Of a DNA stretch of 64,000 nucleotides, positions 1 through 64,000 are shown one piece after another. The stretch covers positions 1 to 64,000 of the forward strand of contig NZ_BMCM01000007.1 in assembly GCF_014635185.1 (NCBI RefSeq), read 5' to 3'. The stretch is from Microbacterium murale (GTDB lineage Bacteria > Actinomycetota > Actinomycetes > Actinomycetales > Microbacteriaceae). The stretch's first letter is position 1, and every line of letters starts with the position of its first letter. The notes beneath the pieces are model-generated. The model made no database searches. It was not told the origin of the DNA and saw nothing but the letters and a program-made list of their open reading frames with translations. Made by a program: the position numbers and the translations under genes.

Positions 1-62
1 GAACGCGGTTCAGATGCGTGGTGACGTCGCCGGCTGCGTAGTTCACTCCGACCGCGGGTCGC
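1..62 (+). pseudogene. IS3-family transposase (orfB), 5' fragment
   Basis: The codon frame starting at base 2 reads toward HSDRGS, the motif around the second catalytic Asp of IS3-family DDE transposases. The reading stops abruptly at about base 63, where the IS30-type element begins, and resumes at 1517. The gene continues to the left of the window. It is disrupted by insertion and so is almost certainly inactive. Confidence 0.75.
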
Positions 63-1517
63 TGGCCGTATTCAACCGGTCGTCGCAACGATTGTTTGTT
101 GGGTCGATCGTAGTAGCTCTTCGAAGGCCTCGGCGGGGGTGCGCCAGTCGAGGATCTCTCTCGGGCGGTTGTTGATCGCGTCCGCGACAGCGGTGATCTC
201 CGCCGCGCTCCACCGGGAGAGATCTGTGCCCTTGGGGAAGTACTGGCGTAGGAGTCCGTTGAGATGCTCGTTGCTGCCGCGCTGCCAGGGGCTTTTCGGA
301 TCGGCGAAATAGACCGGCAGCCCGATCTCAGTCGTCAGCAATCGGTGTGCAGAGAGCTCTTTGCCGCGATCCCAGGTCAGCGAACGACGTAATGCCGCCG
401 GCAGTGTGGAGAACGTCGCAGTGAGGGCGTTCTTCGTCGTGATCGCTCCATACCCCGCCAGCGCGGGGCCATTTTTCCGTGGTGGAATGATCCCGTATCC
501 AGCCTGACGTGGAAGATGAACGAGCATCGCGAATCGAGTGGTCCGATCCACGAGCGTGGCGATCGCGGAGCGCTTCAACCCGATGATGAGGTCTCCTTCC
601 CAATGCCCGGCGGTCTTGCGATCCGTTGCCTCCTTCGGACGCTTCGATAGCACCGTGTCCTCGGTGACGTGAGCCCACGCCTGCTGCCTGGTCCGTGCCC
701 TTGGCATGCGCTTGGTTCGTCCTCGACGTAGATGCCAGGATCGGTGCCGCTCCAGTCCTCCGCGCGCTTCGACGTAGAGGGCCTGATAGATCGCTTCGTG
801 CGAGATCCGCATCGAAGGATCGCCGGGGAAATCGATCGGTAGCCGCTTGGCGATCTGCCGTGGACTCCACGCCGTCACCCACTCCCGATCCCCGCGATGC
901 GGTTTGTTCTTCCCATCCCAGGCAGGCCCGACCGGCCCGATCCGTGTGCCGTCCGCAGCGAAGAGGCTGCCGCTGAGCTTGTCCTGGACGTAAGTGCGCA
1001 GCGCATCGTGGGCGACGAGCTTCGCGTTCTTCGGCCTGCGTGCACGACGCTCCGCATGCCACTGCGCCGTCGACGCCTTGTACTCGAGCCGATACGTACG
1101 CGTGGACGCATTGCGCCGCAACTCCCGCGAGATCGTCGATGGCGCACGCCCCAAGCGTCCGGCGATCTCACGCACGCCAGCTCCTTGCGCACGCCACAGC
1201 GCGATGTTCTCACGTTCTGACGGCGACAGATATCGACCAGACACGGTGGGAGGCAATTGTGGATTCACTCCACCAGCGTCGCGGAACCACCGGTGCGCGA
1301 CCGGTTCCGAAACACCCGCAGCCGCCCCCGCCTCGCGTGTCTTCTTCCCCGCAGCGATCGCCACCCAAAACTGCACCCGATCCTGCCGCCACGCGACGCT
1401 CGGCCGACCAGGAGACACGATCTGCCCTCGATATGCCCGGACCTGCTTCTGCTTGTCCCACACGCTCATCCGATACCCCGATTCGCCGGTGTTGCGACGA
1501 CCGGTTGAATACGGCCA
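63..1517. mobile_element. IS30-family insertion sequence, complete
   Basis: The element carries one transposase gene and is bounded by perfect 26-bp terminal inverted repeats at 64-89 and 1491-1516. It splits an IS3-family transposase gene: joining base 62 to base 1517 restores the codon series S-Q-Y-T in frame. No target-site duplication could be seen at these borders, which is unusual because IS30 elements normally leave 2-4 bp. The exact borders are therefore uncertain by one or two bases. Confidence 0.8.
72..1469 (-). CDS. IS30-family transposase
   Basis: A transposase of about 465 residues that would mobilise the surrounding element. The N-terminal part has two helix-turn-helix segments (VREIAGRLGRAPSTISREL is the typical IS30 HTH). 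The DDE core follows, with HWEGDLI for the first Asp, TWDRGKE for the second and a Glu in the SPWQRGSNEHLNGLLRQYFP block. An upstream in-frame ATG at 1523 lies outside the inverted repeat, so the internal ATG (MSVWDKQK) was chosen. The reading frame is intact and the element may still be active. The left inverted repeat overlaps the 3' end of the gene. Confidence 0.9.
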   Translation of the reverse strand: MSVWDKQKQVRAYRGQIVSPGRPSVAWRQDRVQFWVAIAAGKKTREAGAAAGVSEPVAHRWFRDAGGVNPQLPPTVSGRYLSPSERENIALWRAQGAGVREIAGRLGRAPSTISRELRRNASTRTYRLEYKASTAQWHAERRARRPKNAKLVAHDALRTYVQDKLSGSLFAADGTRIGPVGPAWDGKNKPHRGDREWVTAWSPRQIAKRLPIDFPGDPSMRISHEAIYQALYVEARGGLERHRSWHLRRGRTKRMPRARTRQQAWAHVTEDTVLSKRPKEATDRKTAGHWEGDLIIGLKRSAIATLVDRTTRFAMLVHLPRQAGYGIIPPRKNGPALAGYGAITTKNALTATFSTLPAALRRSLTWDRGKELSAHRLLTTEIGLPVYFADPKSPWQRGSNEHLNGLLRQYFPKGTDLSRWSAAEITAVADAINNRPREILDWRTPAEAFEELLRSTQQTIVATTG

Positions 1518-1836
1518 ATACACGGCGCTGCGCTACACCGAGCGGCTCGCTGAGGTCGGCGCGATCGCATCGATCGGGACCGTCGGCGACAGCTACGACA
1601 ATGCCCTCGCCGAGAGCGTCGTCGGGCTCTACAAGACCGAGTGCGTGAAGATCGATGGCCCGTTCCGAAGCGCCGACGACCTCGAACTCGCGACGCTGTC
1701 CTGGGTGCACTGGTTCAACGAGAACCGGCTGCACTCCTCGATCGGCTACCTCACACCCATCGAGAAAGAGAACGACTACTACCGTGAGATCAACCCCCAA
1801 CGCCAGCCGGCGCTGGGAGAACTCGCCCTCCACTAA
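1517..1836 (+). pseudogene. IS3-family transposase (orfB), 3' fragment
   Basis: This continues the frame broken at base 62 (QYTALRYTERLAEVG). It holds the end of the rve core with GDSYDNALAESVVGLYKTE, which includes the catalytic Glu, and the C-terminal block FNENRLHSSIGYLTP typical of IS3-group transposases. It ends in a normal stop. A longer plus-strand open frame from 994 runs through the antisense of the IS30 gene and is not a real gene start. Confidence 0.8.
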
Positions 1837-1974
1837 ACCCGGGGCGATTCATAGGTCTCATCCTCTCGGGATTTCAGACCCTCCACGAGACCCGGGGCGA
1901 TTCACCACCGACCCCACACCGGAATCGACGGCCAAACACCATCAGAACGTGTTAACAACCTCACGGGACTACCG
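1837..1974. repeat. Two direct copies of a 15-bp IS-end motif
   Basis: The motif ACCCGGGGCGATTCA occurs at 1837-1851 and again at 1890-1904, just after the IS3-type transposase stop. A sequence of this kind ending in CA resembles the outer end of IS3-family elements, so one copy is probably the right end of the interrupted element. The second copy may be a remnant of an earlier or tandem insertion. The rest of this 138-bp gap holds nothing else recognisable. Confidence 0.5.
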
Positions 1975-2877
1975 CTAGGCGAGCTCGTCCCGGGATGGCG
2001 GGTTAGCGCCACGTCTCGATACCGTGACGGCTGCTGCTCTGGCGGCCCAGTCCAGGATTGATGCGAGACTGCCCTTCGTCATAGCGCGGAGATCGGGGCG
2101 GGCTGAGCCATTCGACAATCCTGCGGCGATTAGCCCGTCGATGAAGGCGCCCATGAAGGTGTCGCCCGCTCCGACGGTGTCGACGATGTCGACCGGGTGG
2201 CCCGGTACATCGATTTCGCCCGCGTCGGCGACCGCGAAGGCACCGTCTGCTCCTTCCGTCACGATGACCACTGCGGGTCCCGATGCCTGCCAAGCGTGAG
2301 CGGTCTCGTGGGGATCGCGACGCGGGTAGAGCCAGTGCAGGTCTTCGTCGCTGGCCTTCACCACGTCCGCCCGAACGACGAGTGCCTCGACTCGCTGCCG
2401 TGCATTTGCCCGGTCAGAGATGAGTGCTGGGCGGATGTTCGGATCGTATGTGATGAGGGCAGTGTCGCGCTGATCGTCGAGGATGCGGAGCATGTCGGAC
2501 GCCCCTGGTTCTAGCAGGCCGGCGATCGAGCCAATATGGATGAGACCAGCCGGCTCGATGGCCGCGTCGGCGAGCGACCACTCGATGTCGAAGACGTATG
2601 TCGCGGCTCCTGCCGCGTTCAGCTCGGCTGTCGCCGTCGCCGTGCGCAAAACATCGACGTACGCGGTCGCCACGTCGGACTTCGCAAGCCAATCGCGTAA
2701 CTGTCGCCCGCGGTCATCCGTCCCGAGTGCGGTGAGAAGGTGCGGCGATCGCCCGAGCCGACCGAGGGTGATGGCCACGTTCGCGGGGCTGCCTCCTGGG
2801 ATCTCCTCGACGGTCCCGTCGGCGCAACGGACGACGTCGATGAGTGCCTCGCCGATCACGAGGATCCGGGACGCCAT
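1975..2877 (-). CDS. PfkB-family carbohydrate kinase, probable fructokinase
   Basis: A 300-residue ribokinase/PfkB kinase, probably phosphorylating fructose released by the upstream GH32 enzyme (ATP + D-fructose to fructose 6-phosphate). The N-terminal motif is PGGSPANVAITLGRLG and the C-terminal signature DTVGAGDTFMGAF holds the catalytic Asp and anion hole. The ATG at 2877 was chosen because it overlaps the stop of the upstream ABM-domain gene (TGATG), which implies translational coupling; a start four codons earlier also exists. It is the last gene of the 7790-1975 fructan operon. Sugar specificity is inferred from context. Confidence 0.85.
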   Translation of the reverse strand: MASRILVIGEALIDVVRCADGTVEEIPGGSPANVAITLGRLGRSPHLLTALGTDDRGRQLRDWLAKSDVATAYVDVLRTATATAELNAAGAATYVFDIEWSLADAAIEPAGLIHIGSIAGLLEPGASDMLRILDDQRDTALITYDPNIRPALISDRANARQRVEALVVRADVVKASDEDLHWLYPRRDPHETAHAWQASGPAVVIVTEGADGAFAVADAGEIDVPGHPVDIVDTVGAGDTFMGAFIDGLIAAGLSNGSARPDLRAMTKGSLASILDWAARAAAVTVSRRGANPPSRDELA

Positions 2878-3200
2878 CAGGCGCTCCACGCGGTGATCGA
2901 AGCAGGGGTGAGGAAGCGCAGGGTGCTTCCATCGCCCACAATGTGCTCGGTAAGTCGTGTGTTGAACGCTTTTCCGGCATTCGCACCGAGATGGGCATCG
3001 AATGCGGCGCGATCGCGGTAGACCTCGAAGACGAAGAAGTCCGCTGGCGTCTCTGAACTCCGGTACACGTCGAAGACGATGTTTCCCGGCTCCGTGCGTA
3101 CGATCTCGGCGTACTCGCCGATCAGCCGTGACACGTGCTCCTCTAAGCCGGGGCGGGCGGTGAATTCAGCATGCAGGACGACGGAGTCCTCTCCGGTCAT
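2877..3200 (-). CDS. ABM-domain (YgiN-like) small protein
   Basis: A 107-residue single-domain protein of the antibiotic-biosynthesis-monooxygenase (dimeric ferredoxin-like) fold. Recognisable blocks are VVLHAEFTARPGLEEHV at the start, EPGNIVFDVYR in the middle and FFVFEVYRDRAAFDAHL. The start has a purine-rich ribosome site (GAGAGGA). It lies between the GH32 gene and the fructokinase and overlaps the latter. Members of this family act as monooxygenases, mutarotase-like or heme-degrading proteins. A sugar mutarotase-like role here is speculation; no function is assigned. Confidence 0.75.
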   Translation of the reverse strand: MTGEDSVVLHAEFTARPGLEEHVSRLIGEYAEIVRTEPGNIVFDVYRSSETPADFFVFEVYRDRAAFDAHLGANAGKAFNTRLTEHIVGDGSTLRFLTPASITAWSA

Positions 3201-3290
3201 TGTCTGGTCCTCTCGCGGTGGCGTTCGGAGGCGAGCCGGCCGCCCGCCCGCCGCCCAGGGCAGGGTGTTGCGAGCGGCCGACCTCTGGCC

Positions 3291-4688
3291 TTATGGGATG
3301 GTCGTGATCACCACGTCGCCGACGTCGATGCCGCCGTCAACGACGTCGATCGTCAACTGCGAACCGGCCGGCGTGTTGAACCGCGTGTTGAGTGCGACAT
3401 CGTCGATGTATAGCGTGGCGATGTCGCCGTCGAAAACCAGAGCAACGGTGTGCTCGGCCCCGTCGTCGATCGCCAGCGGACGGTCCAGATCACGATTGTC
3501 GAACTGGCCCCAGGGCCAGTTCGGGAACCGGTCGAACTCGAGACGACCCTCGGTGGGACGTAGCGCGAACTGATATCCGGCCTGCGCGACCGGGTCCTCG
3601 CCGAAGCGGATGTTCACCACGCGCGTGCCGGGGTCGACACGGAGCGTCGTGGAGACGAGCGCAGTCTGCGGAACTTGCGCGGCGAGAACCCGCTCCGTGA
3701 CCCCGTCACGACGCTCGAGGCGGAAGGCGGGAACAGCGTCGACGATGCGCGACGCCAGGTGCGCCGCCACGCTGTCGGGGACCTTCGTGCCCAGGGTTCC
3801 GTCAGTACGCACGACAATCTCGTGGATCACGAGGGTGCCGCCCCACTGCCAGCCCTTGGTGTCATCATCGTCCCAGCGCGTCGGTACCCAGCCGACCAGG
3901 TACCGATGCGTGCCGTCGGACACCGAGCGTGCAGCGTAGTAGGCGCGAGCGTCGAACGCATCGTCGGGTGTGGCCTCCCATGGTCCTTGAAGGGAACGAG
4001 ACCGGCGATAGACCGTCTTGGACTTGTCGGAGTACTCCGTGACGAGGTGGTACCACCAGTCGCCTTCTTGGAACAGGTCGGGCATCTCGTGCATGGTGTA
4101 CAGCCCGGGCGCCCAGAAGTCCCCTTGGAACTCCCAGTTCTCCAGATCCTTCGAGGTGAATGCCACGGTGCTGCCGGTCGCCTGCGTCTTCGGCCCCGCC
4201 TTGCGGGCTCCCAGGATCATCAGGTACTCCCCGCGCTCGTTATCCCAGATGACCCACGGGTCACGCCAATCGTCTGCATCGTAACCTGGCTGCGGGGCGA
4301 CAATCGCTTTGTCGGTCTTCGTCCAGTGAACGAGATCGTCGCTCTCAGCGATCATGAGCACCTGCGACGGCTTGCCCGCCGCCTCGAAATGATCACGGTT
4401 GTAGCCGGTGTACATGGCGACGAATTTGTCGTTCGCGCGGATCACGGATCCGGCAAAGATGAACTGGTCCTGATCGTGGTCTCCGCCGCGGATGATGACG
4501 TCCCCAAGGTCTTCGTAAGTGACGAAGTCAGTGGTGCGGGCGAGGGCCCAGCCGAACGGCTCACAGTTGGGGAGCGGGCCAGGGTTGCGCAGGTCGCGCT
4601 GGTGGAAGAGGTAGAAGGCGCCGTCATGATGGATCGGCATGCAGTCGCCGAACCAGGTGTCGGGATGCTGGTAGTAGACCTCGGGCAT
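3291..4688 (-). CDS. GH32-family beta-fructosidase (levanase/inulinase/sucrase type)
   Basis: A 465-residue five-bladed beta-propeller glycosidase of the GH32 group with a C-terminal beta-sandwich, expected to release fructose from fructans or fructo-oligosaccharides. The usual WMNDPNG nucleophile motif is replaced by WFGDCMP (Asp near residue 14). The RDP motif is WRDPWV and the acid/base region is MHEMPDLF. No signal peptide is seen, so it acts in the cytoplasm on imported sugar. The start at 4688 (MPEVYYQ) has an excellent AAGGAGAA ribosome site; an ATG eleven codons upstream does not. It lies directly after the two permease genes. Confidence 0.85.
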   Translation of the reverse strand: MPEVYYQHPDTWFGDCMPIHHDGAFYLFHQRDLRNPGPLPNCEPFGWALARTTDFVTYEDLGDVIIRGGDHDQDQFIFAGSVIRANDKFVAMYTGYNRDHFEAAGKPSQVLMIAESDDLVHWTKTDKAIVAPQPGYDADDWRDPWVIWDNERGEYLMILGARKAGPKTQATGSTVAFTSKDLENWEFQGDFWAPGLYTMHEMPDLFQEGDWWYHLVTEYSDKSKTVYRRSRSLQGPWEATPDDAFDARAYYAARSVSDGTHRYLVGWVPTRWDDDDTKGWQWGGTLVIHEIVVRTDGTLGTKVPDSVAAHLASRIVDAVPAFRLERRDGVTERVLAAQVPQTALVSTTLRVDPGTRVVNIRFGEDPVAQAGYQFALRPTEGRLEFDRFPNWPWGQFDNRDLDRPLAIDDGAEHTVALVFDGDIATLYIDDVALNTRFNTPAGSQLTIDVVDGGIDVGDVVITTIP

Positions 4689-4720
4689 AGATTCTCCTTT
4701 ATGGGGTTGAGGACGAGTCA

Positions 4721-5551
4721 TCAGATCTTGGCGCCGCCGAGGCTGGAGGCGAAGACCCGTTGGAAGAGCAGGAACACGATCACGGTGGGGAGCGAGACGA
4801 AGAGTGCGCCGGCGAGCACTACGGGCGGACCAACGGTGCCGTAGTTGGACTGCAAACCCGCGAGCGCCGCCATGACGGGGCGGATCTCCTCCGAGTAGCT
4901 AAGCGTGATGCCGAACAGCAGCTCGTTCCAGACCCAGACGAACTGGAAAATGAACGCCGCCGCGAGCGCGGACTTCGATAGCGGCAGGAAAAACCGCGTG
5001 AACACGGTCCACCAGCCGGCCCCGTCGAGTTGCGCCGCCTCGTTGATCTCGGGGGGGATCGACAGCATGTGGTTGCGCATGATGAAGAACGAGAAAGGCA
5101 CGCAGGTCGCGATGTAGATGAGGAACAAGCCCCATCGCGTGTCATAGAGCCCGGTCTCGGCATACCCGGTGAACAGCGGGCGCAGGAACGCCTGTGCGGG
5201 GAACAGCGCACCAGAGTAAATCAGCCAGAACCAGAACGTGCGCCATCCTCCCTGAATCGCGGAGACGGCGAACCCTGCCAAAGCCGCTACGAGGACCGCT
5301 AGCGCGCCCGCTACGACGGCGTACAAAAGCGAATTCATTAGGGATGGGCCGAGATTGGCGGCCCGCCAGGCGATTGCAATGTTCTCGAAGAGGGCAAAGT
5401 CTTGGGGGAACCAGGCGACCTCGCCGGTGTAGCCCTCGTTGGAGTTGAAGGCGTTCACGATGATCAGGTAGGTCGGAACGAACCAGAGCACGGCGATGAT
5501 GATGATCAGTGCCGAGCGCAGTGCCGTGCCCGCGTGGAATGTGGTCTTCAT
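4721..5551 (-). CDS. CUT1 sugar ABC transporter permease (MalG/UgpE type)
   Basis: A 276-residue inner-membrane permease with six predicted membrane segments, the first being SALIIIIAVLWFVPTYLIIVN. The cytoplasmic EAA loop reads EINEAAQLDGAGWW and contacts the ATPase. The start MKTTFHAG was chosen because the preceding 42 residues of the open frame are an Arg/His-rich shadow of the upstream gene. It pairs with the MalF-type permease just upstream (8-bp gap) and the lipoprotein at 6513-7790. No ATPase gene is in the operon. Confidence 0.9.
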   Translation of the reverse strand: MKTTFHAGTALRSALIIIIAVLWFVPTYLIIVNAFNSNEGYTGEVAWFPQDFALFENIAIAWRAANLGPSLMNSLLYAVVAGALAVLVAALAGFAVSAIQGGWRTFWFWLIYSGALFPAQAFLRPLFTGYAETGLYDTRWGLFLIYIATCVPFSFFIMRNHMLSIPPEINEAAQLDGAGWWTVFTRFFLPLSKSALAAAFIFQFVWVWNELLFGITLSYSEEIRPVMAALAGLQSNYGTVGPPVVLAGALFVSLPTVIVFLLFQRVFASSLGGAKI

Positions 5552-5559
5552 GGATGGCC

Positions 5560-6516
5560 TCAATCGTTCTTGAGCTGTTTGCGCAGGTAGGTGACCGAGA
5601 CGGCGACGACGACGATGGTGAGGACGACGGCAATCGCGGCACCTGAACCGGGACGCTGGAGCACGAAGCTCTGCCAATACATCGACACGGCGAGAGTTTC
5701 GGTTGCTCGGCCGGGGCCGCCGTTGGTCAGCACCCAGATCAGGTCGAAGGACTTCAGTCCGTTGGCCAGGCTGATCCCCATCACGACGGCCGTTGTGCCG
5801 CGCAGTTGCGGGAGGATGATCTGGAAGAAGCGCCTCACGCCATCGACGCCGTCAAGGGATGCGGCCTCGATTGTCTCTCTCGGGATGCCCTGGAGGCCGA
5901 CGAGGTACAAGATGACGGCCACACCCGATGCCTGCCAGGAGTTGGCGAGGATCAGCATGATCGTGTTGCCCGGCCATTCGAGCAGCCACGGGTGGGCCAA
6001 TCCTCCGAGCCCGACGCCACGCAGGAAGGAGTTCAACGCGCCCGAGTCCTGGAGCACGAAGTTCCACACCACGGCGACTGCTGTTCCTGACAGCGCGTAC
6101 GGAAGCACAATCGCGAGTCGGGCCCACTTCCCCCAGTTGACGGTGTTCGTCAGTGCGGCGATCACCAGCCCCAGACCCACCGGGATGATCACCGTTCCAA
6201 TCAGCCACATCAGTGTGTTGACGAGGGACTTGACGATCACCGGATCCGAGATCAGACGCGCGTACGAGGCAAGCCAGTTGAACTGAGGATCGATGATGGC
6301 ATCGTCGAAAAGGCTGCGCCACACGGTCGCGAAGAAGGGCAACAGGCTCAAAGCGCCGACCAGCGCGACTGCAGGCAACAAGAACATCAGCCGCGGCCGG
6401 CCACGGGTGATCCTGTTGCGGCGGCGAAGTGAAGCAGCATTTTCACCGACCGGTCGTGCACCTCCAGTGAGAGGTGAACCGGTCACGATTGTTCGGGTCT
6501 CGCTCCGGTGACTCAT
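5560..6516 (-). CDS. CUT1 sugar ABC transporter permease (MalF/UgpA type)
   Basis: A 318-residue permease with an N-terminal cytoplasmic stretch rich in Arg, then six membrane segments (first LMFLLPAVALVGALSLLPF). The EAA loop is ETIEAASLDGVDGVRRF. The ATG at 6516 overlaps the stop codon of the binding-protein gene (ATGA), so MSHRSE was taken as the start rather than an ATG nine codons earlier. It is the membrane partner of the 4721-5551 protein in the first fructan importer. Confidence 0.9.
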   Translation of the reverse strand: MSHRSETRTIVTGSPLTGGARPVGENAASLRRRNRITRGRPRLMFLLPAVALVGALSLLPFFATVWRSLFDDAIIDPQFNWLASYARLISDPVIVKSLVNTLMWLIGTVIIPVGLGLVIAALTNTVNWGKWARLAIVLPYALSGTAVAVVWNFVLQDSGALNSFLRGVGLGGLAHPWLLEWPGNTIMLILANSWQASGVAVILYLVGLQGIPRETIEAASLDGVDGVRRFFQIILPQLRGTTAVVMGISLANGLKSFDLIWVLTNGGPGRATETLAVSMYWQSFVLQRPGSGAAIAVVLTIVVVAVSVTYLRKQLKND

Positions 6517-7790
6517 CGCGTCGCCTCCGTCCAATACGACCACTCAGACATCGCCTTCTGGTTCAGCGACGCAAGCACGGCTTCAGGGTTGTTGGGGTTG
6601 GCCATGAATCCGCCGAGGTCCTGCGTGACGCCGACGACAAGAGGTGGCGGTGACGCTTCCCAATATCGGTTCACGACTTGGACGTCGTCGCGGCGGATCT
6701 CGGTCTGCAGACGCTGGCTGACCTTGTCCGTCCACGGCACGGTCGGGTTCGCAGAGGAGCCCGACAGGAAGTCCGACCATGGCTGTTGTACCTGCGGGTC
6801 GAGCCAGGAGCACATCGCCTTCGTAACGTCCGCCACGTTGAGGGAACGCTCGGGGACGACCAAACCAGCGACCTCCGTTACGACGGACTGCGCGTCGCCG
6901 TTGACCATCGGAAGCAGGAAGGCGTCGTAGTCTTCTCCTGACTGCATGCCAAGCGCCTGGAGAGACTGCGAGCTCCAACTCACCGGGGTTGGCCACATCC
7001 CGACCTTCTCGCTCTGCAACATCGCAGGGAAGTTGTCGCTCAGCGAGTCGGCGGACGTGTGGTAGCCCTTGTCGATCATCTTCTGCCACAGATCCATCAG
7101 CCCTTCGGCTTCGTCATCCTCGAAGGACGCCCTGTTGTCGCACAACCGAACGAACCATTCAGGGTCGTACGCGGTAGCGAGCATGCTGAACCAGTTCGCA
7201 ACGGGCCAGATGTTCACCTGAGTGGTTCCGATTGGCGTGATGTCTGCCGCCTTCAGCGACTCACACACGTCGATAAATTCGTTCCATGTCTTCGGAGCCT
7301 TCAGCCCGAGCCGGTCGAAGACAGCGACGTTGTAGAACATCACGTAGAACCCTTGAATCAACGGCAGTCCGTAGACTCCATCGCCGTAGCTGAACGCAGA
7401 CCGCAGCGAGTCGTCGAGCCATCCCTTCGCCACTGAGCCTTCCCACGCGTTGGTGAGATCAGCGAGACCGCCGGTGCGCGCGAGGTCTTGCATGCGATAC
7501 CCGCTGCCCCATTTCACAAGGTCAGGCGGGTTCTTCGTCTGCAACAACGAGCGGACCACCTGTTCGTACGCGGTCGCGTTCGGAATGGTCTGAGGGTCAA
7601 TCGACCATCCGGTCTTCTTCAAGAGTTCGGCGCCGGCTGCCTTGTAGCCCGGCCCCCACGAGGCTGCGTCATTGAAGAACTGGATTGCACCGCCCCGGCC
7701 GGGCGAGACTGACTCGACGCCGGTGCAGCCGGCGAGCATAGCCCCGATGCCCGCTAAGCCTGCGCCGATCAAGAATTCACGTCGCTGCAT
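6513..7790 (-). CDS. CUT1 extracellular solute-binding lipoprotein
   Basis: A 425-residue sugar-binding protein, first gene of the fructan operon. The signal peptide begins MQRREFLIG, a twin-arginine-like start, and ends in the lipobox LAGC near residue 22, so it is a lipid-anchored receptor that may be exported by Tat. The mature part shows the usual SBP type 1 pattern (YGLPLIQGFYVMFYNVAVFDRLGL). Context (GH32, fructokinase) predicts a fructo-oligosaccharide ligand. A 243-bp divergent region separates it from its likely LacI regulator. Confidence 0.9.
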   Translation of the reverse strand: MQRREFLIGAGLAGIGAMLAGCTGVESVSPGRGGAIQFFNDAASWGPGYKAAGAELLKKTGWSIDPQTIPNATAYEQVVRSLLQTKNPPDLVKWGSGYRMQDLARTGGLADLTNAWEGSVAKGWLDDSLRSAFSYGDGVYGLPLIQGFYVMFYNVAVFDRLGLKAPKTWNEFIDVCESLKAADITPIGTTQVNIWPVANWFSMLATAYDPEWFVRLCDNRASFEDDEAEGLMDLWQKMIDKGYHTSADSLSDNFPAMLQSEKVGMWPTPVSWSSQSLQALGMQSGEDYDAFLLPMVNGDAQSVVTEVAGLVVPERSLNVADVTKAMCSWLDPQVQQPWSDFLSGSSANPTVPWTDKVSQRLQTEIRRDDVQVVNRYWEASPPPLVVGVTQDLGGFMANPNNPEAVLASLNQKAMSEWSYWTEATR

Positions 7791-8033
7791 TGCGATGTCC
7801 CTTTCTATGACGACGTTGTCAGAACGTTCCGCCGATAGAGCGTGGTCGTCCGTCGCTTTCTCTCAAACCATAGATCCGCATTGGAGCTAGATTCCACGTA
7901 GATTTAAACGCTGCACGTCTCTAAGACGCCTTGTGAGTGCCAAGAGCCGCGAGATTTCGCATCTGACAACGATGACAGAAATGTATCGAGTAGACTGGTG
8001 TTTCGGGCGGCACGAGCGATACGGGAGATCTGG
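7791..8033. promoter_or_regulatory. Divergent intergenic region of the first fructan operon
   Basis: This region separates the minus-strand importer operon from the plus-strand LacI gene and must hold both promoters. It is clearly AT-richer than the flanking genes. A possible lacI-side -35-like CTGACA is near 7964, but spacing to a -10 is poor. I could not pick out an unambiguous operator palindrome here. Both genes have purine-rich ribosome sites. Confidence 0.4.
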
Positions 8034-9200
8034 ATGAGCGCAAACCGCGCCAAGATGGAGGACGTCGCTCGTCACGCAGGGGTGAGTACTAAGACCGTGT
8101 CGCGCGTGTTAAATCAGGAGGCGTACGTCTCGGTCAACACTCGGGAACGCGTGCAAGCCGCGATGCGGCAGCTGTCCTACCGACCGAACCCAGCAGCACA
8201 GGGACTGCGCCGTTCCTCATCTGGTTCAATCGCGTTCGTCTGCGAAGACATCTCCGAGCCGTTCGCCGCTCAGTTGGCTCTTAGCGTCGAGCGTGCTGTC
8301 GGGGACCGGTACGTCGTGATCGTCGCGTCGACTCTGGGCGATGCCGCGCATGAACGCGAGACACTCGAATCTCTCGCAGCGGGCCATGTTGACGGGATCG
8401 TGCTCAGCCCTACCCCGACCCCGAAGAGTTACTTCGCCCGCCTCTTGCGAAGCACGCCGATCGTATGCATTGACCGGCCTGTGCGGGGACACGAGGCCGA
8501 TGTCGTGCTCTCGGACAACGCCGGCGGCATGGATGCCGCCGTACGTCACTTGATCGCCGCCGGACATCGCCACATCGCGTATCTGGGTGATGACGAAGAA
8601 GTCTTCACGCAGCGCGAACGTCTTGACGGGTACCGTACGGCGCTACTGGAGGCCAACATAGACCCCGAACCGTCTCTTATCTATCAGCATACTCCCGACG
8701 CCCGACGCGTCAGGCAGCACCTCGCCTGGCTACGTCATTTGCGCACGCCCCCGACCGCGCACGTCTCGGGGAATTCGCTCACGACTCTCGCCATGCTCCA
8801 TGCCGGATTCAATGCCGCATCGAACTCCTTCGTCGCCTTCGATGATTTCCCGCTCGCCGACGTCATAGGCGGCGGTATCAACGTCGTCGCTCAAAACGCC
8901 GAAGCACTCGGGGCCGAAGCCGTTCACACCGTGTTGAGACGTATCGAGAACGATGCTGCCCCTGTGAAGACCACCCGAATCGGGACGCGGCTTCTGATCA
9001 GAGCGCCGTTTCAGGAATCATCCGAGACCCCGCACGGCACGCTCGTCGACTCGAAGGAAGACGGAGTTGACGAGGCGCTCGCCGGCGAAGCCCTTGGTGC
9101 GGCTGGAGCCTCGTTGGATCGTCGACGTATCGGCGGCGATCGTGGCCGGGGAACGGCTGATCCCGCAGGCCGAGGATCCGGTCGCCAAAGTACGCTTTAG
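8034..9200 (+). CDS. LacI-family regulator of the first fructan operon, with abnormal C-terminal tail
   Basis: A 388-residue LacI/GalR repressor: HTH at residues 4-27 (MEDVARHAGVSTKTVSRVLN) followed by a periplasmic-binding-like effector domain. The start MSANRAKM was chosen because the earlier frame start adds 12 unrelated residues. The family usually ends about 10 residues after the TRLLIRAPF strand. Here a further tail of about 50 residues, rich in Gly, Ala and Arg, follows from about 9030. This looks like read-through past a lost stop, or a frameshift. It is divergent from the 7790-1975 operon and probably represses it. Confidence 0.85.
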   Translation: MSANRAKMEDVARHAGVSTKTVSRVLNQEAYVSVNTRERVQAAMRQLSYRPNPAAQGLRRSSSGSIAFVCEDISEPFAAQLALSVERAVGDRYVVIVASTLGDAAHERETLESLAAGHVDGIVLSPTPTPKSYFARLLRSTPIVCIDRPVRGHEADVVLSDNAGGMDAAVRHLIAAGHRHIAYLGDDEEVFTQRERLDGYRTALLEANIDPEPSLIYQHTPDARRVRQHLAWLRHLRTPPTAHVSGNSLTTLAMLHAGFNAASNSFVAFDDFPLADVIGGGINVVAQNAEALGAEAVHTVLRRIENDAAPVKTTRIGTRLLIRAPFQESSETPHGTLVDSKEDGVDEALAGEALGAAGASLDRRRIGGDRGRGTADPAGRGSGRQSTL

Positions 9201-9393
9201 TCGCTCCTCAACTGGTCAGCACGCGCCGCCACCATCACCGCGCCACTCTCGGGAGTAAACCTGGTTCTCCGCGATGAACTCGTCCAGACCATTGACACTG
9301 AGCGGGGCACTCGATGCGAGACGGGTGAGGCATCGGAAAGCCGGAGTCCGCTGTTTTCGAGAGTCTCACCTGCAGTCCGTTGAAATCAAAGTA
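9201..9393. other. Intergenic stretch, no gene recognised
   Basis: A short open frame on the plus strand (9067-9258) overlaps the odd tail of the preceding LacI gene and looks like non-coding or decayed sequence. No RNA gene, terminator hairpin or conserved protein is seen. Confidence 0.4.
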
Positions 9394-9447
9394 TTGACAT
9401 CTCGAAGCAAGACGATACATTAAGTAAACGATTACGTAATCGATTAC
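9394..9447 (+). promoter_or_regulatory. Sigma-70-like promoter with overlapping LacI-type operators
   Basis: A -35 box TTGACA (9394-9399), 16 bp and a -10 box TACATT (9416-9421) precede the second fructan operon. Directly downstream lie two overlapping perfect palindromes: CGATTACGTAATCG (9429-9442) and GTAATCGATTAC (9436-9447). This placement across the expected transcription start is typical of LacI-family repression. Candidate regulators are the LacI proteins at 8034 and 14099. Confidence 0.75.
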
Positions 9448-9486
9448 GTGTCAGACTCGATCTCATCAATCCAACGGAGGCTTGAA

Positions 9487-10809
9487 ATGAAGCGACCGAT
9501 TTTCGGCATCGTTGCCGTAGTCATCACTGGTCTAGCAATGTCCGGATGCACTGGAAATGTCGGACTGACTGCGTCTGACGACAAGACGATCAACTACTGG
9601 GGATACGAAGGTGGAATCTCGACCGAGACCGCAAAGGAGGTCATCTCGGACTTCGAAGGCGCGCATCCTGGATACACCGTGAACGCCGTCGTCATGGACA
9701 CCGCCGACTTTGACGTCAAGCTTCCAAGCACCCTGGGCAAGACTTCGGGACCTGACCTCGTCTACGCGGGGACGGAGCCCAATCATCTGGGTCGCTACGT
9801 CAACGTCGGTCAGGTCTCCGCCCTCGACGACGTCTGGGAAGTGAACGGCTGGGACGATCTCGTTCCATCGACGCAAGAACGGCTCACGTATGACGGAACA
9901 CCGTACGCCGTCGGGAACGAGCTCGAGACCGTCGGCTTGATGTATAACCAAGTTGTTCTCGATCAACTTGGCATTGCAGTGCCCACGACCCTGGACGAAC
10001 TTAAGACGGCGATGAACAAGGTGCTCGAGGCCGACGCCGGCACGCCCATGGTCCTGGCCTGTGGCGGCCCCTGCTACGCGGGGCTGCACATGATGCACGC
10101 GCTCGGCTACGCGACGATTCCATCCGATCAGATCGTCGCCACGACATCGGACGGCACCGGCGCCTACACCGACAACGGTTGGCTTGAGATGCTCGAGACG
10201 TTCGAGGCCTGGAACGAGGCCGGGTACTTCACCGCGAATGCAAGCGGGATTCCGGACGAGAACCACACAGCGGACTTCTGCGCCGGTAACACGGCATTCA
10301 TGGTGAAGGGGCCGTGGATGTTCGATGCGATGGCCGAGTGCGAGAAGGCGAATCCGGATGCGTTTAAGTTCGGGTTCACCGAGTTCCCAGTCGCGGACGA
10401 CTTGCCATTCCAGGCGTATGTAGGCACGGGGAAGGCTTGGTTCATGTCGTCGACTCTCGATGAAAACGACGAGAAACGTCAGGCTGTGCTGGATCTTGTC
10501 GAGGCTTTCACTGATCGGTCGATCTTCGCGTCGTGGATCGAAACCGATCAGAGGTTCCCTGCCATGCCGTTCGAGCCATCCGACTACGCGATGACCGAGC
10601 CGCAGCAAGAGGCGATGCAGATCATCCAGAAAGCCGGCGACAATGGCGGTGCCGTCGATATCGGATTCAATAACAGCGCGGCAGAAACCCAAGTCTGGGT
10701 CGCAGGGCTGCAGGGGATCCTCGAGGGTACGGCCACGCCGCAAGAGGTGATCGTCAATCTTCAGGCCCAGCTCGAGAAGGACCAGGCGGCATGGGCTGAA
10801 GCGAAGTGA
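9487..10809 (+). CDS. CUT1 extracellular solute-binding lipoprotein
   Basis: A 440-residue lipoprotein receptor, first gene of the second fructan operon. The signal peptide MKRPIFGIVAVVITGLAMSGC ends in a lipobox (MSGC, Cys 21). The start at 9487 is preceded by CGGAGG at good spacing; the open frame begins 13 codons earlier without a ribosome site. Mature blocks such as INYWGYEGGIS and GLMYNQVVLDQLGI are typical of CUT1 receptors. It overlaps the next permease gene by four bases (GTGA). Confidence 0.9.
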   Translation: MKRPIFGIVAVVITGLAMSGCTGNVGLTASDDKTINYWGYEGGISTETAKEVISDFEGAHPGYTVNAVVMDTADFDVKLPSTLGKTSGPDLVYAGTEPNHLGRYVNVGQVSALDDVWEVNGWDDLVPSTQERLTYDGTPYAVGNELETVGLMYNQVVLDQLGIAVPTTLDELKTAMNKVLEADAGTPMVLACGGPCYAGLHMMHALGYATIPSDQIVATTSDGTGAYTDNGWLEMLETFEAWNEAGYFTANASGIPDENHTADFCAGNTAFMVKGPWMFDAMAECEKANPDAFKFGFTEFPVADDLPFQAYVGTGKAWFMSSTLDENDEKRQAVLDLVEAFTDRSIFASWIETDQRFPAMPFEPSDYAMTEPQQEAMQIIQKAGDNGGAVDIGFNNSAAETQVWVAGLQGILEGTATPQEVIVNLQAQLEKDQAAWAEAK

Positions 10810-11681
10810 GCGCGCGTCCAGGGCGGTTGACGCCCTACCTGTTCATCCTGCCGGCAGCGGCGATATACGGGGTCTTTCTGATCGTCCCCCTCGTTCAGAC
10901 CGCGGTGATGAGCTTCTGGAAGTGGGACGGGTTGTCTCCGGTCTACGAATGGATCGGTTTCGACAACTACGTGCGGATGTTCAGTGACGGGACGGTCTGG
11001 TCGGCGGCGGGGAACAACCTGAAATGGGTGGTACTGGCAGTCTTCCCGATCGTGATCGGGCTCGCGCTCGCGCTCATCCTGCAGCAGGCCAGACCGCGCG
11101 GACGCACGGCATACCGCGCGATTTACTTCTTGCCGTACGTGCTGCCAACAGTCGTCGTGGCGCTTGCCTGGGGGTGGATCTACCACCCCTCTTTCGGAAC
11201 GTTGAACTCCGGGCTGGAGGCGATCGGTCTCGGCGCGCTCGCTCAGAACTGGACGGGCGACTCGAATCTCGCACTCTTCGCGCTGGCGACGGCCGCGAAC
11301 TGGACTGGTTTCGGCTTCTGCATGACACTTTTCCTCTCGGGTCTCAATGCCGTGGACCCAGCATTGTATGACGCGGCGAAAGTCGATGGCACGTCCGCGT
11401 GGCAGCGCTTTCGATACGTGACGCTTCCGGCGATCGCAAATACTACGAACATCGTTGTGCTCGTCGTGTTCATCAATACCGTGCGCGTATTCGACATTGT
11501 GTTCGTCATGACTGGAGGGGGCCCAGCCGGAGCCACCGAGGTGCTCGGGACGAAGATCTACCGCGGAACCTTTCAGGATCTCGACATCGGGTACGGCTCC
11601 GCGATCGCCATGTTCATGGTGCTCCTCATCCTGGTCACCACCGTCGTCTACCTGCGTTCGAGGGAGCGTGATAACGCATGA
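10806..11681 (+). CDS. CUT1 sugar ABC transporter permease (MalF type)
   Basis: A 291-residue permease starting at a GTG inside the stop of the binding-protein gene (GTGA overlap). Six membrane segments are expected, the first being LTPYLFILPAAAIYGVFLIVP. The EAA loop is LYDAAKVDGTSAWQRF, and the MTGGGPAG block before the last segments is typical of MalF-type subunits. It ends in an ATGA overlap with the partner permease. Confidence 0.92.
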   Translation: MSARPGRLTPYLFILPAAAIYGVFLIVPLVQTAVMSFWKWDGLSPVYEWIGFDNYVRMFSDGTVWSAAGNNLKWVVLAVFPIVIGLALALILQQARPRGRTAYRAIYFLPYVLPTVVVALAWGWIYHPSFGTLNSGLEAIGLGALAQNWTGDSNLALFALATAANWTGFGFCMTLFLSGLNAVDPALYDAAKVDGTSAWQRFRYVTLPAIANTTNIVVLVVFINTVRVFDIVFVMTGGGPAGATEVLGTKIYRGTFQDLDIGYGSAIAMFMVLLILVTTVVYLRSRERDNA

Positions 11682-12514
11682 GCCGCAACAAGGCCGCACG
11701 CCGCACCGGACGCGTCGGCATCCAAGTAGTCCTCGTTTTCATGGCGTTCGTGTCGTTAGCGCCCATCGCTGTCATCCTGTCGATCGCGCTGAAGAGCAAC
11801 ACCGAGCTCGCGACGAACCCGCTTGGGTTTCCTCACGACTGGCTCTTCAGCAACTTCCTCGACGCCTGGAGCGAGGCCGGCATCGGGCGCTACATCCTGA
11901 ACAGCATCATCGTGTCTGTCCCCACGCTGCTCATCGTCGTTCTCGCCTCCAGTCTCGCCGGGTATGCTTTCGCGCTCATCCGGTTCCGCGGTCGAGAGGT
12001 CATCTTCACCCTGTTCCTGGTGGGTCTGATGTTGCCAGCAGTCAGCATCGTTACGGCGCTCTCGTTCATAGAGCAGAGTCTTGGGCTCTATAACACTCTG
12101 CCCGGTCTCGTGCTCGCAGAATCGGCGATGTGCCTCCCGCTCGCGGTCTTCATCATGCGCGCCGCGTTCAAGGATCTACCGGGTGAGCTGCGCGAAGCCG
12201 TGTTCATTGACGGGGGCACCGAGATCACCGCATTCTTCCGTGTGATGTTACCGTTGGCGCGCCCGGCCGTCTCCGCAACCATCGTGCTTACGTTTCTGAC
12301 GGTGTGGAACGACTATCTCATCCCGCTAGTGCTCATCAACACTGAGTCGCTTCGAACCGTCCCGCTCGGCCTTGCGTTTCTCAAGACTGCGTTCACCTCC
12401 GACACCGTGCTCGTGGCCGCGTCCACAGTACTCGCGGCGATTCCGAGCATCCTCATCTACGTCCTCCTCCAACGTCAATTCATTCAGGGCATCGCCCAAG
12501 GCTCGATCAAATAA
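11678..12514 (+). CDS. CUT1 sugar ABC transporter permease (MalG type)
   Basis: A 278-residue permease with a start overlapping the previous stop (ATGA). The first membrane segment is VVLVFMAFVSLAPIAVILS. The EAA loop reads ELREAVFIDGGTEITAFF and the C-terminal LLQRQFIQGIAQGSIK is the standard MalG ending. It completes the second importer; as elsewhere in the window no ATPase follows. Confidence 0.92.
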   Translation: MSRNKAARRTGRVGIQVVLVFMAFVSLAPIAVILSIALKSNTELATNPLGFPHDWLFSNFLDAWSEAGIGRYILNSIIVSVPTLLIVVLASSLAGYAFALIRFRGREVIFTLFLVGLMLPAVSIVTALSFIEQSLGLYNTLPGLVLAESAMCLPLAVFIMRAAFKDLPGELREAVFIDGGTEITAFFRVMLPLARPAVSATIVLTFLTVWNDYLIPLVLINTESLRTVPLGLAFLKTAFTSDTVLVAASTVLAAIPSILIYVLLQRQFIQGIAQGSIK

Positions 12515-12547
12515 CTCTCTACCGACCAATACTCGAAAGGCACCTTC

Positions 12548-14023
12548 ATGCTGTTTTCATCCACCACGAACTCCACTCTCTGGGATGTCTGGCTCTACTA
12601 CGAGAATGAAACCCACTACCTGTTCTATCTCGCGAACTCTCGTCCCGACCGCCCGTGGGACGGCATCGGACTCGCAACCTCGTCAGATGGCGTGCACTTC
12701 GACGATCATGGAATGATCATCACCAAAGCATCCGACGCCGAGTATCTCGGGGCCGGGCACACGTGGAAGGTCGGTGACAAGTACGTCTTCAACTTCTCCG
12801 AAAGCCGGAACGGAACACTTGAGATCTTCTTCGCCGAATCGGAAGACCTCATCCACTGGAACCGCATTCCAGCTGAGCAGTCCGTCTCACGATCGAACAG
12901 TGAATGGTATGCCGACACAACCGAGATCTCACAGCAGCGCTGGGACAACATCTGGGCGAACACCGACGCAAGCGGCGACGGGTACTTCGGATACGTCACC
13001 GCCGTCGCGAAGGACGGCCCGGTGGGGCTTCGTGGCACCTGCGCATCAGTGACATCAAAAGATGGCATCGTGTTCACCACGGGCGCACCGGTCATCGAGC
13101 CCGGGTCCTGGCCCGATCGACTGGAGATCGGCGGGGTCACCAAGGTCGGCGACCAGTACTACATGTTCGCCGCGCTCGCCGAGGTACCGCTGGGGTTGGA
13201 TTGGGCGAAGCATCATTCTCAGGCGGTCGGGGGCGTCTACGTGATGCGCTCGGACACTCAGGAGGGCCCGTTCGAGCTGGACACGAGGCAGCCGCCGGTG
13301 CTCGTGTCGTCGTTGGGACACCACACCTATTTCGCACGCTTCTATCCCTGCGGTGACGAGTTGCTCGTCGCTCATCACTCGCTGGAGTCGCGCGGATTCA
13401 TCGCAACAGTGATGCCGAAGATGGGCACCTGGATGGCCCCTCTTAAGAAAGCGGAAATTGATGAAGGGATCCTCTCCCTTCATTGGTGGGCAGGTAACGA
13501 AGCGATGCTTGGTCGAGACCTGCCAAGAGTGACGGACTTAGTCGAGGCGAGATTGGCACAGTCACTCACGCCGAATGCAGACGGCTCCTTTACCTTTGAG
13601 GCCCCCCTCTACTCGCACGCTATGCTGCCGTTCCGGTATGACTTCGAGAAGGGAGTGTGCATAGAAGCCACACTTCGAGGGTCCGCCTATGACAACCGCG
13701 CCTTTGCCGCGGGTGTGCTGCTCGAGGGCGACGAGTCGTGGAACGGAACGGCGATCGTGCTCGACAGTACTGGGAAGTTCGAGATGGGGCACACGAACGG
13801 CTACTCCTTCTGGGACGAGGAAGGACTCAACACCGCACCACTGCGTGCCGAAGGTAGCAGGTTCCGCGTACTTGTCCGCGGCACTTTCGTTGAGGTTTAT
13901 ATTGACGATGCACTCATCCAGTGCTTTGCGCTCGACAAGATTCCGCACGGGCGGCTGGGCTTCGTCGCCGCAGCAGGCACAGTGACGGTGTCGGACGTTC
14001 GTGTGCGCGAGTTGAGTATGTAG
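12548..14023 (+). CDS. Divergent beta-propeller glycosidase, GH32/GH43-like
   Basis: A 491-residue cytoplasmic protein that looks like a five-bladed propeller glycosidase with a C-terminal beta-sandwich. Repeated Trp/Tyr-rich blades are visible (WDVWLYYENETHYLFYLAN, GAGHTWKVGDKYVFNFSE, HWNRIP). The C-terminal third (from about residue 340) resembles the GH32 sandwich. The classic WMNDPNG and RDP motifs are not recognisable, so assignment to GH32 is tentative and it may be an unassigned relative. It sits between a CUT1 importer and a LacI/GH32 pair, which supports a fructo-oligosaccharide substrate. Confidence 0.65.
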   Translation: MLFSSTTNSTLWDVWLYYENETHYLFYLANSRPDRPWDGIGLATSSDGVHFDDHGMIITKASDAEYLGAGHTWKVGDKYVFNFSESRNGTLEIFFAESEDLIHWNRIPAEQSVSRSNSEWYADTTEISQQRWDNIWANTDASGDGYFGYVTAVAKDGPVGLRGTCASVTSKDGIVFTTGAPVIEPGSWPDRLEIGGVTKVGDQYYMFAALAEVPLGLDWAKHHSQAVGGVYVMRSDTQEGPFELDTRQPPVLVSSLGHHTYFARFYPCGDELLVAHHSLESRGFIATVMPKMGTWMAPLKKAEIDEGILSLHWWAGNEAMLGRDLPRVTDLVEARLAQSLTPNADGSFTFEAPLYSHAMLPFRYDFEKGVCIEATLRGSAYDNRAFAAGVLLEGDESWNGTAIVLDSTGKFEMGHTNGYSFWDEEGLNTAPLRAEGSRFRVLVRGTFVEVYIDDALIQCFALDKIPHGRLGFVAAAGTVTVSDVRVRELSM

Positions 14024-14098
14024 TCCAGAGACGCGACAAATGGGAACAGTAGGCTTCACTTGAGCGCGGTCGAATCGCGCGTAACCGGGAGAAACGCA

Positions 14099-15106
14099 AT
14101 GGTAGCGTCACTGATGGATGTCGCCCGAATATCCGGAGTCTCGACGGCCACAGTGTCGCACGTCATCAACGGCACACGACACGTCAGCCAGGCGACCATC
14201 GAGAAGGTTCAGAGGGCGATCGCGACTACGGGGTATCGGCCTAACCCGCACGCTCGGGCGTTACGAACGGCCACGTCGGAATCGATCGGATTCGTTGCTT
14301 CGGACGTCTCGAATCCATACTCAACATCGGTCATGCGAGGAATAGCCGCCGAGTTGAGACAGCAGCGGTATACGCTTCTCGTGGCCAATGCTGACGAGGA
14401 TCCGGTGCTCGAACATGAGGCGATCGGAGCGCTCGTCGAGCGCAAGGTCGATGGATTGATCATCGCACCGACCACCTCGGCGGATCCGGGATCGTTCGAA
14501 CAGGTGCAACGGATCGTGCCGGTGGTTCTGGTCGACCGCGCGGTGCCGGGACCGTTCGATCAGGTGCTCGTGGAGAACGTGGACTCGGTTGCGGTAGTGG
14601 TCGGTAGCATGCTCGATGCCGGGCATCGCCGGATCGCGATTATCGGTGGGCGCGCCGGCCACAGCACTGCCCTCGAGCGTGTGGAGGGGTGGCGGAAAGC
14701 ACATGCCGACCGGGGGCTCGCATGCGATGAGCGACTCATAGCGCTCGGCATCGCCACCCCCGGTACCGCACGGCACGCGACGGAGACGCTGTTTTCTCAG
14801 GATGACCGCCCGACTGCCGTTTTTTCCATGTCGAACGTGACCAGTCTGGAGATCCTTCGCGGACTGTCGGACCTCGGTCTCACTGTTCCACGGGATGTGT
14901 CATTCGCCGCGTTCGATGACATCGAATGGGTCGACCTGCTTGACCATCCCGTCACCTGCCTTGCGCAGCCGACTGACCAGATCGGAAGGACCGCAGTCGA
15001 GCTCTTGATGGCACGCATTGCCGACTCCGATATTCAGCAACGAGTCGTGCGGCTCGCACCCGATCTCCGCGACCGCCATTCGATTGTGGCGCCACTGAGA
15101 TCATGA
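14099..15106 (+). CDS. LacI-family regulator inside the second fructan operon
   Basis: A 335-residue repressor with HTH SLMDVARISGVSTATVSHVIN at the start and a full effector domain. The start at 14099 has a GGGAGAAA ribosome site; the open frame begins 13 codons earlier at a TTG. It lies 75 bp after the propeller glycosidase and overlaps the downstream GH32 gene (ATGA), so regulator and enzyme are cotranslated. The operator at 9429-9447 is a candidate target. Confidence 0.88.
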   Translation: MVASLMDVARISGVSTATVSHVINGTRHVSQATIEKVQRAIATTGYRPNPHARALRTATSESIGFVASDVSNPYSTSVMRGIAAELRQQRYTLLVANADEDPVLEHEAIGALVERKVDGLIIAPTTSADPGSFEQVQRIVPVVLVDRAVPGPFDQVLVENVDSVAVVVGSMLDAGHRRIAIIGGRAGHSTALERVEGWRKAHADRGLACDERLIALGIATPGTARHATETLFSQDDRPTAVFSMSNVTSLEILRGLSDLGLTVPRDVSFAAFDDIEWVDLLDHPVTCLAQPTDQIGRTAVELLMARIADSDIQQRVVRLAPDLRDRHSIVAPLRS

Positions 15107-16605
15107 ATCCCGAAACGGAGCACGAAACATTGCGCGCAGCAACAACTTCGGATCCGCTCCGCCCAAGCTACCACTTCACCGCGCCGGCAGGATGGCTCAA
15201 CGACCCGAACGGCTCGGCCCAACGCGACGGCGATTTCCACCTGTTCTACCAGTACAACCCGGTCGCCGCAGTGCACAACCGGATTCAGTGGGGCCACGCG
15301 GTCAGTCGCGACCTTATGCGTTGGGAGGATCGACCCATCGCCTTGCGCCCGGAGCACGGAGGGCCAGATGCCGATGGCTGTTGGTCTGGTGTACTTGTGG
15401 ACGACTGCGGACGACCTGTGATCATATATTCCGGACACAGCAATGCCTTGTCTACCCAGACTGCCTGCCTTGCCTACGGGGACCTGGCCCTCGATCACTG
15501 GAGGAAGGAGCCGGCGAACCCGGTGATCGCCGCACCCCCGGCAGGCTACGACGTGACGGCGTTCCGCGACCATTGCGTGTGGCGGGAGAACGACGTGTGG
15601 CGCCAGCTCATTGGCAGCGGCATCCGCGATGTCGGCGGCTGCGCATTTCTCTACGAATCGCACGATCTCGTCACCTGGCGCGAACTCGGTCCGCTTGTCA
15701 TCGGCGATGCTGGAGCACTCCCTGAAGAAGACCCAGCATGGGCCGGCACTATGTGGGAATGCGTGGACTTCTTCCGCTTCCGACCGGATGGCACCAGCGC
15801 ATCGCCCGACGCCGCGTCAGGCGACCCCCATGTGCTCATCTTCTCGGCCTGGCATGAGGAGGTGACGCGACATCCGCTCGTAGCCCGCGGTCGATACCAC
15901 GATGATCGGTTCGAGATCGAGGCGTTCCAGCGGCTCGATCTGGGCGGGCGCCACGCCTATGCCCCGCAGACCTTTGCTGATCAGAGCGGGCGGCGTGTGC
16001 TGTGGGCCTGGATGCAGGAAGCGCGCAGTATCGAAAGGCAACGTGTGGCAGGGTGGTCGGGAGCTATGATCCTGCCTCGTCGGCTCTGGCTCGATGCTGC
16101 GGGTGTCCTACGGCAAGAGCCAGTCGCTGAAGCCGAAAGCCTGCGCGCAGAGCCGCTTAGCTGGCAGGAAGATGGTACGGCAGCGGTATCCTCCGGGGTG
16201 CAGACTGAGGTCTCCCTCACGGTCGAACTGTCGCCGACTTCCGCCGTACGTTTCTCTGCGTTCTCAACGGGCGACAGCGGAGAGAACACGTGCGTCGAGC
16301 TCGGGCGGTCGGCAGAGGGCCAGTTGCGGCTCGTTCTTGATCGGTCGCACTCCTCTCTCGACAGCGACCTCGACCTATCGGGACACGAGGGAGAATTGCC
16401 GAGCGCCAAGAACCCCATCACGATGCGCATCCTGCTTGATCGATCCAGTATCGAGGTGTTCGCCGACGGTATCGCACTCACCTCGCGTGTCTATCCAGCA
16501 CGGGGTGATGCTACGGGTATCCGCGTCGAGGCGGTGGGAGAAGCTGTTGTGCGCAAACTGCGGGGATGGCACCTGGCTGGTGTCGAGCAGGCGGAACGCG
16601 TGTAG
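15103..16605 (+). CDS. GH32 beta-fructofuranosidase / sucrose-6-phosphate hydrolase type
   Basis: A 500-residue canonical GH32 enzyme. It carries WLNDPNG (nucleophile Asp, residue about 34), FRDH in place of FRDP, and WECVDFF with the acid/base Glu. A C-terminal beta-sandwich ends with RSSIEVFADGIALTSRVYP, a GH32 hallmark. No signal peptide is visible, so it probably hydrolyses imported sucrose or short fructans in the cytoplasm. It is the last gene of the plus-strand operon. Confidence 0.93.
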   Translation: MNPETEHETLRAATTSDPLRPSYHFTAPAGWLNDPNGSAQRDGDFHLFYQYNPVAAVHNRIQWGHAVSRDLMRWEDRPIALRPEHGGPDADGCWSGVLVDDCGRPVIIYSGHSNALSTQTACLAYGDLALDHWRKEPANPVIAAPPAGYDVTAFRDHCVWRENDVWRQLIGSGIRDVGGCAFLYESHDLVTWRELGPLVIGDAGALPEEDPAWAGTMWECVDFFRFRPDGTSASPDAASGDPHVLIFSAWHEEVTRHPLVARGRYHDDRFEIEAFQRLDLGGRHAYAPQTFADQSGRRVLWAWMQEARSIERQRVAGWSGAMILPRRLWLDAAGVLRQEPVAEAESLRAEPLSWQEDGTAAVSSGVQTEVSLTVELSPTSAVRFSAFSTGDSGENTCVELGRSAEGQLRLVLDRSHSSLDSDLDLSGHEGELPSAKNPITMRILLDRSSIEVFADGIALTSRVYPARGDATGIRVEAVGEAVVRKLRGWHLAGVEQAERV

Positions 16606-16794
16606 TTGCCCGTATGGTGGTCTGCGGCACGATGGGCGTCGGTTACGTCGCGGACGTGGCCGACTCCACCGTAGGATCTCTCGAGGAAATTCTCGTTCGA
16701 AACCGGGCTCCGGCAGGACCGCCCGATGCGGGGACGGCCTGGTGACGCCATGACGCTCTTCTCCCAGAAAGGTGCGTGCGGTCTCGAAGAAGCG
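16606..16794. other. Convergent intergenic gap
   Basis: This lies between the end of the GH32 gene and the end of the minus-strand LacI gene. No clear terminator hairpin with a T-tract and no coding sequence could be supported. Confidence 0.4.
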
Positions 16795-17868
16795 TTATGC
16801 GACCGACGTGGACGCGTCGGGCGCGATCTCGCCGCTGCCCCTCTCGACGAGCCGCATAGGAACCGTGATACGTGCGGGCGGATCCTGGTTGCCGTTCAGC
16901 CGCTCGAAAAGCCGCTTGGCAGCTAGGCGGCCGAGGGCGACGACGTCCTGTGCCACCACGGTGATAGCCGGATCCAGAAGGTCGGCCATCGGGAGGTCGT
17001 CGAACCCGACCAGCGCGATCGCATGATGGCGGCCCGTCGCCCGAAGAGCCCGGATCGCGCCGACGCTGATGGTGTTCCTGGCGCAGAATAGGGCCGTAGG
17101 CTCGTTCGGCGACTCCAAGAGGCGCCGAACGAGCGTCTCCGCCTCCGCCTCACTCGTGAGGTCTTCGTGTATCGTGACGGTGCCTCCGACGCCATCAATC
17201 TGGCGCATCGCGTCGACGAACCCACGTTTACGCTCGATCGAGGTTGCCAGCTCGTGCCGACCGCCGAGGTAGGCGACGTGCCGATGCCCGTGCTGGAAAA
17301 GATGTCGCGCAGCGCGGTCGGCTCCAGCCCTGTTCTCACTCATGACGATGTCGGAGAGCAACCCCATCGGCTCACGATCGACGAAGACGACGGGAGTGCC
17401 TCGCGCTACCTCGCTGGCGAGATAGTTCAGCGAGTACGACGGGACGGCCATGAGGATCAGCCCGTCGACGCGTCGGCCGATGAACGCGCGGATAGCGGTC
17501 TCCTGCCTATTCGCATCGTCATCCGAGCTGGCGGCGAAGACGGTGTACCCGTGCCTCACCGTTTCGTCTTCGATGGCTCGATGCAGTGCACTTGAGAACG
17601 GGTTGTCGACGCTGTTGACCAGGAGCCCGATCGTCTTCGTGCTTCCACCGCGTCGCTTCAGGCTTCCGGCACGGAAATCAGGGGAATAGTTCAACGCCGC
17701 CGTTGCCTGGTGAACACGCGCAGCGAGCGCAGGCGAGACGTTGCCCTCTCCGTTCACGACACGCGAGACGGTCTTGAGACTCACACGCGCCAACGCGGCA
17801 ACCTGCCGCATTGTCGGGCGAGCGGCATCGGTGGGTCCATCGTCCCCGACAACTGGTTGCGAGTTCAA
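16795..17868 (-). CDS. LacI-family regulator of the sugar-acid operon
   Basis: A repressor of about 357 residues with HTH MRQVAALARVSLKTVSRVVNGE at residues 20-41 and a complete effector domain (IGLLVNSVDNPFSSALHRAIE, ALVGFDDLPMADLL). The open frame begins at a TTG with a weak GAAGG site; an internal ATG at residue 20 would start directly at the HTH, so the start is uncertain. It lies 42 bp downstream of the enolase-superfamily gene and appears to be the last gene of that operon. Confidence 0.85.
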   Translation of the reverse strand: MNSQPVVGDDGPTDAARPTMRQVAALARVSLKTVSRVVNGEGNVSPALAARVHQATAALNYSPDFRAGSLKRRGGSTKTIGLLVNSVDNPFSSALHRAIEDETVRHGYTVFAASSDDDANRQETAIRAFIGRRVDGLILMAVPSYSLNYLASEVARGTPVVFVDREPMGLLSDIVMSENRAGADRAARHLFQHGHRHVAYLGGRHELATSIERKRGFVDAMRQIDGVGGTVTIHEDLTSEAEAETLVRRLLESPNEPTALFCARNTISVGAIRALRATGRHHAIALVGFDDLPMADLLDPAITVVAQDVVALGRLAAKRLFERLNGNQDPPARITVPMRLVERGSGEIAPDASTSVA

Positions 17869-17910
17869 TGCGGAATCGCCTTCGAACCGTGAATCGGTCG
17901 CCGACGAACA

Positions 17911-19086
17911 TCAATGTGTCGCATAATGCCGCACCGCTTCCTCATTGACCTCGACCCCCCACCCCGGAGCATCGGGAAGCTGGAGATAGCCGCCCGTGAT
18001 CTTGGGCGGCGAACTCACCAGCTCGCTCCGCCAAGGCACGCCGTCCACGTCGACCTCCAGAGTATCGAAGTTGGGGATCACAGCTGCGAACTGCGCACTG
18101 ATCATCGTTGCGAGGTGCCCATAGAAATTGTGCGGCGCCACCGCGACGGAATGCGTCTCACACATCGATGCTATCTTCACTGATTCTGCCAAACCGTTCC
18201 AGATGACGTCCACGATCGCGGTGTCCCACGCTCGCGCCTCGAGGAATGGGCGGTAGTCGAGCCGCCCGTACTGGGTCTCTCCGGAGGCGAGAGGTACGTC
18301 CACCGACGATCGCAGTGCGGCTACTCCGGCGGGGTCCTCGTGGTCGAACTCCAGCCAAGAGAGACCCTCGTCGTCAAGCGCCCGAGCCAGCCGTCGGTAT
18401 CCCGCCAGGTCGAAGCTGTAGCTGACGTCGAGGTAGAGATCCAGGTCCTCCCCTGCGCCTTCCCGGAAGGCGTGAACGGTCTTCTCAGCCTCTCGGATCA
18501 TTCTGTTGTCCCAGTCACGTCCCGTGTTTGCAAGGAGTCGAGTGTAGGGATCCGGTCGTTCTTGAATGTCCAGATCGTCGAGTCCGAGAATGTTGGCTTT
18601 TAGGCCGAGATATCCCTTCTCGCGAACTTCAGCGCCGAGTTCACGCACATCCGCATACGTGCGCACCGGCTGTTCGCCTGTGAACTTCGCGACGCGCGGC
18701 AGCCGATACCACCCGCAGTGAGACCAGTAGACCGGAAGCCTGTCGCGGACCGGTCCGCCGAGAAGGCCAGCCACGCTGAGGCCCCGTGCTCTGGCTGCGA
18801 TGTCGAGCAGTGCATTCTCGATGGCACCCAACGCCTGCCGGTTGACGCCGCCCCTCGCGGGACGATGAAGCATGTCGATGTCGTGTGTGATCCGACCGAA
18901 GGCGAGTGGGTCTTTCCCCACGAGGAACGGCGTCAAGCGCGCGATGGCTGCCGCGACGCCGGCGTTCCCATGACTCTCATTGAACTCCGACCAGCCGTCC
19001 GGTCCGTCGTCGACGCTGATCTTGAGAAACGACAGCCTGCGCCAACCCATGTCGCACTCGAACGCCTCCACTGCGGAAATCTTCAT
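17911..19086 (-). CDS. Enolase-superfamily sugar-acid dehydratase (mandelate racemase/MLE type)
   Basis: A 391-residue enolase-superfamily enzyme: N-terminal capping domain then a (beta/alpha)7 barrel. Likely metal ligands are Asp in LYLDVSYSFD, Glu in WLEFDHEDP and Glu in LASGETQYG. GLKAN resembles the catalytic Lys strand and APHNFYG the general-base His region. Such enzymes usually dehydrate acid sugars to 2-keto-3-deoxy acids. The ATG at 19086 has a GAAGGAG site and was preferred to the open-frame start 25 codons upstream. The neighbouring importer supplies the substrate, whose identity is unknown. Confidence 0.85.
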   Translation of the reverse strand: MKISAVEAFECDMGWRRLSFLKISVDDGPDGWSEFNESHGNAGVAAAIARLTPFLVGKDPLAFGRITHDIDMLHRPARGGVNRQALGAIENALLDIAARARGLSVAGLLGGPVRDRLPVYWSHCGWYRLPRVAKFTGEQPVRTYADVRELGAEVREKGYLGLKANILGLDDLDIQERPDPYTRLLANTGRDWDNRMIREAEKTVHAFREGAGEDLDLYLDVSYSFDLAGYRRLARALDDEGLSWLEFDHEDPAGVAALRSSVDVPLASGETQYGRLDYRPFLEARAWDTAIVDVIWNGLAESVKIASMCETHSVAVAPHNFYGHLATMISAQFAAVIPNFDTLEVDVDGVPWRSELVSSPPKITGGYLQLPDAPGWGVEVNEEAVRHYATH

Positions 19087-19141
19087 CTGATACTCCTTCT
19101 CTGAAAGTTGACAAAGCTGCCTGGAGTGGCGACTCGGCCCA

Positions 19142-20038
19142 TCACGATTTGACCGCACCAACGGTCATGCCTGCGATCACACGCTTCTGTAGCACGATGT
19201 AGATCAGAATCTGCGGGATCAGAATCAGGCACGTGGCTGCCATGATGGCTCCGTAGTCGACGGTGTACTCACCACGGAACTGTGAGGCGACGAGCGAGAT
19301 TGTCGCCATCGAGTCATCGGCGATGAGGATCGATGCGAACGGGAATTCGTTAAAGACATAGAGGAAATGGAGTATCCCGCACGTCGCGAAGATGGGCGCC
19401 ATCAGGGGAGCGACGATGCGCGTGGCGAGCTGCCTGAAATTACACCCGTCGATGACCGCTGCCTCGTAGAGCTCCTTGGGAAGATCATTCAGGAACCCGG
19501 AGACCAGAAGGACGTTGAACGGGATCTGGACCGCAATGTACGGCAGGATGAGCGCAAGGTACGAGCCGTACAGGCCCAGAGCTAGGTCGATCCGATACAC
19601 CGGGAACAGCAGAATGTACACCGGGATCGCCAATCCGGCGAGGAAGACACCGCGCACGATGTTCTGCAACTTCGGGTTGCGGAAGACCAGGATGGTCACG
19701 GCCATCGCGACCATGAACGAGAGCACGAGACAAACGACCACCGCTGAGACGGCGATCAGAAGCGTGTTCGCGTACATTCTCACGAGCGGTACGTTCGCGA
19801 ACGCTTTCGCGTAGTTCTCGAGAGTGAAGTCCTTCAGCGCCAGCGGGTCCTGCAGGAAGCTGCCACCTTCGCGGAACGACAGGAGTAAGACCCACGCCAG
19901 CGGGAAGACTATGAGGGCGGTCACTACCCATGCGGCGACGGTGACGACCGTACCCCGACTGGTCCGACGCCGCCGCTGTGCTGGCGCGGTCTCCGCTCCG
20001 GACGTCTTGCGCAGTTCCTTCTGGTCCAACAGATTCAC
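19142..20038 (-). CDS. CUT1 ABC transporter permease (MalG type)
   Basis: A 298-residue permease. The open frame extends far upstream, but that part is an Arg/His-rich shadow of the partner permease. The GTG at 20038 overlaps the partner's stop (GTGA) and follows AAAGGAAC, so it was chosen. The first membrane segment is VVTVAAWVVTALIVFPLAWV and the EAA loop is ELYEAAVIDGCNFRQL. It forms the third importer with 20035-20910 and 21030-22370. Confidence 0.9.
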   Translation of the reverse strand: MNLLDQKELRKTSGAETAPAQRRRRTSRGTVVTVAAWVVTALIVFPLAWVLLLSFREGGSFLQDPLALKDFTLENYAKAFANVPLVRMYANTLLIAVSAVVVCLVLSFMVAMAVTILVFRNPKLQNIVRGVFLAGLAIPVYILLFPVYRIDLALGLYGSYLALILPYIAVQIPFNVLLVSGFLNDLPKELYEAAVIDGCNFRQLATRIVAPLMAPIFATCGILHFLYVFNEFPFASILIADDSMATISLVASQFRGEYTVDYGAIMAATCLILIPQILIYIVLQKRVIAGMTVGAVKS

Positions 20039-20910
20039 TGGGTCCGTTCCTTTCCGCGAGCAAGCGCCAGGTAGCCGAGAGATCCGACGGCGCCGATGAT
20101 GGCGATCACGACGGCCATGGCCATGCCCGCTCCGTATTGCTGCTGTGTGAATGCGGTGTAGTACATGTAGCTCACCAGCACCTCCGACATGTGCACGGGA
20201 CCACCGCCCGTCATCGAGTAGACGATTTCGAAGACGCGGAGGGCCCCGGTGATCGCCAAGACGATGCAGATCATGAACGTCGATCGCATGAGCGGGATCA
20301 CGATGTGCCACACCTGTCGAGGCCGGCTGGCACCGTCCATCTGACTCGCCTCCAGCAGCTCTGCAGGAAGGCTCCGGATTCCCGCATAGAAGATGGTGAC
20401 CAAGAAGCCGATAGCAGTCCACATGAAGACCACGGCCGAAGATATGGGACTCCACTCGGCACTGCCGATCCATGACGGAGGGTTCTCAATGCCCAAGCGT
20501 CGCAAGATCTGATTGAGCACTCCGAGCTTCGGATCCAGCATGAACACCCATACGAGCCCGACCAGGATGGGTGCGATGATGTGTGGCGCGAAGACGAGGG
20601 CTCTCGCCGTTCCTCCACCTCGGACCCCGCCCGCGAGCAGCAAGGCGAGGAGGAAGGAGCAGGGAATGAGTACGAAGATCGCGGCGACAAGGATGATTCC
20701 GGTGTTCCTGAGCGCTACCCAGAACAAGTCGTCGGCTAGGAGGGCGTGGTAGTTCTCCAGACCAGCGAATGTCGGCTGCCCGAACCCTTGGTAGTTCATC
20801 AGGCTGATGACGACGGAGTACCCGACCGGATAGAGAACGAAGACGATATAAACCACCGCGGCCGGGATCACCAGCCACCCGAAAGTCGACCTCTTGCTGA
20901 GCCAATGCAC
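20035..20910 (-). CDS. CUT1 ABC transporter permease (MalF type)
   Basis: A 291-residue permease starting at a GTG. Six membrane segments begin with FGWLVIPAAVVYIVFVLYPVG. The EAA loop is ELLEASQMDGASRPRQVW and SMTGGGPVHMSEVL is the MalF-type block. It is separated by 119 bp from the binding-protein gene, and no separate promoter is obvious in that gap. Confidence 0.9.
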   Translation of the reverse strand: MHWLSKRSTFGWLVIPAAVVYIVFVLYPVGYSVVISLMNYQGFGQPTFAGLENYHALLADDLFWVALRNTGIILVAAIFVLIPCSFLLALLLAGGVRGGGTARALVFAPHIIAPILVGLVWVFMLDPKLGVLNQILRRLGIENPPSWIGSAEWSPISSAVVFMWTAIGFLVTIFYAGIRSLPAELLEASQMDGASRPRQVWHIVIPLMRSTFMICIVLAITGALRVFEIVYSMTGGGPVHMSEVLVSYMYYTAFTQQQYGAGMAMAVVIAIIGAVGSLGYLALARGKERTQ

Positions 20911-21029
20911 CTTGACGTCCTGTCGTTGTCTGAGAGCTTGCGAAAGACCAGGTCGTGGACGCGTCTTCTTCGGTGAGCGTGCCCACGACCAGTTGGAGGA
21001 GGTCCCGACGGAACCAACTCGGAGCGGTT

Positions 21030-22370
21030 CTAGCGGGCCGCGTCGATGGCCTTCTGAACGATGTCGAGCGCTGCATCAGCGTCTAGGTCGCCGGTGACGA
21101 GACCATTGAAACTGTCGTACATCGCGTTCTGCACCGAGGTCGGAACTACGGAGTCGACCTGCGCCCGAGGGCTCCACCAGCCGTCAGCGCTCGCCTGCTC
21201 GACGACGTCCAGGACGGCAGCAAAGGCCGGACGCTTGGCGGGGTCGATCTCGGCGGTATAGGTCGTGGCGGGGGCGAGCCCGCCTTCGGCTGCGAGGATC
21301 TGCTGCCCCGCATCCGAGTACCAGTACTCCACGAACTTCTTGACGGCTTCGATCTTTGCGGGGTCGTCGGCCACAGAACGACCGAACGCGATCGGTGCAG
21401 CAGGAACGTTCACGATCATCTGCTGATCGCCGACCCCGTCCGAGAAAGTTGGGCCCGCCCAGAAGCCGACGTCCACGCTCTCGACCTTCGATGAATCGAC
21501 GATGGTCGATGCGGAGGACGTCGAGTTCACGAACGCCGCGTTGCCCTGCGCGAACTCGTTCATCGCCTGTGTGTACGACTGCGTGGTCGCGTTGTCGGAG
21601 AAGCATCCGACGTCGTGCATTTTCTGGATGTACTCATAGAGGATTCTGAAGTCGTCGTTCGCGTACGAGTCATCGCCCGCGAGGATTTCTTCGTATCGGT
21701 CCATATAACCGAATCGCTGCAGCATCCCGGTGAATGCCCAGATCGAGTACGTCGACCCGTTGAATCCCTGAGCGATCGGCGTGACGCCAACGGCATGGAG
21801 TTTCTCGCATGCCATCAGAAGATCGTCCGCCGATTGAGGTACCTCGAGACCGAACTCATCGAGGATCGTCTTGTTGTAGTAGAACCCGGTGACGATCGCG
21901 GTATAGGGCAGCGCGTACTGCTTGCCATCCATGCTGAACTGGCTCAGCATCTCACCGGAGAACCGCGACTCGAGGTCGAGGGAGTCCTTCATCTCGGTGA
22001 CATCCATGGTGACGCCGGCCTCGAACATATCCCGCGCGTTCGCGTCGTTGATCCAGAACATATCGGGCAGGTTTCCGCTCTGCGCCGCCACCACCATGTT
22101 GTTCAGGTGCGTCGCGACCTCGTCGCCCTTGAGTTCGACCGTGATCCCGGGATTCTTGCTCTCGAAGTCCTGGATCGCTGCCCAGACAGCGGGAATGTTC
22201 TTCTTTGGATCCGCGTAGTGATCAACGAACGTGATGGTGACGTCGCCGTCCTCACCGACGGAACCGTCGCCGCCCGGCGAACATGCCACGAGCGCCCCCA
22301 TAGCGAGAGTCGCGGACAATGACACCGTTGTGATCCGCGAAAGCGGACGCCGCAGAGTTTGCCTCTTCAT
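21030..22370 (-). CDS. CUT1 extracellular solute-binding lipoprotein
   Basis: A 446-residue lipoprotein receptor. The signal peptide has a basic start (MKRQTLRRPLSR) and ends in the lipobox LVAC at Cys 30. Typical CUT1 receptor blocks include TIVTGFYYNKTILDEFGL and GNAAFVNSTSSAS. It is the first gene of the third importer operon. The presence of an enolase-type dehydratase suggests an acid-sugar or aldonate ligand, which is an inference only. Confidence 0.9.
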   Translation of the reverse strand: MKRQTLRRPLSRITTVSLSATLAMGALVACSPGGDGSVGEDGDVTITFVDHYADPKKNIPAVWAAIQDFESKNPGITVELKGDEVATHLNNMVVAAQSGNLPDMFWINDANARDMFEAGVTMDVTEMKDSLDLESRFSGEMLSQFSMDGKQYALPYTAIVTGFYYNKTILDEFGLEVPQSADDLLMACEKLHAVGVTPIAQGFNGSTYSIWAFTGMLQRFGYMDRYEEILAGDDSYANDDFRILYEYIQKMHDVGCFSDNATTQSYTQAMNEFAQGNAAFVNSTSSASTIVDSSKVESVDVGFWAGPTFSDGVGDQQMIVNVPAAPIAFGRSVADDPAKIEAVKKFVEYWYSDAGQQILAAEGGLAPATTYTAEIDPAKRPAFAAVLDVVEQASADGWWSPRAQVDSVVPTSVQNAMYDSFNGLVTGDLDADAALDIVQKAIDAAR

Positions 22371-22415
22371 TGAGTTCCTACCCTTTCAATTTGGGATGAG
22401 CCTTCTTTGGAAGCG

Positions 22416-22445
22416 ATGCTAATCTCGGGGAGACACCGTTGTCAA
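22416..22445 (-). promoter_or_regulatory. Promoter of the sugar-acid importer operon
   Basis: On the minus strand TTGACA (22445-22440), an 18-bp spacer and TAGCAT (22421-22416) form a good -35/-10 pair about 45 bp upstream of the binding-protein start. The -35 box is only about 20 bp from the start of the divergent dehydrogenase, so the two transcription units share this control region. Confidence 0.6.
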
Positions 22446-22466
22446 ACATTTCTAGAAGGGACCAAA

Positions 22467-23387
22467 ATGGCACTGCCCAACGCCACGATCGCCATCGCCG
22501 ACCCCCAGCTCTCCGAGCGATTGGCATCGTTCGATCACCTCGACCTCGTGCCCTTCAATTCGGATGCCATTCCGGACAAGGCGATCGATGTGATGGTTCG
22601 GCCCCTGGGCGCGTCGGCCTCCTGGCTGCGCACATTGCGGGGGCACTCGATCAGGCTCGTACAGGGCGCCGCGGTCGGAACGGACGGCGTCGAAGCCAAC
22701 CTTCCCCCTGAGTTCACGTACGCCAACGGAAGGTCTGCTCAAGAAGCGTCGACGGCCGAGTTTGCGCTACTCCTCGCTCTCGCGATGGAGCGATGCCTGC
22801 CTCAGTACGTCCGCGACTCAATGGAGGGCCGATGGGCACCCGGATTCGGCGGTGCGTTGCTCGATCGGCGCGTGCTCGTCCTCGGTTACGGTCAGATCGG
22901 CAAGCGTATCGCGTCGCTTTTTCGCGCGCACGGGTCACGGGTCGAAGCCGTCGCATCTCGGCGCAGGCACGGGGAAGACGTTCCGGTGTACGGTGTCGAA
23001 GAATTTCCAGAGCGAGTGCGCGCGTGCGAGATCTTGGTGATTTGCCTTCCCCTGCAAGCGTCGACAACACGAATCGTGTCCAGTGAGATCCTGGCGAGCA
23101 TGCCTCCGGAATCCCTTGTCGTGAACGTCGGCCGTGGCGGGGTTATGGACTATGAGGCCGTTCGACACGAGGCAGCCGCTGGACGGCTGCGGTTCGCGCT
23201 CGACGTGACGGATCCCGAACCGCTTCCTTCCGACGACTCGCTCTTCATCATGCCCAACGTGCTGATCACGCCCCACGTCGCAGGGGCGACCGATCGGATG
23301 TTGGACGCTTTCGCCGACCTGATCGCTGAACAGGCGCGCCGGCTGGTGTCTGGACGGATTCCGCTGAACATCGTGTTCTCCCCGTGA
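22467..23387 (+). CDS. D-isomer-specific 2-hydroxyacid dehydrogenase
   Basis: A 306-residue NAD(P)-dependent dehydrogenase with a Rossmann motif VLGYGQIGKRIASLFRAHG in the middle. NVGRGGVMDYEA and ITPHVAGATDRM supply the catalytic Arg, Glu and His regions of this family. The ATG at 22467 follows GAAGGG at good spacing; the open frame begins 20 codons earlier. Divergent from the importer/enolase operon, it probably handles a 2-keto or 2-hydroxy acid from the same pathway. The last bases lie within 10 bp of the ISL3-type element end. Confidence 0.85.
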   Translation: MALPNATIAIADPQLSERLASFDHLDLVPFNSDAIPDKAIDVMVRPLGASASWLRTLRGHSIRLVQGAAVGTDGVEANLPPEFTYANGRSAQEASTAEFALLLALAMERCLPQYVRDSMEGRWAPGFGGALLDRRVLVLGYGQIGKRIASLFRAHGSRVEAVASRRRHGEDVPVYGVEEFPERVRACEILVICLPLQASTTRIVSSEILASMPPESLVVNVGRGGVMDYEAVRHEAAAGRLRFALDVTDPEPLPSDDSLFIMPNVLITPHVAGATDRMLDAFADLIAEQARRLVSGRIPLNIVFSP

Positions 23388-23395
23388 CCATTGCG

Positions 23396-24390
23396 GGCTC
23401 TTCACGAACGAGGGTGTAGTCGGGGTCTGAATCCTCCTGACTCGAGCAATGATCTGGCGATGTAGTGGTTGAGGTTTCGGAAGCCGAGGGCGGTGCCGCG
23501 GAGGTGTTCGAGTCGGCCGTTGATCGCCTCTGTCGGGCCGTTCGAGGTGCCGGGTCGGTCGAAGTAGCCGAGGACGTCGGTGGTGCGTTGCTTCAGCGTG
23601 CGCGCAAGTTTTCGCACCTCGACGAGGCCTGCGGGAACGCCGACGCCGATCCGGTCGATCGTGTCTTGTAGGAAGAACCGTCCCAGCCCGCGGTCTTTCT
23701 CCCGGTATGCGGTGATCATGTCCTGGTAGACGCCCCGCGTGGCCAGGACTTCGACGTGCCGCTCGTCAGCGAACGGCGCGTCGAGCCGGGTGTGTTGCTT
23801 CTCGGTGAGGAGCCCGGCACCGGTGAGCAGGGTCCGTCGGGCTTGGTAGAGCGGGTCACCCTTCATGCCCCGGCGTCCGAAGACGTCATGCTGGACGCGG
23901 CGTCGACAGTTCTCCAGTGCGTCACCGGCGAGGCGGATCACATGGAACGGATCCATCACCGCCGACGCCTTCGGGAGCTCTTCCGCGGCGGCGGTCTTGA
24001 ACCCGGTGAACCCGTCCATCGCGACGACCTTGATCCCATCACGCCATGGCTTCGGCCTGTCAGCGAGCCACTGCTTGAACACGGCCTTCGAGCGCCCCTC
24101 GACCATGTCCAGCAACCGTGCCGGTCCGGTCTTCGTTCGCACCGGGGTGAGGTCGATGATCACGGTCACGTATTTGTCGCCCTTGCGCGTGTGCCGCCAG
24201 ACATGCTCGTCAACCCCGCTCGTGGTGACGCCATCGAAGCGGTTTTCGTCACCGATGAACTGCCGTTTGCCTTCGGCGAGGACAGCCGCGTTCGCGGCGT
24301 TCCAGGACACCCCCAGTCCTGCCGCCAGGAGCTTTCTGGGGATGTCCGGCGGACCCGCCCGGAAGGTGTCGCTCGTCAACAGTTGACCGT
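23396..24390. mobile_element. ISL3-type insertion sequence, truncated at its 5' transposase side
   Basis: The left end at about 23396 begins GGCTCTTCACGAACGAGG, similar to the GG-starting inverted repeats of ISL3-family elements. The matching right-hand repeat is absent. The recognisable transposase begins without its N-terminal zinc-binding and HTH region near 24390, where it abuts a broken amidohydrolase gene. The element is therefore a remnant and cannot move on its own. Confidence 0.65.
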
Positions 24391-24415
24391 ACCTACGAGG
24401 AACCCGCATGCGCAT
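23402..24415 (-). pseudogene. ISL3-family transposase, N-terminally truncated
   Basis: An open frame of 337 residues matching the catalytic part of ISL3/IS204/IS1096/IS1165-type transposases. Recognisable blocks are GVDEHVWRHTRKGDKYVTVI (first Asp), VVAMDGFTGFKTA, VMDPFHVIRLAGDAL (second Asp) and GPTEAINGRLEHLRG (Glu). Family members are about 400-450 residues and carry a zinc-finger/HTH N-terminus that is missing here. The first about 25 residues come from the junction and antisense to the amidohydrolase start. Confidence 0.8.
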
Positions 24416-25331
24416 CGACGTGCACGCCCACCACTATCACCGGCATTCGCAGACGCCTGGACCGAACACACAGGATCCCCCCTGCGCGCGATGCACCCGA
24501 CGGATCTGGCAGACCGCTGCCGAGCATGGACGCCGCTGGCATCGAGCGGCAGATCATCAGTGCGGGCGCGCTCATGTACGACGATAATGAGGCGGCAGCC
24601 GTGGCGTTGGCGAAGCGGATCAACGACGTGTACGCCGATGCTGTGACCGCCCATCCTGATCGCTTCGCCTTCGACACGGTTCCTCTCGGCACGTGGCAGC
24701 GAGGCAGAGCGATGCCTGGATGTCTTCGGGTTCGATGGATCGCCCTCGGCAGCAGAACGAAGAAGCCGCCCATCGACCATGAGGACTTCGCTCCGGTCTG
24801 GCATGCACTCGACGCGAGAGCCGCTCTCGTTACATCCGCCCCGGAGTCAACAACGGGTCGGTCATCTCCGCAGCGAATGCCGTTTTCAGCGCGACCGGTC
24901 GTCAGGCAACCCGGCCGAGATGGCCAGGTGGGTCGCCCGCCTCGCGCTCGCGCGATGGGGCCAGCAGTAACCCTTCGTCCGCCTGGTGATCGGGAACTGG
25001 GGTGGTCTACGTCGGCCGGATGGCACCACTTCCCCGCGCCCTGGAATGCAGCAAGGACCTTGCACCACTGCAGGAGCCGAAGTCGATATGGTTCGACACC
25101 GGAACGATCACCGAGTCCGCACTGCTCGCCATCAGATCGAGCTACGGGATCGACCGTCTCGTGCTCGGCACCGACGCCACATACGGTGACGCCGCTGAGA
25201 CGGTCGATCTCATCCGCACGACGAAGACACTGGCGTCGGGCGAGGCCCACTGGATCCTCGACGCGGCAACGGCCTCGATGCTCGGGGGGCTGTGGCTGTC
25301 AGCGCGGTTTGCGTTCCCGCACAGGTGGTAG
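24408..25331 (+). pseudogene. Amidohydrolase (TIM-barrel, ACMSD-like), multiply frameshifted
   Basis: A decayed gene spread over all three plus-strand frames. It begins MRIDVHAHHYH, the HxH metal motif of amidohydrolase family 2. It continues with a block ending HPDRFAFDTVPL (near 24560-24690), then ALGSRTKKPPIDHEDFAPVW (24748 on). It shifts to YIRPGVNNGSVISAANAVF (near 24831) and ends in frame with VLGTDATYGDAAETVDLI (25160-25215). At least three frameshifts are needed. Its start overlaps the truncated ISL3 remnant and its end overlaps the stop of the GH172 gene. Confidence 0.75.
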
Positions 25332-26396
25332 CTCTGGGAACGGAGCATTGATCGTCGTCTGGTACCAGTAGGCAGTCGTGGAGATATCGTCCGCGCGCTC
25401 GAACAACCCGTGGTCCCAAGTTCCGATCTGCTGGAGCGTGACTTTGAGGCGCTCCAGGAAGAAGATCGGATCGGGGAGGTGCCACCGGTACATGCCGTGC
25501 ATGGGCAGCATCGGCGTCCAGAACTCCGAGGCCTTCGTCTCGTCTTTCGCGCTCGCGAAGGGATAGCCGAAGTACGGTGCGCTGAACGTGATCGGCTCGG
25601 GCTCGGGATCGGCGCTGAGCATGTCCTGGAACGCCCAGGCCCCGCCCGCATAGTCCTCCAGACCGGTGCTGCACAACGTCGGAAGATCCGTATCGTCATC
25701 GACGTAGAACTTCACCTCTCCTTCACCCCACCAGTAGCGCTGAAGCGATGCGAGCGCCACGTAGGTGCCGATGTAGGTGCCGGTTCCGTTGATGTCGTCG
25801 GCGATCACGTGGTCTTCCCCCAGCGCGGTCGTGCCGTTGCTGCGGCGCCACTGAGCATGGAAGTATCCGGGCCAGTCTTCGAAATCGTCGCCCGTGGTGT
25901 AGTCGATCTGGAAGAAGACGTGGCCGATGTCGGCGTCGTGCTCGCTGGCGATCTCGATGCGCGCACCGGTGCGGAACGGCATCGGGAAGTACGAGTTCAT
26001 GCCGCTGGTCGGTGCGACGACGATCGGTTCCGAAGTGACGAGCGCGCGTGCACCGAACCCGTTGCAAAAGAAGTCTCCGAGTGGCACTTCCACTTGAGGG
26101 TGGGCTGCGTTGTCCCAGTACGCTCGGAGGATCAGGTCGCGAAGCACGAACGGCCCGGCGTCGGTCTTGTCCGTGACCGTGATCCAGATGTGGCGGATCA
26201 CGCCTGCACCGGAGATGTCGGCGAGTGTGACGGTTTCTCCCGCTGGCAACTCATACCAGGCGCTGCCTTTACGGCCCGGCCCGAGGTTCGAGCTCGCGGC
26301 ACCGGCCGCTCCCGATGCACCGGTCGGGTTCTCGGCGTTGATCGAGCGGCTGCGGAGGGTGCCGTCATTGCGGAGGGCGTTGTACTGCGTGGGCAT
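25299..26396 (-). CDS. GH172 (DUF2961) glycosidase
   Basis: A 365-residue protein of the DUF2961 family, now CAZy GH172. Recognisable blocks are ISGAGVIRHIWITVTD, PQVEVPLGDFFCNGFG (with the conserved Asp), GMNSYFPMPFRTGARIE and STGLEDYAGGAWAFQD (conserved Glu). Characterised members are alpha-D-fructofuranosidases/difructose dianhydride I enzymes and exo-D-arabinofuranosidases. No signal peptide is seen. It is the last gene of a LacI/CUT1 operon, so it most likely cleaves an imported alpha-fructoside or arabinofuranoside in the cytoplasm. The C-terminal 33 bp overlap the amidohydrolase remnant. Confidence 0.88.
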   Translation of the reverse strand: MPTQYNALRNDGTLRSRSINAENPTGASGAAGAASSNLGPGRKGSAWYELPAGETVTLADISGAGVIRHIWITVTDKTDAGPFVLRDLILRAYWDNAAHPQVEVPLGDFFCNGFGARALVTSEPIVVAPTSGMNSYFPMPFRTGARIEIASEHDADIGHVFFQIDYTTGDDFEDWPGYFHAQWRRSNGTTALGEDHVIADDINGTGTYIGTYVALASLQRYWWGEGEVKFYVDDDTDLPTLCSTGLEDYAGGAWAFQDMLSADPEPEPITFSAPYFGYPFASAKDETKASEFWTPMLPMHGMYRWHLPDPIFFLERLKVTLQQIGTWDHGLFERADDISTTAYWYQTTINAPFPELPPVRERKPR

Positions 26397-26430
26397 GTCG
26401 TACGTCTTTCTCGTTCGGGATGGAGATCGG

Positions 26431-27297
26431 TCACTTCACCGCGCCGGCGGTCACGCCGCGGCTGATGGTGCGCTGGAAGATCAGGAAGAAGATCAGGGTC
26501 GGAATGAGCGACAGCAGCGACCCGGCATTGACCACGGTGATGTCGATCGAGTGCTGCCCGCGCAGCGTGGACAGGGCGATGGGGACGGTCTGCGAGGCGG
26601 GATCAGACAGAAGGATCAGCGGGATGTAGAACTCGTTCCATGACCAGATGAAGATGAACACGACGAGCACCGACAGCGTCGGCCGGACGATGGGGAACAC
26701 GACGGTCCACAGGATGCGCCAGCGCGTCGCGCCGTCGATCGCCGCGGCCTCGAGCACCTCACGAGGGAACGTCGACATCACGCTGGAGAGGATGTAGGTT
26801 CCGTACGCGGCCCACAGGATCGTGAACACGATGACGATGGACCACACCGTGTTGAGGGTCTTCGTCGCCTGCGCCCCGTAGAACAGCGGATAGATCAGTG
26901 CCTCGTGCGGAACCATCGTCGCGATGAGCAGCACCGCCGTCACGGTTGTGCGCGCCCGGATCCTCCCGATGCCGATGGCGTAGGAGGCCAGCAGGGCCAG
27001 ACCGGTCGCGGCGAAGGCGATGATCGTCGAGCTGACGACGGAATTCCAGAGGGCGAGCGGGAAGTTCACCCTTTCGAGGTAGCCGATGAAGGCATCCAGT
27101 GTGAAGGTCGTCGGCCACGCGAGCGGGCCGTGCGCGGAGTAGTCGGCTCCGGTCTTGAACGCGTTGAGCACCAGAAGCAGGAACGGTGACGCCATCACGA
27201 TGGCGACGATGATCGCCACTGCGAGCATGGCCCAGTTGGTGCGGGTGCGGCGCGGCTTGTTGAACGCGGTGGGATCGATGAGGGCGACGGTGGCCAT
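26431..27297 (-). CDS. CUT1 ABC transporter permease (MalG type)
   Basis: A 288-residue permease. The open frame extends about 98 residues further upstream in a His/Arg-rich shadow. The ATG at 27297 overlaps the stop of the partner permease (TGATG) and was chosen. The EAA loop is EVLEAAAIDGATRWRILW and the C-terminus FQRTISRGVTAGAVK is typical. It lies 34 bp upstream of the GH172 gene. Confidence 0.9.
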   Translation of the reverse strand: MATVALIDPTAFNKPRRTRTNWAMLAVAIIVAIVMASPFLLLVLNAFKTGADYSAHGPLAWPTTFTLDAFIGYLERVNFPLALWNSVVSSTIIAFAATGLALLASYAIGIGRIRARTTVTAVLLIATMVPHEALIYPLFYGAQATKTLNTVWSIVIVFTILWAAYGTYILSSVMSTFPREVLEAAAIDGATRWRILWTVVFPIVRPTLSVLVVFIFIWSWNEFYIPLILLSDPASQTVPIALSTLRGQHSIDITVVNAGSLLSLIPTLIFFLIFQRTISRGVTAGAVK

Positions 27298-28223
27298 CAG
27301 CGGTGCTCCTTTCGGGACTCGCGGTGCTGCCAGATGAGCATCACGGTGGCGACGATGAAGATCACGACAGACATGACGGTCGCGATGGTGGACCCGTAGC
27401 CGACGCGGGACAGTTCGAAGAAATTGCGGTACGCGTAGTAGGAGGGGACGATCGTGGATTCCTCGGGGCCGCCACCGGTGAGGATGAGGATCGGCGCGAA
27501 GACCTTCAGCGCCGCGATCGTGGCGGTGAGGACTACGACGAAGATCTCCGGGCGGATCTGCGGGATCGTGATCGCCTGGAATCGGCGCCACCAGCCGGCC
27601 CCATCGAGCTCTGCGGCTTCGTAGAGTTCAGGGTCGACGCGTTGCAAAGCCGACATGAAGATGACCACCGGGTATCCGATCTGCAGCCAGATCAGCATCA
27701 GCATGACGGCGTAGATCGCGATATTCGGATCCCCCAGCCAATCCGGCTGCGATGAGATGCCGAGGCTCTTCAGACCGAGATTGATCGAACCCTTCTGGGT
27801 GTCCAGGATCCAGGCCCAGATGAACCCGGCGACAGCGATGGGAAGGATCTGCGGCACATAGTAGGTGGCACGCAGCAGAGCGATCGCTCGGTCGCCGAAT
27901 CGGCGGCCGAGATAGTCGAACAGCAGTGCCGCCAGCAGGATGCCGATGATCGTGGGAATCACGGTAATGGCCACGATCATCGCGATGGTGTTCTGGAAGG
28001 AATGCCAGAACGTCGCGTCTGCGAACAAGTCCGCGTAGTTCTCGAGCCCTGCCCAGCGCATGCGCGCCTGGCCACCCTTCCAATGGAAGAGGCTGGTGTA
28101 CACGTTCATCGCGAACGGAGCCGCGACGACGACGACGAATCCTGCCACCAGCGGCAGCAGATAGAGCCAGTACGAACCCCGCCTCGCTTTGGGACGGCGG
28201 GCAGCTGTGGCCGTGGATGCCAT
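27297..28223 (-). CDS. CUT1 ABC transporter permease (MalF type)
   Basis: A 308-residue permease; the ATG at 28223 follows GAAGGAGAAC and was preferred to an open-frame start 21 codons earlier. The first membrane segment is YWLYLLPLVAGFVVVVAAPF. The EAA loop is ELYEAAELDGAGWWRRF, and LTGGGPEESTIVP is the MalF block. It is coupled to the next permease by a TGATG overlap. Confidence 0.9.
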   Translation of the reverse strand: MASTATAARRPKARRGSYWLYLLPLVAGFVVVVAAPFAMNVYTSLFHWKGGQARMRWAGLENYADLFADATFWHSFQNTIAMIVAITVIPTIIGILLAALLFDYLGRRFGDRAIALLRATYYVPQILPIAVAGFIWAWILDTQKGSINLGLKSLGISSQPDWLGDPNIAIYAVMLMLIWLQIGYPVVIFMSALQRVDPELYEAAELDGAGWWRRFQAITIPQIRPEIFVVVLTATIAALKVFAPILILTGGGPEESTIVPSYYAYRNFFELSRVGYGSTIATVMSVVIFIVATVMLIWQHRESRKEHR

Positions 28224-28282
28224 GAGTGTTCTCCTTCGGGGTCCGGGTGGGGCCGCGCCGAACGCGGCCCCACCCGACTCGG

Positions 28283-29605
28283 TCAACCGGCGAGCGCAGC
28301 CTCGCGGCCGTCGTCGTAGAACTTCTGCAGCTTGTCGGTGTATTCGTCGGCATCCTCGTTGCCGTTCGATATCGCCTGCATGTTCGACTGGATGAAGTCG
28401 AGGAATCCGGGAACGGGATAGTCCGGGTAGAACGTCAAGGTGTCATCTGCCATGAGCTGGTTGAACCGCTCGGTGTACTCACGCGTCAGCGGATCCTCGA
28501 TGGTCGACGCATCACCGGCAAGCGGCAGGCCGCCCAGCTGACCGATCTTGTTCTGCACTTCCTCACTGAGAGTGATGTCGATCCAGTCGTACGCCAATTC
28601 CTTGTTCTTCGCGTTCGCAGGCACGCCCCAGAGGTGACCGCTCGAGCCCATCTGCATATTCGCCCCTGGCAGGGTGAAGTAGTCCCAGTCGAATGTCGCC
28701 TGCTCTCGGATGCGGGCGAACTCTCCCTGGTTCCAGATCAGCATCGCCTTGTCACCGCTGAGGAAGTTGACGGTGGCCTGCTCGAAGTTCAGACCGCCCA
28801 ACTGATCGCCGACGTACCCCTTGTCGATCCACTCCTGGAATCGGTCGGCACCCGTCGACCACGGAGCCTTCGAGAAGTCGATGGGCTCGCGCAGGAACAT
28901 GTAGTCATCGATGGCCTCGCGATCGGCCTCCGCCGACACGAGCGAGTACCAGATCCACATCTGGTTGAAGCCCTGGCTCGTCGATGCCGACGACGAGATC
29001 GGGGTGATGCCGGCGGCGACGAGTTTGTCCATCGCGGCCTCGAACTCGTCGAGAGTCGTGGGCTCCTCAGTGATGCCCGCCTGCGCGAACACCTCCTTGT
29101 TGTAGTAGAACATCACGTACTCGCCGATGTTCGGGATGCCGTACCAGTCGCCGGAGCCCGCGAGGCCCTGCTCGTCGTACTTCGCGAACGCCTGCATGGC
29201 GCCCGTGATCTTGTCGTCCCAGCCGTATTCCTTCACCTGATCGTTCAGCGGTGTGAGCAGGCCCTGGCCGGCGAGCTGTCCTCCGTCGGCGTTGCCCTTA
29301 TTGAACTCGATCACGTCCGGAACGTTGTCGCCGGTGAGGGTGATCTTCGCGTTCTGCCGCATCGCGTCGAAGCTCGTGGTCTGGAAATCGACCTTGACGT
29401 CAGGATGCTCTTTCTTGAAGATCTCCAGAGCGAGCTGCCAGCCCTGCCCCTGTGCGGAGTCGGGGTTCTCGTACTGCATGATCGTGAACGTGTCGCTGCC
29501 GGCGGCTTCGTCGGATGCAGCGCATGCGGTGAGAGAGCTCGCCACGGCGACGGTGGCCGCGATGCCGACTGCCGCGCGCAGGGCACTGCGCTTGATGGTT
29601 GCCAT
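28283..29605 (-). CDS. CUT1 extracellular solute-binding lipoprotein
   Basis: A 440-residue lipoprotein receptor with signal peptide MATIKRSALRAAVGIAATVA and lipobox LTAC (Cys 29). The start at 29605 has a strong GGAGGAAAG site. Typical receptor blocks are GEYVMFYNKEVFAQAGI and GDKAMLIWNQGEF. It is the receptor of the GH172-linked importer, so its ligand is predicted to be the GH172 substrate. Confidence 0.9.
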   Translation of the reverse strand: MATIKRSALRAAVGIAATVAVASSLTACAASDEAAGSDTFTIMQYENPDSAQGQGWQLALEIFKKEHPDVKVDFQTTSFDAMRQNAKITLTGDNVPDVIEFNKGNADGGQLAGQGLLTPLNDQVKEYGWDDKITGAMQAFAKYDEQGLAGSGDWYGIPNIGEYVMFYYNKEVFAQAGITEEPTTLDEFEAAMDKLVAAGITPISSSASTSQGFNQMWIWYSLVSAEADREAIDDYMFLREPIDFSKAPWSTGADRFQEWIDKGYVGDQLGGLNFEQATVNFLSGDKAMLIWNQGEFARIREQATFDWDYFTLPGANMQMGSSGHLWGVPANAKNKELAYDWIDITLSEEVQNKIGQLGGLPLAGDASTIEDPLTREYTERFNQLMADDTLTFYPDYPVPGFLDFIQSNMQAISNGNEDADEYTDKLQKFYDDGREAALAG

Positions 29606-29655
29606 TCTTTCCTCCATTGGTGAGTGGATGGTGCGCCGGGGCGCACCGGGTACCA

Positions 29656-29672
29656 GTGACGCGTCGCGTCAC
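29656..29672. promoter_or_regulatory. Inverted repeat between lacI and the binding-protein gene
   Basis: The 17-bp palindrome GTGACGCGTCGCGTCAC lies in the 84-bp gap after the LacI stop. Its arms are 8 bp with one central base, so it cannot form a useful hairpin. A protein-binding site controlling the importer genes is a more likely role. It differs from the TCAAACGTTTGA sites upstream of lacI. Confidence 0.45.
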
Positions 29673-29689
29673 CGGAAGTGAGATGAGAG

Positions 29690-30715
29690 TCAGTGGGCGG
29701 GTGGTCCTACCGATGCGCGTTCGACCAGCGGGCACGGAACTCGCACCGAGATCGGTGGGCCGACAGCTTCTGCACGGATGCGGCCGATGACGCGCTGCGC
29801 AGCCCACGCCCCCATGGCATGGTGCGGAAGCTGCACCGTCGTGAGGCCGGGACGAAGAGCATCGGCGATGAACTCCTGATCGTCGAAGCCGATGACGGAG
29901 AGATCCTCAGGGATGCGGAGTCCGAGGTCGGTGCAGACCTGGTACACGGCGAAGGCGATCTGATCGGAGAAGCAGAAGACCGCGGAGGGCCGGTCGTCAG
30001 ATGACAGCATCTCGCGCAGCGGCTCGACGGCGTGCGAGGTGCTGGGGTCGGGAAGGGACAGGATCATCGCCAGGTCGACATCGACACCGTACTCGGTCAA
30101 TGCGCGCTCGTACCCGTCGAACCGCAGCTTCGAGGCGATGAAGCGCTCACCACCCACAGTGCAGAATCCGATGCGCCGGTGACCCGCTTCGAGAAGGTGG
30201 CTGACGGCGGCGTAGGCCCCACCGGCCTCGTCTGGAACGACGCAGTCGGCAGTTGCAGGGTCGTCGGGGATGCCGTCGAGCACCACGACCGGAATCGTCG
30301 GTGGAACGCTGGGCACATCGATGACGCGGTGGTAGTCGGCGGCGATGATCATCGCCTCGATGTCGCGTTGGAGAAGAGACTTCGATGACTGGGCGACGAG
30401 TTCCGGACGGTTCGTCGTGTCGATGATCATCGCCAGGTAGCCGGCGTCCCACGCCGATGCCTGTACGCCCTCGAGCATCCGTCCCGCGAACGGCACGCTG
30501 GCGACGCCGTCGGAGAGGAGTCCGATCGTGTGCGTGCGCTTCGTTCTCAGGCCGCGAGCGAGGACGTTAGGGATGTAGCCCATCTCGGAGGCCGTCGTCC
30601 GGATGCGCTGCGCGGTCTGCGCGTTCACCCGGCCCTCATGCCTGTCGTTGAGCACGAGGGAGACGGCCGACGCAGACACCCCGACCGCGGCGGCGAGGTC
30701 TTTCAACGTGATCAC
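29690..30715 (-). CDS. LacI-family regulator of the GH172 operon
   Basis: A 341-residue repressor with HTH TLKDLAAAVGVSASAVSLVLND at the very start and a complete effector domain (IGLLSDGVASVPFAGRMLEG, VIGFDDQEFIADAL). The GTG at 30715 follows AAGGAGCATCC and was chosen over the open-frame start six codons earlier. It is the first gene of the 30715-25299 operon and has palindromic operators immediately upstream, so it is probably autoregulated. Confidence 0.9.
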   Translation of the reverse strand: MITLKDLAAAVGVSASAVSLVLNDRHEGRVNAQTAQRIRTTASEMGYIPNVLARGLRTKRTHTIGLLSDGVASVPFAGRMLEGVQASAWDAGYLAMIIDTTNRPELVAQSSKSLLQRDIEAMIIAADYHRVIDVPSVPPTIPVVVLDGIPDDPATADCVVPDEAGGAYAAVSHLLEAGHRRIGFCTVGGERFIASKLRFDGYERALTEYGVDVDLAMILSLPDPSTSHAVEPLREMLSSDDRPSAVFCFSDQIAFAVYQVCTDLGLRIPEDLSVIGFDDQEFIADALRPGLTTVQLPHHAMGAWAAQRVIGRIRAEAVGPPISVRVPCPLVERASVGPPAH

Positions 30716-30729
30716 GGATGCTCCTTGAA

Positions 30730-30805
30730 TCAATCGTTTGACGCGGTCGTGTCAGGGGCCGGGTCAAACGTTTGATGCGAAAGTACGAAGGTCAAACGTG
30801 TTGAC
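30730..30805. promoter_or_regulatory. Cluster of LacI-type operators
   Basis: Three related sites precede the regulator gene: TCAATCGTTTGA (30730-30741), the perfect palindrome TCAAACGTTTGA (30764-30775) and TCAAACGTGTTGAC (30792-30805). The central CG is the LacI-family hallmark. Spacing is 34 and 28 bp between site starts, close to three helical turns, so cooperative or looping repression is possible. Confidence 0.75.
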
Positions 30806-30953
30806 GCAAGCGCGTTATCCGACTGTTACACGACGGAGTCGAACAGAACGGGGGGCTCGGCACCGTCGCAGCACCGAACTGCCCACTCTCAGATGCGGTC
30901 TACGCACGCTATCCGAATCGCTAAGCTCAGAACCGACCCGACCCGACCCGACG
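30806..30953. other. Intergenic stretch, no gene recognised
   Basis: Between the operator cluster and a small HTH reading frame there is no recognisable gene. The start contains repeated CGACCCGACCCGACCC-like bases near 30936-30952, a short simple-sequence run. Confidence 0.35.
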
Positions 30954-31196
30954 CTAGATCTCCCCGATCTCCTGCCCGAGCCTTAGATAAATCTCCGTGA
31001 CCGCCTCATCGTTCACGCGGTAAACCACCCATTCGCCGCGCTTGCGCTCACCCCGAGGCGGATCCGCCAGCAACAGCCCAGCGGCCTCCAACTCTCCAAG
31101 GTAGGGAACAAGTGTCGAGTGTGGCACCTGGAGCGCGTCGGCCACCACCTTCCGCCCTGCGCCACCTTGCCATGGACGGCAAGGCACCCGTACCAC
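30954..31196 (-). CDS. Small winged-helix (ArsR/MarR-like) protein, possibly a broken gene
   Basis: An 80-residue open frame with a convincing winged-helix pattern: KVVADALQVPHSTLVPYLGELEAAGLL (recognition helix), a basic wing RGERKRGEWVVYRV and a C-terminal helix. The first 15 residues (Trp/Arg/Pro-rich) do not fit the fold. A neighbouring frame just upstream (DPLVLGDVDG, near 31210-31240) reads more protein-like, so one frameshift may have split a longer gene. It lies back to back with the integrase, as small regulators of integrated elements often do. Confidence 0.45.
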   Translation of the reverse strand: MVRVPCRPWQGGAGRKVVADALQVPHSTLVPYLGELEAAGLLLADPPRGERKRGEWVVYRVNDEAVTEIYLRLGQEIGEI

Positions 31197-31266
31197 CCGT
31201 CCACATCACCGAGCACAAGCGGATCTATCGACGCATCGACGTCGAACGCCTTGCGGGGGTGGTGAC

Positions 31267-32412
31267 ATGAGCGTCGAAGCACGGTCAACAAAGGCTGGCA
31301 CCCGCTATCTGGCGAGGGTGAAGTCCGGCCCGAAACTCGTTGCTTCAAAGACCTTCAGCCGCAAGAAGGACGCTGAGGCATGGGAGCGTGAGCAGAAGCA
31401 CCTGCTCGAGACCGGACGACCGCTCCCGCCAAGCCGCAAGTTCACCCTTGAGCAACTCGTGAAGAGATTCCAAACGTCGCGCAAAGGCGGCAATCCGCAC
31501 ACCGTCAACACCGATGACAACAACCTCGCCGCTCTTCCGCCCGCGCTTCTCGCCCGTCCGATCACCACGATTCAGACCAGCGACATCCGCGCGCACCTCA
31601 TGTCGGAGCTGCACAACGGCAAGGCACCTGCCACGGTGGCCCGCGCCAAGACGACTCTGAGTGCCCTGTTTACCTACGCCGAGGCCGAAGGCATGCTCAG
31701 CCAACCGCATCCGGTGCGATCGATGAAGAAGATCACTCAGCTGTCGATCACTCAACCATCGGTAAGCCCTGGCAATATTCCGACGCCCGAGATCCTTGCG
31801 GCAAGGCTCGAGGTACTGCGCGAGCGTCGCGAGGACATTGCGGACGTGTACGAGTTCAAGTCGCTGACCGGTCTTCGATGGGGCGAATTGCGAGCGATGC
31901 GTGTCGGGTGGCTGATCGAAATTCCCCTTGCGCAACTATCCGTGACGCGCTCGCACTCGGACAACTACGAGGAGAAGGATCCGAAGTCATGGCGCGGAAC
32001 CCGATTGGTACCGCTGTCCCCGCGCGCGCTTGAAATCTTCCAGAAGTACGCGGACGGTAAGTCGGCCGATGAATACCTCTTCACGAACAGGTATGGCGGG
32101 CAGCTGAAGGCTGGCGTTGTGCGCAAGTTCTCTCTCGGCTTCCGACGCCATGCCCTACGCCACTATGCGGCGTCGACATGGCTCAGGCTGGGGACTCCTG
32201 TCCACGAAGTGGCCGAATATCTCGGTGACGATCCACGCACTGTTCTGAAGATCTACGCGCACATCCTCGGCGAAGGACAACGGCGTGATTTCGTGCGTCG
32301 CCTCGGCGAAGCAGAAGCCGCTCAGAATAAGGCGGGACACTACAGGGACACTAACATTTCGAATTCGGCCACACCGGCCAAGATTTCCGACCCGAACGGC
32401 TTCGGAATCTAG
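31267..32412 (+). CDS. Tyrosine recombinase (phage-type integrase)
   Basis: A 381-residue site-specific recombinase. It has an AP2-like N-terminal arm-binding region, a SAM-like core-binding domain (about 60-150) and a catalytic domain with Arg in TGLRWGEL, HALRH (HxxR) and the nucleophile Tyr in LGDDPRTVLKIYAH. Its stop is 22 bp from the 3' end of tRNA-Ser(GCU), the classic arrangement for an element integrated into a tRNA gene. The element would extend to the left, through the sugar operons. The other attachment site was not found in the window. Confidence 0.92.
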   Translation: MSVEARSTKAGTRYLARVKSGPKLVASKTFSRKKDAEAWEREQKHLLETGRPLPPSRKFTLEQLVKRFQTSRKGGNPHTVNTDDNNLAALPPALLARPITTIQTSDIRAHLMSELHNGKAPATVARAKTTLSALFTYAEAEGMLSQPHPVRSMKKITQLSITQPSVSPGNIPTPEILAARLEVLRERREDIADVYEFKSLTGLRWGELRAMRVGWLIEIPLAQLSVTRSHSDNYEEKDPKSWRGTRLVPLSPRALEIFQKYADGKSADEYLFTNRYGGQLKAGVVRKFSLGFRRHALRHYAASTWLRLGTPVHEVAEYLGDDPRTVLKIYAHILGEGQRRDFVRRLGEAEAAQNKAGHYRDTNISNSATPAKISDPNGFGI

Positions 32413-32434
32413 CGTCTGATCTGGGATTCAATGG

Positions 32435-32460
32435 CGGAGACGAGGGGATTTGAACCCCTG
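32435..32460. other. Probable attachment site (att) in the tRNA-Ser 3' half
   Basis: Integrases adjacent to tRNA 3' ends normally recombine at the T-arm/acceptor part of that tRNA. The bases from the acceptor end through the T-arm here are therefore the expected core. A direct repeat of this segment should mark the far boundary of the element, but none was seen within the window. Confidence 0.5.
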
Positions 32461-32523
32461 GACCCCTTGCGAGGTCTCCACCTTAGCAGGGTGGTGCACT
32501 AGGCCGGACTATGCGACGTCTCC
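32435..32523 (-). tRNA. tRNA-Ser(GCU)
   Basis: The minus strand folds as an 89-nt serine tRNA. Acceptor stem GGAGACG pairs with CGTCTCC plus discriminator G. The anticodon stem CCACC/GGTGG encloses the loop CTGCTAA (anticodon GCT), followed by a long variable arm typical of serine tRNAs and the T-loop TTCAAAT. The 3' CCA is not encoded. Its 3' end faces the integrase and is the likely attachment site. Confidence 0.95.
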
Positions 32524-32639
32524 AGGCATCCGACTCGAAGAGTATGGATGCGCTCTGCAATCATAACTGGTCGAGCGTCGAGGTTCGAACCAGGCGGCTG
32601 ACGTCAGGAACAGGTTCCACAGTCGCGAGGCGGGTCGCT

Positions 32640-33230
32640 TCACCCATCCACGCTCCGATCGCCTGGCGCAAGAGCGTCGTCGGGGACGAGCGGCAGGATC
32701 AGTTCGTACACACGTCGCAGATCTTCGGAGCCGACCGGAGGCATGATCACGCTCGCACCGACCGAGATGAGATACGGCAGCAGGGCCGCGATGCGGACCT
32801 GCTCAGCATCAGAGGCGAGGGGACGCCAGATCTCCTGGAGGACCTCGAGGCGGGACTGGTCGATGTTCGACTGCGCGCGCGCGGCGTCAGGATCGGTAAG
32901 CGCCCAGGCGCGCAGGGCGACCTCGAGCTCTGGCCGATAAAGACCCCCGTCCGCATCGGTGAGGAGCGACGTCAGACGTGCCAACGTTTCACGCCCACCG
33001 ACAGCGGGCACGGGTGCCGCGACGACTGCCTGCAGGGCGTCGGTCAACAGGCCTTCAACATGGTCGAGAAGGACGCGCTTGAAGTCATCCGCACCACCGA
33101 AATGGTGATGGAAAGAACCCTTGGACAGTCTGAGCCGTGCGGCCAGTCGATCGATCCGAACGCCGTTCGCCCCCTCCTCGGCGAGCGCCTCGACACCGGC
33201 TGTCAGCCACCGATCACGTGCTCGCGACAT
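32640..33230 (-). CDS. TetR-family transcriptional regulator
   Basis: A 196-residue TetR regulator with the N-terminal HTH IDRLAARLRLSKGSFHHHFGG (residues about 25-45) and a helical ligand-binding domain. The internal start MSRARDRW at 33230 fits family length and overlaps the last 17 bp of the upstream DoxX gene, so the two are cotranscribed and coupled. A strong 9-6-9 inverted repeat upstream of the DoxX gene is the likely operator for both genes. Confidence 0.9.
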   Translation of the reverse strand: MSRARDRWLTAGVEALAEEGANGVRIDRLAARLRLSKGSFHHHFGGADDFKRVLLDHVEGLLTDALQAVVAAPVPAVGGRETLARLTSLLTDADGGLYRPELEVALRAWALTDPDAARAQSNIDQSRLEVLQEIWRPLASDAEQVRIAALLPYLISVGASVIMPPVGSEDLRRVYELILPLVPDDALAPGDRSVDG

Positions 33231-33597
33231 CAACGCCCCCGAGAACGAAGCAGAAGAGCGTGACGGCAAGGCAGGTGAGCAGCATCCCGCTCGCGTTGAG
33301 GAACAGATTGCGCCCGAAGTCCCGAGCCCGTATGTGCATCCCGATCGCCACCACGAAGTACATGATCAACGCGACCGCCGTGACGACCCCGAGGAATGGG
33401 ATCCAGATGCCGGCGATGAGCCCGACCGCTGCCGCGAGTTTGAGCGGCGGCAACATCCACCAGAACCGTCGAGGGAACCGCACGTCTTCAAGGCAGGCTG
33501 CAACGAACGCGACCGGCCTCAGACAGAGGATCGCGTCGATGAGCTGAATGACGGCGAGCGCGACGATCGGCCAGATCGGCTCGGGAAGTGCGGACAT
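33214..33597 (-). CDS. DoxX-like small membrane protein
   Basis: A 127-residue integral membrane protein with four predicted membrane segments (IVALAVIQLIDAILCL, LAAAVGLIAGIWIPFLGVV, VALIMYFVVAIGMHI, LLTCLAVTLFCFVLG). Length and the FPRRFWWMLPPLKLAAA block fit the DoxX-like family, whose function is poorly defined. The start MSALPEP was chosen because the operator-like repeat lies within the first 17 codons of the longer frame. It is paired with a TetR regulator, as is common for this family. Confidence 0.8.
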   Translation of the reverse strand: MSALPEPIWPIVALAVIQLIDAILCLRPVAFVAACLEDVRFPRRFWWMLPPLKLAAAVGLIAGIWIPFLGVVTAVALIMYFVVAIGMHIRARDFGRNLFLNASGMLLTCLAVTLFCFVLGGVDVAST

Positions 33598-33613
33598 GGC
33601 GACCTCCTCCACG

Positions 33614-33637
33614 GGACCATACCATACCGTATGGTCC
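33614..33637. promoter_or_regulatory. TetR-type operator
   Basis: GGACCATAC and GTATGGTCC form perfect 9-bp arms separated by six bases, 17 bp upstream of the DoxX start. A nested shorter repeat ACCATACCGTATGGT (33621-33635) overlaps it. Size and position are typical of TetR autoregulation. Confidence 0.8.
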
Positions 33638-33668
33638 TGTACATGCATGCAGGAGCGCGCAGACTCTC

Positions 33669-34421
33669 TCAGCTCGCCGGCAGCGCTTCGCCGCCGTCGG
33701 ACAGCAGGCGTGCAGTCGCGGTCGCCATGTGGACAGCCATCGCGGACGCCGCAGCATCGCCGTCGCCTGCACGCACCCCTGCCAGCACGGCCTCATGCTC
33801 GGCGACCGCCCGCTCCGCCTCGGCACGGTCGTGCACCGCCCGATCCGCGTAGACCTGCAGGAGCGAACGGATGACGTGCACATGGTCCGTCAGCGTCTCG
33901 TTGCCTGCGGCTTCGGCGAGCGCGTGGTGGAAGTCAAGGTCGGCCTTGGCGAAAGCAGGGAGGTCGCCGACGGTCTCACGCATTCGCTTCACGCTCTTGT
34001 CGAGGCGGGAGAGGACGCCGGCATCCGCCCGCGCGGCAGCAAGGCGGGCGACGTAGATCTCCAGGCCTTCGCGCAGCTCCAGCAACTGAGCCGTGTTGCG
34101 CTCACCGATCAGTAGACCCCATCGCAGCGTCTGCGGCAGGAGCTCACTCGCGAGCCCGCGAAGGTACGTGCCGGACCCCGGCCGCACATCGACGATTCCG
34201 AGGATCTCCAGAGCGGCGAGCGCTTCGCGCACGGCCGAACGACCGACGCCGAGCGTTGCGGAGAGTTGCCGCTCCGGTGGCAGTCGAGTGCCGGCTGCCA
34301 CCGAACCGCTCGTGAACAGGTCGAGCAGACGGCGCGCGACTTCTGACACCGGTGTACCAGAGGGCAGCGCGCTCAGTGCGGCGGTGATGTCATCAACCGG
34401 TTCGCCGGGGTATGCGGGCAT
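33669..34421 (-). CDS. GntR-family (FadR subfamily) regulator
   Basis: A 250-residue regulator with a winged helix at about residues 25-90 (AAGTRLPPERQLSATLGVGRS, GIVDVRPGSGTYLRG). The all-helical FCD domain shows likely metal ligands in LDFHHALAEAAGN and HEAVLAGVRAGD. It is divergent from the MFS/sugar-acid operon starting at 34531 and shares a 110-bp control region holding a 20-bp inverted repeat. It probably represses that operon until a sugar acid binds. Confidence 0.88.
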   Translation of the reverse strand: MPAYPGEPVDDITAALSALPSGTPVSEVARRLLDLFTSGSVAAGTRLPPERQLSATLGVGRSAVREALAALEILGIVDVRPGSGTYLRGLASELLPQTLRWGLLIGERNTAQLLELREGLEIYVARLAAARADAGVLSRLDKSVKRMRETVGDLPAFAKADLDFHHALAEAAGNETLTDHVHVIRSLLQVYADRAVHDRAEAERAVAEHEAVLAGVRAGDGDAAASAMAVHMATATARLLSDGGEALPAS

Positions 34422-34464
34422 GGGTTCAACATACCCGGATCACTTCACAAGGCGAGACTTGCAA

Positions 34465-34484
34465 TTGGTCAACCGGTTTGCCAA
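34465..34484. promoter_or_regulatory. Probable GntR operator
   Basis: TTGGTCAACCGGTTTGCCAA is a 20-bp near-perfect palindrome (two mismatched pairs), centred between the divergent GntR and MFS genes. It contains the TGGT...CC core common in FadR-subfamily operators. Confidence 0.7.
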
Positions 34485-34530
34485 AATGTTCGAAGCATCG
34501 CCCGTGATCATCGTCGATTCAGGAGTCACT

Positions 34531-35895
34531 GTGGACAACCCTCAGACCGAGAGCCCGGTCGCGAAATCTGCGATCCGCAAGGTCGCCATCCGCCTCGTGC
34601 CGTTCGTCGCCCTGATGTTCTTCATCAACTACCTCGATCGCACCGCCATCGGCTTCGCCTCCCCCAATGGCATGAACGACGACCTCGCCCTGAGCGCCGC
34701 ACAGTTCGGTTTCGCGTCCGGCGTCTTCTTCATCGGCTACATCCTTCTCGAGGTACCGTCGAACCTCGCCCTGCACAGGTTCGGTGCCCGCCGCTGGCTG
34801 GCCCGGATCATGGTCAGCTGGGGCATCGTCGCGCTGCTGTTCACCTGGGTCCAGAACTTCGAACAGCTCGTCGTCCTGCGCTTCCTGCTCGGGGTCGCCG
34901 AAGCAGGCTTCTTCCCTGGGGCCATCCTGTTCCTCAGCCTCTGGGTCCCCGCTCGCTACCGCGGCCGCATCCTGATGCTCTTCTACCTGGCGCAGCCCCT
35001 GACCACGGTCATCGGCGCGCCGCTCGCCGGGGCTCTCATCCAGCAGCACGGCGTCTTCTTCGGCCTCGAAGGCTGGCGCTTCATGTTCATGGGCGTGGCG
35101 ATCCCGGCGATCGTCGTCGGCGTCATCGCCTGGTTCTATCTGAAGGACAAGCCTGCCGATGCGAAGTGGCTCACTCCCGAAGAGCAGACCTGGCTCACGG
35201 GCGCACTGGAAGCGGAACGCAAGACGACCGAGTCCTCCGAGAAGCACGTCTCCGCACGATTCGCCTTCTCGAGCGGACGCGTCTGGATGCTGTCGTTCAT
35301 CTACTTCGGCTTCATCTACGGTCTCTACGCGCTGGCGTTCTTCCTCCCCACGATCATCGAGGGGTTCCAGACGGAGGCCGGCGGAGCATACGACGTGTTC
35401 CAGAAGGGGCTCATCACCGCGATCCCGTATCTTCCCGCAGCCATCGTGATGTACTTCTGGTCACGCGATGCCGGCAAGCGCGGGCTCAAGACATGGCACA
35501 TCGCCGTCCCCGCGCTCGCGGGTGCGGTCTCCATCCCGCTGGCGCTGTTCATGGGATCACCGGTGGCGACGATGATCGTCATCACAGTCACGGCGTGCGC
35601 GATCTTCGCGGCGCTGCCGAACTTCTGGACCCTGCCGACGCAGTTCCTCACCGGTGTCGCCGCAGCAGCGGGCGTCGCCCTGATCAACACGATCGGCAAC
35701 CTCGCCGGCTTCAGCGCGCCGTACATCACCGGAGCTGTGCACGACTGGACCGGTGGTTACGAGGTGCCGATGTTCATCGTCGGCGGCTTCATGCTGCTGT
35801 CGGCGGTGCTGATGGTCGTCCTCGCACGGCAGAATCGCAAGACGCCGGATGCCGTAACCGTCGAGCGCGCCGAGTCGGTGGCAGGCGAAGGATGA
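34531..35895 (+). CDS. MFS transporter, anion:cation symporter (ACS) type
   Basis: A 454-residue major facilitator carrier with 12 expected membrane segments. The first is FVALMFFINYLDRTAIGFA, where the YLDR motif is typical of ACS-family organic-anion and hexuronate carriers. The conserved loop FLGVAEAGFFPGAI also fits. The GTG at 34531 was chosen for its AGGAG site; an ATG at 34486 without a site is possible. It overlaps the next gene (ATGA) and likely imports the acid degraded by the downstream enzymes. Confidence 0.85.
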   Translation: MDNPQTESPVAKSAIRKVAIRLVPFVALMFFINYLDRTAIGFASPNGMNDDLALSAAQFGFASGVFFIGYILLEVPSNLALHRFGARRWLARIMVSWGIVALLFTWVQNFEQLVVLRFLLGVAEAGFFPGAILFLSLWVPARYRGRILMLFYLAQPLTTVIGAPLAGALIQQHGVFFGLEGWRFMFMGVAIPAIVVGVIAWFYLKDKPADAKWLTPEEQTWLTGALEAERKTTESSEKHVSARFAFSSGRVWMLSFIYFGFIYGLYALAFFLPTIIEGFQTEAGGAYDVFQKGLITAIPYLPAAIVMYFWSRDAGKRGLKTWHIAVPALAGAVSIPLALFMGSPVATMIVITVTACAIFAALPNFWTLPTQFLTGVAAAAGVALINTIGNLAGFSAPYITGAVHDWTGGYEVPMFIVGGFMLLSAVLMVVLARQNRKTPDAVTVERAESVAGEG

Positions 35896-36686
35896 TCGGT
35901 CTCGGCACCTACGCCTACTTCTGGCAGCACTCCGACCGCGTACCGGAGCCGCTGAGCCTGATCGACGCCTTCGAGGACACCCGCGCCCAGGGCGTCGACC
36001 TCTTCCAGATCTGCGACTACGCACCGTTGGAGCAGATGAGTGACTCCGAACTGCGCGATGCGGCGGGAGCAGCTCGCGACCTCGGTCTCACGATCGAACT
36101 CGGCACCAAAGGCATCGTTCCCGAGCACCTGACCCGCTTCCTCGAGCTGGCCAAGATCTTCGATGCGCACCTGGTGCGCAGCATGCTCTATGGCCCTGAC
36201 TCACGCCCCTCACTCGCCGAGGCCGAGACCTGGTTGCGGCACACACTTCCCACTTACGAGGCCGCCGGCGTCACCCTCGCGCTCGAGACCTACGAGCAGC
36301 TCGCCACCACCGACCTGCTCGCCGTGATCGAGCGCGTGGGCAGTGAACACCTCGGCGTCTGCCTGGACCCCGCCAACGTGGTCGCTCGCCTCGAGTCCCC
36401 GCGCATTTGCGTCGAGCAGACGGCCGCGCTCACCAAGAACGTGCACGTGAAGGACTTCGCCTTCGCCCGCCAGCCGGGCTGGGTCGGGTTCACCTACAGC
36501 GGTGCCTCGATGGGGTCGGGCCTGCACGATTACGCCCATCTTCTGGAGACCGTGCAGCCGCGCGAGCGCGGCATAAACGAGATCGTCGAGCACTGGCTGC
36601 CCTGGCAGGACGACGCCGAGACCACCATCCGAACCGAGCGGGAATGGACCCGCGCCACCCTGGAACACCTGAGGAGCACACAATGA
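35892..36686 (+). CDS. TIM-barrel enzyme (xylose-isomerase-like), candidate 3-oxo-isoapionate decarboxylase
   Basis: A 264-residue AP-endonuclease-2/xylose-isomerase-like TIM barrel. Likely metal ligands are Glu in ALETYEQ, Asp in GVCLDPAN, His in NVHVKDF and Glu in INEIVEHW. The start overlaps the MFS stop and its end overlaps the next gene (both ATGA). The family includes isomerases, epimerases and OiaC-type 3-oxo-isoapionate decarboxylases. The next-door PGDH_C-type oxidoreductase makes the OiaC role the best guess, but this is inference from context. Confidence 0.7.
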   Translation: MIGLGTYAYFWQHSDRVPEPLSLIDAFEDTRAQGVDLFQICDYAPLEQMSDSELRDAAGAARDLGLTIELGTKGIVPEHLTRFLELAKIFDAHLVRSMLYGPDSRPSLAEAETWLRHTLPTYEAAGVTLALETYEQLATTDLLAVIERVGSEHLGVCLDPANVVARLESPRICVEQTAALTKNVHVKDFAFARQPGWVGFTYSGASMGSGLHDYAHLLETVQPRERGINEIVEHWLPWQDDAETTIRTEREWTRATLEHLRSTQ

Positions 36687-37537
36687 GCAGCAGCTACAAG
36701 ATCGCCGTCATCGGCGCCGGTGGAAAGATGGGCATGCGAGTGTCCGACAACCTGATGAAGACGGGGCACACCGTCTGGTACATCGAGAACTCCCCCGCCG
36801 GCCAGCAGCGCACGATCGAGGCGGGCCGCGAGCTTACCGACGCCTCCGCCGCGGTCGCCGATGCAGACATCGTCGTGCTCGCCGTTCCCGACCTCGCCCT
36901 CGGACAGGTCACAGCAGACCTCGTCCCCCAGCTGCGCTCCGGCGCGATCGTGCTGACTCTCGACCCCGCTGCCGCCTACGCCGGACTCCTCACCACCCGC
37001 GAGGATGTCATCCAGGCCGTGGCGCACCCGTGCCATCCGTCGATCTTCCTGCAGCGCGAGACACCGGAGCAGTGGGCGGACACCTTCGGCGGCATCGCCG
37101 CCCCGCAGGATGCCATCGCGGCGATCGAAAGCGAAGACGACGCCAAGAAGGCCATCGTCGAGGCCACTGTCCGCGCGATCTACGCGCCCGTCATCGACGT
37201 GCACTGGGTCACGATCAAGCAGCTCGCCCAGCTCGAGCCGACGCTTGTCGAGACGGTCGCGTGCATGATCGGCTCTCTTCTGAACGAGGCTCTGCAGGAG
37301 ACCGTGAACACGATGGGCGTCCCGGAGGCGGCTGCGCGCAGCATCCTGTACGGTCACACGCAGGTGGCACTGGCCAACGGGCTGCGCGGCGACAACCCGT
37401 TCAGCGACGCGTGCCTGATCGCGATGGACTACGGCAGGGAGAGCATCATCAAGGACGACTGGAAGAAGATCTTCCGCGACGACGAGCTCGACAAGAACCT
37501 CGCCCGCATGCTGCACCTCGACGAGATCGAGCGCTGA
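36683..37537 (+). CDS. PGDH_C-type NAD-dependent oxidoreductase, candidate D-apionate oxidoisomerase
   Basis: A 284-residue protein with an N-terminal Rossmann fold (VIGAGGKMGMRVSDNLMKTGH) and an all-helical C-terminal domain of the phosphogluconate-dehydrogenase C-term type (NPFSDACLIAMDYGRESIIK). The HPCHPSIF block in the middle is characteristic. From memory of the literature, ApnO enzymes that convert D-apionate to 3-oxo-isoapionate belong to this family. It is translationally coupled to the TIM-barrel gene, which supports a two-step oxidation and decarboxylation. Confidence 0.7.
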   Translation: MSSSYKIAVIGAGGKMGMRVSDNLMKTGHTVWYIENSPAGQQRTIEAGRELTDASAAVADADIVVLAVPDLALGQVTADLVPQLRSGAIVLTLDPAAAYAGLLTTREDVIQAVAHPCHPSIFLQRETPEQWADTFGGIAAPQDAIAAIESEDDAKKAIVEATVRAIYAPVIDVHWVTIKQLAQLEPTLVETVACMIGSLLNEALQETVNTMGVPEAAARSILYGHTQVALANGLRGDNPFSDACLIAMDYGRESIIKDDWKKIFRDDELDKNLARMLHLDEIER

Positions 37538-37538
37538 G

Positions 37539-38294
37539 ATGACCCGGCTGACTGGCAAGACGGCGCTCGTCACGGGCGCCGGATCCGGCATCGGACGCGC
37601 GGTCGCGGAGCGGTTCGCTCGCGAGGGCGCCCGAGTGATCATCGCTGACAGAGATGCGGATGCCGCGGCATCCGTCGCCGCCGACATCGGCGATGCTGCT
37701 CGTGCGGCCGTCGTCGACATTGCCGACGAGGCATCCGTCGAGGCTGCCTTCGCTGACCTCGTCGCCGCCGGCTGGAGTCCAGACGTGGTGGTGGCGAACG
37801 CCGGTGTACAGCTGTTCGGGCAGGATGCCAAGGCCGCTGATCTCGATCTCGACGTGTGGCGCCGCACGATCGACGTGAACCTGACCGGCACCTTCCTCAC
37901 GGTCAAGCACTCCGTGCGGGCGATGCTCGCCTCGGGCGGCGGGTCGATCATCCTCACTGGGAGCCCGACCGGCCTGAACGGCGAAGGCCAGGACTTCACC
38001 GCCTACTCCGCTTCGAAGGCCGGCATCCATGGCCTGACGCGCACCGTCGCCGCGGCGTACGCCAGTGACGGCATCCGGGTGAACACCGTCGTGCCGGCTT
38101 ACACCGAGACCGGACTCGTCTCCACGATCTCCGACGACCCTGAGTCGCGCGCGGCGATCATCGGCCGCATCCCGCTCGGCCGCGCCGGCAGTCCCGCCGA
38201 TGTCGAAGGGATCATGGTGTTCCTCGCGAGCAGCGACGGCGAGTTCGCCACCGGTGCGCTGTTCGCGGTCGACGGGGGTATGACGACGCTGTGA
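37539..38294 (+). CDS. SDR-family oxidoreductase
   Basis: A 251-residue classical short-chain dehydrogenase. It has TGAGSGIG (cofactor), VVANAGVQ, the catalytic Ser in ILTGSPTG and YSASK (Tyr/Lys). It starts one base after the preceding stop. In this operon it could oxidise an aldose such as apiose to its lactone, or reduce or oxidise a ketose product. The sequence alone does not decide. Confidence 0.85.
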   Translation: MTRLTGKTALVTGAGSGIGRAVAERFAREGARVIIADRDADAAASVAADIGDAARAAVVDIADEASVEAAFADLVAAGWSPDVVVANAGVQLFGQDAKAADLDLDVWRRTIDVNLTGTFLTVKHSVRAMLASGGGSIILTGSPTGLNGEGQDFTAYSASKAGIHGLTRTVAAAYASDGIRVNTVVPAYTETGLVSTISDDPESRAAIIGRIPLGRAGSPADVEGIMVFLASSDGEFATGALFAVDGGMTTL

Positions 38295-38307
38295 GCACGG
38301 TCGACGC

Positions 38308-40047
38308 GTGACGACAACATCCTGGTGGCGAAGCGAGGCTGCCACGTGGCAGGCCGACGGATGGTCATTGGAGCTGCGCGGTGATGAGCTGGCGGACATC
38401 CGCCGCGGTGGCGATGTGATCCTGCGCGCGGTGCGTGCAGTCGTCCGAGATCGCAGCTGGAACACCGTGCCAGCCATTGTCACCGCGATGGACTCGGATG
38501 CGACGTCACTCCGACTCGCTCTGCGCCACGAAGGTCTCGGCGCCGAAGTGCTGTCGACGCTCACGGTACACGCGAGCGGAGACGATCTCCTGGTCGGGTG
38601 GGATGCCGAGAACCTCCGCGAATTCTCGACGTGCCGCATTGGTCTCGTGGTGCTGCATCCGGCGTCAGATTCCGGCCGCGGTGTCACCGTCGTGCACTCT
38701 GACGAAGCCTCGGAACAGACATCCTTTCCCACACGCATCAGCCCGCACCAGCCGATAGTCGACATCCGCGCATTGGAGCTTCACCCCAGAGCAGGTGCGG
38801 ATGGCGTGACCACGCTGCGTTTCGATGGCGATGTCTTCGAGATGGAGGATCAGCGCAACTGGTCGGACGCCTCGTTCAAGACATACAGCCGTCCGCTGAG
38901 TCTCCCCTACCCATACTCTGTGGCAGCCGGTGAACGCGTGCGCCAGGCGATCACCGTGAACGCAGTTCTGTCGCGGTCCACCGATGGCCCCGTGCCGGAC
39001 GAGATCGTCCTCGTCGAAGGCGGCGTGTTCCCTGCCACCGGCGTCGAAGCCTCGACCGCGCCGGATCCGGTGCCGCCGTGCGCGGACGGAAGCTTCCGCG
39101 TCGTCGAACTGGACCTGACCACACCCACGTGGTCCGCGGCGCTGCACAGAGCGGCCGCGGATGGGTTGCCGCTGGACGTCCGCCTCGTCGCTGCTGAAGA
39201 CCCGCAGCCCCTCGCGGACGCGGCGAGCGCATTCGCGCGCCTACCGATCATCGCGGTCACACCGTTCGACAGCGTGCTGCACGTGAGTGATGGACCGATC
39301 GTGGCCCGCACCCGCACAGCGCTCGACGAAGCCTGCATCCGCACCGAACTCAGAGCAGGTGCGCGATCGCACTTCACCGAGCTCAATCGCGAGAAGGCGC
39401 GCATCCCGAACGAGGTCGACGGCATCGCATTCACGACGACGCCCCTGTTCCACTCGCTCGACACCGAACAGCTCGTCGAAGCTCTGCCGATGCAGCGCCT
39501 CATCGCCACCCAGGCAGTCGGGATGGCCGATCACCGACCCGTGCACATCGGGCCCGTCACGTTGCGCCCCCGGTTCAACAATGTGGCCACCTCTCCCGGG
39601 ACCGCTCCGACCCGGACCGACCTCAGTGGGGGATACGGAGCGCAGTTCACCGGCGCGGACGATGATCGGCAGAGTTCGCCGGAACTCGCGGCGTGGACCA
39701 TAGCGAGTGCAGCAGCACTCGCCATTCCCGGTGTCGCCAGCATCTCGTGGTTCGAGACCTGGGGACCGCGCGGACTGAGCGATCTCGGCCGCGAACCTCA
39801 TCCCGCAGCCGAGGCGATCGCAGTGCTCACATCGTTGGCTGGACGAACACTCTTGTCGGGTTCGAGTCCTGATGGACTTCTCTGGGCGATCGGGGCAAGG
39901 GCGGCTGATGAGGACATCGTGCTCGTGTCGAATCTCGACCGGGAGTCGAGAGCGTACAGGGTCGCAGTACCCGGCCGACCGGCACTGTCGGGCTCGCTTC
40001 CCGCCGGCTCATGGATGCGCCTCACGACCTCCGGCAGATCCGACTAA
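38308..40047 (+). CDS. Large uncharacterised protein, candidate D-apionolactonase (ApnL-like)
   Basis: A 579-residue cytoplasmic protein starting at a GTG 14 bp after the SDR. It has no domain I can name with certainty. An N-terminal beta-rich part (to about residue 210) is followed by an alpha/beta part with barrel-like strands (LDVRLVAAEDP, ITVTPFDS-like, GIAFTTTPLFHSLD, HIGPVTLRPRFN, SWFETWGPRG) and a C-terminal beta-sandwich. D-apionate lactonases (ApnL) are a large stand-alone family of about this size in the same gene context, which is the basis of the suggestion. Confidence 0.55.
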   Translation: MTTTSWWRSEAATWQADGWSLELRGDELADIRRGGDVILRAVRAVVRDRSWNTVPAIVTAMDSDATSLRLALRHEGLGAEVLSTLTVHASGDDLLVGWDAENLREFSTCRIGLVVLHPASDSGRGVTVVHSDEASEQTSFPTRISPHQPIVDIRALELHPRAGADGVTTLRFDGDVFEMEDQRNWSDASFKTYSRPLSLPYPYSVAAGERVRQAITVNAVLSRSTDGPVPDEIVLVEGGVFPATGVEASTAPDPVPPCADGSFRVVELDLTTPTWSAALHRAAADGLPLDVRLVAAEDPQPLADAASAFARLPIIAVTPFDSVLHVSDGPIVARTRTALDEACIRTELRAGARSHFTELNREKARIPNEVDGIAFTTTPLFHSLDTEQLVEALPMQRLIATQAVGMADHRPVHIGPVTLRPRFNNVATSPGTAPTRTDLSGGYGAQFTGADDDRQSSPELAAWTIASAAALAIPGVASISWFETWGPRGLSDLGREPHPAAEAIAVLTSLAGRTLLSGSSPDGLLWAIGARAADEDIVLVSNLDRESRAYRVAVPGRPALSGSLPAGSWMRLTTSGRSD

Positions 40048-40097
40048 CGCCAATCCGCGGCAGGCTCGAATGTGTTGCATCGTCGACCGCCGACCAT

Positions 40098-41099
40098 TCA
40101 CCCAGACGTCGACTGCCTCACCACCAGCTCGGGCCGGAACCGCACGTTGCGCTCGTAGTCTCCGTCGGGCTCGCTGATCGACCGCAGCAGCAGTTCGACA
40201 GCGGTGTGACCGATCAGCTGCGCCGGCTGGCGGATCGAGCTGAGCGGCACCACCGTAGCCGAGGCGAAGTCGATGTCGTCGTACCCGATCAGGGCGATGT
40301 CTTCGGGCACCCTGAGAGTGTTGAACATCGAGAACGCCTGCAGCAGCCCCACGGCGAGAAGATCGTTCGCGGCGAAGATCGCGTCAGGCCGGACCGCACG
40401 CTCGACGAGAGCCTCCCCTGCCGCTCTCCCGTTCAACACGGTGAGCGCAGGCATCTCGATCACCTCGAGCGAGGCATCCGGCGCCTCATCGACCGCGCGC
40501 CGCGCGCCGCGCAGACGATTGGCGACCTGCGCGATCGACGCCGGGCCGCCGATGAACGCGATGCGTCGACGACCGATTTCCAGCAGATGCCGCACCGCGA
40601 GGTAGCCTCCCTCGACGTCGTCGACCGACACCGAGCAGAACCTGCTGCCGGGGATCTCGTGGTCGACCAGGACCACCGGTGTGCCGGCATCCTGCATTCT
40701 GGCCAGCTTGTCGGCGGTTCCGGATGCCGGCGTGATCAGCACCCCGTTGACGCGCTGCTCTCGGAACAGATCGAGATAGCCGGCTTCCCGCGAGGCATCG
40801 TCGTCGCTGTTGCCGAGCAGCACCGAGAGGCCGTCTTCCTGCGCGCGCGTCTCCGCGCCGCGGGCGACATCGGCGAAGAACGGGTTGCCGGCGTCGAGCA
40901 CGACGAGCCCGATGCTGCGGCTGCGGCCGGCGCGCAGCTGACGTGCCGCGTCGTTGCGCACGAAGCCGAGCTCCTCGATCGCGGCGAGCACGCGCGCGAC
41001 CGTCTCGGCTGCGACCTTGTCCGGCCGGTTGAGAACGTTCGAGACCGTTCCGACAGAGACGGATGCCGCGACCGCGACATCTCGCACACTCACTGCCAC
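40098..41099 (-). CDS. LacI-family regulator of the rhamnose catabolic operon
   Basis: A 333-residue repressor with HTH VRDVAVAASVSVGTVSNVLNRP at the start and a full effector domain. The GTG at 41099 follows GAGGAGCA. It is divergent from rhaM-rhaI-rhaEW-rhaB, with the operator TGAAACGATTCA between them. It is strikingly similar to the regulator at 51476 (VSVGTVSNVLNRP, GFVRNDAAR, LSSIRQP in both), so the two are paralogues controlling the two halves of one pathway. Confidence 0.88.
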   Translation of the reverse strand: MAVSVRDVAVAASVSVGTVSNVLNRPDKVAAETVARVLAAIEELGFVRNDAARQLRAGRSRSIGLVVLDAGNPFFADVARGAETRAQEDGLSVLLGNSDDDASREAGYLDLFREQRVNGVLITPASGTADKLARMQDAGTPVVLVDHEIPGSRFCSVSVDDVEGGYLAVRHLLEIGRRRIAFIGGPASIAQVANRLRGARRAVDEAPDASLEVIEMPALTVLNGRAAGEALVERAVRPDAIFAANDLLAVGLLQAFSMFNTLRVPEDIALIGYDDIDFASATVVPLSSIRQPAQLIGHTAVELLLRSISEPDGDYERNVRFRPELVVRQSTSG

Positions 41100-41238
41100 T
41101 ACTGCTCCTCATCCTTCACGCTGGTCGCGAGTGTACGGCATCACCGGCCGCGTTCCGGGCCGACGCGGAACGACGAACGCGTCCAGCACGACGCGGATCC
41201 TGATCGATGTTGCGGGCAGCCGTCGACCGACCTATCAT

Positions 41239-41250
41239 TGAAACGATTCA
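41239..41250. promoter_or_regulatory. LacI-type operator of the rhamnose operon
   Basis: TGAAACGATTCA fits the consensus TGAAWCGWTTCA also seen as a perfect palindrome at 51373-51384 upstream of the rhamnose importer. It lies 34 bp before the rhaM start, in the divergent region shared with the regulator gene. Confidence 0.75.
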
Positions 41251-41283
41251 CGACCCCAATACTCACCGAGGAGCATGCCACCG

Positions 41284-41661
41284 ATGACAGCCGCAACCCG
41301 CGTCTGCTTCCAGCTGCAGGTACGCCCAGAGCTGCTGGACGAGTACCTTCGCCGCCACTCGCCTGTCCGGCCGGAGATGCTCGCCGAGATCGCCGCAGCC
41401 GGTCGCCGCAACTACTCGCTGTTCCTCGGCGAGGGCGGCACCCTGATCGGCTACTACGAAACCGACGACGACGCGTCCGCTCGGGCGTACCTCGCCGAGT
41501 CGGCCGTCGCCACCCGCTGGGAAGCGGAGATGGCACGATTCTTCGTCGATCTCGACGGCCGACCCGACCAGGCCGCATCCCCACTCACCGAAGTCTTCAA
41601 TCTCGCGGAGCAGCTCTCCGCCTCAGCATCCGACACCTCCGCAGAAAGCGAACAGTCATGA
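41284..41661 (+). CDS. rhaM: L-rhamnose mutarotase
   Basis: A 125-residue enzyme that interconverts the alpha and beta anomers of L-rhamnose. It has CFQLQVRPELLDEYLRRH with the catalytic His, the SLFLGEGGTLIGYYE strand pair and WEAEMARFF near the end. The second ATG (41284) was chosen because GAGGAG lies 10 bp before it and only one base before the first ATG. It is the first gene of the plus-strand rhamnose operon and overlaps rhaI (ATGA). Confidence 0.9.
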   Translation: MTAATRVCFQLQVRPELLDEYLRRHSPVRPEMLAEIAAAGRRNYSLFLGEGGTLIGYYETDDDASARAYLAESAVATRWEAEMARFFVDLDGRPDQAASPLTEVFNLAEQLSASASDTSAESEQS

Positions 41662-42824
41662 GCATTCTCAACCCCGCCATTCTCACCGAGCTCGAGAAGC
41701 AGTCGATCGAACTGCCCTCGTGGGCGTTCGGCAACTCCGGCACCCGCTTCAAGGTGTTCGGCACCCCCGGCACGCCCCGCGACCCGTGGGAGAAGATCGC
41801 TGATGCCGCGCAGGTCAACAAGTACACCGCCCTCGCTCCGAGCGTCGCGCTGCACATCCCATGGGACCTCGTCGACTCCTATGATGACCTGCGCAAGCAC
41901 GCGGAAGACCTCGGCGTCTCACTCGGCACTGTGAACTCCAACACGTTCCAGGACGACGATTACAAGTTCGGCGCTCTCACGCACGAGGACGCGGCGGTCC
42001 GCAACAAGGCGATCGATCATCACCTCGCCTGCATCGACGTGATGGATGCGACCGGATCGCGCGACCTGAAGATCTGGCTCGCCGAGGGCTCGAACTACCC
42101 GGGCCAGGCCGACCTGCGCGGCCGCCAGGACCGCCTCAACGAATCCCTGCAGAAGATCTACGCGCGCCTGGGCGACGACCAGCGCCTCGTGCTGGAGTAC
42201 AAGTTCTTCGAGCCGGCGTTCTACCACACCGACGTTCCGGACTGGGGGACTTCGTACGCGCAGGTCGCTTCGCTCGGCGACAAGGCCATGGTGTGCCTCG
42301 ACACGGGCCACCATGCGCCGGGCACGAACATCGAGTTCATCGTCATGCAGCTGCTGCGTCTCGGCAAGCTGGGCTCCTTCGACTTCAACTCGCGCTTCTA
42401 CGCCGACGACGACCTCATCGTGGGTGCGGCAGACCCGTTCCAGCTGTTCCGCATCCTGTTCGAGGTCATCCGTGGCGGCGGCCTCAACAACCCCGACGTG
42501 GCGTTCATGCTCGACCAGTGCCACAACGTCGAGGACAAGATCCTGGGCCAGATCCGCTCGGTGCTGAACGTGCAGGAGATGACGGCGCGTGCGCTGCTCG
42601 TCGACAAGGATGCTCTGACCGCCGCCCAGAAGTCGGGCGACGTTCTCGCGGCCAATGCCGTGTTCATGGACGCGTTCTACACCGACGTGCGCCCGGCCCT
42701 TGCCGAATGGCGCGAGACGCGCGGCCTCGCCGGCGACCCGATGACTGCGTACGCGGCATCCGGTTACCAGCAGAAGATCGCGGCCGACCGCGTCGGCGGC
42801 GTCCAGTCCGGTTGGGGCGCGTAA
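41658..42824 (+). CDS. rhaI: L-rhamnose isomerase (RhaI type)
   Basis: A 388-residue TIM-barrel isomerase converting L-rhamnose to L-rhamnulose. The metal-site blocks are LVLEYKFFEPAFYHTD, VCLDTGHHAPGTNIEF and FDFNSRFYADDDLIVG, matching the RhaI rather than the Escherichia RhaA family. Its start overlaps the rhaM stop. The open frame extends far upstream through rhaM and the intergenic region, but only this start gives a family-length protein. Confidence 0.93.
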   Translation: MSILNPAILTELEKQSIELPSWAFGNSGTRFKVFGTPGTPRDPWEKIADAAQVNKYTALAPSVALHIPWDLVDSYDDLRKHAEDLGVSLGTVNSNTFQDDDYKFGALTHEDAAVRNKAIDHHLACIDVMDATGSRDLKIWLAEGSNYPGQADLRGRQDRLNESLQKIYARLGDDQRLVLEYKFFEPAFYHTDVPDWGTSYAQVASLGDKAMVCLDTGHHAPGTNIEFIVMQLLRLGKLGSFDFNSRFYADDDLIVGAADPFQLFRILFEVIRGGGLNNPDVAFMLDQCHNVEDKILGQIRSVLNVQEMTARALLVDKDALTAAQKSGDVLAANAVFMDAFYTDVRPALAEWRETRGLAGDPMTAYAASGYQQKIAADRVGGVQSGWGA

Positions 42825-42859
42825 GCGCCGCCCTCAAACTTCGACACAAGGACTATGAC

Positions 42860-44896
42860 ATGACGAACCCCACTGCCGCCGCCCTCATCGCGCGGTCGAA
42901 CCGCCTCGGCGCAGACCCGAAGAACACGAACTACGCCGGCGGCAACACGTCGGCCAAGGGCACCGAGACCGACCCGGTCACTGGTCAGCCCGTCGAGCTG
43001 CTGTGGGTCAAGGGCTCCGGTGGAGACCTCGGAACGCTAAAGGAGCAGGGCCTCGCGGTGCTGCGCCTCGACCGCTTCCGTGCGCTCGTCGACGTCTACC
43101 CCGGCGTCGACCGCGAAGATGAGATGGTCGCCGCGTTCGACTACTGCCTGCACGGCAAGGGCGGCGCTGCACCTTCGATCGACACCGCCATGCACGGCCT
43201 GGTGGATGCTGCACACGTCGACCACCTGCATCCCGACTCCGGCATCGCGATCGCGACAGCCGCCGACGGCGAGGCGCTGACCACGAAGATCTTCGGCGAG
43301 AAGGTCGTCTGGGTGCCGTGGCGCCGTCCCGGTTTCCAGCTCGGACTCGACATCGCAGAGATCAAGAAGCAGAACCCGGCCGCGATCGGCTGCATCCTCG
43401 GCGGGCACGGCATCACCGCATGGGGCGAAACGTCCGAGGAGGCAGAGGCCAACTCGCTGTGGATCATCGACACCGCCGCCGCCTACATCGAGGCGAACGG
43501 CAAGGCCGACCCGTTCGGCAGCGTACGGGCCGGATACAAGGCACTGCCTGAGGCCGAGCGTCGTGAGCGCGCCGCTGCCATCGCCGGCACGGTCCGCGGC
43601 ATCGCATCGACGGACAAGCCGATGGTCGGTCACTTCACCGACTCCGACGTGGTGCTCGACTTCCTGGCATCCGAGCGCGCACCAGAGCTCGCGGCCCTCG
43701 GAACCAGCTGCCCCGACCACTTCCTGCGCACCAAGGTCAAGCCGCTCATCCTCGATCTGCCGACGACGGCGTCCGTCGAAGAGCAGATCGCGCGCCTTCA
43801 CGAACTGCACACCGAGTACCGCGCCGACTACCAGGCCTACTACGACGCGCACGCGACGGACGAGAGCCCGGCGATCCGCGGCGCAGATCCACTCATCGTT
43901 CTGGTCCCCGGCATCGGCATGTTCTCGTACGGCGCGAACAAGCAGACCGCCCGCGTCGCCGGCGAGTTCTATGTGAACGCGATCAACGTGATGCGCGGCG
44001 CGGAGTCGCTCTCGACCTACTCCCCCATCTCGGATGCCGAGAAGTTCAACATCGAGTACTGGGCGCTGGAAGAGGCCAAGCTGCAGCGGATGCCGAAGCC
44101 GAAGTCGCACCAGGGTCGCATCGCATTCGTCACGGGCGCGGCATCCGGAATCGGCAAGGCCATCGCCGTCCGCCTCGCCGCCGAGGGCGCGTGCGTCGTC
44201 GTCGCCGACCTCGATCTCGAGAAGGCGCAGGCCGCGGCCGCCGAACTCGGAAACACGGATGTCGCGATCGGCGTCGCCGCCAACGTCGCGGATGCTGACG
44301 CCGTGCAGGGCGCGCTGAACGATGCCGTCCTCGCCTTCGGTGGTGTCGATCTCGTCGTCAACAACGCCGGACTGTCCCTCTCGAAGCCGTTGCTGGAGAC
44401 CACCGAGAAGGACTGGGATCTGCAGCACGATGTCATGGCGAAGGGCTCGTTCCTCGTCTCGAAGGCCGCGGCGAAGGTGCTCATCGATCAGAAGCTCGGC
44501 GGCGACATCATCTACATCTCGTCGAAGAACTCCGTCTTCGCCGGCCCGAACAACATCGCCTACTCGGCGACCAAGGCCGATCAGGCCCACCAGGTGCGTC
44601 TGCTCGCCGTCGAACTCGGCGAATTCGGCATCCGCGTCAACGGCATCAACCCCGACGGCGTCGTGCGCGGGTCCGGCATCTTCGCCTCCGGCTGGGGCGC
44701 GAACCGCGCCGCGACGTACGGAGTCGAGGAGAAGGATCTCGGCCAGTTCTACGCGAACCGCACGATCCTCAAGCGCGAGGTCGTGCCCGAGAACGTCGCG
44801 GATGCCGTGTTCGTGCTCACGGGCCCGGAGCTCAGCCGCACGACGGGCCTGCACATCCCGGTCGACTCCGGCGTCGCCGCCGCCTTCCTCCGATGA
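42860..44896 (+). CDS. rhaEW: Bifunctional rhamnulose-1-phosphate aldolase / lactaldehyde dehydrogenase (RhaEW)
   Basis: A 678-residue fusion. Residues about 1-420 are a class II aldolase domain with zinc ligands in HVDHLHPDSGIA (near 119) and GGHGITAWG. Residues about 423-678 are a short-chain dehydrogenase with VTGAASGIGKAIA, NNAGLS, YISSKNS and YSATKAD. It splits L-rhamnulose 1-phosphate to DHAP and L-lactaldehyde and oxidises the latter to L-lactate. It lies 35 bp after rhaI and overlaps rhaB (ATGA). Confidence 0.93.
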   Translation: MTNPTAAALIARSNRLGADPKNTNYAGGNTSAKGTETDPVTGQPVELLWVKGSGGDLGTLKEQGLAVLRLDRFRALVDVYPGVDREDEMVAAFDYCLHGKGGAAPSIDTAMHGLVDAAHVDHLHPDSGIAIATAADGEALTTKIFGEKVVWVPWRRPGFQLGLDIAEIKKQNPAAIGCILGGHGITAWGETSEEAEANSLWIIDTAAAYIEANGKADPFGSVRAGYKALPEAERRERAAAIAGTVRGIASTDKPMVGHFTDSDVVLDFLASERAPELAALGTSCPDHFLRTKVKPLILDLPTTASVEEQIARLHELHTEYRADYQAYYDAHATDESPAIRGADPLIVLVPGIGMFSYGANKQTARVAGEFYVNAINVMRGAESLSTYSPISDAEKFNIEYWALEEAKLQRMPKPKSHQGRIAFVTGAASGIGKAIAVRLAAEGACVVVADLDLEKAQAAAAELGNTDVAIGVAANVADADAVQGALNDAVLAFGGVDLVVNNAGLSLSKPLLETTEKDWDLQHDVMAKGSFLVSKAAAKVLIDQKLGGDIIYISSKNSVFAGPNNIAYSATKADQAHQVRLLAVELGEFGIRVNGINPDGVVRGSGIFASGWGANRAATYGVEEKDLGQFYANRTILKREVVPENVADAVFVLTGPELSRTTGLHIPVDSGVAAAFLR

Positions 44897-46413
44897 CAAC
44901 TGACGGGTCGCCGAGCGAGCGTACCCCCGGGTCGTTGAGCGAGCGCAGCGAGACGAAACGGGTCGAGCGAGGAGCGCAGCGACGAGTCGAAACCGCCTCG
45001 CACGGCGAACCGACCCGCGCCGTAGCCGCAGTCGACCTCGGCGCCACGTCGGGACGCGTCATGATCGGGCGCGTCGGACCTGACACCCTAGACCTGGAGC
45101 TCGTCACCCGGTTCCCGAATGGCCCCGTCGAACTCGAAGACGGCCTGCACTGGGATTTCGACGCGCTCTATGGCCACATCATCGTCGGCCTAGCCGAAGC
45201 GGTCCGCCGCGAACCCGCGATCGAGAGCATCGGCATCGACTCCTGGGCCGTGGACTACGGGCTGCTGCGTGACGGCGAGCTGCTCGCGCAACCCTTTCAC
45301 TACCGCGACGATCGCACCGAACGGGGCGTCGCGAAGGTGCACGAGATCACTCCGTTCGCCGAGCTGTACCAACGCAACGGCCTGCAGTTCCTGCCGTTCA
45401 ACACCCTGTATCAGTACCGCGTCGATGAGCGACTCGCGGATGCGGACACCTCTCTACTGATCCCTGATCTCATCGCGTACCTGTTGACGGGTATCAGCGT
45501 CGCCGAGCGCACGAACGCGTCGACCACGGGACTCCTGGGCGTGCGGTCGGGCGAGTGGGATGCCGAACTGGCAGATCGCCTCGAAATCCCCTCGACGGCG
45601 CTCCCCGCCCTGGTCGACCCCGGATCGGTGATCGGGATGCTGCGCCCCGAGCTCGCGGCACGCATCGGGAAAGACCTCCCCGTCATCGCGGTCGGCTCGC
45701 ATGACACGGCATCCGCCGTCGTCGCCGTTCCACTCTCGTCGCAGAACTCGGCGTACATCTCCTGCGGCACCTGGGGACTCGTCGGCGTCGAGCTCACCGA
45801 GCCGGTGCTGACGGATGCCGCGCGCGAAGCCAACTTCACCCACGAACTCGGAGTCGACGGGCGCTACCGCTTCCTGCACAACGTCACGGGGCTCTGGCTG
45901 CTCAGCGAGACCGTGCGCACGTGGGAAGCGGAGGACGACACGGCGATCGATCTGCCCGAACTGTTGGATGCCGCGTCCGCGGTGACCGGCGACATCGCGC
46001 TGTTCGACGCGAACGATGCGTCGTTGAGCGCCCCCGGTGACATGCCCGCACGCATCGCAGCGGTGTTGCGCGCCGACGGCTCGGTCGTTCCCGGAGCCCG
46101 TCCGGCCTTCGCCCGCACGATCGTCGAGTCGATCGCTGCGGCCTTTGCGACCGCGGTCCAGACGGCCGCTGACTTGTCAGGGCGTCGGCTCGACAGCATC
46201 CACCTCGTCGGCGGTGGATCGCTCAACCGGCTGCTCTGCCAAGCGACCGCCGACCGTTCCGGTCTTCCTGTGCTGGCGGGGCCCGTCGAGGCGACTGCAC
46301 TCGGCAACGTACTCGTGCAGGCTCGCGCCCTCGGCGCCGCACCGGCGACGCTCGAGGAACTGCGGGCGCTGGTCGCCCGTACGCACGAGCCCGTGCGCTT
46401 CGACCCGCGCTGA
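44893..46413 (+). CDS. rhaB: Rhamnulokinase with repeat-derived N-terminal insertion
   Basis: A 506-residue FGGY-family kinase phosphorylating L-rhamnulose. The ATPase fold begins only at about residue 42 (AAVDLGATSGRVMIG), with SIGIDSWAVDYGLL, NTLYQYR, VGSHDTASAV and HLVGGGSLNRLLCQ further on. Residues 5-34 are Ser/Glu/Arg-rich and encoded by repeat units of a GC-rich palindromic repeat (44905-44993). The ATG overlaps the rhaEW stop, so the insertion seems to be translated. It adds about 35 residues not found in normal rhamnulokinases. Confidence 0.92.
   Translation: MTTDGSPSERTPGSLSERSETKRVERGAQRRVETASHGEPTRAVAAVDLGATSGRVMIGRVGPDTLDLELVTRFPNGPVELEDGLHWDFDALYGHIIVGLAEAVRREPAIESIGIDSWAVDYGLLRDGELLAQPFHYRDDRTERGVAKVHEITPFAELYQRNGLQFLPFNTLYQYRVDERLADADTSLLIPDLIAYLLTGISVAERTNASTTGLLGVRSGEWDAELADRLEIPSTALPALVDPGSVIGMLRPELAARIGKDLPVIAVGSHDTASAVVAVPLSSQNSAYISCGTWGLVGVELTEPVLTDAAREANFTHELGVDGRYRFLHNVTGLWLLSETVRTWEAEDDTAIDLPELLDAASAVTGDIALFDANDASLSAPGDMPARIAAVLRADGSVVPGARPAFARTIVESIAAAFATAVQTAADLSGRRLDSIHLVGGGSLNRLLCQATADRSGLPVLAGPVEATALGNVLVQARALGAAPATLEELRALVARTHEPVRFDPR
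44905..44993. repeat. GC-rich REP-like repeat inside the rhaB reading frame
   Basis: Two tandem related units, each beginning GGGTCG and ending CGAAAC, occupy 44929-44959 and 44960-44993, with a degenerate unit at 44905-44928. Each contains imperfect dyad symmetry around GAGCGCAGCGA. The form resembles dispersed palindromic repeats common in Microbacteriaceae genomes, recalled rather than searched. The repeat lies in frame between the rhaB start codon and its conserved core. Confidence 0.7.
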
Positions 46414-46447
46414 GCGGGCGCCGCCGACACACTCGTCGGTCCAGATC

Positions 46448-46496
46448 ACAGTTGTCGGTCGAGAAACCGCATTCTCGACTGACAACTGTTTTCTCC
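46448..46496 (+). terminator. Rho-independent terminator of the rhamnose operon
   Basis: The arms 46448-46465 and 46472-46489 pair over 18 bp with a single mismatch around a 6-base loop, and are followed by TTTTCT. This is a strong intrinsic terminator 34 bp after the rhaB stop. The sequence is unusually AT-rich for the region and could itself be a dispersed palindrome. Confidence 0.85.
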
Positions 46497-46522
46497 GCCG
46501 CCATGTGTGCACGAAGAGAGCA

Positions 46523-46542
46523 CCCCGGGCCGAAACCCGGGG
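46523..46542. terminator. Short GC-rich hairpin
   Basis: CCCCGGG and CCCGGGG (46523-46529, 46536-46542) enclose the loop CCGAAA. It has no T-tract on either side. It lies between the two convergent operons and may add to bidirectional transcription stop. Confidence 0.5.
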
Positions 46543-46580
46543 CGCCGTCCGTACGAACAGTTCAGCGGCGCCCGCACACG

Positions 46581-46616
46581 ACGACGCCCCGACCGCGCGA
46601 GCAGCCGGGGCGTCGT
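46581..46616 (-). terminator. GC-rich hairpin after the importer operon
   Basis: ACGACGCCCCG and CGGGGCGTCGT form 11-bp perfect arms with a 14-base loop, 11 bp beyond the stop of the minus-strand binding-protein gene. No clear T-tract follows, as is common for actinobacterial terminators. Confidence 0.65.
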
Positions 46617-46626
46617 GCATCGCGAC

Positions 46627-47670
46627 TCAGAAGTCGAAGTCGCCGATGTTGTCCGCGTTGAACTCGAACGGGTCGCCGAGCAGGACGGTGCCGTCGGCGC
46701 CGACCGTGTACTCGCCGAGGTCTCCGGCTTCGAAGGTGTCACCCTCGGCGCCGGTGATGTCGCCCTGGATGAGTGCCGCCGCCGCGTAGGCCGACAGGTA
46801 TCCGAGCTCCTCCGGGTTCCACAGCGCGAACGCGGTGACGGTGCCGTCCTCGACGTATTCGCGCATCTGGTTCGGGGTGCCGAGGCCGGTCAGCGCCACG
46901 GTGCCCTTGTAGTCCGACGTCGAGAGGTAACGCGCCGCGGCGGCGATGCCGACCGTCGTGGGCGAGATGATGCCCTTCAGGTTCGGGTGAGTCTGCAGCA
47001 GCGCCGCGGTCTTGTCGAACGAGGTCTGGTCGTCGTCGTCGCCGTAGACCGTCTCGACGAGCGTGATATCGGGGTAGTCGCTCGCGAGGTACTCCGTCAT
47101 CAGGTCGATCCAGGCGTTCTGGTTCGTCGCGTTCGCCGAAGCGGACAGCACCGCGATCTCACCTGCGCCACCGATCTGCTCGGCGATCAGGTCGACCTGC
47201 ACCTTCGCGATGCCCTCGGCATCGGCCTGGTTGATGAACAGGTCGCGGCAGTCGGGGTTGGTGTCGGAGTCGAACGTGACGACCTTGACGCCGGCGTCGC
47301 GCGCCTCGTTCAGCGCATCGCAGATGGCCTTCGGGTCGTTCGCCGAGACGACCAGCGCACCGACGCCCTGCTGCGTGGCCGTGTTGATGTAGCTCACCTG
47401 CGCATCGGGAGTCGCCTCAGCCGGACCCACCTCGGCGAACGTACCGCCGATCTCTTCGACCGCCGTCTTGCCGCCCTTGCTGGAGGTGTCGAAGTACGGG
47501 TTGCCGAGGTTCTTCGGCAGGAACGTGATGGTGAGATTGTCGGATCCGCCTTCGGATCCGCCGCCGTCACCCCCCGAGCCGGCGCCGGTGTCGGCGCAGC
47601 CGGTCAGGACCAGCGCCGCGGCCACGGCGACAGCCGCGAAAGCCGTGACGCGCTTGCGTGAAAACTTCAT
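46627..47670 (-). CDS. rhaS: Rhamnose ABC importer substrate-binding lipoprotein (RhaS type)
   Basis: A 347-residue CUT2-type (ribose-like) receptor with signal peptide MKFSRKRVTAFAAVAVAAAL and lipobox LTGC. The mature protein starts after a Gly-rich linker and shows ITFLPKNLGNPYFDTSSKGG, VVSANDPKAICDALNEA and GLGTPNQMREYVEDG, the last typical of RhaS. The start at 47670 has an AAAGGAAG site. It is the last gene of the RhaT-P-Q-S operon, convergent with rhaB. Confidence 0.9.
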   Translation of the reverse strand: MKFSRKRVTAFAAVAVAAALVLTGCADTGAGSGGDGGGSEGGSDNLTITFLPKNLGNPYFDTSSKGGKTAVEEIGGTFAEVGPAEATPDAQVSYINTATQQGVGALVVSANDPKAICDALNEARDAGVKVVTFDSDTNPDCRDLFINQADAEGIAKVQVDLIAEQIGGAGEIAVLSASANATNQNAWIDLMTEYLASDYPDITLVETVYGDDDDQTSFDKTAALLQTHPNLKGIISPTTVGIAAAARYLSTSDYKGTVALTGLGTPNQMREYVEDGTVTAFALWNPEELGYLSAYAAAALIQGDITGAEGDTFEAGDLGEYTVGADGTVLLGDPFEFNADNIGDFDF

Positions 47671-47724
47671 TGTTCTTCCTTTCGTGGGTGCTGCCACGGA
47701 CGGATGCCGGTGGCACGAGGCGCC

Positions 47725-48774
47725 TCAGGGTGCAGAGGAGGCTGTGAGACGTGAGGGGGGAATCCTGGCGCGCAGTCGCTGCGCCCAGGCGAGCAGGCTG
47801 GCTGCGACCACGGACGCGACGAGAAGACCGCCGGTGATGATGTTGATGACATCCGAGGTGACGTTCGCCAGTCGCAGCGCGCTGGAGAGCACGCCGATCA
47901 GGAGCACCGCTGCCACGACCCCGTGCAACTGCCCTCGGCCTCCGAACACGGACACCCCGCCGAGGACGACCGCGGCGATGACCTGGAGTTCGAGCCCGGT
48001 GGCGTTGTCGCCGCGGGCGCTGCCGAAGCGCAGCGTGAAGAAGATTCCGGCGAATGCGGCGACGACGCCGGCGAGCACGAAGAGGATGAACTTCGTGCGT
48101 TCGACGTGCACGCCGGAGAATCGCGCGGCATCCTTCGACAGGCCGATCGCATAGATACCGCGGCCGAACGGAGTGAAGTGCAGCAGCACCACGAAGATCA
48201 CGAGCAGGATGAGGAACGGCACGGTGATGTACGGGATCGTCGTACCCGCGATCTTCGCCTTGGCGAGCGCCGTCCACATCTCGGGGAAATCGGTGACTGC
48301 GGTGGTGCCGAGCAGTCCGACGGCGAGACCGCGGAACAGCGCGAGCGTTCCGATCGTGACGGCCAGAGACGGCAGTCCGACCACCGTGACCAGGAAGCCG
48401 TTGACGGCGCCACCGACCACCCCCACGGCGAGAGCAGCGAGGGCGGCGACCTCGAACGGCGCACCGGCCTGCGTGAGAACACCCGTCACGACGCTGGCGA
48501 GTCCGACCATGCTGCCCACGGAGAGGTCGATCTCGCCCGTGACCATGATCAACGCCATGGGCAGCGCGATGAGCAGGATCGGTGCGACGTCGAGCAGCAG
48601 ATAGTTCAGGGTGATCGGCTGCCCGAACCCCCGCACCGTAGACATCGCGACGACGATCACGAGGATGAGCAGGGCGATGATCGCCATCTCCCTGGTGAGC
48701 AGTACGCGGTGCCAGAGCGGCCGGTCGTGCTCGCGGATGACGCGGGTCGTGGCTGTGGCCGTGGTGGCGGTCAT
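47725..48774 (-). CDS. rhaQ: Rhamnose ABC importer permease
   Basis: A 349-residue CUT2 permease with eight or more membrane segments and the family block MVTGEIDLSVGSMVGLASV, followed by AVVLGGVSVFGGRG. The ATG at 48774 overlaps the upstream permease stop (ATGA); the longer open frame is a shadow. The P versus Q naming follows gene order only. Confidence 0.85.
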   Translation of the reverse strand: MTATTATATTRVIREHDRPLWHRVLLTREMAIIALLILVIVVAMSTVRGFGQPITLNYLLLDVAPILLIALPMALIMVTGEIDLSVGSMVGLASVVTGVLTQAGAPFEVAALAALAVGVVGGAVNGFLVTVVGLPSLAVTIGTLALFRGLAVGLLGTTAVTDFPEMWTALAKAKIAGTTIPYITVPFLILLVIFVVLLHFTPFGRGIYAIGLSKDAARFSGVHVERTKFILFVLAGVVAAFAGIFFTLRFGSARGDNATGLELQVIAAVVLGGVSVFGGRGQLHGVVAAVLLIGVLSSALRLANVTSDVINIITGGLLVASVVAASLLAWAQRLRARIPPSRLTASSAP

Positions 48775-49793
48775 GATTCGTCCCTCGCCTCGATGAGTCG
48801 CCGTTTCTGTCTGACCGCGAGCACGCGGTCGAGCACGATGGCGCCGATGATGAGCGCGCCGACGACGGCCCGCTGCCAGAAGTCCTGGATGCCGAGGATC
48901 GGAAGCGCCCGGTTGATGGTCATCAGCAGCATCGCTCCGATCGCGGCTCCCCACACCGAGCCGACGCCTCCGGTGATCGCGATGCCGCCGATCACGGCGG
49001 CGCCGACGGCATCCAGTTCCCAGCCCGCGCCCGCCTGCGAACTGACGGATCCGTATCGGGCGGCGTAGAAGACTCCCGCGAGTCCGGCGAGCGCGCCGGA
49101 GAGCACGAACGCCGTGAGCAGGCGCCTTGTGACCTTGAGCCCGTACAGCTCTGCCGCGGCGGGGTCGGATCCGATCGCGTAGTACTCACGCCCGGATCGC
49201 GTGTTGCGCATGTACCAGGCGGCGATGGCGAGGACGATCAGCGCGACGATCGCCAGCACGGGGATGCCGATGAGCTGAGCTGTTCCGAGCCCGAGGAAGT
49301 CCTTGGGCATGTCGGACGCATTGACCCGGTCGCTGCCTGCCCACAGCACGTTGATGCCGCGATAGGCGTACAGCGTGCCGAGGGTGATCACCATGGCAGG
49401 TACTTTCGCGAAGGCGACCAGCGCGCCGTTGACGAGCCCGAGCAGTGCGCCGAAGGCGACGGCCGCGATGACGACGATGACGATCGGGATGCCGGGGATG
49501 TCGATGAAGAGCCGCCCGGTGAGATAGGCGGTCAAGCCCATGACCGAGCCGACAGACAGGTCGACGTTGCGGGTGATGATGACGATGGCCTGGCCGACCG
49601 CGACGAGTACGAGGATCGAGGGCGTCAGCAGCAGGTCGCGCCATCCGTCGGCGCTGAACAGGAAGTTCGGGTTCTTCGCGGTCGCGGCGATGACGACGAG
49701 GGCAAGGGCGATCAGGATGCCGAACTCCCGCGCCCGGCCGACGCCGCCCATGGCCTTGCCCAGTCCTGAGCGCTGGATCGAGGTGGTGGTCAC
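48771..49793 (-). CDS. rhaP: Rhamnose ABC importer permease
   Basis: A 340-residue CUT2 permease. The blocks [21 protein letters not shown] and [19 protein letters not shown] are the family signatures. It starts at a GTG that overlaps the stop of the ATPase gene (GTGA) and is coupled to the next permease in the same way. It forms the membrane channel with the 47725-48774 protein. Confidence 0.87.
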
Positions 49794-51319
49794 GAGTGGA
49801 GCTCCGTTGCATGTGTGGCGGCGAACATGACGTTCTCGCTTGTCGCTTCTGCGCGGTCGATCTCGGCGGTGATGCGGCCCTCGCGCATGACCAGCACGCG
49901 GTCGGCCATCCCCAGCACCTCAGGGAGCTCCGAGGAGATCATGAGGATGCCCATGCCTTCGCCGGCGAGCTGGGAGAGCAGCCGGTGCACCTCAGCCTTC
50001 GTGCCGACGTCGATGCCGCGCGTCGGTTCATCGATGATGAGCACGCGCGGGTTCGTCGCCAGCCACTTCGCGAGCACGACCTTCTGCTGGTTGCCGCCGG
50101 AGAGCGTGGAGGAGACCGTGTCGAGAGCGTGCGCCTTGACCTCGAGGCGGCTGGCCCATTCCTTCGCAGCGCGATTCTCCATGCCGGTGGTCAGCAGACC
50201 GAACTTCGCGAGCCGGCTGCGGATCGCCATCGTGATGTTGCTTCCCACACCCGACTCGATCACGAGCCCCTGCTTGCGTCGATCTTCAGGTACCAGGGCG
50301 AGGCCTGCACGCATGGCGTGGGTCGGGTTGTGTCGCGGTACGGTCTCGCCCAGCATCCGCACCTCGCCTTCGCGATATGCGTCGACGCCGAACACCGCAC
50401 GGGCGACCTCGCTGCGCCCGGCACCGACGAGTCCGGCGAGCGCGACGATCTCGCCGGCTCGCACTGTGAACGAGATGTCGTGGAAGATGCCTGGGCTCGT
50501 GAGACCCGTCACCTCGAGCAGCGGCCCGCCGACCGGCACGGTCTGCTTGGGGAAGAGTTCTGTGACGTCTCGGCCGACCATCTGGCGGACGAGTTCATCG
50601 ACGGTGGTCTCGGCTATCGGCGTGGTGCTGATGTACGCACCGTCGCGCATGACGGTGACGGTGTCGCAGAGGGCGAACACCTCGTCGAAGCGGTGCGAGA
50701 TGAAGAGCACCGCTCGCCCTTCATCGCGAAGGCTGCGGGCGACGGCGAAGAGCCGTTCAACTTCGACCCCGCTCAGCGCGGCGGTCGGCTCGTCCATGAT
50801 GAGCACGCTGGCATCGAGTGAGATCGCCTTGGCGATCTCGATGATCTGCTGGTCTGCGATCGACAGACCTTCGGTGATGCGGTCGGGGTCGAGCGAGACG
50901 CCCAGCCGCCGGAAGATCTGCTCGACCTCCTGACGCATCGACTTGCGGTCGATTCGTCCGATCCTGCTCGTCGGCTGCCGCCCCATGAAGATGTTCTCGG
51001 TGACCGAGAGATCGGGGAACAGCGTCGGCTCCTGATAGATCACGGCGATGCCGGCCGCCTTGGACTGCGCCGTGCTGGTGAAGTCGACGTCGTCGCCGTG
51101 CAGTCGGAACTCGCCCGAGTCGCGGCGGTACAGACCGGCCATGATCTTCACGAGCGTGGATTTGCCGGCACCGTTCTCGCCGATGAGCGCGTGGATCGAC
51201 CCCGAGCGCAGCGTCAGGCTGCCGGAGCGCAGCGCCACCACCGGCCCGAACGACTTCACGACGCGATGCAGTTCCAGCGCGGCATCCGCTGGACTGCGGT
51301 TCTCGACTTCGACGGCCAC
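49790..51319 (-). CDS. rhaT: Rhamnose ABC importer ATPase, two-domain (RhaT type)
   Basis: A tandem ABC ATPase of about 509 residues. The first domain has Walker [10 protein letters not shown], a signature-like GLSIADQQ and Walker [12 protein letters not shown]. The second domain has a degenerate Walker A (GLVGAGRSE), signature LSGGNQQK and Walker [12 protein letters not shown], typical of CUT2 ATPases. The open frame begins at an ATG at 51373 fused to the operator palindrome, without a ribosome site. A GTG at 51319 is preceded by GGAGAGG at 8 bp and is preferred. This is the only sugar-import ATPase in the window. Confidence 0.9.
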
Positions 51320-51372
51320 TGGCGCGTCCTCTCCGTTGAGGGGATCGATCTGATCTGCGACTGAATCTAACA

Positions 51373-51411
51373 TGAATCGATTCAGGTACGTTTCAAGCTA
51401 GTGTATGAAAC
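51373..51411. promoter_or_regulatory. LacI-type operators of the rhamnose importer
   Basis: The perfect palindrome TGAATCGATTCA (51373-51384) is followed by a second dyad GTTTCA (51390-51395) / TGAAAC (51406-51411). The first matches the TGAAWCGWTTCA consensus of the rhaM promoter site at 41239. On the minus strand a TTGAAA box next to it suggests that the operator overlaps the importer promoter. Confidence 0.78.
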
Positions 51412-51475
51412 AACGCCACGAGGTCAACACCACGGTGACCGAATCGTGATCCGATCAACGAGGAGAGGTGAGGTC

Positions 51476-52483
51476 GTGCCGGTGAGCATCCGCGAGGTCG
51501 CGCAGCGCGCCGGAGTCTCCGTCGGCACCGTCTCGAACGTCCTCAATCGCCCAGAAGAGGTGTCGGCGGATTCCGTGCAGCGCGTCAGTTCGGCGATCGA
51601 AGAACTCGGGTACGTGCGCAATGACGCGGCCCGCAAGCTTCGCGCCGGCATCAGCACGACAGTGGGATTCGTCGTGCTCGACGGCCAGAATCCGTTCTAC
51701 AACGACGTCGTCCGCGGTGCGGAGGACGAGGCGACCCGTCATGGCATCGCGATCCTCTACGGCAACACCGATGAAGATCCGTCACGCGAGAAGGTCTACC
51801 TCGACCTGTTCCGGGAGCAGCAGGTGCGGGGGCTCCTCATCGCCCCTTACGGCGACGTGATGACGCAGCTGCGACGATTCCGCTCCTCCGGCATCGCCAC
51901 CGTGCTCGTCGATCGGTTCAGCGCCGACAGCGGCTTCTCGTCGGTCTCGGTGGACAGCGTCGCCGGGGGGCGGCTCGCCGTGGAGCACCTGATCGAGAGC
52001 GGGCGACGGCGGATCGCCTTCGTCGGCGGCCCGTTCGAGATGCGCCAGGTCACCGATCGGCTCGCCGGGGCGCGGGCGGCGGCTGAGAACGCCTCCACCC
52101 GCATAGATCTCGAAGTCATCCCCACGGCGGCGATGACCGTCGAGGAGGGCGCGGCGGCGGGCACCCGCATCCTCGCGCGGCCGCGTCGGGAGTGGCCGGA
52201 CGCCCTGTTTGCCTCGAACGATCTGCTCGCGCTCGGGCTGCTGCAGTCGCTCGTCTCGGGAGGTCGGATGCTGGTGCCGGACGAGATCGCGATCATCGGA
52301 TTCGACGACATCCCGTTCGCGGCCGCTGCGGCGGTGCCGCTGTCGTCCATCCGCCAGCCCAGCCGGATGATCGGGCGCACCGCCCTGCGGATCGTCTTGG
52401 AGGAAGCGGCCGATCCAGACAGCATCCCGCGTCAGACCGTCTTCCCACCCGAACTCGTGATCCGTCGGTCGACGACCGGCTGA
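51476..52483 (+). CDS. LacI-family regulator of the rhamnose importer
   Basis: A 335-residue repressor with HTH IREVAQRAGVSVGTVSNVLNRP and a full effector domain. The GTG at 51476 follows GAGGAGAGG and was chosen over an open frame starting 25 codons earlier. It is divergent from the RhaTPQS-type operon and a close paralogue of the regulator at 40098. Its stop is one base from the stop of the convergent permease gene, with no terminator between. Confidence 0.88.
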   Translation: MPVSIREVAQRAGVSVGTVSNVLNRPEEVSADSVQRVSSAIEELGYVRNDAARKLRAGISTTVGFVVLDGQNPFYNDVVRGAEDEATRHGIAILYGNTDEDPSREKVYLDLFREQQVRGLLIAPYGDVMTQLRRFRSSGIATVLVDRFSADSGFSSVSVDSVAGGRLAVEHLIESGRRRIAFVGGPFEMRQVTDRLAGARAAAENASTRIDLEVIPTAAMTVEEGAAAGTRILARPRREWPDALFASNDLLALGLLQSLVSGGRMLVPDEIAIIGFDDIPFAAAAAVPLSSIRQPSRMIGRTALRIVLEEAADPDSIPRQTVFPPELVIRRSTTG

Positions 52484-52484
52484 C

Positions 52485-53366
52485 TCACCCCTTGACCGCT
52501 CCGCCCATCCCGACGCCGTTGAGGAACAGGCGCTGGAAGACGAGGAAGAGCGCGATCGGGATGATGGTCGAGATCGCGAGAGCGGCGAGGAAGACGTCCA
52601 GTTCGATGAACTGCTGCAGTGCCGGGAGCCGCACGGACAGCGGCTGGATCGCCGGGTCAGGGAGAACGAGCATCGGCCAGAGGAAGTCCTTCCATGCACC
52701 GATCACCGCGAACACCGACACCACGCCGATGATCGGCTTCGACATCGGCAGCACGACAGACCAGAACAGCCGGTAGTTGCCTGCGCCGTCGACTCTGGCC
52801 GCCTCGAACACCTCTCGCGGCAGCGAGTCGAAGAACCGCATCACGAGCAGCACGTTGAAGGCGTTCGCCCCTGCCGGCAGCCACACCGCCCAGAACGTGT
52901 TGATCAGGGACTGCCCGAGCAGCGGAGGATCGACGATCGTGAGGTACAGCGGAACGAGCAGCACGATGCTGGGCACGAAGAGCGTGGCGAGCACGAAAGC
53001 GACGATGATCTTCCCGTATCGGGGCCGCAGCACACTCAGCGCGTAGCCGGCAGTCGTCGCGACGAGCACCTGCACGGCCCAGACACCGGCCGCGATGAGC
53101 ACGGTGTTGAGGAAGAACTTGTCGATCTCCACACGGGTCCATGCGGTGATCAGGTTCTCCCAGTCCATGCCGTTCGGCCACAGCGCGAGAGGTGTGCGGA
53201 GGGTGTCCTGCGTGGGCGTGATCGCCGATTTCGCGAGCCACAGGATCGGTCCGAGCCCCACGACGAACAGCGACACCAGCAGCACGATGTGGGTCGCGCG
53301 GGTTGCGATGCGGATGCGGGGGCGTCGCCAGTCGGCGGGCGAGAGGATGCCGCGGTCGGCGCTCAT
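52485..53366 (-). CDS. CUT1 ABC transporter permease (MalG type)
   Basis: A 293-residue permease; the ATG at 53366 overlaps the partner's stop (TAATG) and was chosen over an ATG four codons earlier. The first membrane segment is ATHIVLLVSLFVVGLGPILWL and the EAA loop EVFEAARVDGAGNYRLF. It is the last gene of the alpha-glucoside operon. Confidence 0.9.
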   Translation of the reverse strand: MSADRGILSPADWRRPRIRIATRATHIVLLVSLFVVGLGPILWLAKSAITPTQDTLRTPLALWPNGMDWENLITAWTRVEIDKFFLNTVLIAAGVWAVQVLVATTAGYALSVLRPRYGKIIVAFVLATLFVPSIVLLVPLYLTIVDPPLLGQSLINTFWAVWLPAGANAFNVLLVMRFFDSLPREVFEAARVDGAGNYRLFWSVVLPMSKPIIGVVSVFAVIGAWKDFLWPMLVLPDPAIQPLSVRLPALQQFIELDVFLAALAISTIIPIALFLVFQRLFLNGVGMGGAVKG

Positions 53367-54352
53367 TAGGTGCTCCAACTGCGGGTGAGACGGAAGTAGA
53401 TCATCGAGAATACGGCCAGGACGATCGCGAGCATGAGGCTCAGCGCTGTCGCAGCGCCGTAGTCACCGCCGAGGCTGTTCTGGAAGGCGTACTTGTAGAT
53501 GAGCAGGAGTACGGTGATCGTCGAGTTCGCGGGGCCGCCTCCGGTGAAAAGGAATGGTTCGAGAAAGACCTGGGCTGTCCCGATGATCTGCAGGATGAAG
53601 GTCACGAGCAGCACGCCGCGCAGCTGCGGCATGGTCACATGCCACACCTTTCGCCAGACGCCGGCGCCGTCGACTTCGGCCGCGTCGTACAGCTCGGGGG
53701 CCACGCCGACGATCGCGGCGAGGTAGATGATGATGGTTCCTCCCGCGGCGGACCACGTGGCGAACAGCACGAGCGACGGCATCGCACTCGCCTGATCCTG
53801 CAGCCATGGCAGTGGCCCACCTCCGAACCAGCCGAGGATCGTATTGAACACCCCGGTGGGCGATGCGTCGTAGAAGAACTTCCACAGCAGTGCCGAGACG
53901 ACGGGCGGCACGACGACCGGCAGATAGGCGAGGGCGCTGTAGAGGCCTCGGCGCTTACGGACCTCGCTCATCAAGACTGCGACGACGAGCGGGATGGGAT
54001 AGCCGAGCAGCAGCGCCAGAACGGCGAAGTACAGGGTGTTGACGACAGCTGTGCCCAGCAGCGGATCCTGCAGCACCCGACTGAAGTTGTCGAACCAGAC
54101 GAACTCGGGAGTGCTGAGCAGGTTCGTCTCCTGGAACGCCATGATCGCCGAGTCGACGATCGGCTTCCACGAGAAGAAGATGAAGCTGAACAGCAACGGC
54201 AGCAGGAAGACGAACGTACTGATCCCTCCGCCGCGGAACCGGTTCCTGACCCGCCGAATCGCGCCTGGTCGGCGGCGTTCGGCGGCGCGGACGATCGTCG
54301 GCCCCGCTTCCGGCGTCTCCGGAGGTGCCGTCAGGGGAGAGATCTGCGTCAT
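53366..54352 (-). CDS. CUT1 ABC transporter permease (MalF type)
   Basis: A 328-residue permease with an Arg-rich cytoplasmic N-terminus, first membrane segment STFVFLLPLLFSFIFFSW, EAA loop ELYDAAEVDGAGVWRKVW and the block FTGGGPANSTITV. The start at 54352 follows AAAGGAAC. It pairs with 52485-53366. Confidence 0.9.
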   Translation of the reverse strand: MTQISPLTAPPETPEAGPTIVRAAERRRPGAIRRVRNRFRGGGISTFVFLLPLLFSFIFFSWKPIVDSAIMAFQETNLLSTPEFVWFDNFSRVLQDPLLGTAVVNTLYFAVLALLLGYPIPLVVAVLMSEVRKRRGLYSALAYLPVVVPPVVSALLWKFFYDASPTGVFNTILGWFGGGPLPWLQDQASAMPSLVLFATWSAAGGTIIIYLAAIVGVAPELYDAAEVDGAGVWRKVWHVTMPQLRGVLLVTFILQIIGTAQVFLEPFLFTGGGPANSTITVLLLIYKYAFQNSLGGDYGAATALSLMLAIVLAVFSMIYFRLTRSWST

Positions 54353-54409
54353 CGCATGTTCCTTTGGATGAGGATCCGGGGGCGAATGCATCGCCCCCGG
54401 ATCGACGGG

Positions 54410-55780
54410 TCACTCTGCTGCGGCGTAGATGCCCTCGGCCTGAGTCTGCGCATCGGCGAGAAGCGCCTTGATGTCGGCGTTCTGATCCGTGAGCACGGCC
54501 TGCACGACGGTGTCGAGCAGCGCGTACACCTCCTGCGTGGAGATCCGCGGCTCCGGGAGGATCTGCTGCTCCCCGATCTGATCCGTGTACGGATTCATCT
54601 GCTCGACGGGGACGTTGATGAACTCCGAGATCCATTCCCGGTTCTGATCGAAGAGCTCCTGATCGAACACCGGCAGCTCCGGTGCACCGACGGGCTGGTC
54701 GAGGGAAGCGGAGAGCTTCGCGGATGCCGTCGCAGCCTCCTCGTTCGTGATCTTGCCCATGTAGTAGAAGTCGATCCACTTGACGGATGCCGCCTGCTCG
54801 GCCGCGGTCGCCTTCGGGTTCACCGCGGCGAGCGTCCCACCGCCGAGGACTCCGGGGTCATCGCCCTGGAGCGGCAGGACGGTGAGACCGTAGTCGTCCG
54901 GGTTCAGCGCGTTCTGCGTGACCAGGTTCGGGTAGTTTCCGCCGCCGGAGATGTACATGCCGATCCGGCCCGCGGCGAAGTCCTGGTTGATGGTGCCCCA
55001 GTCGTAGAGGAAGTTCGCGCCCATCGAGTTGTCGTCCCAGCGCAGCTCTTGCAGATACTCCAGCGCCTCGACGACCGCGTCCGAATCGATCGTGGGCGCG
55101 GTGCTGTCGTCGTTCTCCGTACGACCGCCGAACGCGTTCACCGTGGTGGCGAGGATCCATCCTCCGGTGTTGGCCGATGTCATCGTGGCGTAACCCGCTT
55201 CGCCCGTGGCATCCGTGATCTGCTTCGCGTACTCACGGACCTCGTCCCACGTCGTCGGGGGCTTGTCGGGGTCGAGCCCTGCCTCTTCGAACAGGGTGCG
55301 GTTGTAGTGCAGGCCCTGGCCGTATGCGGCGATCGGCACCGCCCACATGTTTCCGTCCGCGTCCTGCCCCGCCTGCGCGACGTTCGGATTGAACTTGTCG
55401 GCGTACGGCAGTTCGGCGACGAGACCACTGATGTCGGCGATCTGCTTGCGCTCGATCAGCCCTCGGCCGTCGGTGAACGGGATCGGGAACACATCCGGCA
55501 GCGTGCCTCCGGCGAGTTCGGCGGCGAAGGTGGTGCCGGTCCAGGTGTACTCCTGCGCCTCGACCGTGATGTCGGAGTTCACCTCCTCGAACTCGGCGAC
55601 CCGTGCGTCGAAGGTCTCGCGCGCCTCCGGCTCGAGGCCTGCGTCGATCGCGACCTGGATGGTCACCGGACCGTCGGCTGCGGCATCGTCGCCGGTACTT
55701 CCTGCGCAGCCTGCGAGCAGCGCTGCGGTGGAGAGTACGGCGGTGCCGGAGAGGGCGATCCGCTTGATGCGTGACTTCAT
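54410..55780 (-). CDS. CUT1 extracellular solute-binding lipoprotein
   Basis: A 456-residue lipoprotein receptor with signal peptide MKSRIKRIALSGTAVLSTAA and lipobox LAGC. It has receptor blocks GQGLHYNRTLFEEAGLDPDK and AAGRIGMYISGGGNYP. It lies 50 bp downstream of the GH13 gene, which suggests an alpha-glucoside ligand. The start at 55780 has a GAAGGACA site. Confidence 0.9.
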   Translation of the reverse strand: MKSRIKRIALSGTAVLSTAALLAGCAGSTGDDAAADGPVTIQVAIDAGLEPEARETFDARVAEFEEVNSDITVEAQEYTWTGTTFAAELAGGTLPDVFPIPFTDGRGLIERKQIADISGLVAELPYADKFNPNVAQAGQDADGNMWAVPIAAYGQGLHYNRTLFEEAGLDPDKPPTTWDEVREYAKQITDATGEAGYATMTSANTGGWILATTVNAFGGRTENDDSTAPTIDSDAVVEALEYLQELRWDDNSMGANFLYDWGTINQDFAAGRIGMYISGGGNYPNLVTQNALNPDDYGLTVLPLQGDDPGVLGGGTLAAVNPKATAAEQAASVKWIDFYYMGKITNEEAATASAKLSASLDQPVGAPELPVFDQELFDQNREWISEFINVPVEQMNPYTDQIGEQQILPEPRISTQEVYALLDTVVQAVLTDQNADIKALLADAQTQAEGIYAAAE

Positions 55781-55830
55781 TGTCTGTCCTTCCATTCCTG
55801 TGTTGCAGTTCAGGTGTTCTAGGCGCGGGG

Positions 55831-57516
55831 TTACTGCTTCGCTCCGGCGGAGCGCTCCGGCAGGTCGCGCAGGGCGAGCCAGGCCGTGGAGTCGGGTGGC
55901 AGCGCGGCGTCGAGCGGCGCGCTGGAGAGGAGCACCTCGTGGTGCGCGGGAAGCGGCACCGCAGTGCCGCCGAGGTTGGTGACGCTGACGAAGTCGTCGC
56001 CGCGGCGGAACGCGATGACGTCCGCGCCGAGCTCAAGCCATTCCAGTGCACCGGCGGTGAGGTCGCGGATGCTGCGGCGCAGCGCGATCGCCCGGCGGTA
56101 GAGGTGCAGCGTCGATGTGGGGTCCGTCTCCTGCGCCTCGACCGTGAACGACTCCCAGTCTCCCGGCTGCGGCAGCCATGGTTCGCCGCCGAAGCCGTAG
56201 GGAGTGCGTGCTCCTGCCCATGGCAGCGGCACGCGGCATCCGTCCCGCCCAGGGTCGACGCCGCCTGAGCGGTGATGCATCGGGTCCTGGATGACCTCCC
56301 GCGGCAGCTCGACCTCCGGCAGGCCGAGCTCGTCGCCCTGGTAGATGTAGAGGCTTCCCGGCAATGCCGCGGTGAGAAGCGCGGCGGCTCGTGCGCGTCG
56401 CTGGCCGCGCACGGCATCCGTCGGCGTTCCGAACCGCTTGCGGTCGAAGGCGAACGACGAATCGGCCCGGCCATAACGCGTCGCAGGGCGGGTGACGTCG
56501 TGATTGGAGAGCACCCACGTGGCCGGAGCGCCGACAGGCGCATGCTCGGCGAGCGTGCGCGTGATGGATGACCGCATGGCCTGCGCGCTCCACGGCTGGG
56601 TCATGAAGTCGAAGTTGAACGCCGTGTGCATCTCGTCGGGGCGGAGATACCGGGCGAACCGCTCGGCGTCGTCGAGCCAGACTTCGCCGACGAGCACCCG
56701 CTCCCCCTGATACTCATCGGCGACGGCGCGCCAGCCGCGGTAGATGTCGTGCAGCTCGTCGCGGTCCAGGTGCGGGTGGGCACCGGGTGCGATCGCTCCG
56801 GAGGGTAGCGCCGGCAGCGCAGGGTCCTTCACGGGGAGCGCCGCGGAGTCGATGCGGACGCCGGCGACACCGCGGTCGAACCAGAACCGCAGGATGTCCT
56901 CGTGCTCGCGCCGAACGTCGGGGTGGTTCCAGTTCAGATCAGGCTGCTCCGGCGTGAACAGGTGCAGGTACCACTCGCCCGGCGTGCCATCGGGGTTCGT
57001 CGTGCGGGTCCAGGTGTCGCCCTGAAAGCTGGAGACCCAGTCCGTCGGCATCTCGTCACCGTTCTCGCCGAGGCCGGGGTGGAACCAGAACCGCTCGCGC
57101 TCCGGGCTGCCGGGGCCGGCGGCGAGCGCCTGCCGGAACCACTGGTGCTGGTCGGAGAGGTGGTTCGGGACGATGTCGATGATGGTGCGGATGCCGAAGG
57201 CGAGTGCCTCTGCGATGAGCTGCTCCGCCTCGTCCAGCGTGCCGAAGCGCGGGTCGATGTCGCGGTAGTCCTGCACGTCGTAACCGCCGTCAGCGAGGGG
57301 GCTCGGGTACCAGGGGTTGAACCAGATCGCGTCGACCCCGAGGTCTTTGAGATAACCGAGGCGTGCTCTGACGCCTGCGAGGTCGCCGGTGCCGTCGCCG
57401 TTTCCGTCGGCGAAGCTGCGCACGTACACCTGGTAGATCACGGCATCGCGCCACCAACCGGCATCCGTCGGCATCGTCACGGTGCTCGCGTTCTTCATCA
57501 GGACTTCGGTGTCCAC
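55831..57516 (-). CDS. GH13 alpha-glucosidase (oligo-1,6-glucosidase/maltase type)
   Basis: A 561-residue cytoplasmic GH13 enzyme. The barrel begins WWRDAVIYQVYVRSF; conserved region I is DIVPNHLSDQH. The nucleophile Asp is in GVRIDSA (about 220), the acid/base Glu in LVGEVW (about 275) and the third Asp in LSNHDVTR (about 335). The start is a GTG after GAGGAGC. As first gene of an importer operon it degrades the imported alpha-glucoside. Linkage preference cannot be read from the sequence. Confidence 0.92.
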   Translation of the reverse strand: MDTEVLMKNASTVTMPTDAGWWRDAVIYQVYVRSFADGNGDGTGDLAGVRARLGYLKDLGVDAIWFNPWYPSPLADGGYDVQDYRDIDPRFGTLDEAEQLIAEALAFGIRTIIDIVPNHLSDQHQWFRQALAAGPGSPERERFWFHPGLGENGDEMPTDWVSSFQGDTWTRTTNPDGTPGEWYLHLFTPEQPDLNWNHPDVRREHEDILRFWFDRGVAGVRIDSAALPVKDPALPALPSGAIAPGAHPHLDRDELHDIYRGWRAVADEYQGERVLVGEVWLDDAERFARYLRPDEMHTAFNFDFMTQPWSAQAMRSSITRTLAEHAPVGAPATWVLSNHDVTRPATRYGRADSSFAFDRKRFGTPTDAVRGQRRARAAALLTAALPGSLYIYQGDELGLPEVELPREVIQDPMHHRSGGVDPGRDGCRVPLPWAGARTPYGFGGEPWLPQPGDWESFTVEAQETDPTSTLHLYRRAIALRRSIRDLTAGALEWLELGADVIAFRRGDDFVSVTNLGGTAVPLPAHHEVLLSSAPLDAALPPDSTAWLALRDLPERSAGAKQ

Positions 57517-57568
57517 ATCGCTCCTCAGATCGGTGATGAACCGAATGTAGCTTCACCGACGAACATTT

Positions 57569-57577
57569 GCAAGAACT
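57569..57577. promoter_or_regulatory. Candidate operator half-site before the GH13 operon
   Basis: GCAAGAACT at 57569-57577 is identical to the core of the palindrome upstream of the LacI gene (58772-58780). It lies about 53 bp before the GH13 start in an AT-rich stretch likely to hold the promoter. Confidence 0.5.
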
Positions 57578-57634
57578 AAACAGTTTCGCGTAATTCTTAC
57601 ACTCTGCGATCGGGGCGCCGTCCGACAGCCAGCA

Positions 57635-57691
57635 TGAGGTGTCGCCCGTGGTCGCATGGGCGCCGTCGATGCGGCACGAGGCGACACCTCA
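57635..57691. repeat. Long inverted repeat (REP-like) between lacI and the GH13 gene
   Basis: TGAGGTGTCGCC (57635-57646) and GGCGACACCTCA (57680-57691) are perfect 12-bp arms around a 33-base centre that has further partial symmetry (CGTG...CACG). It may terminate lacI transcription or be a dispersed palindromic element. No coding potential is seen in this 237-bp gap. Confidence 0.65.
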
Positions 57692-57753
57692 CGGCTCAAC
57701 AGCAGCGCGCAGCCGCGTCCGAGCGCGGGCGCGGGCAACCCGAAAGGCGCGGG

Positions 57754-58758
57754 TCAGGCAGCGGGTGCGGTGGACGAGCGCAGCACGAGCTCAGGCTCGA
57801 ACAGCAGCTCGTCACCGGATTCTCTCGTGCCGGCGATCTGAGAGAGCAGCAGTTCGATGACCGTGCGGCCCATCGACTCGATGGGCTGCCGAACGGTCGT
57901 CAGCGGGGGTTCGGTACACGACATCAGCGCGGAGTCGTCGAAGCCGACCACGCTGATGTCCTGCGGCACGCGGAGCCCACCGCGGCGGGCAGCACGCACG
58001 GCTCCGAGGGCGATCGGATCGCTTGCGCAGACGATCGCGGTCGCACCGGCGGCGATCAGCCTGGTCGCCCCGGCCTGTCCAGACTCCAAGGAATACAGTC
58101 CGCGCACGATCATGTCATCACCGAGTGGAGCGCCGAGCTTCTCGAGCAGGAGGCGCCCGGCGGCGAGCTTGCGCTGCGAGGGGATGTGGTCGCTCGGGCC
58201 GAGCAGCATACCGATCTTCCGGTGCCCCAACTGGTGCACGTGCAGCAGCGCCTGCTCGGCCGCCGCGGCGTCATCGGTCGACACGGTCGGAAACGTCAGT
58301 CCGGGAATCCGTGCGTTGACGAGCACTGTCGGCAGGTTCACCTGGCGCAGTCGTTCGTAGTGCTCATGCGCAGCATCGGCCTGCGTGTAATTGCCGCCGA
58401 GGAAGATCACACCCGAGACCTGCTGAGACAGCAGCAGGTCGATGTAGTCGGACTCCGTGACGCCTCCGGCGTTCTGCGTGCACAGCAGCGGCGTGTAGCC
58501 GTTCTGGGTGAGGCCACCGCCGACGATCTCGGCAAGGGCTGGGAAGATCGGGTTCTGCAGTTCCGGCAGGACCAGGCCAACGAGCCGCGCCCGTTCCCCG
58601 CGCAGTTTCGTCGGTCGCTCATAGCCGAGCACATCAAGCGCGGTGAGCACGGCCTGTCGCGTGGCATCCGAGACGCCCGGCTTCTCGTTCAGCACACGAC
58701 TCACGGTCGCCTCGCTCACGCCGACCTTGCGTGCCACCTCCGCCAGACGCTTCGACAT
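57754..58758 (-). CDS. LacI-family regulator of the alpha-glucoside operon
   Basis: A 334-residue repressor with HTH RLAEVARKVGVSEATVSRVLNE and a complete effector domain (LVGLVLPELQNPIFPALAEI, VVGFDDSALMSCTEPPLTTV). The last block is typical of maltose/alpha-glucoside LacI regulators in actinobacteria. The ATG at 58758 was chosen; the much longer open frame is antisense shadow. It precedes the GH13/CUT1 operon on the same strand. Confidence 0.9.
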   Translation of the reverse strand: MSKRLAEVARKVGVSEATVSRVLNEKPGVSDATRQAVLTALDVLGYERPTKLRGERARLVGLVLPELQNPIFPALAEIVGGGLTQNGYTPLLCTQNAGGVTESDYIDLLLSQQVSGVIFLGGNYTQADAAHEHYERLRQVNLPTVLVNARIPGLTFPTVSTDDAAAAEQALLHVHQLGHRKIGMLLGPSDHIPSQRKLAAGRLLLEKLGAPLGDDMIVRGLYSLESGQAGATRLIAAGATAIVCASDPIALGAVRAARRGGLRVPQDISVVGFDDSALMSCTEPPLTTVRQPIESMGRTVIELLLSQIAGTRESGDELLFEPELVLRSSTAPAA

Positions 58759-58770
58759 GAGGTCAGTGTA

Positions 58771-58784
58771 CGCAAGAACTTGCG
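58771..58784. promoter_or_regulatory. LacI-type operator, autoregulatory
   Basis: CGCAAGAACTTGCG is a palindrome with 6-bp arms, 12 bp upstream of the LacI start. It is followed by another TGCG/CGCA pair to 58794. GCAAGAACT recurs upstream of the GH13 gene. Confidence 0.65.
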
Positions 58785-58834
58785 TGATTGCGCAACGACT
58801 GAACAATCCGTCGGGGCGCCGACAATCGCCTAGC

Positions 58835-60073
58835 TCAGCGGACGTTGCCGTTCGAGCAGGTCTGCTGCGCGGCCGAGTTGCCCTTGATCGAGTCCGGCAG
58901 AGCGACGGCGGTATCCGTCGGCGCCGGAGTCTCCGTGGCGGTCTCACCCTCGGCCGGGGCGACGGGTTCCTGAACCACGACTCCGTCGTTCTCGGTGTTC
59001 TCGTGCGTGATCTGCAGCTGCTGGTTCGCATTGATCGCGTCCCACATCGCCTGCGCGGACTGCGTGTCGGCGACGACCTTGTTGGGGTCGTCCGGATCCT
59101 CGTAGGTCGGGTACTGCAGGAACACGATGTCCTCGAACGGCACATCCTTGACCGCGAGGGCGATCTGAACGATCGTCATCGGATTGGTCAGCGATGTGCT
59201 GGCCTCGACGTTGCTGAGCGCGGTGTTGGCGAGGCGGAGCATGACCGGCACGTTTCCGAGCACCTCGCCGCTGATGAGCTTGCGGGACAGGCTCGACATG
59301 TACTGCTGCTGGTTGCCGATGCGTCCGAGGTCGCTGCCGTCACCGACGCCGTGGCGGGTGCGCAGGAACTGCAGCGCCTCCAGCCCCATGATCGTGTGCG
59401 TTCCCGCCGCCATGTCAAGACCCGTGTAGCGGTCCTTGATGGGGGTCGCGAGGCAGACGTCGACGCCGCCGATGGAGTTGGTGATCTCGATCACACCGCC
59501 GAAGGTGACGGATGCCGCGAACTCGATATCCTGGCCGGTGATCTCAGTGATCGTCTTGGCGACGCAGTTCAGGCCGCCGTCCATGTACGCGCTGTTCAGC
59601 GGCTGCTTGCTCATCGCCGACGTCATGCTGCCGTCCTCGCGCGTGCACTCCGGGATCGGGAGCATCAGGTCGCGCGGGAAGCTCACCGCCGTGATGCGAC
59701 GCGGCTCCTCCGAGACGTGCAGGAGGATGTTGACGTCGTTCAGGTTGCCCTCGGCGTCGTTGCCGGAGCACCGGTCGCCGAACAGCTGGGCGTATGCCTC
59801 TTCACAGGTGTCTGTTCCGACCAGCAGCAGGTCGAACCCGCCCTCGAACTCGCTGATGTCCGGCGGAATCGGCTTCTGCCCCTCCAGCTCCACGGCATCG
59901 GCGGTGGCGGTGCCGTACAGATCACTCACCACGAATGCGCTGACGCTCACCCCGCTGACCAGCACGACGGCGAGCGCGACACCGATGATCTTGAGGAGTT
60001 GGCTGATCGGGCCCGGGGACCGCAACTGACCGTGGCGGGCCACAGTCCTGCGGCGACGGATCTTCTCGCTCAC
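58835..60073 (-). CDS. LytR-CpsA-Psr (LCP) family cell-wall glycopolymer ligase
   Basis: A 412-residue membrane-anchored protein with a cytoplasmic basic N-terminus, one membrane helix (about residues 27-50, IIGVALAVVLVSGVSVSAFVV) and an extracellular LCP domain. Family blocks are ITAVSFPRDLMLPIP, LNSAYMDGG, GGVDVCLATPI and FLRTRHGVGDGSDLGRIGNQQQYM. LCP enzymes attach teichoic-acid-like or other glycopolymers to peptidoglycan. The GTG start follows GAAAGGG. The C-terminal tail is Glu/Thr/Pro-rich. Confidence 0.92.
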   Translation of the reverse strand: MSEKIRRRRTVARHGQLRSPGPISQLLKIIGVALAVVLVSGVSVSAFVVSDLYGTATADAVELEGQKPIPPDISEFEGGFDLLLVGTDTCEEAYAQLFGDRCSGNDAEGNLNDVNILLHVSEEPRRITAVSFPRDLMLPIPECTREDGSMTSAMSKQPLNSAYMDGGLNCVAKTITEITGQDIEFAASVTFGGVIEITNSIGGVDVCLATPIKDRYTGLDMAAGTHTIMGLEALQFLRTRHGVGDGSDLGRIGNQQQYMSSLSRKLISGEVLGNVPVMLRLANTALSNVEASTSLTNPMTIVQIALAVKDVPFEDIVFLQYPTYEDPDDPNKVVADTQSAQAMWDAINANQQLQITHENTENDGVVVQEPVAPAEGETATETPAPTDTAVALPDSIKGNSAAQQTCSNGNVR

Positions 60074-60125
60074 TCAATCCCTTTCGAGTCTGTTGCAGTC
60101 GGGGTACCGCAGTCAGCTCGTGATG

Positions 60126-60210
60126 CGGAGGGTGTGGGATTCGAACCCACGAGACATCTCTGCCCACTGGTTTTCAAGACCAGCTCCATCGGCCACTCGG
60201 ACAACCCTCC
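60126..60210 (-). tRNA. tRNA-Ser(UGA)
   Basis: The minus strand folds as an 85-nt serine tRNA. Acceptor GGAGGGT pairs with ACCCTCC plus discriminator G, and the anticodon stem CTGGT/ACCAG encloses CTTGAAA (anticodon TGA). A long variable arm and the T-loop TTCGAAT complete it. No CCA is encoded. Confidence 0.96.
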
Positions 60211-60254
60211 ATCGACAGACGAATCCGCCGATCAGTGGTCGAGTCTAGCCGGTT

Positions 60255-61085
60255 TCATTGTCTCGTCCCCACCTGGGGGACCGCTGGATGATCCACCAGT
60301 GTGTCCAATGCGAGCGCGAGTCCACCGTCTTCGACGTCTGCGGTGACTTCACCCGCAGCATCCTTGACCTCGTCGACCGCCTGCCCCATGGCGACAGCAC
60401 GGCCACCGACCCCGAGCGCCCAGCCGAACATGCCGAGGTCGTTGCGGCCGTCCCCGGCGACGAACACATTGGGGCCGTGCATGCCGAGTTCGGCATACAC
60501 GCGTTCCAGTGCCGTGCCCTTGTCGACTCCCTGCGGGGCGATGTCGAGCCACGCCGTCCAGCCGATCGCATACGAGACCTCATTGAGTCCGGCATCCGCC
60601 ACCAGACGGTGGAAGTCGTCCTCGCTGTGTCCCGGTGAGACCACGACGACGCGCGAAACCGGCTCAGCACCGAGCTCGTCGAGTTCGACCATGCGACCGC
60701 CGTTCAGCGTCCAGTCGTCGAGCTCACCCGTGAACAGGCGCTGGCCGGTCGCGAGTTCGACCATGTAATGCGCTTCGGGCAGTCGCTCGGTGAGCAGCGC
60801 GAGCACCGCAGTCGGGTCGAACGTCTCGACATGCCAGCGTTCCCACGAATCCCCGACACGACGCATCGTCACGGCGCCGTTCGAGCACACCACGAACTCC
60901 GGAGTGATCTCGAGCGCGTCGACCCAGCGCTCAGTACCCATCCAGCTACGCCCTGTCGCGATCGTCACGAAGTGTCCGGCGTCCCGCACGCGCGCGACGG
61001 CCTCCGGCACGCCGGGGCTCATCGTCTCGTCCTGCAGGATGATCGTTCCGTCGACGTCGAGGCCGACGAGCCAGGCAGCCGTCAC
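60255..61085 (-). CDS. HAD-superfamily (Cof-type) phosphatase
   Basis: A 276-residue HAD hydrolase with motif I GLDVDGTI (DxD), an ATGRS motif II, a C2-type cap and motif [15 protein letters not shown]. It would dephosphorylate a sugar phosphate or similar metabolite; the substrate is unknown. The GTG start overlaps the serS stop (GTGA), so it is translationally coupled to serS. Confidence 0.9.
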
Positions 61086-62416
61086 TTCGTCGCCTGCCGA
61101 AGTGTTCCCTGAGCATCCCGAAGCGTCGGCTCCAGAACTTCCAACCCGCCGAGATACGGCCGCAGCGCTTCGGGCACGATCACCGAGCCGTCGGGCTGCT
61201 GATGCGTCTCGAGCAGCGCGACGATCCAGCGGGTCGTCGCGAGCGTCCCGTTCAGCGTCGCGACGTGCTGCGTCTTGGAAGTCGACCCGTCTTCGGCCTC
61301 AGGACGATGCCGAACGTCGAGTCGACGCGCTTGGAACGTCGTGCAGTTCGACGTCGAGGTGAGCTCGCGGAATGCATCCTGCGTCGGCACCCATGCCTCG
61401 ATGTCGTACTTGCGCGCGGCGCTCGATCCGAGGTCGCCCGCGGCGACGTCGATCACGCGGTACGAAAGTCCGAGCGCGGTGAGCATCTCCTCCTGCAGGG
61501 CGACGAGGCGCAGGTGCTCCGCCTCGGCATCCTCCTGGGTCGTGTAGACGAACATCTCGAGCTTGTTGAACTGGTGCACGCGGATGATGCCGCGGGTGTC
61601 CTTGCCGTAGGAACCGGCCTCGCGGCGGTAGCAGGTCGACCATCCTGCGTAGCGCAGTGCGCCGCCGGAGAGGTCGACGATCTCGTCCTTGTGGTACCCG
61701 GCGAGCGCGACCTCGCTGGTGCCGACCAGGTACAGGTCGTCGTCCTTGTCGAGGTGGTAGACCTCGTCGGCGTGCTCGCCGAGGAACCCGGTGCCCTGCA
61801 TGATCTCCGGACGCACCAGCGTCGGGGTGATCATCGGCACGAAGTCGTTCTGCAACGCCTTGTCGAGCGCCATGTTCATCAGCGCGATCTCGAGGCGCGC
61901 GCCGATCCCGCGCAGGAAGTAGAACCGCGAGCCCGACACCTTCACGCCGCGCTCCATGTCGATCGCGCCGAGCAGTTCGCCGATCTCGAGGTGGTCGCGC
62001 GGGCCGTTCGGGAAGACGGCCGGATCGAAGGTCGGCGCCTCGCCGACACGGCGCAGCTCGACGAAGTTCTCCTCGCCGCCGGCCGGCACGCCCTCGATCA
62101 CGATGTTCTCGATGGGGGCGAGAGCGGATGCCGCGGCATCCGCCGCCTCGTTCGCCGTCTGCTGCGCCTGCTTCACGCGCTCGGCGAGTTCCTTCACCTG
62201 CGCGACGAGGGCGGCCTTCTCCTCCTTGGGGGCCTTCGCGACCTGCTTGCCGAAGGCGTTCTGCTCTGCACGCAGATCTTCGAATGCGCTCAGTGCTGCC
62301 CGACGCGATCGGTCCGCCTCGATCGCAGCGTCGACGGTGGCGGCGTCGTGGCCGCGCGCGATCTGCGAGCGGCGGACGAGGTCGGGCTGGTCGCGGAGAA
62401 CGGCAAGGTCGATCAT
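61082..62416 (-). CDS. serS: Seryl-tRNA synthetase
   Basis: A 444-residue class II synthetase. The N-terminal antiparallel coiled coil that contacts the long variable arm of tRNA-Ser covers about residues 25-100 (Glu/Lys/Ala-rich). Motif 2 is [10 protein letters not shown] and later blocks are [11 protein letters not shown] and NGTLATTRW (motif 3). Length and order are standard. It lies close to a tRNA-Ser gene and is part of the core-genome end of the window. Confidence 0.97.
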
Positions 62417-62473
62417 GACCCAAGTCTACCGGGGGTGCATCCTGACGCTGAGGCGGCACGTAGAGTGAACGGC

Positions 62474-63472
62474 ATGCCGAAGAGCGCCTCTGGAGAGAGC
62501 CGGGCCGCCCTCGTCTACAACCCCATCAAGGTCGACGAGAAGCGCCTGCGCTCCGCTGTACGCGAGCTGTCGAAGGACGCGGGGTGGGCCACGCCTTCCT
62601 TCTACCAGACGACGATCGAGGATGCCGGGCAGGAGGCCGCCCGCTCCGCCATCACCGATGGCGCCGATGTGGTGCTCGTCGCCGGCGGCGACGGCACCGT
62701 GCGGGCGGTCGCCGAGGCGATGGCGAGCACAGGGATCCCGCTGGCGATCATCCCCAGCGGCACGGGGAACCTGCTCGCACGCAACCTCGGACTCCCCCTC
62801 GCCGTCCCCGAGGCGATGATCCGTGCGGCTCTCGGCGAGTACCGGTATCCGATCGACATCGGCTGGGCTGCTCTCACACGCGAGAGCGGTGAGACGACCG
62901 AGCACGCGTTCGTCGTGCTCGCCGGCATCGGGCTGGATGCCGACATGATCGCCAACACAAGACCCGATCTGAAGAAGTCGGTCGGCTGGGTGGCGTACGT
63001 CGACGGCGCCGCCCGATCGCTCCCGAATGCGAAGCCGTTCCGCATCGTCTATCAGATGGACGAGTCGCGGCTGCATTCGACCAAGGTGCACAGCGTGCTC
63101 TTCGCAAACTGCGGCACGCTGCCCGCCAGGATCGCCTTGATCCCGTCAGCGTCGATCGCCGACGGCGAGATGGATGTCGCGATCATCCAGCCGACCGGAC
63201 CGTTCGGGTGGCTCGGAGTGTGGCGCAAGATCTGGTGGGACAACTCGGTGCTGCGCAGGTTCCGCGCCGGCCGTCTGGTGCTACAGCGCCGCGGCAGGGA
63301 CGCATCGGTGCGCTACCTGCGCGGAAGAGTCGCCGAAGCCGCCGCGACGCAGCCCACGCCGATCGAACTCGACGGCGACGAATTCGGCGAGGCCGTGCGG
63401 ATCCGCTGCCGCATCGCCCCTGGCGCCCTGCTGCTGGCGCTGCCCGCGGGGCACCCGGTCGATTCGCTCTGA
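62474..63472 (+). CDS. Diacylglycerol/sphingosine kinase-like lipid kinase
   Basis: A 332-residue DAGK-catalytic-domain protein with the nucleotide-binding VAGGDGTVRAVAEAM and IIPSGTGNLLARNLGLP motifs, and a C-terminal beta-rich domain (AGIGLDADMIANT). The ATG at 62474 gives the family length; the longer open frame runs antisense through serS. It is divergent from serS and probably phosphorylates a lipid at the membrane. Confidence 0.9.
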   Translation: MPKSASGESRAALVYNPIKVDEKRLRSAVRELSKDAGWATPSFYQTTIEDAGQEAARSAITDGADVVLVAGGDGTVRAVAEAMASTGIPLAIIPSGTGNLLARNLGLPLAVPEAMIRAALGEYRYPIDIGWAALTRESGETTEHAFVVLAGIGLDADMIANTRPDLKKSVGWVAYVDGAARSLPNAKPFRIVYQMDESRLHSTKVHSVLFANCGTLPARIALIPSASIADGEMDVAIIQPTGPFGWLGVWRKIWWDNSVLRRFRAGRLVLQRRGRDASVRYLRGRVAEAAATQPTPIELDGDEFGEAVRIRCRIAPGALLLALPAGHPVDSL

Positions 63473-63488
63473 GAACCGAGCGGGCCGC

Positions 63489-64000
63489 TCAGCCCCGCAT
63501 CACGGAGACGGTGCCGTCGAGGTTGCCGCCGACGAGCGTCAGGACGAACTCGCCATCGTCTGCGGCGTCGTCATCGCTGTCATCGTTGCCGAACCCGAGC
63601 ACGGTCGCGCGCGGCACCATGTCCATCGTGCACACCCCGTCTTCCGTCGCGAAGGTGACGGTCGCGCCGCCCGGCTGCTCTTCGACGCCCTCGACGATCG
63701 GGGGGCAGGTGGATGAACCCCAGGTGAGCAGCACCGCACCGTCGTCATCGAACCAGCCGGCGCTCGGTGCGTACTCGGTGGAACTGCCGGGGGTCCCGGT
63801 GAGCGCGGAGTTGCCGTCGAGGTCGACGTCGTCGGTGATGTCGCCGACCGTGACGACGAACTCGACGTCCTTGGTCGGATCGACGCCTTCGGGAATGCCT
63901 CCCACGCTCGCGCGCGCCGCGAGATCAGCCGTGCAGGCCTTCTCTTCACCGTCCGCGCTGGGCGGATCTACCAGCGAGACCGTGACCTTCTGCCCATCGG
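63489..64000 (-). CDS. Hypothetical protein, 5' end outside the window
   Basis: An open frame ending at 63489 and running without a stop to the right edge (frame starting at 63998), so the N-terminus is missing. At least 170 residues are visible, with beta-rich FKBP/secreted-domain character and a strongly acidic run DDSDDDAADD near the C-terminus. The visible part includes EEKACTADLAARASVGGIPEG and CPPIVEGVEEQPGG, with three Cys in all. No function is assigned; a secreted or cell-envelope protein is plausible. Confidence 0.6.
   Translation of the reverse strand, partial: DGQKVTVSLVDPPSADGEEKACTADLAARASVGGIPEGVDPTKDVEFVVTVGDITDDVDLDGNSALTGTPGSSTEYAPSAGWFDDDGAVLLTWGSSTCPPIVEGVEEQPGGATVTFATEDGVCTMDMVPRATVLGFGNDDSDDDAADDGEFVLTLVGGNLDGTVSVMRG

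Follow-up and report, generated by a model that had tools for sequence, protein, structure and literature searches.

Apiose is a branched sugar of plant cell walls, and an oxidative D-apiose/D-apionate pathway was reportedly described by Carter et al. in 2018. Among the closest described systems, Rhodobacteraceae strain LCG007, which carries an annotated gene set of this kind (ApnO, ApnL and a NanR by that paper's own annotation), grows on D-apiose according to the available portion of the source (PMC11747546). In the apiose cluster of the E. coli ST131/ST14 complex, two other oxidoreductases are proposed, in the accessible part of the report, to replace a missing enzyme (PMC13001218). Furthermore, the excerpted text of another study gives for L-erythrulose 1-kinase LerK, LerI and DerI the steps that are predicted here for cassettes of DAK, TIM and RpiB genes (PMC10733421).

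Here, we analysed a stretch of 64,000 nucleotides from Microbacterium murale (the window), and we consider it likely that an operon in it is an oxidative D-apiose catabolic module, with substrates and reactions predicted from sequence and gene context. A D-apiose/D-apionate module had been proposed in a first-pass annotation; this overall reading was largely right, and the roles of the TIM barrel and of a supposed orphan protein were reassigned. An open-access literature search found no paper that deals with both apiose and Microbacterium, and that search was too limited for the SDR assignment below to be called new.

Gene content and predicted pathway

The operon contains genes for a carrier, a TIM barrel, a PGDH_C-type oxidoreductase, an SDR and a large protein, all present in the order given by the first-pass annotation, and a regulator gene is transcribed divergently (Table 1).

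Table 1. Positions of the features of the operon and its regulator in the window
Feature	Position	Strand	Remarks
GntR/FCD-family regulator	33669..34421	-	divergent from operon; PF00392 and PF07729 above cut-off
Palindrome ATTGGTCAACCGGTTTGCCAAA, predicted operator for the GntR protein	34464..34485		palindrome common to related loci
MFS carrier, predicted apiose/apionate uptake	34531..35895	+	PF07690, 161 bits; 68% identity to Pantoea carrier
OiaC-type TIM barrel, predicted 3-oxo-isoapionate decarboxylase	35892..36686	+	PF01261 above cut-off; 52% identity to Pantoea protein
ApnO-type PGDH_C protein, predicted D-apionate oxidoisomerase	36683..37537	+	PF16896, 193 bits
SDR, predicted D-apiose 1-dehydrogenase (NAD-dependent) replacing ApsD	37539..38294	+	PF13561/PF00106
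Divergent ApnL homologue (579 aa), predicted D-apionolactone lactonase	38308..40047	+	NF049900 below cut-off

The carrier gene likely starts at the GTG at 34531 and not at 34465, as indicated by an AGGAG Shine-Dalgarno site just upstream and by a homologue, and the PGDH_C gene likely starts with the ATG at 36683 and ends at 37537. The carrier and TIM-barrel genes overlap by 4 bp, and a gap of 13 bp separates the SDR gene from that of the 579-aa protein. The tight joins that had been described for the first three enzymes were confirmed as a 4-bp overlap (TIM barrel/PGDH_C) and a 1-bp gap (PGDH_C/SDR). Neither the carrier (TIGR00893, 265 bits; HpaX, 258 bits) nor the regulator, whose best match was the NanR subfamily, reached an NCBIfam cut-off, whereas the carrier passed that of Pfam PF07690. 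In addition, a direct-repeat search of the integrase surroundings gave no convincing att pair.

The gene order was compared in 80 stretches found via the PGDH_C protein (named loci; tblastn limit 50 bits, some contigs cut). In 78 of these 80, an OiaC-type gene accompanied ApnO within the stretch, so the order is not due to chance, and DAK, RpiB, TIM and OiaC genes were all present in 65/80. The ApnO-type protein was 57% identical to a Pantoea relative and 41% identical to Rhizobium and Shinella ones in apiose-type clusters; for Rhizobium, Shinella, Salipiger and Martelella, where the matching proteins are encoded next to ApsD and ApnL genes, the identity was ~41-42%. Other PGDH_C matches in 148 related genomes had partial coverage and at most 42% identity. 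A grouping of the PGDH_C protein with non-ApnO enzymes, the outcome named beforehand as speaking against the apionate reading, did not arise in a comparison of gene neighbourhoods: in 7 of the 251 matching plasmid records, the ones examined, the neighbours in all seven included an OiaC gene or else genes for a kinase, OiaX, ApsD or ApnL.

The TIM barrel appears to be of the OiaC type, as judged by its sequence relatives, among them the Pantoea protein adjoining the ApnO of that cluster (52% identity). Residues E132, D159, H185 and E233 were invariant in 7/7 aligned proteins. The TIM barrel had no NCBIfam match at E 0.001 and only one weak match among solved structures by phmmer. The earlier listing had paired it with ApnL; we rejected that assignment, as the TIM barrel matches OiaC-type proteins while the 579-aa protein matches ApnL. 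The proposal of a non-phosphorylating ApnL/ApnO/OiaC-type branch beside a GntR regulator was supported by homologues of all three in the operon.

In the proposed pathway, the MFS carrier would take up apiose (or apionate), the SDR would use NAD+ to oxidize C1 of D-apiose, yielding D-apionolactone, and the ApnL homologue would open the lactone to D-apionate. ApnO would oxidize D-apionate with migration of a hydroxymethyl group to give 3-oxo-isoapionate, which OiaC would convert into L-erythrulose and CO2. Erythrulose would then be converted into D-erythrose 4-phosphate by a DAK-type kinase (LerK), a TIM-like isomerase (LerI) and an RpiB-like isomerase (DerI), with enzymes of these types presumably supplied from outside the operon, elsewhere in the same genome. 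The GntR/FCD protein would control the operon via the palindrome at 34464-34485.

Regulator, palindrome and erythrulose processing

Of the 80 named loci, 68 gave a tblastn match to the GntR/FCD regulator at the limit of 50 bits. The palindrome in the window differs from the shared palindrome by 3 mismatches and is the only site in the genome at this limit (≤3), and no such site arose in any of 100 shuffled versions of the window. At ≤5 mismatches, the palindrome was found in 40/68 GntR upstream regions of the named loci compared to 3/700 random stretches, and the other 28 regions lacked it. It also occurred, at the same limit, upstream of separately transcribed SDR-ApnL pairs in 7/9 loci (8 named loci and L070). 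No palindrome at ≤5 mismatches was found at five loci with SDR and apiosidase-like genes (L088, L089, L091, L092 and L095), at the other detached SDRs (L093 and L094) or at the lone ApnL of G005 (L044). We predict that the palindrome at 34464-34485 is the operator of the GntR regulator.

In relatives, the kinase-RpiB-TIM genes for conversion of erythrulose to erythrose-4-phosphate are usually in the same operon, and they are missing from the operon here. The first-pass annotation had placed erythrulose processing elsewhere and suggested a look through the genome for the kinase and isomerase; homologues were indeed found in two DAK-kinase/RpiB/TIM cassettes on contigs C1 (111176-114085) and C6 (257580-260600). 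Their DAK kinases are 62% and 58% identical to the Pantoea kinase, and the isomerases were assigned by Pfam family; their substrate and their part in this pathway are predictions. Neither cassette had the palindrome within 6 mismatches, and the cassettes may therefore serve other substrates. As had been stated, the module holds no kinase and no RuBisCO-like gene, and a PF00016 search of the genome gave no match, which led us to reject the RuBisCO-like (OiaX/OiaK) apiose branch.

Candidate D-apiose dehydrogenase and lactonase

We infer that the SDR is a D-apiose 1-dehydrogenase that stands in for ApsD, an unrelated enzyme. SDRs form a broad family, and sequence alone cannot give the substrate; the earlier suggestion of a sugar dehydrogenase is favoured by the pairing of the SDR with ApnL, by co-occurrence and by apiosidase-like neighbours. 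Residues D37, N114, S142, Y156 and K160 of the SDR showed a conservation of at least 97% across 35 aligned proteins. No ApsD was found in the module, and matches in the genome to Rhizobium ApsD had at most 32% identity (best 81.3 bits), compared to 66-71% among proteobacterial clusters. A tblastn search of plasmids for the SDR gave no match at E 1e-50.

Orthologues of the SDR, ApnO and ApnL were each observed in 29 of the 148 genomes, and each pair occurred together in 27 (raw counts, with kinship ignored). The exceptions were ApnO without SDR or ApnL (G066 and G111), SDR alone (G009 and G087) and ApnL without ApnO or SDR (G046 and G052). The SDR was found in 36 of the 39 named loci with ApnL (as a 30-residue fragment in L128 and split in L183), and none of the 80 named loci had the SDR without ApnL. 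In four loci outside the named set (L060, L061, L065 and L067), ApnL lay beside ApnO without the SDR, and an SDR orthologue was present elsewhere in each genome. Detached SDRs, which lie apart from ApnO and ApnL or in genomes without these, occurred in seven genomes and in 5/7 adjoined a PF13204 apiosidase-like gene. Apiosidase-like genes were found in 22/148 genomes, 20 of them with ApnO, and the window genome has no close one.

Alternatively, the operon might take external D-apionate or D-apionolactone, with the SDR doing another job such as erythrulose reduction or oxidation of an apiitol/threitol-type polyol. Many core loci have neither SDR nor ApnL, and 41/80 named loci lack ApnL (some contigs being cut), so apionate itself may be a substrate; in addition, dehydrogenases of galactitol, polyols and sorbitol are among the relatives of the SDR in the PDB. 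However, we regard this alternative as unlikely, as the SDR never occurs without ApnL in the named loci, the separately transcribed SDR-ApnL pairs mostly have their own palindrome and five of the seven detached SDRs lie beside apiosidase-like genes. A lactone-making dehydrogenase also fits beside a lactonase, although the tie is not strict, with the SDR lacking ApnL in G009 and G087. A rhamnose 1-dehydrogenase was rejected, since the SDR scored 157 against a cut-off of 400 with the NCBIfam rhamnose dehydrogenase model and the neighbouring cluster, with mutarotase, isomerase-like, aldolase-SDR and kinase genes, is of a phosphorylating route; rhamnosidase genes near two detached SDRs leave some room for such a role.

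The 579-aa protein had been called an orphan, a label that does not hold: matches occurred in 29/148 genomes, its own included (the G046 copy being a short fragment at the edge of a contig), and the protein matched the ApnL model NF049900 at E 1.4e-61 (208.8 bits, below the curated cut-off of 750). By this match it is a divergent ApnL homologue. With the same model, a Rhizobium BT03 protein scored 1059.8 bits, which passes, and a Mesorhizobium protein 616.5 bits, which does not. The latter lies in a stretch without an ApnO, OiaC or ApsD match, so members of the ApnL family also occur outside apiose clusters. The 579-aa protein has the blocks EMEDQRNW and FTELNR in common with 3/3 proteobacterial proteins aligned, including Rhizobium ApnL. 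Residues E178, E180, D181, R183, K191, E358, N360 and H382 were invariant in 13/13 aligned proteins (3 of them proteobacterial); in a wider actinobacterial set, E358 was kept in 23/25 and the other seven in 25/25.

A structure model of the ApnL homologue (pLDDT 92) has a glycosidase-like barrel, an assignment that comes from the aligner's second comparison of residues 229-577 and barely covers the N-terminal sandwich; over the whole model, the best-ranked Foldseek rows fitted poorly (TM about 0.26), and phmmer gave 0 matches among solved structures. Glycoside hydrolases of the GH30, GH51 and GH79 kinds have a barrel fold with two catalytic glutamates, and E358 and E483 are candidate counterparts of the latter. 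An alternative in which the actinobacterial protein acts as a glycosidase (such as an intracellular hydrolase of apiosides) and not as a lactonase seems highly improbable, given that it has the EMEDQRNW and FTELNR blocks in common with a Rhizobium ApnL passing the curated cut-off and that its pairing with SDR and ApnO fits a lactonase. A more speculative reading, which we consider improbable as a whole, is that actinobacteria combine a so far unassigned SDR-type D-apiose 1-dehydrogenase with an ApnL that is built on a glycosidase barrel and retains a glycosidase-like second glutamate. Such an ApnL could accept apiosides in addition to apionolactone and, if real, would illustrate the origin of a lactonase from a glycosidase.

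It is very unlikely that the module acts on another branched or C5 acid and that its apiose link is coincidental: PF16896 and PF01261 are both broad families, we know of no assayed member in these exact subfamilies and an ApnL relative occurs in the Mesorhizobium stretch without ApnO, but ApnL, ApnO and OiaC homologues are jointly present here, apiosidase-like genes co-occur and Rhizobium-type counterparts exist. An apiose module would extend predicted apiose use to common plant- and soil-associated actinobacteria, and the SDR in place of ApsD would be a worked example of the apparent takeover of one pathway step by an unrelated enzyme. The locus supplies a candidate first-step enzyme, a regulator whose predicted site is precisely placed and a predicted ApnL fold.

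Comparison with known systems

Compared with the plasmid clusters of Pantoea sp. At-9b (pPAT9B04) and Erwinia sp. E602, the window has similar OiaC (52-53% identity) and ApnO (57-58%) proteins, an MFS carrier that is 68% identical (Pantoea only) and the order MFS, OiaC, ApnO in common with both. In contrast, the two plasmid clusters have the DAK kinase and TIM isomerase inside the operon (MFS-DAK-TIM-OiaC-ApnO in Pantoea), which is followed by a sugar-binding regulator, and the stretch read gave no match above 60 bits to ApnL or the SDR. The clusters of Rhizobium, Shinella, Salipiger and Martelella resemble the window in ApnO, ApnL and a regulator annotated as NanR (GntR-family), and differ from it in having ApsD. 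Unlike the window, the Rhizobium, Salipiger and Martelella stretches also encode a four-carbon acid sugar kinase, and OiaX is present in the Rhizobium and Shinella stretches whereas the window genome has no RuBisCO-like match. The E. coli ST131/ST14-complex cluster lacks apsI, according to the available part of that source, and the window cluster lacks ApsD (PMC13001218).

With respect to the oxidative D-apiose/D-apionate pathway, the window differs in its SDR, present instead of the Gfo/Idh/MocA enzyme ApsD, in an ApnL that scores far below the curated cut-off and in a kinase and isomerases that lie outside the operon. It agrees with this pathway in that homologues of ApnL, ApnO and OiaC lie in one operon, with erythrulose as the expected product, and in that putative genes of the LerK/LerI/DerI type occur in sister operons and, in the genome studied here, at other sites. 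The DAK/TIM/RpiB cassettes of the window genome are predicted from their sequences to carry out the same steps as LerK, LerI and DerI, as those steps are given in the accessible text of that study (PMC10733421).

Layout of the module and enzyme assignments

The host genome comprises 3.9 Mb on 18 contigs, with the window on contig G000:C7. The regulator, carrier, TIM barrel, PGDH_C protein, SDR and large protein described in the first-pass annotation were all present. The junctions MFS/TIM barrel and TIM barrel/PGDH_C are 4-bp overlaps, and gaps of 1 bp and 13 bp precede the SDR and the 579-aa protein, respectively, a spacing that fits a single transcript.

Coordinates of the module and associated features (window positions unless a contig is named)
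Feature	Position	Strand	Remark
GntR/FCD regulator	33669-34421	(-)	
Palindrome, window copy	34464-34485		3 mismatches
MFS carrier	34531-35895	(+)	start corrected to GTG 34531
TIM barrel	35892-36686	(+)	PF01261 family
PGDH_C protein	36683-37537	(+)	start corrected to ATG 36683; PF16896
SDR	37539-38294	(+)	between PGDH_C protein and 579-aa protein
579-aa protein	38308-40047	(+)	last gene of module; no Pfam family
LacI regulator and L-rhamnose cluster	40098-46413		directly after module
DAK-RpiB-TIM cassette	C1:111176-114085		
DAK-RpiB-TIM cassette	C6:257580-260600		

In an operon on a Pantoea plasmid, ordered MFS-DAK-TIM-OiaC-ApnO, the counterparts of the TIM barrel, PGDH_C protein and MFS carrier were 52%, 57% and 68% identical to those of the window. 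The PGDH_C protein was also 41-42% identical to proteins from Rhizobium, Shinella, Salipiger and Martelella whose genes lie beside those for ApsD and ApnL. The 579-aa protein matched the NCBIfam D-apionate lactonase ApnL model (E 1.4e-61) with 208.8 bits, far under the equivalog cut-off of 750; a Rhizobium protein whose gene cluster also encodes ApnO, OiaX and a four-carbon acid sugar kinase scored 1059.8 bits. When aligned with three proteobacterial relatives, the 579-aa protein kept the blocks FEMEDQRNW and FTELNR. Eight residues (E178, E180, D181, R183, K191, E358, N360 and H382) were invariant in 13/13 aligned ApnL-family proteins, and across 25 actinobacterial homologues all but E358 were fully conserved, E358 being present in 23. 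On the Pantoea, proteobacterial and ApnL-model matches, the TIM barrel is by sequence of OiaC type, the PGDH_C protein of ApnO type and the 579-aa protein an ApnL homologue. The ApnO role proposed earlier for the PGDH_C protein was retained, the large protein is no longer an orphan and the TIM barrel is predicted to take the OiaC role. The names ApnL, ApnO, OiaC, ApsD, LerK, LerI and DerI and the reactions attached to them reportedly stem in part from the study of Carter et al. 2018 and the literature around it.

One of the three proteobacterial relatives, from Mesorhizobium, scored 616.5 bits on the ApnL model. Its stretch contained no ApnO, OiaC or ApsD match, so members of the ApnL family also occur outside apiose clusters; the gene (L013:8019-9914) lies beside an aldolase, an oxidoreductase and an ABC transporter and may serve another lactone. 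A Haloarcula plasmid (L188:4186-8828) has an ApnO relative (43% identity) next to genes resembling OiaX (47%) and OiaK (41%), which suggests that haloarchaea use apionate. A stretch 44% identical to the RuBisCO-like OiaX of Rhizobium (L049:2-589) was found at the edge of a module-bearing locus in genome G047, where the OiaX and OiaC branches may coexist.

Distribution, predicted operator and surroundings

ApnL homologues, ApnO (near full-length, at least 62% identity) and SDR orthologues (E 1e-80 or better, at least 72% identity) each occurred in 29 of 148 related genomes, the host genome included; 25 further genomes had partial, weak ApnO matches only. Every pair among the three occurred together in 27 genomes (Fisher p 5.5e-25, kinship ignored), the exceptions being ApnO alone (G066, G111), SDR alone (G009, G087) and ApnL alone (G046, G052). 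Genes were also counted by tblastn (50-bit limit) in 80 named loci, the best 80 of 488 confirmed ApnO matches, where some contigs end inside the locus. An OiaC-type gene shared the stretch with ApnO in 78/80, an MFS relative was found in 49/80, and DAK kinase, RpiB, TIM and OiaC were all found in 65/80. The most frequent order was GntR / MFS-DAK-RpiB-TIM-OiaC-ApnO, mostly followed in Microbacterium by SDR-ApnL.

A palindrome common to the regions upstream of the GntR gene, ATTGGTCAACCGGTTGACCAAT, is a predicted operator. With up to 5 mismatches it was found in 40/68 GntR upstream regions of the named loci (missing in 28) versus 3/700 random stretches of the same loci. The window copy is the sole site in the genome with up to 3 mismatches, and 0/100 shuffled windows had such a palindrome. 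Allowing up to 5 mismatches, 1.48 Mb of named loci held 59 sites. Of these, 46 precede GntR by no more than 250 bases, six are upstream of separately transcribed ApnL/SDR only, and seven are others, three of them apparently upstream of an MFS at loci from which the GntR gene has been relocated. The proteobacterial clusters L009-L012 had no palindrome within 6 mismatches. The ApnL homologue of G052 (L064:8619-10618), with the palindrome upstream (4 mismatches) and no full-length ApnO or SDR orthologue, may be a remnant.

A tRNA-Ser(GCT) gene stands close to the module both in the window, where the stretches concerned are 31267-32523 and 33669-34421 (the GntR/FCD gene), and in 6/13 related loci scanned (L060, L061, L090, L105, L108, L110). 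Next to the tRNA the window has a tyrosine-recombinase gene (PF00589); on visual inspection of the gene sequence, L060 and L105 appear to have one there too. The neighbourhood resembles a hot spot for insertion; a search for direct repeats around the recombinase turned up no convincing att pair. The L-rhamnose cluster encodes a mutarotase, an isomerase-like protein, an aldolase fused to an SDR and an FGGY kinase, and an rhaM relative was near the module in 4/80 named loci. Plant pectin contains both apiose and rhamnose.

The SDR as candidate first-step dehydrogenase

The SDR has the glycine motif, and each of D37, N114, S142, Y156 and K160 is conserved in no fewer than 97% of 35 aligned sequences; as a general rule, D37 indicates NAD preference. 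The module has no ApsD-like gene, and all genome matches to Rhizobium ApsD were at most 32% identical; the ApsD copies in four proteobacterial clusters were 66-71% alike, or the query itself. Among named loci, the SDR was found in 36/39 with ApnL, including one split gene (L183) and one 30-residue fragment (L128), and in none without ApnL. This fragment, in Humibacter sp. RRB41 (L128:10922-11011), was the only SDR piece found there, ahead of ApnL. In nine loci (L138, L144, L151, L158, L177, L180, L181 and L183, named loci picked by eye, and L070) SDR and ApnL stand together in transcription units apart from ApnO; the palindrome was upstream in seven (up to 5 mismatches), in L138 at 6, and not in L144.

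In seven genomes the SDR is detached from ApnO and ApnL; two of these genomes (G009, G087) lack both partners. It adjoins a gene labelled apiosidase-like by PF13204 family membership, which is no proof of activity, in five (G005, G075, G088, G118, G009) and not in G133 or G087. Both such proteins scanned were above the Pfam cut-off. Close relatives occurred in 22/148 genomes, 20 of them with ApnO, and none was found in the window genome at the same limit. Against a first-step role of the SDR count, besides the PF13204 caveat, the lack of the palindrome (up to 5 mismatches) at all of these SDR/apiosidase loci, the rhamnosidase genes at two of them, and four loci (L060, L061, L065, L067) with ApnL beside ApnO and no SDR. 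Collectively, the pairing with ApnL, the palindrome-bearing SDR-ApnL units and the apiosidase-like neighbours point to the SDR as the first-step dehydrogenase. In Microbacterium oxydans BEL4b, an MGH1-like glycoside hydrolase gene (L114:12622-13887, the same gene as L061:7432-8697) directly follows ApnL in an operon missing the SDR.

Candidate erythrulose cassettes and relation to the known pathway

The kinase absence noted at first holds: DAK-RpiB-TIM is missing from its usual place between MFS and OiaC in the window and in Microbacterium sp. CH12i (L105), its nearest named relative by ApnO among the best 80 of 488. The erythrulose steps had been expected elsewhere, and two DAK-RpiB-TIM cassettes lie outside the module; their kinases share 62% and 58% identity with that of Pantoea. 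One adjoins genes related to a GntR-family regulator, an MFS and an SDR; ABC transporter genes, judged by eye, lie beside the other. Neither stretch has the palindrome, even with 6 mismatches allowed, so we only infer their use by the apiose pathway. LerK, LerI and DerI convert L-erythrulose to erythrose 4-phosphate, as described elsewhere (PMC10733421).

What deserves testing is the role given to the SDR, the predicted operator and the ApnL fold. Taken together, the module is predicted to follow the known oxidative apiose pathway in variant form: phosphorylation would not occur before erythrulose, the SDR would take the first step, and the genes for the erythrulose steps would lie elsewhere; the pathway frame itself is already known.
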